Part shown: piece after piece, positions 1-35,091 of the stretch | How the letters are laid out: every line of letters starts with the position of its first letter | Numbering within the stretch: the first letter of the stretch is position 1 | IMG/VR virus record: IMGVR_UViG_3300022602_001772 | Location: 1 to 35,091 of that record | Strand: one strand, 5' to 3' | From: a virus | Length of the DNA stretch: 35,091 bases | The notes under the pieces: generated by a model | Databases searched by the model: none | What the model was told of the DNA's origin: nothing | What the model saw: the letters and a program-made list of their open reading frames with translations, nothing else | Position numbers and translations under genes: made by a program

Positions 1-30
1 TCGTTGGTTCGAGCCCAACCCAGGGAGCCA
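1..30 (+). tRNA. tRNA 3' fragment cut by the window edge
   Basis: The T stem-loop (GTTGG, loop TTCGAGC, CCAAC) is followed by the 3' acceptor strand, discriminator G and an encoded CCA ending at 30. The anticodon lies outside the window, so the isotype cannot be given. Confidence 0.85.
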
Positions 31-36
31 AATAAT

Positions 37-126
37 GGAAGTGTGGCAGAGTCCGGTTTATTGCAGCAGTCTTGAAAACTGCCGACGAGAAATCGTCCGT
101 GAGTTCAAATCTCACCGCTTCCGCCA
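37..126 (+). tRNA. tRNA-Ser(UGA)
   Basis: The acceptor strands GGAAGTG and CGCTTCC pair over 7 bp, with discriminator G and encoded CCA. The anticodon loop CTTGAAA gives UGA. The long variable arm (GACGAGAAATCGTC) is typical of type II serine tRNAs. Confidence 0.95.
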
Positions 127-252
127 ATCAATACTTGCTGAATAGCTACACTGGAACACCGAAATACTTGTCAATGTCGACCATGTACAAGGACCGGCCA
201 GGAAGAGAAGGGCTACCGTGAATTCAAGCGTCACAGCAAGTACCAAACAAAT
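127..252 (+). ncRNA. possible structured RNA between tRNA genes
   Basis: This 126-base gap between tRNA-Ser and tRNA-Trp has no ORF. A 9-bp perfect inverted repeat, TACTTGCTG (132-140) with CAGCAAGTA (234-242), would close a 111-nt element. Shorter self-complementary segments such as CCGGCC lie inside. The gap is too long for a tRNA spacer and shows no recognisable T-arm, so it is not an obvious decayed tRNA. T4 encodes two stable RNAs of unknown function in its tRNA cluster, so a comparable small RNA is plausible but unproven. Confidence 0.3.
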
Positions 253-326
253 GTCTCCCTAGTGTAATGGCAGCATACCAGTCTCCAAAACTGTTGGTCG
301 GGGTTCAAATCCCTGGGGGGATGCCA
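253..326 (+). tRNA. tRNA-Trp(CCA)
   Basis: The acceptor pair GTCTCCC/GGGGGAT contains two G-U pairs. The anticodon loop TCTCCAAAA gives CCA. The T loop is TTCAAAT, the discriminator is G and CCA is encoded. Confidence 0.93.
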
Positions 327-336
327 AGATTAAATT

Positions 337-423
337 GCGAGTGTGGTGAAATAGGTAGACACAACAGACTTAAAATCTGTCGCTCGAAAGGGCATGCCGG
401 TTCGATTCCGGCCATTCGCACCA
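337..423 (+). tRNA. tRNA-Leu(UAA)
   Basis: The acceptor starts GCGAGTG and ends CATTCGC, discriminator A, encoded CCA. The anticodon loop ACTTAAAAT gives UAA. A long variable arm (CGCTCGAAAGGGCA) marks a type II leucine tRNA. Confidence 0.95.
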
Positions 424-453
424 ATGAGTAGTGATAAGTAAAATACCGAACAA

Positions 454-543
454 GGAGCGGTGGCCGAACGGTAAGGCAGCGGATTGCTAATCCGTACAAC
501 GCTTAATCGCGTTGACTGGGTTCGACTCCCAGTCGCTCCGCCA
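454..543 (+). tRNA. tRNA-Ser(GCU)
   Basis: The acceptor is GGAGCGG paired with TCGCTCC, discriminator G, encoded CCA. The anticodon loop TTGCTAA gives GCU. The long variable arm (AACGCTTAATCGCGTT) fits serine. Together with tRNA-Ser(UGA) the array covers both serine codon boxes. Confidence 0.95.
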
Positions 544-563
544 ATTTTTATAAAAGGTAAGAT

Positions 564-785
564 ATGTTAAAACCAGGTAAGACGTTTAAATTGAGCAAAA
601 CAACCAAACGCATGATTGCTTTGATGAAAGGTAGCACAGCAGAACAACGCAACCAATTCAAGCACATGATGATTGATGCTCAATTGTGTAGTGAGATTGT
701 TATTAAAACAGAAAAGAAAGATCGCCAGCCGCGTGGCACCAGTAACTATACGGTTACTGAAACAAGCGCAGTTAGCGTAGAGTAA
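564..785 (+). CDS. small basic protein of unknown function
   Basis: A 73-residue protein encoded between tRNA-Ser(GCU) and tRNA-Ala, with an AAAGG ribosome-binding site just upstream of the ATG. The first 50 residues are rich in Lys, Met and Gln; the C-terminal part is Thr/Ser/Val-rich. No catalytic motif, membrane segment or signal peptide is visible. It sits inside the tRNA transcript and would be co-transcribed with the tRNAs. I do not recognise the family. The good RBS and the tight fit between tRNA genes support it being real. Confidence 0.6.
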   Translation: MLKPGKTFKLSKTTKRMIALMKGSTAEQRNQFKHMMIDAQLCSEIVIKTEKKDRQPRGTSNYTVTETSAVSVE

Positions 786-791
786 GAATTT

Positions 792-867
792 GGGGGATTA
801 GCTCATTTGGGAGAGCATCGGCTTTGCAAGCCGGGGGTGATCGGTTCGAGCCCGATATCCTCCACCA
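792..867 (+). tRNA. tRNA-Ala(UGC)
   Basis: The acceptor GGGGGAT pairs with ATCCTCC (one G-U). The anticodon loop TTTGCAA gives UGC. The T loop is TTCGAGC, the discriminator is A and CCA is encoded. Confidence 0.95.
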
Positions 868-873
868 AAATTT

Positions 874-949
874 GCCCCTTTAGCTCATCCGGTAGAGCAA
901 TGGTTTTGTAAACCATAGGTGGTCTGTTCGAGTCAGACAGGGGGCACCA
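874..949 (+). tRNA. tRNA-Thr(UGU)
   Basis: The acceptor GCCCCTT pairs with AGGGGGC, discriminator A, encoded CCA. The anticodon loop TTTGTAA gives UGU. It begins six bases after tRNA-Ala. Confidence 0.95.
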
Positions 950-1258
950 AGTCCCGGTTTACACTTTTACGTTAATACAAAGTGGGTGAGGCAAGAGACC
1001 AGAGTTGCCAGGTGCTTATGATCTACCTTAGAGTCCCTCATTCGGGAGCCTGAAGAAATCATAGGGCAGAGCATTAACTGTCCAAATACATAAACATGCG
1101 GTACGGATACCAAGCCCAGTCTAGGGTTGTCGGGAGGCAGTAGCTAGACACTTTATTAAAACATATTAGAATCTGTAAAAAGATCAGGTTTGGTATCCCA
1201 GTCACTGCGTTCGGCATAGCCCGCATACTTAATACACCTTAATATGTTTTAATAAAGT
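950..1258 (+). ncRNA. candidate structured RNA of about 300 nt in the tRNA array
   Basis: This 309-base gap between tRNA-Thr and tRNA-Gly has no convincing ORF but many paired segments. Successive hairpins are 962-967/979-984 (CACTTT/AAAGTG), 990-994/1005-1009 (GGCAA/TTGCC), 1018-1022/1058-1062 (ATGAT/ATCAT) enclosing 1034-1037/1044-1047, and 1064-1069/1078-1083. A 12-bp helix can form between 1105-1116 and 1187-1198 with one G-U, enclosing hairpin 1119-1124/1144-1149. A 20-bp perfect inverted repeat pairs 1149-1168 with 1240-1259, and this crosses the 12-bp helix like a pseudoknot. I see no tmRNA, RNase P, 4.5S or group I intron core motifs. The orientation is assumed from the flanking tRNAs. 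Confidence 0.5.
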
Positions 1259-1259
1259 G
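1149..1259. repeat. 20-bp perfect inverted repeat with 71-nt loop
   Basis: The arms at 1149-1168 and 1240-1259 are exact reverse complements (left arm CACTTTATTAAAACATATTA). The right arm ends on the first base of tRNA-Gly. The arms are AT-rich and have no poly-T tail, so a simple terminator is unlikely. It may be a long RNA helix, a processing signal or a DNA site. Confidence 0.85.
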
Positions 1260-1332
1260 CGGGATTCGTAAAATGGCATTACCTCAGTTTTCCAAACTGA
1301 AGTCAGGAGTTCGATTCTCCTATCCCGCTCCA
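1259..1332 (+). tRNA. tRNA-Gly(UCC)
   Basis: The acceptor GCGGGAT pairs with ATCCCGC, discriminator T, encoded CCA. The anticodon loop TTTCCAA gives UCC. Its first base is also the last base of the upstream inverted repeat. Confidence 0.94.
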
Positions 1333-1339
1333 GTATAAA

Positions 1340-1418
1340 CCGAGTGTAGGAAAGTCTGGTTTAATCCGCCTGCTTTGGGAGCAGGAGATCGAAGGTTCGA
1401 ATCCTTCTACTCGGACCA
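1340..1418 (+). tRNA. tRNA-Pro(UGG)
   Basis: The acceptor CCGAGTG pairs with TACTCGG (one G-U), discriminator A, encoded CCA. The anticodon loop TTTGGGA gives UGG. The T loop is TTCGAAT. Confidence 0.94.
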
Positions 1419-1438
1419 ATTTTAAAAGAGGAAAACAA

Positions 1439-1699
1439 ATGAAAGCAAGTCATATTTTAGTAGATACATTAGATCAAGCACAGGCAATCTTGTCTGAAGC
1501 AAACGCACTGAATTTTGGACAACTAGCACAGCAACACAGCAAATGCCCAAGTAAGGCACGTGGTGGTGATCTTGGAGACTTTGGTCCTGGACAAATGGTT
1601 AAACCATTCGAGGACGCTACCCAAGCAACACCAGTTGGTGCAATCAGCCAGCCTGTACAAACTCAGTTTGGCTTTCATTTAATTCATCGCACAGGATGA
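1439..1699 (+). CDS. ppiC: parvulin-type peptidyl-prolyl cis-trans isomerase
   Basis: An 86-residue single-domain parvulin that would catalyse cis-trans isomerisation of Xaa-Pro bonds in the cytoplasm; no signal peptide is seen. Family hallmarks are the opening ASHILV strand, an FGQLA.QHS.CPS segment, RGGDLGDFGPGQMVKPFEDA in the middle and TQFGFHLI at the end. This is close to the whole length of E. coli PpiC (about 93 residues), so it is complete rather than a domain of a SurA/PrsA-type protein. An AGAGGA ribosome-binding site precedes the ATG. Its stop overlaps the start of the next oxygenase gene (ATGA), so the two are translationally coupled. Assignment to parvulins is secure. The substrate is unknown; a phage protein or the coupled oxygenase is possible. 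Confidence 0.93.
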   Translation: MKASHILVDTLDQAQAILSEANALNFGQLAQQHSKCPSKARGGDLGDFGPGQMVKPFEDATQATPVGAISQPVQTQFGFHLIHRTG

Positions 1700-2256
1700 T
1701 AATCGATTCAAACGATCTTTGTCGCAAGTACGACTATAGTAGTTTAATCACACAGGCGGAAGTTGATTCGTCGATAGATACTATTAAGTCGTTGATTGAT
1801 AACGGACATTATTTTACTAATAGTCCTCCTTATCAGACAAATCAAAATTTGTTTCAGCGTCAAGAACCTATATGGTTAAAATATCGAATGACATTTTTAA
1901 CTAGTGTATTTTTGTATTTAGGCAGTGAACGTAGAGTCAGTAATATGCAGGCTTGGTCGTTTATGACTAATTTGAGTACTGTAGAAGACAGAGACAAATA
2001 TTGGCATCACCATAATAAGCATAGTGGTAAAAGCATGAGCGGTATCATGTATTTGCGTATTCCGGATGATGTCGAAGATTTTGATACTTGCGGAACTGAA
2101 ATGGCTCCAAATGGTCCTGAAGCAGATGGCAAGTTTTTTGTTCGTCCAAACTACTTTACATGGATGATATATCCTAGTACAATGTGGCATAGGCCCGGTA
2201 TTGTACAAAGTGGCAAGTATAGATTTATACTTGCCGCAGATATCGATTATGAATAA
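1696..2256 (+). CDS. 2OG-Fe(II) oxygenase (PF13759-like)
   Basis: A 186-residue protein resembling the small 2-oxoglutarate/Fe(II) oxygenases common in marine phages. The double-stranded beta-helix core is visible as WHHHNKHS (H104, H106) followed by SGIMYLRIP, then WMIYPSTMWHRPG with the distal iron ligand H165, and R176 in KYRFILA for 2-oxoglutarate. The first half resembles no catalytic motif and probably forms the supporting helices. The start codon overlaps the stop of the parvulin gene (ATGA). It is separated by 20 kb of coordinates from most other oxygenases of the window and lies in the tRNA region. Its substrate (protein side chain, nucleotide or small molecule) cannot be read from the sequence. 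Confidence 0.75.
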   Translation: MIIDSNDLCRKYDYSSLITQAEVDSSIDTIKSLIDNGHYFTNSPPYQTNQNLFQRQEPIWLKYRMTFLTSVFLYLGSERRVSNMQAWSFMTNLSTVEDRDKYWHHHNKHSGKSMSGIMYLRIPDDVEDFDTCGTEMAPNGPEADGKFFVRPNYFTWMIYPSTMWHRPGIVQSGKYRFILAADIDYE

Positions 2257-2261
2257 TTTAT

Positions 2262-2335
2262 CGCGGGATGGAGAAATAGAATCTCGAGAGTCTCATAAGC
2301 TCTAGTTGGGGGTGCGATTCCCTCTCCCGCAACCA
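2262..2335 (+). tRNA. initiator-like tRNA-fMet(CAU)
   Basis: The anticodon loop CTCATAA gives CAU. The acceptor strands CGCGGGA and TCCCGCA pair except for C1:A72, the mismatch that defines bacterial initiator tRNA, and the 3' end CCCGCAACCA matches that of E. coli initiator tRNA. A11:U24 in the D stem also fits an initiator. The anticodon stem (AGAGT/GCTCT) lacks the three consecutive G-C pairs that normally direct initiator tRNA to the ribosomal P site. It is therefore initiator-like with one missing hallmark. Confidence 0.88.
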
Positions 2336-2341
2336 ATTGAG

Positions 2342-2370
2342 TTGACTTACTAGTCAGTAAGTTGTATAAT
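2342..2370 (+). promoter_or_regulatory. sigma-70 promoter with palindromic spacer
   Basis: TTGACT (2342-2347), a 17-base spacer and a perfect TATAAT (2365-2370) lie 21 bases before the omega-like gene. The spacer region holds an inverted repeat, ACTTACT (2345-2351) and AGTAAGT (2356-2362), which could be a repressor site. A transcript would start near 2377, and AAAGGA precedes the ATG at 2391. Confidence 0.85.
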
Positions 2371-2390
2371 ACAATTTTAAAGGAAATACT

Positions 2391-2669
2391 ATGCCACAAT
2401 ATGTAAGTCGCGGTACTGAAATTGACACTGAAAAATGTGTTGAACTATCGGGCGGTAATCGATTTAATCTTGTTATCATGGCATCTGCTCGTGCGAGAGA
2501 AATCCGTAGGCAACATGCCAGCAGTCAAAAATTCGAGCATGTTCATACCACAGTAAGCGCCTTACTTGATTTCCAATCAGGCGAGTATGGTCCAGAATAC
2601 ATGAAAAAAGTTCGATTTGATACACCTAGAGATAGGGCCATCGATCGTCAAGCAAAATATAACCGATAA
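2391..2669 (+). CDS. rpoZ: RNA polymerase omega subunit homologue
   Basis: A 92-residue protein matching bacterial RpoZ. Omega is the small RNA polymerase subunit that clamps the beta-prime C-terminus and aids assembly. Residues 22-38 (GNRFNLVIMASARAREI) match the signature NRFDLVLVAARRARQ of bacterial omega. Residues 52-64 (HTTVSALLDFQSG) match the TTV.AL.EI..G helix. The length equals that of cellular omega. Residues 65-92 are charged and diverge. It is driven by its own sigma-70 promoter with a possible operator and is not part of an rpoZ-spoT or gmk operon as in bacteria. As inference, it may enter host RNA polymerase and adapt it to phage factors. It could instead be a simple host-derived paralogue. 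Confidence 0.85.
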   Translation: MPQYVSRGTEIDTEKCVELSGGNRFNLVIMASARAREIRRQHASSQKFEHVHTTVSALLDFQSGEYGPEYMKKVRFDTPRDRAIDRQAKYNR

Positions 2670-2678
2670 GAATATAAA

Positions 2679-2752
2679 GCCTCGGTAGTTTAATGGTAGA
2701 ACGCCATCCTTACACGGTGGATACGGGAGTTCAATTCTCCAACGAGGTACCA
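2679..2752 (+). tRNA. tRNA-Val(UAC)
   Basis: The acceptor GCCTCGG pairs with ACGAGGT, except for a G-U at the first pair and a G-A mismatch at the last. The anticodon loop CTTACAC gives UAC. The T arm has loop TTCAATT. CCA is encoded. Confidence 0.88.
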
Positions 2753-2757
2753 AATAC

Positions 2758-2835
2758 GCAACGGTGGCAGAGCGGCCCAATGCAACAGTCTGCAAAACTG
2801 TAAAACCGGGGGTTCAAATCCCTCCCGTTGCTCCA
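2758..2835 (+). tRNA. tRNA-Cys(GCA)
   Basis: The acceptor GCAACGG pairs with CCGTTGC, discriminator T, encoded CCA. The anticodon stem ACAGT/ACTGT encloses loop CTGCAAA, giving GCA. Confidence 0.94.
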
Positions 2836-2861
2836 AATTTGTTGTAGGAAAACAACATCGG

Positions 2862-2880
2862 CCCTGCTTGACAGGGTTTT
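2862..2880 (+). terminator. intrinsic terminator overlapping the next promoter
   Basis: CCCTG (2862-2866), a 5-base loop and CAGGG (2872-2876) are followed by TTTTGTTTT. This would end the tRNA transcript. A second small hairpin (GTTGT/ACAAC) lies just upstream. The loop and 3' arm contain the TTGACA -35 box of the following promoter. Confidence 0.65.
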
Positions 2881-2896
2881 GTTTTGATGCTATAAT
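2868..2896 (+). promoter_or_regulatory. consensus sigma-70 promoter
   Basis: TTGACA (2868-2873), 17 bases, TATAAT (2891-2896): a perfect consensus. It drives the small-gene operon that starts at 2927, where CAGGAG supplies the ribosome-binding site. It points to early transcription by unmodified host polymerase. Confidence 0.92.
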
Positions 2897-2926
2897 ATAC
2901 AAATACTAGCAAAACAGGAGCGAGAA

Positions 2927-3118
2927 ATGGCATTTAAAGTTTTAGGTAAGACACAAGACTTGTATCAAGGATACGGACCCTTGCCAAAATTGGAAGGCCC
3001 GTTTCTAGTCAATGGACGTATATTGTACTATGATCCACGAGAAGGCAAGTATTGGGATCCAAAGACTGATTTTTATGTTCCGCACGATGAATATTTTAGA
3101 TTGGTAGGTTTGCTGTGA
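2927..3118 (+). CDS. small protein of unknown function
   Basis: A 63-residue protein, first gene behind a perfect sigma-70 promoter with a CAGGAG ribosome-binding site. It is rich in aromatic residues and Gly/Pro (GYGPLPKLEGPF, RILYYDPREGKYWDP), suggesting a compact beta fold. There is no membrane segment or catalytic motif. The DPREGKYWDPKTDFYV stretch resembles a repeated Asp-Pro/aromatic pattern. Its stop overlaps the start of the GIY-YIG-like gene by four bases, so the two are coupled. I do not recognise the family. Confidence 0.75.
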   Translation: MAFKVLGKTQDLYQGYGPLPKLEGPFLVNGRILYYDPREGKYWDPKTDFYVPHDEYFRLVGLL

Positions 3119-3660
3119 TTGATCGAATTCGAGCTGTATTTGAGCAGTTGGGTTACGACTGGGTCGAGCCCTACTCAACTACCGAGGGAGCAATTAATAG
3201 AAGCGAAGTGGGCAACCACAGAGGCTTGTATTACATCTATCCCCGAGTGAATTTTTACTTTGGCAAGGCGGCAACTAATACTGTTATTAATCGTCACCAA
3301 ACGCATCGTCCTAAATTGGATTGTGATTTGGCCGCATTGTACAGCACACCGGTTGAAAAAGTGGAGCCAAAATGGATGTTCCCCGAAGGATGGAAAGAAG
3401 GCGTATGTAAATACATCATCGAAGGTGTGGAAGAAATTCCAAGTCACTACGTAAAGATTGGCAAAAAGCGTGTAGCACCAGGTGTGCTAGACTTTCCAGT
3501 GACGCATAAGGTAGATGTAGACTCACTAGAAGTACTAGTTTGGAATTTGGATCATTTGACCGCTGAACAAATTAGTCAAATTGAAGAAGCAGTAATTCCA
3601 GCTATTTGGCCTTACTGTAATAATGAAACGTATAGAAAAAGAAAACGAGAAAAGAATTGA
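3115..3660 (+). CDS. divergent GIY-YIG nuclease-like protein
   Basis: A 181-residue protein with a GIY-YIG-type domain. GLYYIY (37-42) stands for the GIY strand and FYFGKAA (47-53) for the YIG strand. The conserved Arg/His region is VINRHQTHRPKL (58-68). Near the C-terminus IEEAVIP (156-162) supplies the expected metal-binding Glu, followed by P166 and N169/N170 of the usual closing motif. The middle carries an insertion with no known motif, and the C-terminus is very basic (KRKREK), consistent with nucleic-acid binding. No extra DNA-recognition domain of a homing endonuclease is seen, and no intron lies nearby. It may be a free-standing nuclease used against host DNA or in repair. The fold call is moderately sure; the activity is inferred. 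Confidence 0.6.
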   Translation: MIDRIRAVFEQLGYDWVEPYSTTEGAINRSEVGNHRGLYYIYPRVNFYFGKAATNTVINRHQTHRPKLDCDLAALYSTPVEKVEPKWMFPEGWKEGVCKYIIEGVEEIPSHYVKIGKKRVAPGVLDFPVTHKVDVDSLEVLVWNLDHLTAEQISQIEEAVIPAIWPYCNNETYRKRKREKN

Positions 3661-3857
3661 TAGAAGTAATTTATGACAATAAGTCAAATGAGTTTGAAGA
3701 CCTAACCCAAGCAATGACATGGGCTAAGGTATTAGGTGAGTTTGTTACTATTAAAATTAATGGTATGGAACTTGTAGGACGTTTTGGTGCTGATAGCATT
3801 ATAGACGGTAAGTGTCCAGACGGTGTTGAATATAGTTGGAAGAAACGGAGACTTTAA
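3657..3857 (+). CDS. small acidic protein of unknown function
   Basis: A 66-residue protein whose ATG overlaps the stop of the nuclease-like gene. An N-terminal helix (FEDLTQAMTWAKVLG) is followed by short beta strands (FVTIKING, ELVGRFGAD). No known motif or membrane segment is present. Tight overlap on both sides (ATGA at the start, TAATG at the end) supports it as a real member of the early operon. I do not recognise it. Confidence 0.7.
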   Translation: MIEVIYDNKSNEFEDLTQAMTWAKVLGEFVTIKINGMELVGRFGADSIIDGKCPDGVEYSWKKRRL

Positions 3858-4171
3858 TGGAAAAGTTAATACGTGATGGAAAAGTAGCAGTAATTTATAG
3901 CCCAGGGTTTGGTGCTGGCTGGTACACTTGGAATCAAACCGAGTACGGGGATGAAATGATTTTTGATCCTGTGCTGGCTGCCTATGTCGATGAAGGCAAA
4001 ATGGACGAAGCTCAAAGCTATGTCTCTATGCGTTTTCCAGAAGCATACAGAGGCGGTGTAGAAGATTTGGCTGTACAATGGATTCCAGTAGGAACAGCCT
4101 TTCGTATCCACGAGTATGATGGAAACGAAAGTATTGAAGTTAAAGAAGAAATGGATTGGGTAGTAGCATGA
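3857..4171 (+). CDS. conserved phage-type protein of unknown function
   Basis: A 104-residue protein. I chose the ATG at 3857 because it overlaps the previous stop (TAATG) and has GGAG seven bases upstream; a more upstream in-frame ATG at 3836 has no such support. The opening LIRDGKVAVIYSPGFGAGWYTWN resembles a widespread phage protein of unknown role. The rest contains an acidic helix and a beta segment (VQWIPVGTAFRIHEYDG). There is no catalytic signature. It couples to the next gene by ATGA. Confidence 0.75.
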   Translation: MEKLIRDGKVAVIYSPGFGAGWYTWNQTEYGDEMIFDPVLAAYVDEGKMDEAQSYVSMRFPEAYRGGVEDLAVQWIPVGTAFRIHEYDGNESIEVKEEMDWVVA

Positions 4172-4515
4172 GCTTAGATGTAGATTTAATGGTCACTCAA
4201 CCCACTAGTGTGTACAGCGCAAACATTACACACAATTTGGGTCGGATGGCTCAAGAGGTAAAAGTAGGTATAGGTGCTAAGATAGACCTGTACACTATTT
4301 TGTGGCGTCCTGAAGAACTTAATTTTAAGTTTGCCAGGCACATCGCAGACTTGTTGGACGAGGGCTGGAATATACTGTTAAGTGATCCAGAGAAGTTCAA
4401 GAAGTTTAATCCTGAAAATGGATGGGGTAGCTACGAAGGACTTTGCGACTTTGTCTACAAATACCGTAACGCCTGTTGGGATAATCCTGACGCAGAATTG
4501 AGTATATCACGATGA
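4168..4515 (+). CDS. conserved phage-type protein of unknown function
   Basis: A 115-residue protein. The ATG at 4168 overlaps the preceding stop (ATGA) and is preferred over an upstream TTG. It begins with a DVDLMVTQPTSVYSANITHNLGRMA segment. Later it has LYTILWRPEEL, a helix (FARHIADLLDEGWNILL) and an aromatic C-terminus. It is predicted soluble with no enzymatic motif that I can name. Position and coupling place it in the early operon. Confidence 0.72.
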   Translation: MSLDVDLMVTQPTSVYSANITHNLGRMAQEVKVGIGAKIDLYTILWRPEELNFKFARHIADLLDEGWNILLSDPEKFKKFNPENGWGSYEGLCDFVYKYRNACWDNPDAELSISR

Positions 4516-4679
4516 AAATTAAATTTGATAAAGATACCATGCCCGATCATTTGTACAATACGCTGTTACAGCATTTTGTAAACGAAGCGGTTGGGCTAGG
4601 TGTGGAAGTAAATAAGTTTACCCAGTTTGATAATTGGGTAGTTGAATGTGAAGTGGATGTAAAAGAGTCAGTTCATTAA
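4512..4679 (+). CDS. very small protein of unknown function
   Basis: A 55-residue ORF starting with an ATGA overlap at 4512 and ending at TAA 4677-4679. The sequence begins MKIKFDKDTMPDHLYNTLL and has a beta-like end (NWVVECEVDV). Mixed charge, no motif. Coupling to the upstream gene and the 19-base gap before the strong ribosome-binding site of the next gene support translation. Unknown function. Confidence 0.6.
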   Translation: MKIKFDKDTMPDHLYNTLLQHFVNEAVGLGVEVNKFTQFDNWVVECEVDVKESVH

Positions 4680-4698
4680 CTTAAGAAAGGAGGCGAAT

Positions 4699-5304
4699 AT
4701 GCCAAGTGTATTCTTAGTAAGCGACACGCATTTTGGACATACTGGCGTATGTCGCTTTACACGTAACGATGGTGTTACAAAACTACGTCCATGGGACTCA
4801 GCTGATGAAATGGACGAAGCAATGGTTAAGGCGTGGAACGAACGGGTAAAACCCACTGACAAGGTCTATCATTTGGGCGATGTTGTCATTAATCGTAAAG
4901 CGTTAAAAATCTTATCAAGACTTAACGGCGACAAAGTTTTAATTCGTGGTAACCACGATATCTTTAGAGACGACGAATATCGTATGTACTTTAGAGAGCT
5001 TAGAGCTTATCATGTTATGAACGGTATGATCCTTAGCCATATTCCTGTTCACGCAGAAAGTCTTGGACGTTTTGGTGTTAACATTCACGGACACTTACAC
5101 GCAAATCGTGTTAAAAAAGCCCGTGGAGTAGATGCTAGAACTGGAGAAGTTTTATACAGCGATGAGAACGATGTTCGTTACCATTGCGTTTGCGTAGAAC
5201 AAACCCCAGACTTTGCGCCTATCTTGTTTGAAGATGTCATTAAGAACATCGAAGCAGAAGGCGGATCAGTAGGATTTAAGAACGGAAACGGTCCTACTAT
5301 GTAA
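4699..5304 (+). CDS. calcineurin-like metallophosphoesterase
   Basis: A 201-residue protein with the complete dinuclear-metal phosphoesterase motif set: SDTHFGH (D9, H11), LGD (D61), GNHD (N85, H86, D87), SHIP (H114) and HGHLH (130-134). The length and order match the small bacterial and phage phosphoesterases that act on phosphodiesters or phosphoproteins. It is cytoplasmic, with no signal peptide. An unusually strong Shine-Dalgarno sequence, AAGGAGG, sits seven bases before the ATG. It is the last gene of the early operon and is followed by a strong terminator. The substrate is unknown; roles in RNA end or nucleotide processing are known for relatives such as T4-type phosphatases. Confidence 0.9.
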   Translation: MPSVFLVSDTHFGHTGVCRFTRNDGVTKLRPWDSADEMDEAMVKAWNERVKPTDKVYHLGDVVINRKALKILSRLNGDKVLIRGNHDIFRDDEYRMYFRELRAYHVMNGMILSHIPVHAESLGRFGVNIHGHLHANRVKKARGVDARTGEVLYSDENDVRYHCVCVEQTPDFAPILFEDVIKNIEAEGGSVGFKNGNGPTM

Positions 5305-5319
5305 TAATAGTAGTACTTA

Positions 5320-5346
5320 AATAGGGCCGTAGGGCCCTATTTTTTT
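5320..5346 (+). terminator. strong intrinsic terminator
   Basis: AATAGGGCC (5320-5328), loop GTAG and GGCCCTATT (5333-5341) give a 9-bp GC-rich stem followed by a T run. It ends the early operon and separates it from the tail-fibre gene. Confidence 0.92.
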
Positions 5347-5369
5347 GGCTCAAGCTTCTGTCTGTAGAG

Positions 5370-5377
5370 AATAAATA
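5370..5377 (+). promoter_or_regulatory. T4-type late promoter octamer AATAAATA
   Basis: AATAAATA matches the T4 late consensus TATAAATA at seven of eight positions. The predicted start near 5383 gives a 20-base leader containing CGGAG before the ATG at 5403. It is the one octamer in the window with a conventional leader. Confidence 0.6.
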
Positions 5378-5402
5378 TACTATAGAATAACGGAGATAGC
5401 CC

Positions 5403-6917
5403 ATGTCGCTACGTATTAGACGCGGAACAGATAGCCAACGCACTGGCATTACATTTGATTTAGGTGAACTAGTTTGGACCACCGACACCCAGAAACTTTA
5501 CGTGGGCGACGGAATCACAGCCGGTGGTATTAATGCTATGGCTAATCTAGCAGGTGTTGGTTTTACTTTTAACCCTACTACACAACAAATAGATTTTAGT
5601 TTACCAAATTTAAACCTTAATACAAGTGAAGTAGCTGAGAATTCAGCTCATTTATATTTTACAGATACTAGAGCTCAAGCCGCTGCCGCTGCCGCTTTAC
5701 TAGCTGGTAATGCGTATAATACAGGCATTGCGTTTAGTTGGGATAGTGTAGATGGTCGTATTACAGCAGTAGCAACGGGTAATCAAGTTCCTAGTATTAC
5801 TGGCAATGCCGGCAAGTATCTAACTACAGACGGTACTAATATTATTTGGCACAATCCTCCAATTCCTGGTGGACTAAGTATTCCAAGTTTTGGCGGCAAT
5901 CAGGGCAAGTATTTAACAACAGATGGTACTAATTTAGCTTGGGCTAACATTTCAATTAATACACTAAGCTATACTACGGCTGGTAATGTAACTTATAATG
6001 CTAATTTAACTGATACTGGATTTACAATACCTGTTAATATTAAACTAGCAGCCGGTACAGACATTAAACGAGATAACGGATCTGGAACATTTGTTTCTGT
6101 ATTAGGCGGGTTAGCCTCTGTAAGCTCGGACCTGACACCGAGCCTAGGCGGAAACTTAGGGTTGGGTGGCTATAATATTAGTGGTTCTGGTAATATTGAT
6201 ATTACTGGATACCTACATGCTACTGGCACACTACAAACAGGTAGTGCTACTATTACTGGAACATTAGGTGTTACTACAGGACTAGGTAGAGATTTGTCTC
6301 TAAATGGTTTTAATATCATAGGATCTACTGGCAGCATTAATATTTCTGGATCAATAACAGGAGGTACTATTACTGGTACTAGCCTTGTATCCGGTAATTT
6401 AACTCTAAGCACCAATAGTATCACAGTTACTAGCGGTACACTATATGTTCAAAACAACTCACAGCAAATTATTCAATTTAGAGGAGTTAATGCTAACGGA
6501 TCTCCAGCCACTGCTCCACAATTTAATCTTTTCTCTTCAAGAGGAAATATAGGTTCTCCTACAAATAGCCAACCCGGCGATGCATTATTATCGTTAAACT
6601 TTGGTGGATATAATTCCGGAAACTATCAACAAGCCGCTTCTATTATAGTTCAGTACGATCCTATAGCTAATATGAGCGATACAAACCCTGCGGCCAATTT
6701 AGTTTTTGTTACAAACAATAACAACGGTGGACAAAATCTAGCTTATCTTGATAAGCATGGAGTTTTTAATGCCCCAGTATTCTTAGCTACTAGCTATACC
6801 AATACCGATATGCTAGCAATCGCTAGTCCGACAGCGGGTATGATTGTATTCAATTCAACTTATAACCATTTCTATGGTTACAACGGTTCTAACTGGGTAG
6901 CATTTACTGGACCATAA
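5403..6917 (+). CDS. tail-fibre-like virion protein with Mtd-type N-terminus
   Basis: A 504-residue protein probably on the virion surface. Residues 1-50 (RIRRGTDSQR, GELVWTTDTQKLYVGDG) resemble the N-terminal trimerisation domain of major tropism determinant-like phage fibres. The shaft is rich in Gly, Thr, Ser and Asn with repeated elements, for example GKYLTTDGTN occurring twice (about residues 140 and 175) and many SGN/ITG turns typical of beta-helical fibres. The C-terminus (TAGMIVFNSTYNHFYGYNGSNWVAF) is a motif common at the ends of tail fibres. It is followed by late operons of modification-type enzymes. No reverse transcriptase or variable repeat is present, so a diversity-generating retroelement is not indicated. 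Confidence 0.8.
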   Translation: MSLRIRRGTDSQRTGITFDLGELVWTTDTQKLYVGDGITAGGINAMANLAGVGFTFNPTTQQIDFSLPNLNLNTSEVAENSAHLYFTDTRAQAAAAAALLAGNAYNTGIAFSWDSVDGRITAVATGNQVPSITGNAGKYLTTDGTNIIWHNPPIPGGLSIPSFGGNQGKYLTTDGTNLAWANISINTLSYTTAGNVTYNANLTDTGFTIPVNIKLAAGTDIKRDNGSGTFVSVLGGLASVSSDLTPSLGGNLGLGGYNISGSGNIDITGYLHATGTLQTGSATITGTLGVTTGLGRDLSLNGFNIIGSTGSINISGSITGGTITGTSLVSGNLTLSTNSITVTSGTLYVQNNSQQIIQFRGVNANGSPATAPQFNLFSSRGNIGSPTNSQPGDALLSLNFGGYNSGNYQQAASIIVQYDPIANMSDTNPAANLVFVTNNNNGGQNLAYLDKHGVFNAPVFLATSYTNTDMLAIASPTAGMIVFNSTYNHFYGYNGSNWVAFTGP

Positions 6918-6933
6918 TATATAATTTACATTG

Positions 6934-6957
6934 ATGACGAGCTATAAATATCGTCAT
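6934..6957 (+). promoter_or_regulatory. late promoter TATAAATA inside an inverted repeat at the start codon
   Basis: A perfect late octamer TATAAATA occupies 6943-6950, five bases before the ATG at 6956. If T4 spacing applies, transcription starts on the A of the ATG. The octamer sits in the loop of an inverted repeat, ATGACGA (6934-6940) and TCGTCAT (6951-6957), whose right arm contains the start codon. Confidence 0.75.
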
Positions 6958-7648
6958 GAAACAGATTAAATCAGTATTATCATTCGGCGATAGCACAGCT
7001 TCTGGTGCGGAGTTGGCCGGGCCACTTCCGATCAGAAGTAGAGCATACTTAACTGGAAAAATTTCCATAGAAGAAATCGATGCTCCAGGTAAGTTATTAA
7101 CTTTCCCACAAAAAGTAGCAGACTATTTAGGTGTGCCTTCCTATAACTACGCTATGTCGGGCGGAAGTAATCAGAGAAGCATAAGATTATTAACGCAAGC
7201 AGTACAAGACCATCCAGACAGTTTAGTTTTATTTTCTTGGGGCAGACCTGACCTCAGCGATGTTTACTGCCCAGACGGCGGCATAGGTTGCGATAAGGAT
7301 AATTTTTTACAAGCAGGTACTAATAATTTTGATACCAATCTTAATAAAAAATGGTTAGAAGCATACCATTATCGCAATCAACTTGAATCTCAGATGTTTT
7401 GTGTCGATGCTATTTGTAGACAACACGCTGTTGATTTTTTACAAATCCCGTTGTATTTAAAACGCACCGAACCTGAATATGTGCCAGATGTTGCCAATCG
7501 TTTGTATTTTAGCACACATAGTAATGCTGAAGATTGGGCTATAGAACAAAACTGTACACTATTAGAAATTCACTACGGTGAAGACTTTCATGTAGCTCTA
7601 GCAAATTTAATCATTAAAACTTTAATCGACAAAGGTACAATAAAATGA
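6956..7648 (+). CDS. SGNH/GDSL hydrolase-like protein
   Basis: A 230-residue protein with block I SFGDSTASG (nucleophile S13), a block II-like AMSGGSNQ, a block III-like SWGRPD, and a C-terminal HYGEDFHVALA segment corresponding to the final His block. The expected catalytic Asp three residues before that His is not evident (Leu at that place, Glu204 next to it), so activity is uncertain. SGNH enzymes are esterases or O-acetyl transfer/removal enzymes acting on lipids and glycans. It is the first gene of the late operon running to 11512 and has no Shine-Dalgarno sequence, in line with a leaderless mRNA. A second family member is at 23157-23786. Confidence 0.65.
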   Translation: MKQIKSVLSFGDSTASGAELAGPLPIRSRAYLTGKISIEEIDAPGKLLTFPQKVADYLGVPSYNYAMSGGSNQRSIRLLTQAVQDHPDSLVLFSWGRPDLSDVYCPDGGIGCDKDNFLQAGTNNFDTNLNKKWLEAYHYRNQLESQMFCVDAICRQHAVDFLQIPLYLKRTEPEYVPDVANRLYFSTHSNAEDWAIEQNCTLLEIHYGEDFHVALANLIIKTLIDKGTIK

Positions 7649-8418
7649 TTAAAGGCAAGCCATTCATTGATTTACAAGACTATGTAAATCTTGTCGGGTA
7701 CGATAAATTACATACAGAAATTTCTAGAGGAATAGCTACGGCAAAACATTTAGGTATAAATGGCCTTCAAATGTACCATCCTGGAACTGTAAGACCACAC
7801 GCTCAGGGTATTGAAATAAAATCATTATCGGAAGCGTATCGACATTGGAAAGAATTACCTGAGTACGACCCAGTAAAGATTGGCGGTAAGGATTTATCGT
7901 ATAATCAACTAACAGACTATTTAAAATACGCTGTTGGCGCATACGATTTTTATCTTGTGTTTCGTGTACTAGATAAAGAATATAAAAATAAAAGTGTTGG
8001 AGAATTAGGCGAGTACTTTCCTAACCTAGTAAAATTTATTGAAGGATTAATCCCAGCTGGCGTATTTAAAAGTCTACATAGCGCAACACTGATGGCATTA
8101 GATGCCGGAGGAATACCTTGGGAACATTATGATCCCGAGAACCCGGTAACAGAACTATTTGATCCTAACGATCAACACTTTAGTGAAATAACAGAATTTA
8201 TTCATATAAAAACTGATTGCGATAGACCTTTCTATGTTATCGATCCTAAATCAAATGAGAAAGTTTATGTAAACACTCGAGTAGCATGGTGGGACGAAAG
8301 AGATTGGCACGGTGGAGAACCTATCAATCGTCCAACCTACACAATAAAAATCAACGGTCGCTTTACTGACGAGTTTAAAAAACTGATTGATGTAGAAGGC
8401 TACGAAAATGAATTATAA
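7645..8418 (+). CDS. 2OG-Fe(II) oxygenase-like protein, DWHGGE family
   Basis: A 257-residue protein with a paralogue at 17577-18380. Shared landmarks are EYFPN..K..E (about 123-133), an iron-binding HxD (H161, D163 in WEHYDPE), EFIHI (185-189), and NTR.AWW followed by DWHGGE with the distal ligand H222. A strand and then GRFTDEF end the fold. The pattern HxD...H on predicted beta strands fits a cupin-fold 2OG oxygenase. The residue expected to bind 2-oxoglutarate is Lys (YTIKI) here but Arg in the paralogue (YGLRI). The start overlaps the previous stop (ATGA). The substrate is unknown; I know no named family with the DWHGGE motif. Confidence 0.6.
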   Translation: MIKGKPFIDLQDYVNLVGYDKLHTEISRGIATAKHLGINGLQMYHPGTVRPHAQGIEIKSLSEAYRHWKELPEYDPVKIGGKDLSYNQLTDYLKYAVGAYDFYLVFRVLDKEYKNKSVGELGEYFPNLVKFIEGLIPAGVFKSLHSATLMALDAGGIPWEHYDPENPVTELFDPNDQHFSEITEFIHIKTDCDRPFYVIDPKSNEKVYVNTRVAWWDERDWHGGEPINRPTYTIKINGRFTDEFKKLIDVEGYENEL

Positions 8419-9241
8419 GATTCATAGCAACGGATGGACTGTTTTTGCCGATGTTGATTTAAAAACTTGTACTCAAGATGATGTAAACGACATAGCAAGA
8501 CTTGTAGCCACAAATGTAATAGTTGTTTTCAAAAATCAATTCCTAACTATTGAGGAAGAGTTGCGATTTTTAAAAATGTTTAAAAATCTTACTCCGTTGT
8601 ATGCTAAAGACAATCCGTTATTCCCAGATTATACTATAGATCCTGAAGGACTATTGTGTAGAGTTACAGCAGAACTACGTAACGGCAAACCTGGAATGGG
8701 TGGTGCCCCATGCGATTTTGATTGGCACGTTGACAGTCCTCAAATGCCAAATCGTAGTGACATTTTGTATTTACGTGGCGTAAGAGGAACAGCAGGTTCT
8801 AGAACAAGTTGGAATAATAACTTACTTGCCTATCAAGACTTACCCGATAGTATAAAAAATACCATAGTAAATTTACATTGTATATATGGAAATATATATG
8901 CTCCTTGGGCACCAGACTTTGTTGGCATAAGATATAACTATGATTGGACTCCAAGTATAATACACAAAAATATTACAGGTCAAACAGGAATTTATTTTGC
9001 TCCAGATCAAATGGAAAAATTTGTAGAGTTATCCAACGAGGAGTCCGACGTACTTAAAGAAAAATTAGCCCAACACATATTCAACGATAAGTATGTTTAC
9101 CATCACGACTGGGAGGATGGTGATTTAATTATCTCTGACCAATGGAACGGCCTACACAAGCGTTGGGCATTTGATAAAATGGATATAAGAGTTATGTACA
9201 GAGCATCAGCAGATTATCCAGAGCAAGATTATACAGTATGA
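8408..9241 (+). CDS. TauD/TfdA-like 2OG-Fe(II) dioxygenase
   Basis: A 277-residue TauD-type enzyme. The opening WTVFADVDL and the VVFKNQ strand are characteristic. Iron ligands are H107 and D109 in DWHVDSP, and H250 in NGLHKRW. R261 or R265 (DIRVMYR) would hold 2-oxoglutarate. A conserved YLRGV.GTAGSRTSWNN block follows the HxD. Members hydroxylate small substrates such as taurine, amino acids or peptide-bound residues. Two tandem paralogues follow (9801, 10658), and this copy alone keeps the canonical HxD. It overlaps its upstream neighbour by 11 bases. Confidence 0.85.
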   Translation: MNYKIHSNGWTVFADVDLKTCTQDDVNDIARLVATNVIVVFKNQFLTIEEELRFLKMFKNLTPLYAKDNPLFPDYTIDPEGLLCRVTAELRNGKPGMGGAPCDFDWHVDSPQMPNRSDILYLRGVRGTAGSRTSWNNNLLAYQDLPDSIKNTIVNLHCIYGNIYAPWAPDFVGIRYNYDWTPSIIHKNITGQTGIYFAPDQMEKFVELSNEESDVLKEKLAQHIFNDKYVYHHDWEDGDLIISDQWNGLHKRWAFDKMDIRVMYRASADYPEQDYTV

Positions 9242-9804
9242 TAGAAAACATTTATCACAGGTATTTGGATATACCGTTCGAGCCAAACATAGATCTATTC
9301 AACAGAATAGAATACGATCCATCTCGCTATACCCATGTACAAATTAAAAAAGAAGAAGTTAATCCCGAACTTCTCAAATGGTTTGATCAATTTAATATCG
9401 AAATTGTTTGGTACGAAGCATTTTACACACCTCCTAATGGTGGCAAACTTCCTATACACACAGACGGAGACGATGGTCCTAATTACACTAAAGTTAATTG
9501 GACGCATGGTGCTCCGGGTAGTACTTTATGTTGGTGGGAACCAAAATTACCAGAACACGTACAAACTGTAGAAACAGTGTTTGGCACTCGTTACTATACC
9601 GTTGACGAGAACAACTGTAACAAATTATACGAAGCTGAAATTAATAAACCTAGTTTAGTTAACGCAGGAACGTTTCATAGCACATACAATCCAACTAACG
9701 AAGGACGTTGGACTTTTACTATGCCCTTGCTAGATGCTACAAGTAAAAATAGACTAGCATGGGACGATGCTATAGAAAGATTTAAAGGATCAATTATAAA
9801 ATGA
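9238..9804 (+). CDS. 2OG-Fe(II) oxygenase-like protein
   Basis: A 188-residue protein. After an N-terminal module of about 60 residues comes IHTDGDDG with the iron-binding HxD (H74, D76). Then VNAGTFHSTYNPTNEGRWTFTMPL holds the distal H147 and R157 for 2-oxoglutarate. This order and spacing fit a small double-stranded beta-helix oxygenase. It is translationally coupled at both ends by ATGA overlaps and sits between two TauD-like genes. It resembles phage prolyl/aspartyl hydroxylase-type proteins only in these motifs, so the subfamily and substrate remain open. Confidence 0.7.
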   Translation: MIENIYHRYLDIPFEPNIDLFNRIEYDPSRYTHVQIKKEEVNPELLKWFDQFNIEIVWYEAFYTPPNGGKLPIHTDGDDGPNYTKVNWTHGAPGSTLCWWEPKLPEHVQTVETVFGTRYYTVDENNCNKLYEAEINKPSLVNAGTFHSTYNPTNEGRWTFTMPLLDATSKNRLAWDDAIERFKGSIIK

Positions 9805-10661
9805 TAAATTATAAATTACATGAAAATAACTGGACGATTTTCATCGAAGATTTAGACATGCGTACAGCATCGCAGGAAGATATAAATCAAATTGCTCGTC
9901 TTATTGCTACAAACACCCTTGTTATTATTAGAAATCAAAACTTAACGGCTACAGATGAAGTTAGAATTTTAAGAATGTTTAAAAACCCGCAGACATTTGC
10001 TGTCCCCACAGCAACAAACTATGTAAGTGATTTGGCAGGTGCCGTGGTCGAAGGGTCTGAAGATTTATTTTTGCGAGTAAGTGGCAAGCCAGACGATCAC
10101 GGTCGTGTTGGTATTGCGGCATACGAAAGTGAAATGGTTTGGCATTGTAATGACCCTGGAGAAGCTAGTAGACTGCCCATGGTCTGGTTATATGGAGTGG
10201 AAGGAACTGTAGGATCAAGAACTAGTTATAATAATAACATACTGTCCTATGCCGATTTGTCAGAAGATATGAAAAAAGAAATCGACAACTACCATTTAGA
10301 AGTTATAAAAGAAATGGGCTTAGACATTGACAATTTGCGTACAGACGGAGTCATCGCAGAATATAAGCCAAAACTGGTGGTAACAAACATAGCTAATAGA
10401 ACTGGATTATTCTTTCCTATGTATCATGCTGTAAAAATTCAAGAGGCTTCGGACGAGCGTAGTAAAGAAATTTTAGAATTTTTATGCGAGCATACTGTAC
10501 AAGAACAATACGTTTATCATCATGATTGGAAGGATGGCGACATTGTTATAGGTGAACAAAATCTAGGTATACACAAACGTTGGCCTTTTAAACAAATAGG
10601 TCAACGTACATTGCACAGAGCGGCATTTGATTTTCCGGATCAAGATTATTCAAAATTATGA
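9801..10661 (+). CDS. TauD-like protein with HxN in place of HxD
   Basis: A 286-residue paralogue of the genes at 8408 and 10658. It shares the N-terminal HENNWTIF module, VGSRTSYNNN, YVYHHDWKDGD and the distal histidine in GIHKRWPF, with Arg in GQRTLHRAAFDFP. The iron-binding motif reads WHCNDPG, so Asn117 replaces the usual acidic ligand. This could weaken iron binding, alter chemistry or mark a structural role; D118 directly after it might compensate. An insertion around 155-185 differs from the siblings. It is coupled by ATGA on both sides. Confidence 0.78.
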   Translation: MINYKLHENNWTIFIEDLDMRTASQEDINQIARLIATNTLVIIRNQNLTATDEVRILRMFKNPQTFAVPTATNYVSDLAGAVVEGSEDLFLRVSGKPDDHGRVGIAAYESEMVWHCNDPGEASRLPMVWLYGVEGTVGSRTSYNNNILSYADLSEDMKKEIDNYHLEVIKEMGLDIDNLRTDGVIAEYKPKLVVTNIANRTGLFFPMYHAVKIQEASDERSKEILEFLCEHTVQEQYVYHHDWKDGDIVIGEQNLGIHKRWPFKQIGQRTLHRAAFDFPDQDYSKL

Positions 10662-11512
10662 AATATCATCTACATGAAAACGGTTGGACTGTTTTAGTCG
10701 ATGACTTTGATTTTAATCTGGCATCGCAAGACGATATAAACGAAATAGCCGGATTAATTGCTAATAATACTTGCATAGTTTTTAAAAATCAATCGTTAAC
10801 GGTCGACGACGAACTTAGAATCGCACACATGTTTAAACGTCCAAAACCGTTGTTTAATTCTGAAGAAGAGGAAAATTTTAAAAACTGGGCAGTCGACTCT
10901 AAAGGCATTATTGCCAGAGTAACTGGCGAACTAAATGACAATGGCAAGCCAGGTATAGCAGGGCATAGTGATGAAATGGTGTGGCATTGTAATATGCCGC
11001 AGGATCGAGATCGTTGTCCTATCATTTGGTTGTATTCAGTAAAGGGATCGAAAGGATCACGTACAAGCTGGAACAACAACATCCTATCCTACAAAGATTT
11101 AGATGATGATACTAAAGAAAAGTTAAAGACACTAAAGTGTATATACATGGGAGGTGCTATCGTCGATGAGCACGGACAAAATGGCAAGTTAGAGTATGAT
11201 GGTATTGTAGTTGAATCATTTCAGCCACCGTTAGTATACACAAACAATGCTGGCAAGACAGGCTTGTACCTTTCATTTTTACAACTAGATCGATTTGTAG
11301 GTATGACTAGAGAAGAATCGATTGAGTTAATTAAACCCATCTGGGAACATACAATACAGGACAAGTATTGCTATCACCACGATTGGGAAGATGGAGACGT
11401 TGTCATAGCAGAACAATGGTTAGGTGTCCATAGACGTTGGCCATTTGAACGAATCGAAGAACGATTGCTACATAGAATCGCTATTGATTTTCCGGACCAG
11501 GACTACAGTTAA
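10658..11512 (+). CDS. TauD-like protein with HxN in place of HxD
   Basis: A 284-residue third member of the tandem family. It has WTVLVDDFDF, VFKNQ, GSKGSRTSWNNN, CYHHDWEDGD and the distal His in GVHRRWPF, with Arg in EERLLHRIAIDFP. The iron motif is WHCNMPQ, with Asn112 instead of Asp and no acidic residue next to it, so the substitution is clearer than in the gene before. It is the last gene of the operon. Its TAA overlaps the stop of the convergent gene within the shared TTAA at 11509-11512. Confidence 0.78.
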   Translation: MKYHLHENGWTVLVDDFDFNLASQDDINEIAGLIANNTCIVFKNQSLTVDDELRIAHMFKRPKPLFNSEEEENFKNWAVDSKGIIARVTGELNDNGKPGIAGHSDEMVWHCNMPQDRDRCPIIWLYSVKGSKGSRTSWNNNILSYKDLDDDTKEKLKTLKCIYMGGAIVDEHGQNGKLEYDGIVVESFQPPLVYTNNAGKTGLYLSFLQLDRFVGMTREESIELIKPIWEHTIQDKYCYHHDWEDGDVVIAEQWLGVHRRWPFERIEERLLHRIAIDFPDQDYS

Positions 11513-12156
11513 GGTAGTTCGTCTATAACAATATATTCGCCACTAACGCCTTGTGCTAGCGCGGCTTGATCGACTAGTGATTTCCATTCAGCTGTAGCAT
11601 CGTGACGAGCTATGATTAGGTGGATGCGATCCTCACTGCTAGTGTTAACAACGCTGTGGGGATAATGTATATTCATAGCATACACTCCGCCTTGTTCCAT
11701 AATAAACTCTTCTCCATCGCCCCATATCCATTTACAGCCTTCTGGATTGTTAAGAGCAATATTGATATTTTCTAATAGAGGTATACTAGAATCGTTGTGT
11801 AAAGCAATGTGCCCGCCAGCTTTTAATAACATAAATCTAACTCTGCCGTATTTGTCGCAAGGAAAAACTTCTTTTAACCATTTTGTTGTAACAGGACACG
11901 AGTCTTCTATTTCTGTCCATATCATATCCTTACTAGCATCCTTACCTTTAGCGTAGCCGTAGGTTTTATAACTTTCGTGTTTGTCCCATCCTAACCCGTG
12001 TATAGTTAAACTGGCCCATCCTTTGTGTGCGTACTCACTGTCTCGGTGAGCAGTAAATTTGCCCAGCAAGTTGCGAGCTTCTTTTAGCATTTCTTCGTAA
12101 GGAAGTTCTATAGGCAATTTTAAATAACGAGCGTTGGATTTGAAATACTCTTTCAT
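11509..12156 (-). CDS. aspartyl/asparaginyl beta-hydroxylase-like oxygenase
   Basis: A 215-residue protein matching the AspH family (PF05118). RVRFMLLKAGGHIALHNDSS carries the HxD iron ligands H120 and D122. NINIALNNPEGCKWIWGDGE forms the core strands. HYPHSVVNTSSEDRIHLII holds the distal H167 and R177. Family members hydroxylate Asp/Asn in proteins or free amino acids, using 2-oxoglutarate and oxygen. It is the last gene of the minus-strand operon that begins near 15467, and its stop is shared with the convergent TauD-like gene. A signal peptide or membrane anchor is absent. Confidence 0.82.
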   Translation of the reverse strand: MKEYFKSNARYLKLPIELPYEEMLKEARNLLGKFTAHRDSEYAHKGWASLTIHGLGWDKHESYKTYGYAKGKDASKDMIWTEIEDSCPVTTKWLKEVFPCDKYGRVRFMLLKAGGHIALHNDSSIPLLENINIALNNPEGCKWIWGDGEEFIMEQGGVYAMNIHYPHSVVNTSSEDRIHLIIARHDATAEWKSLVDQAALAQGVSGEYIVIDELP

Positions 12157-12843
12157 TTATTCTCCAATGTGTCCAAACGCCCATATACGTTCTTGACACC
12201 ACCAGCATTTCATACAATGCGATTCTATGTGGTCGTCATCTTCACAGCTTCTTGTTACAGGCAACAATCTCTTTTCAAGACCTAATGCTTGATACAATTC
12301 AACAACAGCTTTCTTGTTATAGTTTCTAAGAGGAACATAAACACGCTCGTCTAATACTAAGGGGTTATCTAGTTCTCCACTAATAGTTAATCCAAACAAC
12401 GGATGAACGACTTCATCACTTCTAAAACGATTGTGCCAGTCTTCTTGTTGTTGATCAAATTCTAAGTAAACTTCCTTAGGAGGGAAATTAGTAACAGCCA
12501 TATATACTATATCAACTTCCTTCTTGTTTAAAGCGTCGGTGAGCATATTAAAAAAGAACTCATTAGTCTCCCTAGGTTCAACTTGTGTTTTATGTACAAC
12601 ATAATTAGTATTGCCCGTAAGACGACTACAAGTTTCAATAACAGCATCTACGCTTTTAGCAAATGAAAACTTTCTACTGGATGACCACATGTTATAAATG
12701 TGTATAGGCTTATCAACATTAGTCATTAGAATATAAAGTAGTACAGCACTATCTGCGCCGCCACTTATACCTATGCCTATTGGGCCATCTTTGTATATAC
12801 CAATTAGTATATTTCCAATATTAATATAATTTAAATTGTTCAT
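12157..12843 (-). CDS. PP-loop ATP pyrophosphatase, QueC-like
   Basis: A 228-residue adenylating enzyme of the PP-loop superfamily. The loop is GISGGADSA (S27-S32) and is followed by a helix and strand as in N-type ATP pyrophosphatases. Near the C-terminus four cysteines (C200, C210, C213, C216) in a C-x9-C-x2-C-x2-C arrangement, followed by R..AF, resemble the zinc site of QueC, which makes 7-cyano-7-deazaguanine. Other 7-deazaguanine genes (FolE, QueD, QueE, transglycosylase) are not recognisable here, so the true product may be a different adenylated carboxylate, amide or nitrile. It overlaps the upstream gene by 23 bases. Confidence 0.7.
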   Translation of the reverse strand: MNNLNYINIGNILIGIYKDGPIGIGISGGADSAVLLYILMTNVDKPIHIYNMWSSSRKFSFAKSVDAVIETCSRLTGNTNYVVHKTQVEPRETNEFFFNMLTDALNKKEVDIVYMAVTNFPPKEVYLEFDQQQEDWHNRFRSDEVVHPLFGLTISGELDNPLVLDERVYVPLRNYNKKAVVELYQALGLEKRLLPVTRSCEDDDHIESHCMKCWWCQERIWAFGHIGE

Positions 12844-14254
12844 ATTTCCAATCTATATCATGCCAGCTGGGCGTTTTTAAATCTTGTAAATCAGTATAGT
12901 TAAATCTATCCACTGTACCTAAATATTCTTTAGGATTAGTTTTCCAGAAACCGTCTGCCGCACGGGCCGTTAACAACAAAGTAATATTAGGGTCTTTTTC
13001 TTTTAACATACGAATTAGTCTATTCTCACAACTAATACGATACTTTAAACTGTTCATAGCAACAAATGGACCATGGTTATATAAGTTACTAAGATTTAAT
13101 ATAGTCTTGCGCCCAGCGTCTAACCAATCAAAATTAAATGTGGCTGTGTAGTCTACAAGCACATAATCATAGGTTAATTGCTTAACACTAGCCCACAACG
13201 TTTCCCAATCATTGATTGTGGTTAGAAATTCCTTCCACTTACTGTCTATTTGAGCTTTATATTCTTCACTGAGATAAGAACTGTTGTTGGGCAACATAGG
13301 TTTATGTTTCCAGTAAAAGTCTGCATAGTCTACACCGTCCCACTCTTCTACTAGCTTTTTCATAAACACTAAACAGTTGTAATTAATGTCTGTAAAAATT
13401 ACTCGGGTATTTTCTGTAAACCCTACAAGTTCTAAATTCTTGATCCAATTGAAACCTATTCCAACTGTAGCATATTGTTCAACAGGCCCAGTAAAATCTA
13501 ATTGGTTTCTTAGTGTATCAGAATTCCATCCAGCAAAAAAGTTAGTAGCAAAGAATTGATAGTGTTTTATTTCTGATAGTGTTTTCAAGAACACGTGATC
13601 ATATTCGTAGTAAAGATACTTCTTGCTTGTGCGTACACTTTGATTAAGTGTTAGTAGTGTTCTTCCTTGTTCTAAGGCAACACGCAGTATATTCCAACCA
13701 TGTAACCTAACATCATACGTTTTAAGTTCTGTGCCTTGCTTCATCCATACAGGTATTTCGGGATCGTCGTATAAACATTCTTCACTACGAATAGGAGCTA
13801 TCTGTTCATAAGTGCCCCACTCTTCTTCTCCGATGACAGGCATACTTGACTCTTTATACTGTTCTAGATTTACAATATAAAATTGTTGATGTAATTCAAA
13901 ACACGCATTACCGTAATAACCGTGTCCAGCTCTATCAAGTATGTGTCCTGCTATAAAGAAATCTTTCTTACAAGTTTCCTCAATAGCAGTAAACAATCTG
14001 TCGGACAATTTTAAACTAGTTCCTGCTGATACAACTACAGCATGAGTGTAGTTTTCTTCGCTAGCTGTTCTTAGTAGCTCATCCTCGTCTTTGCCAATAA
14101 TAATATCAAAATCATGTAAGTCAAAACGATGTATCAAAAAGTCTGTAAGATTGACACAGACTTCTCTAGCATATCCGCTTTCGCAAGAATCTATAATATC
14201 GTGTAGACAAAACACTATAGATTTTTTATAATCAGTTTTAAACTTAGTTACCAT
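12821..14254 (-). CDS. large protein of unknown function
   Basis: A 477-residue protein I cannot assign. The N-terminal 150 residues alternate hydrophobic strands and helices (KSIVFCLHDII, YTHAVVVSAGT, FFIAGHILDR), suggesting a Rossmann-like alpha/beta domain comparable to glycosyltransferases. The C-terminal half has YATVGIGFNW, RVIFTDINYNCLVFMKKLV, YDYVLVDYTA and a final NITLLLTARA strand, reminiscent of a methyltransferase-type Rossmann fold but without a clear glycine-rich SAM loop. It could be a two-domain carbohydrate or peptide enzyme. It lies between the PP-loop ATPase and the acetyltransferase-like gene, overlapping both. Confidence 0.75.
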   Translation of the reverse strand: MVTKFKTDYKKSIVFCLHDIIDSCESGYAREVCVNLTDFLIHRFDLHDFDIIIGKDEDELLRTASEENYTHAVVVSAGTSLKLSDRLFTAIEETCKKDFFIAGHILDRAGHGYYGNACFELHQQFYIVNLEQYKESSMPVIGEEEWGTYEQIAPIRSEECLYDDPEIPVWMKQGTELKTYDVRLHGWNILRVALEQGRTLLTLNQSVRTSKKYLYYEYDHVFLKTLSEIKHYQFFATNFFAGWNSDTLRNQLDFTGPVEQYATVGIGFNWIKNLELVGFTENTRVIFTDINYNCLVFMKKLVEEWDGVDYADFYWKHKPMLPNNSSYLSEEYKAQIDSKWKEFLTTINDWETLWASVKQLTYDYVLVDYTATFNFDWLDAGRKTILNLSNLYNHGPFVAMNSLKYRISCENRLIRMLKEKDPNITLLLTARAADGFWKTNPKEYLGTVDRFNYTDLQDLKTPSWHDIDWKYEQFKLY

Positions 14255-14799
14255 CGAGGATACTTCTCCAACTCTTCAAGGAACTTCCTAGGATATAGTT
14301 CCCACACAGTTTGTCTAGTACCCCTGTAGTCTATTTCTTTAATGCGTTTCATTTGTCCTGTAGCTTCCATAGCAGGACCAAAAATATTATGTACTAGACG
14401 CTGTGTTCCTACAGAGTTTTCATTACTAGTAATATACAAGTTAGCCCAAGGCGGTGTCCATGCTATACAAGTAGTAATTAAAAATTGACTAGTAACATGT
14501 TGATGCGTTACAATTTGATTACGAGTGCGTATGCTAGGAATAGGTATATGATCCGAAAACACACAAGTACGAGCCGCAATGCGATAAGCATCTTCTCCCA
14601 TCTCAGGAAAACTATGTGCAGCGACACTACCTACTGCTTGCCCATGGAAATAGAGTATCCATACTGCCCAATACTTTTCTTTTGATAAACTATCTACTAG
14701 CATCTGTTGGCTAGCATTATTTTCAAAACCTTTAGCCTTGGCAGTAGCATAAAACTCTGTCAAGTCTAAGTCAGGAGTCCAAGGTTTTACTTCAAACAT
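14248..14799 (-). CDS. GNAT-like acetyltransferase (tentative)
   Basis: A 183-residue protein. The layout suggests a GNAT fold: an N-terminal helix pair, then WAVWILYFHGQAVGSVAAHSF forming the beta2-beta3 hairpin, then YRIAARTCVFSD as beta4. An LITTCIAWTPPWANLYITSNEN strand follows, and a C-terminal YRGTRQTVWELYPR segment. The usual acetyl-CoA pyrophosphate loop (Q/RxxGxG/A) is not clear, so this is a structural guess. It overlaps its neighbours on both sides within the same operon. Acyl transfer to a sugar or amine would fit the surrounding tailoring genes. Confidence 0.45.
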   Translation of the reverse strand: MFEVKPWTPDLDLTEFYATAKAKGFENNASQQMLVDSLSKEKYWAVWILYFHGQAVGSVAAHSFPEMGEDAYRIAARTCVFSDHIPIPSIRTRNQIVTHQHVTSQFLITTCIAWTPPWANLYITSNENSVGTQRLVHNIFGPAMEATGQMKRIKEIDYRGTRQTVWELYPRKFLEELEKYPRW

Positions 14800-15467
14800 T
14801 TGACTCGCTCTATAAAATCTGCTGGATAATTTGTACTAAAACTTGCCCAGCATAGTTGATCCATAACAGCCCAAGGTTGTGGTTCATCCCATTTAATTCC
14901 TAGTGTGTCTAAATGCTTACGCATTTCATCTTGTCTAGTTGTATAGATATGACTTTCAACATCCTTAATACTAATATTAGGTTCAGTATCACGATAGGTA
15001 AAGAAATAGTTGATACTTTTTAATTTGCCGTTGACCACAAAATAACTGCTAGGATGCATACTGTATTTGTGTAGTCCTAAACTCTTATGAGCTTGAATAA
15101 TTTCAATCATTTGATCTTGCCAGTCAGGTACTACCGAATCGTAGTTAGCTTGATCGCATCCTGCCTGTTCCCAAAAGTCTGGGCCGTCGATTTCAAAAAA
15201 TAACTTACGAGCTTTTAAATCAATGTTAGTAATTGTTGGAACTAGATCTGGATACTTATTACGCATTTGAGTCATATAGTTTACTTCGCGTAACCATTTT
15301 TCTTCCATCTTGTCAGGATCAACAACTTGATTTTTGCCTTGATGATATTCTGTATCGTTATAATACCATTTACAGAATATTTTTTTATCTTTGGAGATAA
15401 GGCTAGTGTAAATTAAATTATTTCGGCATAGCCCTTGGCCCGGTACATTGTTGTAATAATATTCCAT
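14787..15467 (-). CDS. degenerate protein-kinase-like protein
   Basis: A protein of 226 residues from the ATG at 15467, or 237 from 15500. I prefer 15467 because the homologous MEYYY aligns with WHYYY near the start of the paralogue at 19385-20077. Shared features are W/F-REV.(Y/F)(M/L)..(M/L), an FFEI/FIEW hinge-like segment, PDWQDQ, then HP followed by a hydrophobic strand and LKSINYF. This layout recalls the C-lobe of small bacterial kinase-fold proteins, but HxDxxxxN and DFG are not preserved, so catalysis is doubtful. It is the first gene of the minus operon. Confidence 0.5.
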   Translation of the reverse strand: MEYYYNNVPGQGLCRNNLIYTSLISKDKKIFCKWYYNDTEYHQGKNQVVDPDKMEEKWLREVNYMTQMRNKYPDLVPTITNIDLKARKLFFEIDGPDFWEQAGCDQANYDSVVPDWQDQMIEIIQAHKSLGLHKYSMHPSSYFVVNGKLKSINYFFTYRDTEPNISIKDVESHIYTTRQDEMRKHLDTLGIKWDEPQPWAVMDQLCWASFSTNYPADFIERVKCLK

Positions 15468-15482
15468 AGTATAGTAATTATC

Positions 15483-15490
15483 AATAAATA
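15483..15490 (+). promoter_or_regulatory. late promoter-like octamer AATAAATA
   Basis: AATAAATA ends eight bases before the ATG at 15499. T4 spacing predicts transcription from about 15496, leaving a leader of about three bases. The element lies in the 31-base gap between divergent genes if the minus-strand gene starts at 15467. Confidence 0.55.
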
Positions 15491-15498
15491 TTTGCCAC

Positions 15499-16536
15499 AT
15501 GACAACTTCAGAAACTATATCCTTATGCGAAACGTGCTATCGTCATATACCAGCTGAACGATTCGAAAAAGACGGCCAAATGATGCTGGGCAAAACTTGT
15601 CCAAAGCATGGATACCAGGAAGCAATACTAGATATTAACACAGATTTTTATAAAGGTCAACAGTATCAGAGACGCAGACCTAGCAGTTATTGGTTAGACA
15701 TTACCAATCGTTGTAATTTGGATTGTCCGCATTGTTATCAAATGCCCGATAATACAAGTAAAGATCCTAGCATAGATTATCTGCTATCAGAAGTTATGAG
15801 TTGGCCAGACAATGGACTACCGGTTAGCCTAGTTGGAGCAGAACCTACTGTACGTAAAGACTTGCCCGAGTTAGTTCAGTCTATACACAACTTGCCCATT
15901 AAGCGTAGAAATGTTATAATAGTTACAAACGGTGTGTATCTAGCCAAATGGGATTATGTTGAAAGATTCAAAGACATACCAAATTTAAAATGGACGTTTG
16001 GACTTAATCATCCTGACTATAATGGTGGGCAGATTAGAGAAAAACAAATGGTGGGTCTAGAGAACTGTCTTAAACTTGGACTGGATGTAAAGACCTTAAC
16101 ATATACATTGGCCAACTTAGAACAGTTACCTGATGTAATGTATGAAGTACAAAAGTTTAAGATCAATGCTAGAATACAATTAGGTGTAGAGATTGGACGA
16201 GTCCCCGAAGGAGACTTTGTAGAATTATACCTATCAGAACTAGTAGCAGTGGCTGAACAGTTTTGTCGAGATAACAGCTGGTCGTGGGATCCGGACCTTG
16301 TAGGAGGCAACCGAACACACTATGCTGTTCGAATAAACGGTATCGAACACAAATTTATTAAATGGTGCGATGTACGCACTATAGACTTAGAAGAAGTACA
16401 AAGTGAATCATGGGCTAGCATAGTGCCTGGCAAGCCTATGAGTCCATTACTACATCAAGTCATCTTACGTGACCAAACAGTTAACAAGGGAAAGATGTTA
16501 CTAGATACAGTACCCGAAAAATATCAACATGAATAA
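15499..16536 (+). CDS. radical SAM protein with Tes-like N-terminal zinc-knuckle
   Basis: A 345-residue radical SAM enzyme. C72, C76 and C79 (RCNLDCPHCY) bind the 4Fe-4S cluster that cleaves S-adenosylmethionine. The SAM-binding GGE-type motif is changed to GAEPT. The N-terminus carries C10, C13, C34 and H37 in a CxxC...CPKHG arrangement with an F..DG link, as in the radical SAM family that includes archaeal tetraether lipid synthase. The C-terminal third (YLSELV, KWCDVRTIDLEE, HQVILRD) is shared only with the tandem paralogue at 16529. It overlaps that gene by eight bases. The substrate is unknown; lipid or hydrocarbon C-C bond formation is only a family-based hint. Confidence 0.85.
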   Translation: MTTSETISLCETCYRHIPAERFEKDGQMMLGKTCPKHGYQEAILDINTDFYKGQQYQRRRPSSYWLDITNRCNLDCPHCYQMPDNTSKDPSIDYLLSEVMSWPDNGLPVSLVGAEPTVRKDLPELVQSIHNLPIKRRNVIIVTNGVYLAKWDYVERFKDIPNLKWTFGLNHPDYNGGQIREKQMVGLENCLKLGLDVKTLTYTLANLEQLPDVMYEVQKFKINARIQLGVEIGRVPEGDFVELYLSELVAVAEQFCRDNSWSWDPDLVGGNRTHYAVRINGIEHKFIKWCDVRTIDLEEVQSESWASIVPGKPMSPLLHQVILRDQTVNKGKMLLDTVPEKYQHE

Positions 16537-17593
16537 AATACACGATACAACAAGTCTTTGCGAGCATTGCTATAGACATATACCTGCTACACTATTTGAA
16601 CGAGATGGTAGCATTTGGCTAGGCAAGCGTTGTAAGTGGCACGGAGAGTCTGAGTATCTAGTAGAACCCAACGCAGATTTTTACATTAACTACAAATACG
16701 AACGTCCAACTAATCATACTTACTGTTTAGATATCACTAATCGTTGTAATTTAAATTGTCCGCATTGTTATCAAATACCAGATAATATGAGTAAGGATCC
16801 TAGCATAGAATCTATATTGGATACTATCAGAGTTTGGGATGACGATGGGTATGCTGTTGCGCTAATGGGTGCGGAACCTACTACTAGAAAAGACTTACCT
16901 AACTTGTGTCGTGCTATCCAAGTATTGCCAGGCAAGCCCAGAGCTATAATGATATTGACCAACGGAGTATACTTGTCCGACTTGGAATATACAGAACAGT
17001 TTGCTGACATACCTAATCTATTCTGGACCATAGGATTGAACCACCCTGACTACCAAGGACATACTGTAAGAAAGAAACAAATGGAAGGCATTGATAACTG
17101 TATGAAGTTAGGCATGAAGATTAAGAATGTAAGTTATACCCTTGAAACTATTGATCAATTAGAATACTGTTTAGAAGAAATACAGGTATTTGGACAAACA
17201 CTTAGTCCACATAATTATAGAGTTAGAGTAGGCACAGACATTGGACGCCATCCCGGCGAAGAAAAGATATATCTATCCGAACTAGTGGACAGGGTAAAAG
17301 CTATATGTGACCGCAAAGGCTGGCGACATGAGTATGCTCTTGGCTATGCTATCCGTGCCCATTACCCAATGCGTATAAATGGTATACTGGTTAAAATTAT
17401 ACAGTGGCCCGATGTGCGTACAATTGACTTAGAAGAAGATCAAACGGAGTCATGGGCTGACATGTTACCAGGTAAACCGGTAAGCCCATTAGTACATCAA
17501 GTTATCTTACGAGATGGTGCTGTTAATAAAAACTTGCCTCTGTATGATACAGTGCCAGAAAAATATCAAAGGAAATATGATGCGAGGGATTAA
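16529..17593 (+). CDS. radical SAM protein with Tes-like N-terminal zinc-knuckle
   Basis: A 354-residue tandem paralogue of the previous gene. N-terminal C11, C14, C35 and H38 form the same knuckle, and C73, C77 and C80 (RCNLNCPHCY) hold the radical cluster. GAEPT replaces GGEPT again. Shared stretches include ITNRCNL, PDN.SKDPSI, LTNGVYL, IGLNHPDY and VRTIDLEE..SESW/TESW. One difference is IQWPDV where the paralogue has IKWCDV, so a cysteine that could bind an extra cluster is lost. Both proteins may act in sequence or as a heterodimer. It is in the same operon as two oxygenase-like genes. Confidence 0.85.
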   Translation: MNKIHDTTSLCEHCYRHIPATLFERDGSIWLGKRCKWHGESEYLVEPNADFYINYKYERPTNHTYCLDITNRCNLNCPHCYQIPDNMSKDPSIESILDTIRVWDDDGYAVALMGAEPTTRKDLPNLCRAIQVLPGKPRAIMILTNGVYLSDLEYTEQFADIPNLFWTIGLNHPDYQGHTVRKKQMEGIDNCMKLGMKIKNVSYTLETIDQLEYCLEEIQVFGQTLSPHNYRVRVGTDIGRHPGEEKIYLSELVDRVKAICDRKGWRHEYALGYAIRAHYPMRINGILVKIIQWPDVRTIDLEEDQTESWADMLPGKPVSPLVHQVILRDGAVNKNLPLYDTVPEKYQRKYDARD

Positions 17594-18380
17594 CGGACAC
17601 ACTTATATAGACATGGCTCCATACTTAGATATGACAGCATTTGATAGTCTACAACCAGAGATATTATCAGGATTCGCTCTAGCTAGACATTATGCTAAAG
17701 AAGGCACTTGGATGGCTCCGGGATTTAGTCTGGACAACATGAGTTATAGATTAAGTTGGAAACCTATATACCAAGCCATGACAGAGTTTTTAGATCTTTC
17801 AAATGATGATCCTATTAAACAAGCAGGTTTAAAATTAATGCCTAAAGACTTTAAGAACTTTCAGGAACGCAACATATTCACACGCTATATCAAAATGGCC
17901 ATGGGTGCCTATGATCCTTACATCTACTACTACTTGTGGGAAGAAGGATCTTGGGATGATCGCACAGCACCACGTAAACTAACACCTGAAGCTGAATACT
18001 TTCCTAATACAGTTAAGTGGGTAGAAAGTCTAGTAGGTACAGTGTTTGAAGATATCGGCCGTGTTATATTCTTTCATTGTGAAGCAGATGGCATTCCTTT
18101 TGAACATAGAGACTTGGATGCTAAAAATGGTATAGATGTTATCAAGCCACACCGAAATGAATTTATACACATACGTCCTAATACTAAGAAAGCATTTTAC
18201 CTGTGGGATCCTGAAACTAAGGACAAAACATATCTTAACACTCGTGCCGCTTGGTGGAACGATGTCGATTGGCATGGCGGAGAACAAATTATGGAACAAA
18301 GCTATGGGCTTCGTATAGATGGCAAGTTTACAGATGAATTTCGTGTTAAACTTGGTATTGATCATCTGGACACTTATTAA
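17577..18380 (+). CDS. 2OG-Fe(II) oxygenase-like protein, DWHGGE family
   Basis: A protein of 267 residues from the ATG at 17577; a second ATG follows at once at 17580, and AAGGA lies upstream of both. It is a paralogue of 7645-8418. H177 and D179 (EHRDLD) and H233 (DWHGGE) are the likely iron ligands, with R246 in YGLRIDGKF for 2-oxoglutarate. EYFPNTVKW and EFIHIRP are also conserved. Unlike the paralogue, it keeps the Arg. A likely upstream start at 17514 is rejected because it would run 80 bases into the previous gene. It couples to the next gene by TAATG. Confidence 0.62.
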   Translation: MMRGINGHTYIDMAPYLDMTAFDSLQPEILSGFALARHYAKEGTWMAPGFSLDNMSYRLSWKPIYQAMTEFLDLSNDDPIKQAGLKLMPKDFKNFQERNIFTRYIKMAMGAYDPYIYYYLWEEGSWDDRTAPRKLTPEAEYFPNTVKWVESLVGTVFEDIGRVIFFHCEADGIPFEHRDLDAKNGIDVIKPHRNEFIHIRPNTKKAFYLWDPETKDKTYLNTRAAWWNDVDWHGGEQIMEQSYGLRIDGKFTDEFRVKLGIDHLDTY

Positions 18381-18904
18381 TGAAGTTTGTTGGCAACTAC
18401 AAGTCCTGGATTGACGAGCAAGGCATTATAGAACATCTTACAAAGTGTCAAGGTGATCGTACACCAGTATGGCAACCTGACAGATGGCAGGGTAATCTCA
18501 TTTTAGAACAATTTACAGAAATGGCTCGGCCAGGATATTCTAGTAACAAATATTTTTTTCATCAAGTTAATCCTAAATCTGAAGAAATGAAAAACTTCAA
18601 ATTTACTTTGCCAGCAGTTCCTGAAACTAGAAGTAAGATTAACTGGTGGTTCGTAATGCTGTATCCTGGAGAGTTCCAAGCTATGCATATTGATCCACAA
18701 CTAACTGAAGTTAGTAATCCTGTACGCTATACAATGTTTTTACAAGACTGGGAACCAGGGCATATATTTGTTTGGGACGACAAATACATAGCCGACTATA
18801 AAGCAGGCGACATGTATGAATGGAGTGATCCTATGACTGTACACGGTCCTGCTAATATAGGTTATAATACAAGATACACATTACAGATAACAATGTACGA
18901 TTAA
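18380..18904 (+). CDS. 2OG-Fe(II) oxygenase-like protein
   Basis: A 174-residue protein. LYPGEFQAMHIDP provides HxD (H103, D105). RYTMFLQDWEPGHIFVWDDK forms the central strands. YKAGDMYEWSDPMTVHGPANIG gives the distal H155, and R165 (NTRYTLQI) would bind 2-oxoglutarate. The pattern PGHIFVWDD...Y.AGD...W is shared with the convergent neighbour at 18901 (GQLFIIGSN...EQGDVLVWND), suggesting they are related. Its TAA overlaps the neighbour's stop in TTAA. Likely a hydroxylase; the substrate is unknown. Confidence 0.72.
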   Translation: MKFVGNYKSWIDEQGIIEHLTKCQGDRTPVWQPDRWQGNLILEQFTEMARPGYSSNKYFFHQVNPKSEEMKNFKFTLPAVPETRSKINWWFVMLYPGEFQAMHIDPQLTEVSNPVRYTMFLQDWEPGHIFVWDDKYIADYKAGDMYEWSDPMTVHGPANIGYNTRYTLQITMYD

Positions 18905-19392
18905 TATCCTAACAAGTGAAACATATACTTGTTTTTTAAACTGCCGTTAATACCGTTGTGCCAAGCTCTGTAATCATTCCACACTAGCACATCACCTTGC
19001 TCCATATTGTAATAATAGTTACTTCCTATGATGAATAGTTGCCCTATACTAGGCTCACTTATAAACACGCTGTATCTTTTAATTTTACCTAGCTTAAGAT
19101 ATTCTTCTTCGTTGTCATCAATATCATAATGATACCCAGTCATATATCCGGGCTCCACACAACTGATCCAACTGCGCAAGGGTGTTACGAAAAATTGTTC
19201 AGATAATTCTTTTTCAATTGCCTTAGTATCGTAGTAGTTTGTCCACTTGACACTATCAGTGTTGAACTTACTGTCTTTCCATAGCTTTAGTATTTCTGCG
19301 TACTCTGGATTAGACATATTCCACTTGGCAGGATCTACAGTAATGTCCTTACCGTCTTTAAGATTAGCTATTACATGATTCCAATCAATCAT
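18901..19392 (-). CDS. 2OG-Fe(II) oxygenase-like protein
   Basis: A protein of 163 residues from the ATG at 19392, chosen because it overlaps the previous stop and has AAAGAGA upstream; an earlier in-frame start would add 12 residues inside that gene. GYHYDIDD contains HxD (H88, D90), and YRAWHNGING supplies the distal H145. The usual Arg for 2-oxoglutarate is replaced by Lys155 (NKYMFHLLGY). It ends a minus-strand operon with a B12-type radical SAM gene and a kinase-like gene. It is likely an oxygenase, possibly with altered co-substrate binding. Confidence 0.65.
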   Translation of the reverse strand: MIDWNHVIANLKDGKDITVDPAKWNMSNPEYAEILKLWKDSKFNTDSVKWTNYYDTKAIEKELSEQFFVTPLRSWISCVEPGYMTGYHYDIDDNEEEYLKLGKIKRYSVFISEPSIGQLFIIGSNYYYNMEQGDVLVWNDYRAWHNGINGSLKNKYMFHLLGY

Positions 19393-20077
19393 TATAAATC
19401 TCTTTAAACACGCTGGCAAATATATCATTTGGCCAAGTCATAGATAAGTGTTTAGTTACTGTAATCTCAAAAAACTTTTTAAAATCAATGTAGCCGTTAC
19501 TGTCGGTTGATGCGTCAAATCGATATGCTCCGTGTTTGCCTATAACACCTTCGATTATTTTTCTTTCTATAAACTGTTCTTCGAATGGCACTACTGAATA
19601 ATGATCTATAGTCTTTAATACATTATTTTTTGAAATATAAAAACAATGCGGATATAAAGCCATTTTCCAAAATTTGTTTTCCTTAGTTGCTATCAAAAAA
19701 TTTCTAATCTGATCTTGCCAGTCAGGTAGTTCCTGGTCTATGTTTCTACCAGGAGTAAAAAGTATTTGTGATAATGTTTCTTTATTCCATTCAATAAAAA
19801 CTTTTCTATTTTTAAGATCCACTTCATACAGTTCCGGAGTAGTCTTAAGATAGGATAACTGATTTAAAAATTTAACTTCGCGTTCAAAGAACCATTGTAT
19901 TAGATCTTCATTTACTTGTGTATCTTCATCTGATCTATATACTGGATCAACACAGTAGTGCATACACATTACTGTCTGCTCTGGATTAACAGTAGGTGTG
20001 TATAATAAGTTTGAACTATGTGGAACTCCATCGGTATTTAATTTGTAATAATAGTGCCAGCTACTAGTGTCTGTCAT
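19385..20077 (-). CDS. degenerate protein-kinase-like protein
   Basis: A 230-residue paralogue of 14787-15467. It shares HYYY...NLLYTP, FEREVKFLNQL, VDLKNRKVFIEW, LPDWQDQI and a C-lobe-like ALYPHCFYISKNNVLKTIDHY. As in its relative, the catalytic Asp-containing loop and DFG are not preserved, though the IDHY may stand in the DFG position. It may be a pseudokinase or scaffold, or a sugar/small-molecule kinase too diverged to recognise. It is followed by the short oxygenase-like gene with overlapping stop and start. Confidence 0.5.
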   Translation of the reverse strand: MTDTSSWHYYYKLNTDGVPHSSNLLYTPTVNPEQTVMCMHYCVDPVYRSDEDTQVNEDLIQWFFEREVKFLNQLSYLKTTPELYEVDLKNRKVFIEWNKETLSQILFTPGRNIDQELPDWQDQIRNFLIATKENKFWKMALYPHCFYISKNNVLKTIDHYSVVPFEEQFIERKIIEGVIGKHGAYRFDASTDSNGYIDFKKFFEITVTKHLSMTWPNDIFASVFKEIYND

Positions 20078-21618
20078 TGCTTACTCCAACTTAGTTTTTT
20101 ATTGATATAAGATTGTACTTGATCTTTAAACTTTTGATCGCTAGTATCCACATCAGTTAATCGATAGTCGTAGATATCTTCGTATCTATTAGTTTCATAA
20201 TAGGCAAATAATCTGTCACTTAGGAAAGGATTACATCCACGCAGTCCTTGGAAACCTTGCGGGCTATAGAATTCCTGTACCAGCGACTGTGCTTGATACC
20301 AATCCATATCCTTATGACTCCAGATAACAATATCGTTTCTGGTACTGCCCACACCACCCCCTCGCGGTGTAGTGCTGGTAAATTTAACCTCACCTTTGCT
20401 GTCTCTAGTGACTTCATACCCAGGGTTGGGTCTAGCTTCTAATTTCTCTAAGCCATTTGCGACCAGTTCCCTAGTAAAGCGGCTTTGGTTAGTCAATGAC
20501 TCGTCATAGTCTGGAACTTCTAATATGTGTGCGCTGGCGCTTTGTCTTAGCCAATTAGTGTTTAACCACTCTAATGACTTGCTCCAGGATTCTAGTGTTT
20601 CTCCAGGTATTCCACAAATCATTTGTATGTTTGCTCTGTAACGTCTAGGAGCGTGAACATCTGTATAATCTTGAAAGTCTAATAGCCCTTGTTGTAGTTT
20701 ATCAGGATCCATACCTTTGCGTACAAGTTTACCCGCATCATGATTAAATGTTTCAATGCCCATACTATGTCCAAGGAAACCTAATCTAATATACGTGTCC
20801 CAATGTTTATGATGCTTAACTACTAAATCACCACGGGCGAATCCACACATCCATATATCATACCCTAGTTCGTCTACAGCTTCAGCATACTTCTGTAATT
20901 TCTCAGGACGGTCATTAAATGTTTCGTCCATGACACGCCAATTGGTAATGCCCCACTTTTCGTATCCCAACTGTAACTGTTTCTTAAATTCTTCTTTGCT
21001 GACACTGACATCTTTAGTTTGTCCCAGTAGGGGAAAGTTACAGTAGGAGCAACTAAACATACAACCACGTGCTGTTTCAATCTGTGGGCACTCCCAAGGC
21101 ATCATAAAGTCACGTGCTTCATAGTCTACTAGGTAACTGGCTAAGGGCGCACTAGGATAATGATGTAGTCCGCGGACAACACTCTTGACTCCAAAGTACA
21201 TAGGATCACGCATTAACGGTGCTCCTAATGTTCCAGTAAGATGTCGACATACTGCTAGTATAGCATTTTCACCATAACTGTCTACCCAGTAGTCTACATT
21301 ATTAGCAGGAGTCGTTAAGGCGTTGTTACCGCCGACTACAATAGCAACTCGAGGATACTCTAGTTTTAGCCAAGCAATAAACTCATTAAGATAAGGACTC
21401 CAAGGATTTAAGAATGCTGTTCCAAAACAAAACATTACAGTCTTACTAGTTGTTCTACTACGCACTAGTTCTTTAAGTTCTTCTAAAGCCCAGAAGGCAG
21501 TAAAATCTACAACTTCACAATCCCAATCATGTTGTCGTAAGAACGTAGCAACACGATGTGTCCATAGGATGCGTTCCCAGCGTTTGCCTGTTAGGCTAAA
21601 GAATAAAGCGTGGTTCAT
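20074..21618 (-). CDS. B12-binding-type radical SAM protein
   Basis: A 514-residue protein. Residues 1-130 look like a cobalamin-binding Rossmann domain (VMFCFGTAFLNP, VAIVVGGNNALTT, VDYWVDSYGE), though the DxHxxG cobalt-ligand motif is not seen, as in many family members. C186, C190 and C193 (ARGCMFSCSYC) bind the radical SAM cluster. MDETFND, GIETFNHDAGKLVRKGM and IPGETLES are typical of the Elp3/MiaB-like fold used by this family. The C-terminal 120 residues are extra and aromatic. Members methylate unreactive carbons or rearrange rings in natural-product, hopanoid and bacteriochlorophyll pathways. It overlaps both neighbours by four bases. Confidence 0.85.
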   Translation of the reverse strand: MNHALFFSLTGKRWERILWTHRVATFLRQHDWDCEVVDFTAFWALEELKELVRSRTTSKTVMFCFGTAFLNPWSPYLNEFIAWLKLEYPRVAIVVGGNNALTTPANNVDYWVDSYGENAILAVCRHLTGTLGAPLMRDPMYFGVKSVVRGLHHYPSAPLASYLVDYEARDFMMPWECPQIETARGCMFSCSYCNFPLLGQTKDVSVSKEEFKKQLQLGYEKWGITNWRVMDETFNDRPEKLQKYAEAVDELGYDIWMCGFARGDLVVKHHKHWDTYIRLGFLGHSMGIETFNHDAGKLVRKGMDPDKLQQGLLDFQDYTDVHAPRRYRANIQMICGIPGETLESWSKSLEWLNTNWLRQSASAHILEVPDYDESLTNQSRFTRELVANGLEKLEARPNPGYEVTRDSKGEVKFTSTTPRGGGVGSTRNDIVIWSHKDMDWYQAQSLVQEFYSPQGFQGLRGCNPFLSDRLFAYYETNRYEDIYDYRLTDVDTSDQKFKDQVQSYINKKLSWSKQ

Positions 21619-22280
21619 ACTAATTGGAACTCTTTTGGTAATACCCCATGGAGTTCGTCTAGTTTATCTTTTTCTATACTAAATTTTACAACGACAGACT
21701 CATGGCTAAAGTTGGAAATGAATCCTGATTTGTTGGCTTGATTGAGCCAAGGGCTAACTCTGTTGTCGAATATATGCCTAGCATGATCTGCGTTTGTCAT
21801 AGTTGTGGTTACAGCTATGTCAACAGGATTAACAAGCCGATTCTTTTTTAATAGTTTCCTAACAACTAACTGTATTCTAGCACGACGACCAAAATTAGCC
21901 GCTGTGTGTAAGTAACTGGCATCCATATCATACCATATGCCATCTTGTTCTAAAGGATACATGATATCTCGCACAAGGTCGATTAGATAACAGTTTTCAC
22001 CTAGTATGTTCAAATGATATCTATCATCTATATCGGCATGTCTTTGATAGCATTGGTTAGGATCCAAAATAATAATTCTTGCTTCACCTTTACTAACAGG
22101 CAAACTGTTGTATAGTGTTTCCCAAACTGTATCCTTGTACTCGTCCTTCAAAACCCATGAGTCATAAAAGAAATCACCAATGGGTCTATTGATAGTTGTC
22201 CGCATACCTGCTTCAGGTAATTGGCTACAGGCTTCTTGAAATAATTTTGGATCTGTTGTATAATTGGTTGTAGAAAGCAT
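21615..22280 (-). CDS. 2OG-Fe(II) oxygenase-like protein (AspH-related)
   Basis: A protein of 221 residues from the ATG at 22280, chosen because the late octamer CATAAATA lies four bases upstream; a longer frame would run into the divergent gene. ARIIILDPNQCYQRHADID holds HxD (H81, D83). DASYLHTAANFGRRARIQLVVR holds the distal H125 and R133/R135. This resembles the core of Asp/Asn beta-hydroxylases. The last 80 residues (PVDIAVTTTMTNADHARH and on) form a separate small domain. It is the first gene of the operon and ends overlapping the B12-type radical SAM gene. Confidence 0.72.
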   Translation of the reverse strand: MLSTTNYTTDPKLFQEACSQLPEAGMRTTINRPIGDFFYDSWVLKDEYKDTVWETLYNSLPVSKGEARIIILDPNQCYQRHADIDDRYHLNILGENCYLIDLVRDIMYPLEQDGIWYDMDASYLHTAANFGRRARIQLVVRKLLKKNRLVNPVDIAVTTTMTNADHARHIFDNRVSPWLNQANKSGFISNFSHESVVVKFSIEKDKLDELHGVLPKEFQLV

Positions 22281-22284
22281 GAAA

Positions 22285-22292
22285 TATTTATG
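22285..22292 (-). promoter_or_regulatory. late promoter-like octamer CATAAATA (minus strand)
   Basis: Read on the minus strand, CATAAATA ends four bases before the ATG at 22280. T4 spacing predicts transcription at 22279-22280, so the mRNA would be leaderless. Confidence 0.65.
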
Positions 22293-22306
22293 TGCTACTA
22301 TAATGA

Positions 22307-22314
22307 TGTAAATA
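22307..22314 (+). promoter_or_regulatory. late promoter-like octamer TGTAAATA
   Basis: TGTAAATA ends four bases before the ATG at 22319. It mirrors the minus-strand octamer in the same 38-base divergent gap. The predicted start is on or next to the ATG. Confidence 0.6.
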
Positions 22315-22318
22315 AAAC

Positions 22319-23164
22319 ATGAAGACAAAAATCGCACCCGAGTACGATCCAATTTATTTAGAAGTGGATAGGCCACAACCTTTAGTAGACAATTATATTG
22401 AATCCCTAATACAGGATGTATTATCTGGCCGATTGGACAGAGATATTAGTGATCAAGTTTATACTAATTTCAAAAAGGAAATGACTGCTTGGCTGTTACA
22501 ATCCAAACTTAACACAATTACAGGATTGGATAGTTTTAATCGTGTGGACATAATTAACGGCTGTACTCAATTTATAGATACGGCTTACATGAATGGTCCT
22601 GTACAGGTGTTGGCCGGCGACTATAGATATCATGCCAGATTGGGTAACTGGTATACATATCCAGGATACCTCAGCGAGAAGAAGCAACTAGTTGTAGCCA
22701 TGCCATTTCCTAGTACAGGAGATACCCACGAGGCTATGAAGGAGATATTAGATGAAGCGGGAAACAAAGGTATTGGTGTACATGTGGACGGCGCTTGGTT
22801 TACTTGCTGCCGCGGAATTGACTTTGATGTATCTCATCCATCAATTAGGTCTGTCGGGATAAGTCTAAGCAAAGGTCTAGGACTAGGTTGGAATAGGATT
22901 GGACTACGCTGGACTAAGAGTAAGGACGCAGATGCTATCACTATACAAAATGACTTTGCTATGAACCTCCGTGCGCCTGCGATGATTGGTTTACATTTTT
23001 TACGCAATCTTGCTCCAGACTATCTATGGACAACCTATGGCGATACCTACTATAAGATTTGCGAGGACTTTGATCTCGCACCAACCAAGAGCATTTATCT
23101 TGCTCTCAAAGATAATCAGCCTGTTGGACTTAGTCCGCTAATAAGGTATTTGTCCAATGTCTAG
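22319..23164 (+). CDS. PLP-dependent aminotransferase-like protein (fold type I)
   Basis: A 281-residue protein with the PLP signature. HVDGAWF (D157) would pair with the pyridine nitrogen. ISLSKGLGLGWNRIGLRW carries the Schiff-base K185 and the phosphate-binding R193. NGCTQFIDTAY is the usual N-terminal cofactor loop region, and QVLAGDYRYHARLGNW matches the substrate-side segment. Most class I/II enzymes are near 400 residues, so this one lacks much of the C-terminal small domain and is compact. It might make an amino sugar or amino acid for the pathway, or be a non-catalytic remnant. It is the first gene of the operon and overlaps the SGNH gene. Confidence 0.8.
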   Translation: MKTKIAPEYDPIYLEVDRPQPLVDNYIESLIQDVLSGRLDRDISDQVYTNFKKEMTAWLLQSKLNTITGLDSFNRVDIINGCTQFIDTAYMNGPVQVLAGDYRYHARLGNWYTYPGYLSEKKQLVVAMPFPSTGDTHEAMKEILDEAGNKGIGVHVDGAWFTCCRGIDFDVSHPSIRSVGISLSKGLGLGWNRIGLRWTKSKDADAITIQNDFAMNLRAPAMIGLHFLRNLAPDYLWTTYGDTYYKICEDFDLAPTKSIYLALKDNQPVGLSPLIRYLSNV

Positions 23165-23786
23165 ACTTATTACATTTGGTGATAGCTTTACCTATGGTCA
23201 TGGTTTAGAAGACTGTCATGTCGAAGGTAAGAATTGGGCAGGACCTACTCCTAGTAAGTTTGCGTGGTCGCAAGTGTTGGGAGATAAGTTAGGATTAGAA
23301 GTAATCAATCAATCTAAACCAGGTCATAGTAACATACAAATACTTAGAGATATTTTGAGTTTTGATTTTGTTCCTACAGATTTGGTAGTTGTCGGCTGGA
23401 CTTATGCTGTTAGAGATTATATTTTTAAGAAAAACTTCTTAGGTATGGATGTATCTTTCATGGTTAGTCCTTGGAGTAAAGATAAATCCGTTCTTAAAAA
23501 ATATTTGAGTGTCCATAATGATTACGATTTATCTATAAGAGCAGGCCTTTATATTCACCATTCAGAATGTTTTCTAAAAACTAAAAATGTAAAACAATAT
23601 CATTTTTGTGCGCATCATGGATGGGTACAAGTCATGCCCGACTTTATTAATACTCCTACAAATTTTATTCCCTACATGATACTTGACAGAGATTTAGATT
23701 TAGCTTTAGATAATAGTCACCCTGGTCCCGTAGCACACAAACTGGCTGCTGAGAAATTATATGAAATTATCAATGAGTCAAAGTAA
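23157..23786 (+). CDS. SGNH/GDSL hydrolase-like protein
   Basis: A 209-residue protein with block I TFGDSFTYG (nucleophile S10), a block II-like NQSKPGHSN and the C-terminal dyad DNSHPG (D185 and H188) followed by AHKLAAEKLYEII. VVVGWTYA stands where block III (G.ND) is expected. All catalytic residues of a serine esterase are therefore present, unlike the relative at 6956. It may add or remove acyl groups on a glycan, lipid or peptide. It overlaps both neighbours and is sandwiched between the aminotransferase and a twitch radical SAM gene. Confidence 0.72.
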   Translation: MSRLITFGDSFTYGHGLEDCHVEGKNWAGPTPSKFAWSQVLGDKLGLEVINQSKPGHSNIQILRDILSFDFVPTDLVVVGWTYAVRDYIFKKNFLGMDVSFMVSPWSKDKSVLKKYLSVHNDYDLSIRAGLYIHHSECFLKTKNVKQYHFCAHHGWVQVMPDFINTPTNFIPYMILDRDLDLALDNSHPGPVAHKLAAEKLYEIINESK

Positions 23787-25035
23787 AACATTTTGTCTAC
23801 ATCCTTTTACAGGTTTAGCTACAAGAGAAGACGGTGCTGTTCAAGCCTGTTGTCGTAGCCACCCTGTTGGATTTATCCAGCAAGAGACTTTAGAAGAGAT
23901 TTGGAATAATGATACCATGAAGCGTATACGTAAATCAGTTCTTAACGATATACGTCCCCCTGAATGTGATCAATGTTTTAGTTTAGAAGATCAAGGTGTT
24001 GAAAGTTTACGACAACGTCATATAGCAGGTAAGATACCTGAAGCAAGAGCAAGGCTTTATCCTAATGCGTTAGAATCATTACATGATGATTATTCTATGC
24101 CGTTTGAAATACCCACCATAGAATTTAAACTAAACAATCTATGTAATCTCAAATGCCGTATGTGCCATCCAATGGACAGTACCAGTTGGAACGATTGGAG
24201 TGAAGTCAAAGATTTTTACAAACAAGAAGGTAACATCATGTATGCCATTGTGGAAGAACATAATTTAGAACGTAAGCCGCATTTGGATAAGTTTCAAGAT
24301 AGTCCCGAGTGGTGGACTAGTTTAGAAAAACTATTACCTTATTTTAGACGTGTTGAGTTTGCCGGTGGCGAACCTTTAATGGATCCACAACACTATCGCA
24401 TACTAGACATGTTAAAGCCATATGGCAATAATATAGAATTAAAATATGCTACCAATGGCACAACATTAGGAATTAAAGGCGGGAGAACAGTTCATGAATA
24501 TTGGCCTCATTTTAGAAGCGTTGCCGTTAACGTCAGCCTTGACGGCATTGGCTCTGTTTACAATTACATTCGCGGCAACAGTGATTGGGAAGAAGTTGTT
24601 GCTAACATTAAAGAAATACAAAAGATAAAAAATGTAACTCGTGTAGTAGGTGCTTGCACTGTACAAATTAGCAATGTACTTACATTAGATAAAACGATAG
24701 AATGTTTCCTCGATGAGTTAGGCATTATATTCCATACACACAGAGTAGAATATCCCAAGGTACTGTCGGCACAAGTCCTGCCTAGAGAACTACAAGTCCT
24801 TGCTATTACTAAACTACGTTCTGTATTAGATCATTTAGAAGATTATCAAATGATTAAACAGCATCCGGCCTTGTTAGAATATACACGAGGACAGATACAA
24901 GACAACATAAACTACCTAATGGCTAGAGACCAAAGCGATCGTTGGCAAGAATGTGTAAAATTTAATCTTGCTCTAGATCGAACACGAAATCAAAGTTTTA
25001 CGGATGTGACTCCGGAGTTTAAAGATTATGTATAA
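23761..25035 (+). CDS. N-terminal-twitch radical SAM protein
   Basis: A 424-residue protein; the ATG at 23773 is an alternative start. An N-terminal twitch-type cluster domain opens with FCLHPFTGLATREDGAVQACC, then EIWNNDTMKRIRKS and a Cys pair (PPECDQC). The radical SAM core follows with C128, C132 and C135 (LCNLKCRMC) and FAGGEP, then YATNGT and VSLDG. It matches the arrangement of twitch-domain radical SAM proteins seen in phages and bacteria, where auxiliary cluster cysteines precede the core. Relatives often modify peptides or carbohydrates. A homologue is at 26938-28350. It overlaps the SGNH gene upstream and a second radical SAM gene downstream. Confidence 0.86.
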   Translation: MKLSMSQSKTFCLHPFTGLATREDGAVQACCRSHPVGFIQQETLEEIWNNDTMKRIRKSVLNDIRPPECDQCFSLEDQGVESLRQRHIAGKIPEARARLYPNALESLHDDYSMPFEIPTIEFKLNNLCNLKCRMCHPMDSTSWNDWSEVKDFYKQEGNIMYAIVEEHNLERKPHLDKFQDSPEWWTSLEKLLPYFRRVEFAGGEPLMDPQHYRILDMLKPYGNNIELKYATNGTTLGIKGGRTVHEYWPHFRSVAVNVSLDGIGSVYNYIRGNSDWEEVVANIKEIQKIKNVTRVVGACTVQISNVLTLDKTIECFLDELGIIFHTHRVEYPKVLSAQVLPRELQVLAITKLRSVLDHLEDYQMIKQHPALLEYTRGQIQDNINYLMARDQSDRWQECVKFNLALDRTRNQSFTDVTPEFKDYV

Positions 25036-25924
25036 AGTAGCCAATCGCTGGGATCATGCCAATGCTATTAAAATAGAATGGAACTTAGGAAAACGCTGTA
25101 ACTACGATTGTAGTTATTGTCCCGGTGAAATACATGATAATACTAGTAAACATACTGATATAGAAATATTAAAATCCACTATTGATCGATTAGCCGATAT
25201 AGGCAAGCCTATACGTCTCAGTTTCACTGGGGGTGAACCTTGTGTACACCCTAAGTTTGACGAGTTGATAAAGTATGCTAGATATAAAAATATTCGTTGG
25301 ATCAGTGTAACTACCAATGGCACAAGGCCTTATGAATTTTATGCCAGCTTGCCAGTCGATCAATATGTAATTAGTGTACACTTTGAATATGATTGGTTAA
25401 GAGTTGTTAATACTATACAAAAACTAGCTAATACAGATTTTAAAATCATAGCACAGATTATGGCTCACCATGACTATATGGATCAAGCACTTCAGGCTAG
25501 AGCTATGATGCTGTCATACAACATTCCTAACACAGTGAGACGTATTCGTTGGACTAAAGGCGATCACGATTTATTTGATGATATGCGCTATACGCCTTTT
25601 CATTTAGATTGGGTCAAAGATGCTGAAGCAACTGTACAACCTAATACTGTTATATTTTATAAAGATAAGCCTTTAGAACAATTACATGCTAACGATATCA
25701 TTAAATTAAAAATGAATCAATACAAAGGTTGGACTTGCAACGCAGGTATAGAAAGCCTAATGATAAATTGGGACGGAGATGTACACAGAGCGACTTGTAG
25801 AGTCGGTGGTAGTCTAGGCAACATATATGAAAGTAACTTCGTTGTCCCTAGCGAACCCGTAACTTGTGACCGTAATTTCTGTACCTGCGCGGCAGACATT
25901 CCTTTAACTAAGGAGTTGCTTTGA
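25028..25924 (+). CDS. radical SAM protein with Cys-rich C-terminus
   Basis: A 298-residue protein with C24, C28 and C31 (KRCNYDCSYC), FTGGEPC and TTNGT. The C-terminus has GWTCNAG, a GDVHRATCRVGGSLGN segment and a closing C...C.C (CDRNFCTC), likely ligands of one auxiliary cluster. The genes at 25904 and 30966 share this plan, so three paralogues form one subfamily. It is the last gene of its operon. It overlaps the convergent radical SAM gene by 21 bases with no terminator between them. Confidence 0.85.
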   Translation: MYKVANRWDHANAIKIEWNLGKRCNYDCSYCPGEIHDNTSKHTDIEILKSTIDRLADIGKPIRLSFTGGEPCVHPKFDELIKYARYKNIRWISVTTNGTRPYEFYASLPVDQYVISVHFEYDWLRVVNTIQKLANTDFKIIAQIMAHHDYMDQALQARAMMLSYNIPNTVRRIRWTKGDHDLFDDMRYTPFHLDWVKDAEATVQPNTVIFYKDKPLEQLHANDIIKLKMNQYKGWTCNAGIESLMINWDGDVHRATCRVGGSLGNIYESNFVVPSEPVTCDRNFCTCAADIPLTKELL

Positions 25925-26941
25925 TTGATGTGTTTCGCAACTACAGATACAGTTTTTAATAGAACAGATACTAGACTTAAATTCGGGATTAAATTTTTCT
26001 ACAAAGTCTGGATCTAAGATATTGAAACTATAGTCCAGTCCGTATATTATTTGTTGGCACGAACCTTGTATATCACCAGTCCAGTTTATATAAACATTAT
26101 CTAAACCTATATCACAACTCCAACCTTCAAAATTGGTCCAATTCTTATTAATATAGGTATTGGACTTTGCTTTAACAGTTTTACCGTTATCTAAGGTTGC
26201 GATACTTTCATAGATACGCATCTGCCCTTCGAGTATCAATTTTCTATTACGCCATAACCACGATAACTTAGGTATGCGTTTCAAAGGATTTTTTAAGAAA
26301 CTTTTTTGTTCTTTTGACAGTTGAATATCTGTAGCATCGATAACACGTATACCTTTGATATTGGCCACTTCTGGTTCGATAACTTCGCAGGTCATAAGGA
26401 TCCACTTGTGCTTACTGTTCTTTTTCATATAGTCAATAACATCTAGTCCTTGTTGCCAATGTTTGCGATCCATTAGGACTTTAACAGTTACCTTTTTATT
26501 GAGATCGAATAATGTATCCGCTACTGCTATCATATGGTCGGGATCAGCTTGTGATATATGATACGACAAATGAGCATTATCTATCAAATGTCCATATTCC
26601 TTCCACCAGCGCAATGTCCTAGATCCGTTGCTTATCAAACTAAAATAGATATCATTATCTTTTTTAACAGCATCGATAAATTCAGCAAGGTCTCTCCATA
26701 GCGTAGGTTCTCCGCCGGCCAGGCTAAGATGTATCTTAGTCTTACCTAGTTTAGTTCTATACCTTTCAATCAGATGATTGAAATTTCGGATTATAAGATC
26801 TAGATCTGCTGGGCTTTTATAATCGCCAGCATTACTACCCGGCCAGCAGTATTCGCATTTGTAATTACAAACATTGTTAGGATTCCATCTTATTGCTAAG
26901 ATATGTGATTGCTGAGTAGATACTATTTTTATAGGTTTCAT
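25904..26941 (-). CDS. radical SAM protein with Cys-rich C-terminus
   Basis: A 345-residue protein with C25, C29 and C32 (NVCNYKCEYC), LAGGEPT and SLISNGS. Its C-terminus has GWSCDIG, INWTGDIQGSC and a C-x5-C-x-C-x-C motif (SICSIKNCICSC) for auxiliary Fe-S binding. Compared with the 25028 and 30966 paralogues it carries an extra 40 residues before this domain. It is the last gene of the minus operon. The convergent overlap with 25028-25924 means each mRNA runs antisense to the other at its end. Confidence 0.85.
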   Translation of the reverse strand: MKPIKIVSTQQSHILAIRWNPNNVCNYKCEYCWPGSNAGDYKSPADLDLIIRNFNHLIERYRTKLGKTKIHLSLAGGEPTLWRDLAEFIDAVKKDNDIYFSLISNGSRTLRWWKEYGHLIDNAHLSYHISQADPDHMIAVADTLFDLNKKVTVKVLMDRKHWQQGLDVIDYMKKNSKHKWILMTCEVIEPEVANIKGIRVIDATDIQLSKEQKSFLKNPLKRIPKLSWLWRNRKLILEGQMRIYESIATLDNGKTVKAKSNTYINKNWTNFEGWSCDIGLDNVYINWTGDIQGSCQQIIYGLDYSFNILDPDFVEKFNPEFKSSICSIKNCICSCETHQSKQLLS

Positions 26942-28350
26942 ACTAGATGTGCTAGCTCCGGGAATGTTGCCTTAAAGTCAGTTCCACGTTGCTGATCCAA
27001 TGTTGTAACATACTCACGGAAGTCAGGAAGTAATCTAGTATCATCTTCTTTGTCCATCCAATCTAATATACCTTCCCAACGTTTCCAGCCCCATGGGTTT
27101 GAACCTAAAGATTCACTGTCTTGATAATAAGTTTCTAACCATACTTTTAATTCATCAAACTTTGCTCTTACTTCTAGTTTATCTTCTTTAGGCAAAGCTC
27201 GCATACTTAACCAAGTTGGTATCCATAGTAGGTGTACACCAATTAGTCCACCGCCTTGCATATAGCCACTAGCATTAATCTGTTTGTTTATTTTCTTAAA
27301 GTTGCTGGACACTTTCCATTTGATAAAATCTGGAATGTGTTTGATATTTAGAATCTGTGCAGCTAACGCAATAGTAACATGAATGTTATCAGGTGTGTTA
27401 TCTAAGATATGTAGATTTTTAACGATAGTGTCCCAATCGCTTGGATAACGTATATAATGATTTCTATCACTTAACGCATCTAAACTTACCCCAACCTTAA
27501 CTACTTTGAATTGTTTCCACAATTCGACAATAGATTCATCTAGCATTAAAACATTTGTGTTGTAACGTAAATGTATTTGCCCGGCGTATCCTCTACGAAC
27601 AATTTCTTCTAGAAAAATCTTGTGTTCTTTTATAATTAAAGGTTCGCCGCCAGCAAAATATAACTGCCTAATATTAGGAATCTGTTCATAGATCTCTTCC
27701 CAGAAGGCAGGGTTCTCATGCCACTTGTTATTAAATTCATTTGGATCCCAGCTCATTTGTTTTTTAATTAATGGGCTTTGGAATATTGGAAATATTTTTT
27801 TATGTTCAGGTACCCACATACTAGAATCGTGTGGGCTACACATAACACATTTTAAATTACAAGTATGTCCTAGTCTGAGGTCTAGATATTGTAGCTTGTA
27901 AGGAACAGCGCCATCTTCTTCAGTATTTTTAATTAATTTAGGAATGTCAACGTTGTCCAAGTGCCATGCTCCAGTTTCCCAGATACGTTTACTTACAATA
28001 CCTTCTGCTTCTTCTTCAAAACATTTTGTACAACTACTAGGCACACTTCCTTCTAACATTAACTTGCGAACACTTTTCATATAGTCGCTATTGAACATCT
28101 GGCTAGGAAGTTCTCTGCCAAAATTGCTAGCTTCGCCATCTTCTTTTTTAACTAGGCCAACAGTATAGTCTCCGCTTTCGGCACCACTAGCATTGGCCAC
28201 ACAACAAATACGAGCATCGCCATTTGGTCTAGTGGCTAAGTGTATCCAAGGGATAACACAAAAACTAGGCGAACCAGTAACTTGCTCTAATTGTCGTTGC
28301 CAATTAGCAAGTTCGTTGTTTTCATGTTTCATCCAAAACACTTTAGTCAT
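26938..28350 (-). CDS. N-terminal-twitch radical SAM protein
   Basis: A 470-residue protein homologous to 23761-25035. The N-terminal twitch part reads FCVIPWIHLATRPNGDARICC, then a Cys pair at C107/C110 (SCTKCFEEE). The core has C164, C168 and C171 (TCNLKCVMC), YFAGGEP, RYNTN and VSLDA. An insertion rich in aromatic residues (HLLWIPTWLSMRALP) follows the core. The last 80 residues (WKRWEGILDWMDKEDD) are mostly helical. It overlaps both neighbours by four to eight bases. Confidence 0.86.
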   Translation of the reverse strand: MTKVFWMKHENNELANWQRQLEQVTGSPSFCVIPWIHLATRPNGDARICCVANASGAESGDYTVGLVKKEDGEASNFGRELPSQMFNSDYMKSVRKLMLEGSVPSSCTKCFEEEAEGIVSKRIWETGAWHLDNVDIPKLIKNTEEDGAVPYKLQYLDLRLGHTCNLKCVMCSPHDSSMWVPEHKKIFPIFQSPLIKKQMSWDPNEFNNKWHENPAFWEEIYEQIPNIRQLYFAGGEPLIIKEHKIFLEEIVRRGYAGQIHLRYNTNVLMLDESIVELWKQFKVVKVGVSLDALSDRNHYIRYPSDWDTIVKNLHILDNTPDNIHVTIALAAQILNIKHIPDFIKWKVSSNFKKINKQINASGYMQGGGLIGVHLLWIPTWLSMRALPKEDKLEVRAKFDELKVWLETYYQDSESLGSNPWGWKRWEGILDWMDKEDDTRLLPDFREYVTTLDQQRGTDFKATFPELAHLV

Positions 28351-29428
28351 TTGTTGTTACCTTAATTTTTTGTTCATCTATACTTATAAAAGGACTGTAA
28401 GGTCCACACATTATTATACAAGTTGAACTAGATTTATCTTTCCATTTTTGTTGCCACATGGTTTGCCATTGATCAGTTTCTATAATATGTTGTAGACCCA
28501 AATCTAAAACATTTAATCTTGGGAAACCTAGTACTTGTTCATGCACTCGATTACCTTCTTCTACTATCGAATCTTCCTGATATAGATTATATGATTTCAA
28601 TAGTTCATTGTCATAGCTTGTATATAAAAATGCGCTAATCATACAGCAAGGACTTAACTGATAATGAGCATCTATGAACAGCTCTTTATCTTTAATTGCT
28701 ACACAATTAATTTTATCAGCGTTAGGCCAGTGCCGGTGGCCTGCTACATCCTTTTTACTTACAAATTTAACAGTACTGTCTGATGGCTGTTCGAGATTGT
28801 ATAAAAATTTACCTTGTTCATCTACTACTGGAAACGGACGAGCATGACGTCTACTGTTCTTTACAGTAAATTTTTTAAATCCTAATTCATTAGATACTAG
28901 TTCTGCGGAACCGACTTGATGTTCATTATGTTTGAATCTAATAAACATCCATTCAGCTTTTCCGCCAGCATCAATAAATGTCTTGGCATTTTTTAAAATT
29001 AAATCATAATTAGTGCCAACACGATATAGACTATGCGTATCTGATAGTCCATCTAATGCGAACACTACATTATGTTTAATAGGCAATGCTTGATATAATT
29101 GTCGCCACCAACTAGTAGATCTTAAACTTCCATTTGTGTGTATATCAATCTGTACACTAGGTGCTGTTTCCTTAACATATTGACACATATCAATAAGATC
29201 GGAATTCATCAACGGATCACCGAAATTACCACAAAAATTAATTTGCTCAAGCTGTGTTAAAACATCTGCTGTAAATATTTTTATAAAATCATCTATGGTC
29301 CATTCATTAATAGAAAGTAATGGATTTTCAATACCGCCATGTATATTACGAGGACACATAGGGCAACTGGCCTGGCACCTGTTGGTAATCTCCACGTGAA
29401 CGCTTTTAAGTTCATTAAACTTAAACAT
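28343..29428 (-). CDS. radical SAM protein with SPASM-like C-terminus
   Basis: A 361-residue protein. C18, C22 and C25 (NRCQASCPMC) hold the radical cluster. INFCGNFGDP replaces the classic GGEP, and DIHTNGS, FALDGL and HSLYR follow. Its C-terminal LSPCCMIS and TCIIMC give SPASM-like cluster ligands. Its paralogue at 30010-30978 has the same CGNxGDP motif. Such enzymes often modify peptides (sactionine, AlbA-like and anaerobic sulfatase-maturase relatives). The two copies flank a methyltransferase gene, and all three overlap. Confidence 0.85.
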   Translation of the reverse strand: MFKFNELKSVHVEITNRCQASCPMCPRNIHGGIENPLLSINEWTIDDFIKIFTADVLTQLEQINFCGNFGDPLMNSDLIDMCQYVKETAPSVQIDIHTNGSLRSTSWWRQLYQALPIKHNVVFALDGLSDTHSLYRVGTNYDLILKNAKTFIDAGGKAEWMFIRFKHNEHQVGSAELVSNELGFKKFTVKNSRRHARPFPVVDEQGKFLYNLEQPSDSTVKFVSKKDVAGHRHWPNADKINCVAIKDKELFIDAHYQLSPCCMISAFLYTSYDNELLKSYNLYQEDSIVEEGNRVHEQVLGFPRLNVLDLGLQHIIETDQWQTMWQQKWKDKSSSTCIIMCGPYSPFISIDEQKIKVTTND

Positions 29429-30020
29429 TTTTCTTTCCTATAATCATCCATCGAGTATATAAGGGTAATTCTAATTCTCCCGCCCATAACACATCTATAT
29501 GGCTTTGTTCTTTAAATTCTTCCAAGCTATCAGCTGTTCTTATATGTTCTTCTATTTTATAATTGTTACTCTGTAATACCAATAGTTGATCGTTATTTCT
29601 ATTGCGTAGCCATTGTTCATACTGTAGCTGAGAAATATGTTCGCAACTGGTATTAATAACAATGTCTACAAATGATATGAGATTACACATATCTACAGTT
29701 ATCGCTTTGAACCTTCCCTCTATTTCTTCTTTCTTGTTCATGAGTACAGCAATAGGTTCAACCGTAGGATCTATGTCTATGCTACAAATTTTATTCACAG
29801 GTATATTACTCTGAAACAGCATACTGGCTAGTACACCAACCCAACCACCGTGTATTTCAATACTTACTTGATCATGATGTACGTAATTATCTAAATTACT
29901 GATTAGCCATTCTTTGCTTTTAAGTTGCCCGGACCAAAAGGCATCCATAGTCCGCATAGGATCTTTACTTTCACGGATAGCACACATCCAGTAGTGTAGA
30001 TGGTCAGTATCAATTAACAA
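29421..30020 (-). CDS. class I SAM-dependent methyltransferase-like protein
   Basis: A 199-residue protein. SIEIHGGWVGVLASMLFQ stands for the SAM-binding loop (GxxG of motif I), and KICSIDIDPTVEPIA gives the acidic end of beta2. ITVDM, FVDIVINTSCEHIS and NDQLLVLQS correspond to beta4, beta5 and following. The fold is supported, but methyl acceptor and activity are not known. It sits between two paralogous radical SAM genes, so it may act on the same substrate. It overlaps both neighbours. Confidence 0.7.
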   Translation of the reverse strand: MLIDTDHLHYWMCAIRESKDPMRTMDAFWSGQLKSKEWLISNLDNYVHHDQVSIEIHGGWVGVLASMLFQSNIPVNKICSIDIDPTVEPIAVLMNKKEEIEGRFKAITVDMCNLISFVDIVINTSCEHISQLQYEQWLRNRNNDQLLVLQSNNYKIEEHIRTADSLEEFKEQSHIDVLWAGELELPLYTRWMIIGKKNV

Positions 30021-30978
30021 ACTGTTCTCCTAGTTTATCATACTTGCCACATTGTCTACTACACTCTATTAAAGGAGTAGTTTCTATTTTATTAAAGTAC
30101 CCCGATTCAAATATTGACAATAAAGATGAATTGTTTAAATTGGGGAATACTTCTATATTATCCATATAATCAATACGGTTTGATTGTTTAGGCAACTGCC
30201 AGTTTAAATCTAGCCAACAGCATGGAACAACCGTACCGTCTGATGAAATATAAATTTGCTTATTTTTCTTAGCCTTACAATTAATTTCTTTAGATAAGAA
30301 ATTTTGTCGAACTAACGATACTATGTTTGTACTATAGTCTGTAGGATAAAGGATGTGTGTAGTTTGACCTTGTTCATTTAATACGTGAAACTTATCTTCT
30401 ACAAATCTCGAAGTATGTTTTAGGCTAAATTTTTTGAATCCAAGTTGTTGGCTAAGAATACGGCAGTCTTCTATCTGATGCTCATTGTGTTTAAATGCCA
30501 ACATGTGCCATTCGGCCACACCGCCGGCTTCGATAAACGCTCGAGCATTTTCTATAATCTTATTGTAGTTTGTATCTATTCTATATAGACTGTGAGTGTC
30601 AGCTAGACCGTCTATGCCAAAAACTACTCTAGTTCGAGTATAAGATAGTTGTTCCCACCATTGGGTACTGCGAGCACTACCATTGGTGTGCATACTCAAT
30701 TGTATACTAGGATTAGTTTCTCTAATGTGTTGGATTATTTCTAAGCAGTCTTGTGCTATTATAGGATCTCCTAAATTACCACACATAAACAAACTATCTA
30801 ACTGTTGTATTAATGATACAGGAAACCACTCTTTGAATTGATCTAAAGTAATTTCGTTTAATGCAATTAGGGGATTCAATATGCCGCCATTTATACGTCG
30901 TGGACACATAGGGCAACGTGCTTGGCACTTGCTGGTTAATTCTAAATGGATATCTTTTATATCTTCTAATTTATACAT
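30010..30978 (-). CDS. radical SAM protein with SPASM-like C-terminus
   Basis: A 322-residue paralogue of 28343-29428. It has C18, C22 and C25 (SKCQARCPMC), MCGNLGDP, SMHTNGS, FGIDGLADTHSLYR and AFKHNEHQ. The C-terminus has VVPCCWLDLNW and ECSRQCGKYD for extra clusters. The two copies differ mainly in the linker to the SPASM part, so they may have divided substrates after duplication. It overlaps both neighbours. Confidence 0.85.
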   Translation of the reverse strand: MYKLEDIKDIHLELTSKCQARCPMCPRRINGGILNPLIALNEITLDQFKEWFPVSLIQQLDSLFMCGNLGDPIIAQDCLEIIQHIRETNPSIQLSMHTNGSARSTQWWEQLSYTRTRVVFGIDGLADTHSLYRIDTNYNKIIENARAFIEAGGVAEWHMLAFKHNEHQIEDCRILSQQLGFKKFSLKHTSRFVEDKFHVLNEQGQTTHILYPTDYSTNIVSLVRQNFLSKEINCKAKKNKQIYISSDGTVVPCCWLDLNWQLPKQSNRIDYMDNIEVFPNLNNSSLLSIFESGYFNKIETTPLIECSRQCGKYDKLGEQFVN

Positions 30979-31925
30979 TTTGGTATTTTGCTATCTGCAC
31001 TGCTAACACAACTAGGTGTCGAACATAGTCGAGGGGCGGAAAACAAAGTAAATTTTTCTATCGTACCCAAAGGCTTATCATGACAGCTATAGGCTCTTTT
31101 AACTTCAGTACCTTTAATTATAACACTTTGATACCCGCTATTACAAGTCCAATTGGTAAAGCTATTAAAACCTAAAGCGTTGAATCTCTCAGCTTGATCT
31201 ATAAAATAATTCTGATCACCATCGGTTAGTCTAATTTGATAACCTGCTTGCTGTTCAAAATCATTACGCATAATATTGATCATGTCGTCAGTGTATCCAT
31301 CTACAATAGCTGTAGCTGTATCATTGCTTTGAGGTTTGAGTGTTACATTGATTCCACGTTCGCGTAAACGGTTACAGCGTTCTAGTGTTTCATAAAACTT
31401 GTCTGGAACCATAACTTGATTAACTGTTACGTGTACTCGCTCATACATCAGCTGTAAACATTTGTCACCGAACTCTTGCTCCTTGGCAAATTCTGCGTGA
31501 AAACTTGCTGTAATACTTCTACGTTGTAAACAGTCAGTGATATCACACCAATTCTTCCACCATTTTGAACCTGGGCTTAAATTGGTAGTCATGTGTATAC
31601 TTTGGTAAGAACTTTCAGTTTCGTCTAGGTGTTTTATTAAATTAGGAAGCTCTCTATAAGCAGTCGGCTCACCTCCGCTAAAACTCCAATGGAATTCGGT
31701 AAATCCGTTCAAACGAGCTTGACGTTTTATCTCGTCGACTGTAGACTTATATACTTCTAAAGTTTGATAATCCAAACTATCGCTACGAGCATAGGGCCAA
31801 CAATAGGAACATTTATAGTTACAAAACCTGCCCAATATCCAACTAATGTTAAATAAAGGACGATCCAACATTGTTTGTTGTCCAAATTTGGTAATTTTGG
31901 CAAAGGGTATAGTAGAGAATTCCAT
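30966..31925 (-). CDS. radical SAM protein with Cys-rich C-terminus
   Basis: A 319-residue protein. C35, C39 and C42 (RFCNYKCSYC) and FSGGEPT identify the radical SAM core, and MTTNLSP is the next strand. C-terminal cysteines occur as NWTCNSG, AYSCHDKPLG and LCSTPSC...KC. It is the third member of the subfamily with 25028 and 25904. It is the first gene of the longest minus operon (31925 to 25904). A TGTAAATA octamer lies six bases upstream of its ATG, predicting a leaderless mRNA. Its ATG nearly touches the -35 box of the promoter firing the other way. Confidence 0.86.
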   Translation of the reverse strand: MEFSTIPFAKITKFGQQTMLDRPLFNISWILGRFCNYKCSYCWPYARSDSLDYQTLEVYKSTVDEIKRQARLNGFTEFHWSFSGGEPTAYRELPNLIKHLDETESSYQSIHMTTNLSPGSKWWKNWCDITDCLQRRSITASFHAEFAKEQEFGDKCLQLMYERVHVTVNQVMVPDKFYETLERCNRLRERGINVTLKPQSNDTATAIVDGYTDDMINIMRNDFEQQAGYQIRLTDGDQNYFIDQAERFNALGFNSFTNWTCNSGYQSVIIKGTEVKRAYSCHDKPLGTIEKFTLFSAPRLCSTPSCVSSADSKIPKCIN

Positions 31926-31953
31926 TGACAGTATTTACACGAGGTGTTATAAT
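31925..31953 (+). promoter_or_regulatory. consensus sigma-70 promoter for the tRNA-like RNA
   Basis: TTGACA (31925-31930), 17 bases, TATAAT (31948-31953): a perfect consensus. Transcription should start about seven bases later, at 31960, exactly the first base of the tRNA-like RNA. The transcript continues into the gene at 32104. Confidence 0.92.
31932..31939 (-). promoter_or_regulatory. late promoter-like octamer TGTAAATA (minus strand)
   Basis: On the minus strand, TGTAAATA ends six bases before the ATG at 31925, placing the predicted start at the base before the ATG. The same octamer variant precedes 22319. It lies inside the spacer of the opposing sigma-70 promoter, so the two promoters should exclude each other. 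Confidence 0.55.
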
Positions 31954-31959
31954 AATTAC

Positions 31960-32077
31960 GTGGACGTGAGTGTAACTTGGTAAACCTCCTCCTAGTAAGC
32001 TGACCCCCAGCTGAACGGAGGGAACGGGTCTTGCCCTTAGGGTGACTTTGGAAGTTCGAATCTTCCCGTCCACACCA
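31960..32077 (+). tRNA. 118-nt tRNA-like RNA with enlarged anticodon and variable regions
   Basis: The acceptor GTGGACG pairs perfectly with CGTCCAC, with discriminator A and encoded CCA. A canonical T arm GGAAG-TTCGAAT-CTTCC and a D arm with the GGTAA loop motif are present. Between them, CCTCC (31986-31990) pairs with GGAGG, but the loop is 24 nt and contains its own 5-bp hairpin (AGCTG/CAGCT). A second long hairpin (GTC..CCC TTA GGG..GAC) fills the variable region. No 7-nt loop with U33 exists, so no anticodon can be assigned. It may be an intron-bearing, decayed or non-decoding tRNA mimic. Confidence 0.6.
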
Positions 32078-32103
32078 TTTTAATAGGCACAGAAAGGCAC
32101 ATG

Positions 32104-32433
32104 ATGAAAAAGGCAATGGCAGTAGCACTTGTATTAGCAACCACTAGCGTGTTTGCTTATGATGATAATCCAACAGCACAATTTGATGCTACTCGCAATA
32201 TGACTAATCAAACTAAGATTACATGGAAGGCTGTGAGTAATGTTCAAGCCGAGTGTAATAAAGAATCTAAAAGACTAGCTGGGCGTGATTTTGGTTATGC
32301 TGTACAGGCCTGTAGCTTTTGGGAAAAAGAAAATGGACAAGATACCTGTACTATAATTACAGGCAAACACACTAGTATGCACAGCATTGGGCACGAGATG
32401 CGCCACTGCTTTCAAGGTAATTGGCATGAATAA
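32104..32433 (+). CDS. exported small protein with HExxH motif
   Basis: A protein of 109 residues from the ATG at 32104; the ATG at 32101 is possible, but GAAAGG is better spaced for 32104. The N-terminus is a classical signal peptide (KK, hydrophobic AVALVLATTSVFA) with likely cleavage after residue 18, so it is periplasmic or secreted. The mature protein has several cysteines (C51, C70, C82, C102) that could form disulfides. IGHEMRHCFQGNWH contains HEMRH (97-101), a zinc-metallopeptidase-type HExxH, with H108 as a possible third ligand. It is short for a protease. Roles in lysis or superinfection exclusion are guesses. It is co-transcribed with the tRNA-like RNA. Confidence 0.7.
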   Translation: MKKAMAVALVLATTSVFAYDDNPTAQFDATRNMTNQTKITWKAVSNVQAECNKESKRLAGRDFGYAVQACSFWEKENGQDTCTIITGKHTSMHSIGHEMRHCFQGNWHE

Positions 32434-32977
32434 ACGAGTAGCAAGTAGTCCTGAACGACACACCTTTCAAAAAGAAGGGTATATCAAACGCTGTGAAGAA
32501 AAGGGCAAAGAGCCAAATCCTGACTATGTTGCCATGTACAAGACTTGGCGTGAGCAAGATGAAGAAAATCTAAAAGACCCTACTTGGCAAAAGAACAACA
32601 TGGAGTATGATCTACGTAGTTCAAAAGAAATGTGCGACAAAGTCAAGCAGTCGGATAACTATGCTCAAAACTTGTATGCCGCAATGTGTAACATGACTTG
32701 GCAATGTAGAGAGTTTTGGCAAGAGATGAAAGGCGAAACTTGGAGTTGCAGTTGGCGCCATGCTGGCGGTATAATTGCTGACATGCGAGAACAAGGCGAC
32801 TATATTGATTGGTACTGTAGCGGTATTGGCAATCCAGAATTAGGCAATGGCCTAGACGGTACTGTGCCAGACGTCACTGACGGCCGTGACTATGTACCAG
32901 AAGGAGTAGTTACTGAAGAAATTGAATTGGACCTGAACCGACTAGGCTGGAGACCAATTCCTTATAGCGATGACTAA
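32426..32977 (+). CDS. protein of unknown function, Trp/Cys-rich
   Basis: A protein of 183 residues from the ATG at 32426, which overlaps the previous stop by eight bases; a start at 32387 would overlap it further. It is rich in charged helices with Trp and Cys (MCNMTWQCREFWQEM, ETWSCSWRHAGG, DWYCSG). No signal peptide, and no catalytic motif that I can name. The C-terminus is acidic and Pro-containing. Its pairing with the exported HExxH protein suggests a partner, but this is inference. Confidence 0.7.
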   Translation: MNKRVASSPERHTFQKEGYIKRCEEKGKEPNPDYVAMYKTWREQDEENLKDPTWQKNNMEYDLRSSKEMCDKVKQSDNYAQNLYAAMCNMTWQCREFWQEMKGETWSCSWRHAGGIIADMREQGDYIDWYCSGIGNPELGNGLDGTVPDVTDGRDYVPEGVVTEEIELDLNRLGWRPIPYSDD

Positions 32978-32984
32978 GTTTAAG

Positions 32985-32992
32985 GTTAAATA
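32985..32992 (+). promoter_or_regulatory. weak late promoter-like octamer GTTAAATA
   Basis: GTTAAATA ends five bases before the ATG at 32998; T4 spacing puts the start exactly on that ATG. It matches the late consensus at six of eight positions. The gene also follows closely on the previous stop, so read-through is an alternative. Confidence 0.35.
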
Positions 32993-32997
32993 CTAAT

Positions 32998-33162
32998 ATG
33001 AAAACAAATTGGATTATAACCGTAGAAGAAGATCCGGAAACTGGTGATTTACTATTGCCATTTCCGGATGACTTTTTAGAAACACAAGGGTGGAAAGAAG
33101 GAGACACATTAGAGTGGACCGACAATGCTGATGGTAGTTGGACTATTCAAAAAGTAAACTAA
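32998..33162 (+). CDS. AbrB/MazE-like swapped-hairpin protein
   Basis: A 54-residue protein ending at TAA 33160-33162. GDLLLPFPDDFLETQGWKEG followed by DTLEW...GSWTIQK fits the beta-hairpin layout of AbrB/SpoVT or MazE-type DNA-binding domains, where a short strand, a helix and a G.KEGD turn are typical. It may be a small transcription regulator or an antitoxin-type protein; no toxin gene is visible next to it. Its stop overlaps the start of the IF-1 gene (TAATG), so the two are coupled. Confidence 0.65.
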   Translation: MKTNWIITVEEDPETGDLLLPFPDDFLETQGWKEGDTLEWTDNADGSWTIQKVN

Positions 33163-33380
33163 TGGCTAAAGACGATATTATAGAATTAACAGGCTCTGTT
33201 GAAGAAGTACTACCCGGCAACATGTTCAGGGTAAAAGTAGAAAATATGCCAAACACACTACTATGTTATATGGGTGGCAAATTAAAGCAGAATAAGATTA
33301 GAATCATTTTAGGCGACAGTGTTCGATTAGAAGTCAGCCCATATGATCTAACAAAAGGTAGAGTAACTTATAGGTTGTAA
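33162..33380 (+). CDS. infA: translation initiation factor IF-1
   Basis: A 72-residue protein, the length of E. coli IF-1. MAKDDIIELTGSVEEVLPGNMFRVKVEN aligns with the opening of IF-1 (MAKEDNIEMQGTV.ETLPNTMFRVELEN). GGKLKQNKIRIILGDSVRLEVSPYDLTKGRVTYR aligns with its second half ([31 protein letters not shown]). It is a single OB fold that occupies the ribosomal A site and assists IF-2 and IF-3. I chose the ATG at 33162 (TAATG) because it gives the canonical MAK start; an upstream start would run into the AbrB-like gene. It could favour phage mRNAs during initiation. Confidence 0.96.
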   Translation: MAKDDIIELTGSVEEVLPGNMFRVKVENMPNTLLCYMGGKLKQNKIRIILGDSVRLEVSPYDLTKGRVTYRL

Positions 33381-33382
33381 TT

Positions 33383-34045
33383 ATGAACATCATTCTCGAA
33401 CGTGTATATAATGTATGTAAAAAAGTTCGAGAAGACTGTCCTGAGCAGACAACTTTCAAAAACCTTATTGGTCGAACACGCAATACATTCAAATTATACG
33501 ATTTTGATATTGCTATCAAAAGTAAAAAAGATCGAGACTTAGACGTAGACAAATGGTATGTCATGGCTTACTACGACAGTGAGAATGACTATAATATGGA
33601 TACTGCTATAGAAGTCATAGTTTATCACAATCTAAAAGGAGACGAGCCGTTTGGTCCGCATCAAGTGACTAGTTTCCTTACAGAAATTTTCGATGCTACT
33701 GTACATGAGTTTAGACATCAGTATCAAAGTATGCGCAGGGATCATAATCAATACGGCGAACATTTTGACACACCTTACGAGCGTTATCTTGCCGACGATG
33801 ATGAAATGGATGCTTATGCGTTTAGCATAGCTATTGAACTACTGCGCACGATGGATGCCGACCGTGCCAAAAAACGTATGGGCAGGATCAGCGTTTTGAG
33901 CAAAATGAGGACAGGTAGTCAATTTTCAAGTCCGCAACTTAGGGCATATATTAGCCACTTTGGACTAAATCCTCTTACCAAAAAGTTATCCAAAAAAATA
34001 TACCAGCATTTAGAAATGATTGACAAAAGATATGTTTTCATGTAA
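33383..34045 (+). CDS. HExxH zinc-peptidase-like phage protein
   Basis: A 220-residue protein with TVHEFRHQYQ (H108, E109, H112) and, about 30 residues on, DDDEMDAYAF with E141, a plausible third zinc ligand. The helix ...AIELLRTM packs behind it. This HExxH...E layout is common in gluzincin-like phage proteins. The N-terminal 100 residues (YDFDIAIKSKKDRD, WYVMAYYDSEND) probably form a beta domain. No signal peptide, so it is cytoplasmic. Its 3' end overlaps the sigma-70 promoter of the next gene. Candidate roles are processing of phage or host proteins. Confidence 0.65.
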   Translation: MNIILERVYNVCKKVREDCPEQTTFKNLIGRTRNTFKLYDFDIAIKSKKDRDLDVDKWYVMAYYDSENDYNMDTAIEVIVYHNLKGDEPFGPHQVTSFLTEIFDATVHEFRHQYQSMRRDHNQYGEHFDTPYERYLADDDEMDAYAFSIAIELLRTMDADRAKKRMGRISVLSKMRTGSQFSSPQLRAYISHFGLNPLTKKLSKKIYQHLEMIDKRYVFM

Positions 34046-34048
34046 AAT
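34020..34048 (+). promoter_or_regulatory. sigma-70 promoter
   Basis: TTGACA (34020-34025), 17 bases, TAAAAT (34043-34048). It lies across the end of the previous gene and would drive 34079 and following genes. Confidence 0.8.
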
Positions 34049-34078
34049 ACTTGTATATTAACTCACACAGAGCGTGAA

Positions 34079-34753
34079 ATGAAAGAGTTTCCTACACAGC
34101 AAGTACTGGAATTGGCATGTGCGGCACAGCGAACTAATGGTGCTTATCTCAAAGAGCAAGAATCAGTCTATGCCGATGACGGCGTCTTTATGTACGCCAA
34201 GCAACCAAATAAAATTCTAATGATACTTACATTAGATGACCGGATGGTCATACCTGATACCAAAGCACTTAAGATTGAACCCGAAGATGTAGCCCGTGCC
34301 GAGGAGATCAAAACTTATTACAAGCGTCTTATGTTTGCCGCTATTGACGGTGAGAACGAATTCCTTACCACTATCAATACAATTTTGAATAGTACCACAG
34401 TCAAGGAAAATCAATTTGGTTATGTAGCATGCCTACCTAGTGTACAGGCTAGGGACGCTGTTCATAACCAAGTTAAGAAGGCCGCACGAACAGTTGAAGA
34501 AGGATTTTTGGGCAAGCCAGGAGATCGTTTGGCAGATTTAGATTGTGAAATACTTGAAGTTATCAAGTCAAAAAACTTTGAAGGTTGGAACATCTGTGCT
34601 ATAATAAACAATAAGATGGCCTCCTGGATGAGTCAGGTGGAACTTAAAAGGGGTCCTTGTGTTGTTGTAAAAGCCAAGGTTAAAGATAATTCGAAACACT
34701 GGAAACATCAAAATGATGAAACCAGACTTAACTATGTGAAAGCGGTTCAATAA
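34079..34753 (+). CDS. phage protein of unknown function
   Basis: A 224-residue protein driven by its own sigma-70 promoter. The N-terminal half has KILMILTLDDRMVIPDTKALKI and a helical segment. The C-terminal half has GFLGKPGDRLADLDCEILE, INNKMASWMSQVELKRGPCVVVKAKVKD and KHQNDETRLNYVKAV, a pattern that could be an OB-type beta barrel. No catalytic motif is visible. I do not recognise a named family. It couples to the next gene by TAATG. Confidence 0.75.
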   Translation: MKEFPTQQVLELACAAQRTNGAYLKEQESVYADDGVFMYAKQPNKILMILTLDDRMVIPDTKALKIEPEDVARAEEIKTYYKRLMFAAIDGENEFLTTINTILNSTTVKENQFGYVACLPSVQARDAVHNQVKKAARTVEEGFLGKPGDRLADLDCEILEVIKSKNFEGWNICAIINNKMASWMSQVELKRGPCVVVKAKVKDNSKHWKHQNDETRLNYVKAVQ

Positions 34754-34926
34754 TGGCAGGTACAGCAAAATCGGTTTACTTAACAATTACCAAAAAAGGT
34801 AGTTATAAGACAGAGTTCTCTAAGGTGTTTTTTAGTGCTAAAGAATACAATGACTTTGTTAAAACAGATGAGTTCAAAGCCAAGTGGCCCAAAGAAGAAT
34901 TTGAAATTGTAAAAGAGACATATTAA
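34753..34926 (+). CDS. very small protein of unknown function
   Basis: A 57-residue ORF. TAATG overlaps join it to both neighbours. It is basic and aromatic (VYLTITKKGSY, TEFSKVFFSAKEYNDF), with a C-terminal KAKWPKEEFEIV segment. No motif that I can name. Support comes from the two coupled junctions. Confidence 0.65.
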   Translation: MAGTAKSVYLTITKKGSYKTEFSKVFFSAKEYNDFVKTDEFKAKWPKEEFEIVKETY

Positions 34927-35091
34927 TGAAAAGAGAACTAGACGAATACCTATGTAAGGTTTACCCAAAGATGATGGTGAACCGTGAAAAGCCTATGACT
35001 GAGACCGCAATGTGCTGGGGTTTTGATTGTGGAGACGGTTGGTTTCAAATTTTAAATCAGCTTATGGGTAATATCCAGCATCACATTGATT
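34926..35091 (+). CDS. phage protein of unknown function, cut by the window edge
   Basis: The ORF opens at 34926 (TAATG) and is still open at 35091 after 55 codons. It reads KRELDEYLCKVYPKMM, then a Cys/Trp-rich MCWGFDCGDGWFQILNQL. This resembles a short widespread phage protein with no assigned role. The 3' end is outside the window. Confidence 0.65.
   Translation, partial: MKRELDEYLCKVYPKMMVNREKPMTETAMCWGFDCGDGWFQILNQLMGNIQHHID

Follow-up and report, generated by a model that had tools for sequence, protein, structure and literature searches.

A pseudoknotted candidate noncoding RNA and an exchangeable stem-loop cassette between two tRNA genes of an uncultured aquatic phage

Two modules in a gap between tRNA genes

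What fills a long ORF-free gap in a viral tRNA array, and does it fold as one RNA? The virus contig IMGVR_UViG_3300022602_001772, which we analyzed over its whole length of 35,091 bases (the window), has two tRNA genes separated by a 309-nt gap at 950 to 1258. The original prediction had read this gap as a single 300-nt RNA, in which a 12-bp helix crosses a 20-bp inverted repeat downstream of consecutive hairpins. No ORF of at least 60 amino acids overlaps the gap on either strand, as had been stated, and several short hairpins do lie within 955 to 1083. The features to which we refer are as follows.

874 to 949, + strand: tRNA-Thr(tgt), found by ARAGORN; upstream neighbor and likely 5′ processing boundary
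950 to 1152, + strand: module A, conserved structured RNA core of about 200 nt, matched by model R1
1105 to 1116 with 1187 to 1198, + strand: 12-bp helix of the original prediction, present in the window, not conserved
1149 to 1259, + strand: module B, hairpin cassette with complementary arms and compensation (stem 1149 to 1168 with 1240 to 1259, core 1169 to 1239)
1259 to 1332, + strand: tRNA-Gly(tcc), found by ARAGORN; downstream neighbor and likely 3′ processing boundary

By folding energy, the gap region has only a mild advantage over shuffled sequences (z = −1.97 on the + strand and −2.40 on the − strand), a weakly informative result. Comparison with relatives, which were retrieved through three neighboring proteins without use of the RNA itself, shows that the structure in the gap is not due to chance and that it is unlike the one drawn earlier. 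When the gap sequence was used as a query, approximately positions 953 to 1169 (module A) and 1146 to 1258 (module B) matched separately, often at different places on one contig. An iterated profile then added one fragment and 28 distinct A sequences that are complete or nearly so. The window is matched by model R1 at 947 to 1173 (156 bits, E = 3e-45) and is itself one of the 29 sequences from which the model was built. By this comparison, the gap consists of two modules and not of one fold, module A ending near 1152 and module B being a separate cassette.

Both helices of the single-fold model can be drawn on the window sequence, where they do cross: the 20-nt arms at 1149 to 1168 and 1240 to 1259 are 100% complementary, and in the 12-bp helix every position is paired (11 Watson-Crick pairs and one G-U). 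The 20-bp repeat is kept by compensation in relatives. The 12-bp helix is not conserved. Among contigs that carry both modules, all 12 positions of the A segment pair with the B core in the window and in L244, against 11 in L058 and 10 in L094, a series confined to the window's subclade; the remaining carriers pair at 7 to 9 of 12, which is background, and 97 A sequences outside the subclade reach a mean of 8.7 and a maximum of 10. The B side of the helix is near-invariant, and its A side fits only in the small subclade, where it decays without compensation. A close relative, L291, has the same GGATACCAAGCC in A as the window and carries a C cassette instead of B. The helix also needs bases that belong to conserved local structure in both modules. 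It appears to be at most a contact of one lineage and is more likely a chance complementarity. Since A is found without B and B without A, and since the 12-bp helix is unconserved, we rejected the single 300-nt fold defined by the crossing as highly improbable.

A chain of pseudoknots in module A

RNAalifold alone recovered two hairpins of module A, the 3′ one among them, and 10 of their 17 pairs showed compensation. Reading the alignment led us to propose a fuller structure, which includes four crossing helices. It consists of the following nested stems and crossing helices; of the latter, three are firm and one is probable.

962 to 967 with 979 to 984, + strand: stem P1; 94.6% of cells paired, 6 of 6 pairs changed on both sides
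990 to 994 with 1005 to 1009, + strand: stem P2; six pairs changed on both sides across the family, register in the window set by eye
1016 to 1022 with 1058 to 1064, + strand: stem P4; encloses P5, every pair changed on both sides
1034 to 1037 with 1044 to 1047, + strand: hairpin P5; inside P4, every pair changed on both sides
1064 to 1069 with 1078 to 1083, + strand: stem P6; found by RNAalifold, with compensated pairs; base 1064 can be assigned to P4 or P6
1119 to 1124 with 1144 to 1149, inner stem 1126 to 1130 with 1137 to 1141, + strand: terminal hairpin P7; from pair counts and RNAalifold
955 to 956 with 970 to 971, + strand: PK1 (probable); crosses P1
985 to 987 (GGU) with 998 to 1000 (ACC), + strand: PK2; crosses P2
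1010 to 1013 (AGGU) with 1025 to 1028 (ACCU), + strand: PK3; crosses P4
1071 to 1074 (GCAU) with 1096 to 1099 (AUGC), + strand: PK4; crosses P6

We scored this structure in two sets of sequences, against versions in which the partners were slid or shuffled. In the 29-sequence set, which is unbiased in that it was fetched without any RNA pattern, 77.9% of pair cells were formed, compared with 37 to 42% after sliding, and the covariation score was 0.381, compared with 0.09 to 0.13 in the slid and shuffled controls. The 108-sequence set, which leans to the nested helices because part of it was fetched by a 3′-hairpin pattern and all of it was aligned with a nested-helix model, gave 79.4% against 35 to 47% (slid) and a score of 0.414 against 0.05 to 0.12 (slid and shuffled). 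In both sets the structure is favored over its slid versions to the extent that it was derived from the tested sequences themselves. P7 was paired in 99.3% of cells, with changes on both sides in 8 of 11 pairs, and the unpaired bases of the module include highly conserved positions. Compensating changes are thus found in relatives, and their covariation, which is strong beyond the controls, indicates that module A is a conserved structured RNA.

The crossing helices were examined by a swap test that uses no alignment columns and compares the pairing of a segment to its own partner with its pairing to partners taken from other sequences (2,000 swaps), in 77 sequences of <85% identity and 22 sequences of <70% identity. 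The z values of nine control segment pairs ranged from −2.2 to 3.3, a sign that the test is somewhat inflated by relatedness. None of the 2,000 swaps in either set equaled the native pairing of PK2 (z = 8.1 at <85% and 4.0 at <70%), PK3 (8.3 and 5.1) or PK4 (11.0 and 6.6). PK1 gave 0 of 2,000 and z = 5.8 at <85% identity; at <70% its z of 0.9 was not significant. The swap test argues firmly for PK2 to PK4 as three H-type pseudoknots and makes PK1 a probable fourth. All four lie inside A, and none is the crossing of the original prediction, which was right in expecting pseudoknots and drew other ones.

No Rfam model matched A, B or the diverged second copies of A described below, at gathering thresholds or at permissive E-values, so we set aside a known Rfam class for A. 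A description of A was likewise not found in the literature, most subscription papers and preprints being outside the scope of that search, which makes it weak evidence. The suggestion of a new structured RNA has held up so far: judged by its structure, A seems to represent a new class. In kind, it falls among the orphan structured RNAs of phage tRNA arrays, which include GOLLD, ROOL and the T4 RNAs C and D and for which we know of no established function.

GOLLD and ROOL are ornate, pseudoknotted phage RNAs that occur near tRNA islands and whose function is unknown (PMC12286853). Module A is also phage-borne, pseudoknotted and close to tRNA genes; the original prediction had noted the likeness in position and the difference in size. 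At about 200 nt, A is much smaller than GOLLD, often >800 nt, and the solved ROOL of 659 nt (PMC12286853), and it does not match the Rfam models of either. One A copy shares its tRNA array with a GOLLD RNA, found by Rfam search at 1706 to 2168 of L099.

The T4 rnaC and rnaD genes (species 1 and 2 RNA) also encode small stable RNAs in the tRNA cluster of a T4-like phage, beside tRNA-Arg. At 139 and 119 nt they differ from A in length, and rnaC ends in a tRNA T-arm-like sequence, which A does not. With filters off, R1 had no significant match to either gene, the best hit in the T4 region (6.7 bits, E = 0.05) lying outside both, and we rejected homology for lack of a match in sequence or structure. 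The genome position of A is compatible with a stable RNA from a tRNA-containing transcript, as for rnaC and rnaD.

A chain of several pseudoknots is also the plan of tmRNA. A shares this plan with tmRNAs, including the permuted ones (RF04321 and RF01850), and cassette B occurs in permuted phage tmRNA genes. A differs in that it lacks a tRNA-like domain and matches no tmRNA model, and ARAGORN found no tmRNA in the window.

Exchangeable cassettes in the 3′ stem

In A copies without an abutting tRNA, a long stem often starts from the conserved end CACTTTA and closes right before the next tRNA. The sequence of this stem varies and its complementarity is kept (own score 28.7 versus 17.8 for swapped partners, 0 of 2,000). 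Among 121 copies listed, it held D in 23, C in 18, B in 4 and two cassettes in 8; the tRNA abutted in 22, and 46 were other or unclear, all counts being motif-based and approximate.

In the window the cassette is B. Its bases 1149 and 1259 are shared with P7 and with the first base of tRNA-Gly, respectively, so that 19 bp are free for the B stem. The core of B is near-invariant and its stem covaries. Most A relatives lack B or carry it elsewhere, and B is found at other sites, after tRNA-Lys, tRNA-Leu and tRNA-Thr and between the halves of permuted tmRNA genes. The comparison indicates that B is a separate, exchangeable stem-loop spacer.

In the permuted tmRNA genes, B sits between the 3′ and 5′ halves and caps the acceptor stem (L231 at 4495 to 4887, L251 at 7665 to 8077, L253, L259, L233, L234, L235 and L238). 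Two-piece tmRNAs of aquatic phages are already known (PMC9004378); a description of a B-type spacer in them was not found in the literature. In L265 (8376 to 8604 and downstream), B links A to the 5′ part of a permuted tmRNA and has lost most of its stem pairing, which looks like the result of recombination within B.

The window holds a further cassette, D, at 121 to 252, in the gap between tRNA-Ser(tga) and tRNA-Trp (stem 132 to 140 with 234 to 242). D is 90 to 94% identical in relatives and was found at 59 loci. A D variant in the 3′ stem of A in other phages holds the T-arm-like GGTTCGATTCC. That the cassettes are exchangeable, and that one of them doubles as a spacer in permuted tmRNA genes, suggests that noncoding-RNA modules recombine in phages much like protein genes do.

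Distribution, genomic position and possible role of module A

An IMG/VR scan with a pattern derived from P7 gave at least 120 matches. In all, at least 137 distinct matches to module A were found, of which at least 121 score at least 80 bits. R1 matched 13 of 20 long viral contigs, mostly with one copy each; the T4-type capsid gene gp23 was present in 14 of the 20, and both occurred together in 8. None of 50,697 phage records matched in blastn searches with four module A members, so the phages that carry A are apparently uncultured, and tblastn searches with two neighboring proteins, aimed at isolated phages with A, gave distant parvulins or nothing. In cellular genomes, one exact-pattern scan was empty and another gave a single match, on a 3-kb contig binned with a cyanobacterial MAG (L294). 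On it lie the 3′ portion of A and a tRNA called Pyl(cta) by ARAGORN (2361 to 2451 and 2909 to 3011), and it is probably a stray phage contig. The window itself has an unusual gene content for a phage between 5403 and 28350, with an Mtd_N protein, two TauD-type dioxygenases and four radical-SAM proteins, one of them with a SPASM domain.

In 120 of 120 cases among the matches listed, A and its nearest tRNA share a strand, which argues for a role at the RNA level. Of 91 full-length copies with an upstream tRNA, 56 start a few nucleotides past its CCA; 15 kinds of tRNA are represented, with Thr(tgt) preceding 30 of the 56. The other 35 lie at least 87 nt from the upstream tRNA, so tRNA maturation cannot generate every 5′ end. 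The 3′ end of A is within 14 nt of the next tRNA in 22 copies among the matches listed, and tRNA-Gly(tcc) is the most frequent downstream tRNA. These positions fit the release of A by tRNA-processing enzymes.

Conservation, strand, position, covariation and cassette exchangeability are directly supported for A. We think it probable that T4-like aquatic phages make A as a stand-alone noncoding RNA, cut from a tRNA precursor, and that its role is most likely that of a trans-acting scaffold. It would be transcribed inside the tRNA array, its 5′ end coming from 3′ maturation of the upstream tRNA and its 3′ end from RNase P acting at the next tRNA, or alternatively from cleavage, perhaps by RNase III, of the long 3′ stem around the spacer cassette, here B. 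The released RNA would fold as a chain of H-type pseudoknots followed by the conserved hairpin. That its target is the translation machinery is a tentative suggestion, drawn from context: the tRNAs, the link of B to tmRNA and the reported binding of GOLLD to ribosomes in pull-downs (PMC12286853).

Some of the same observations would also suit a cis-acting spacer or processing element, which would part tRNA precursors, present them to RNases and then be degraded. A is always accompanied by tRNAs on one strand, often flush with it, and its long 3′ stem resembles a double-strand processing site. However, other gaps in the same arrays are only 5 to 30 nt long and have no such element, and A is mostly single-copy, adjoins many different tRNAs, sometimes from far away, and keeps conserved unpaired bases, all of which makes a cis-acting role unlikely. 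A decoy or inhibitor of host defense, directed for example at an RNase or a tRNA-cutting nuclease and made together with phage tRNAs that replace the cut ones, is less likely still. What speaks for it is context, namely the tRNA arrays of large phages and a fold whose compact knots would withstand nucleases, but neither a defense gene nor a target has been identified, and an arms-race factor would not usually be so highly conserved across divergent phages. A trans-acting scaffold remains our preferred reading of A, which would add to the orphan RNAs a widespread one that is small enough to synthesize, probe and solve and which offers a testable structure along with many natural compensatory variants.

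Weak second copies of A (20 to 55 bits) occur on some of the same contigs, in L203 (14226 to 14448), L140 (8022 to 8242), L222 (3207 to 3420), L117 (2221 to 2434), L111 (8013 to 8234), L197 (5086 to 5334) and L183 (9396 to 9617). They look like a diverged sister family of A, seemingly built on the same plan. On a broader and rather doubtful view, A and these copies would form a superfamily of multi-pseudoknot phage RNAs that acts in trans on ribosomes or tRNAs, with cassettes B, C and D shuffled among tRNA, tmRNA and A transcripts as a modular noncoding-RNA toolkit of T4-like phages.
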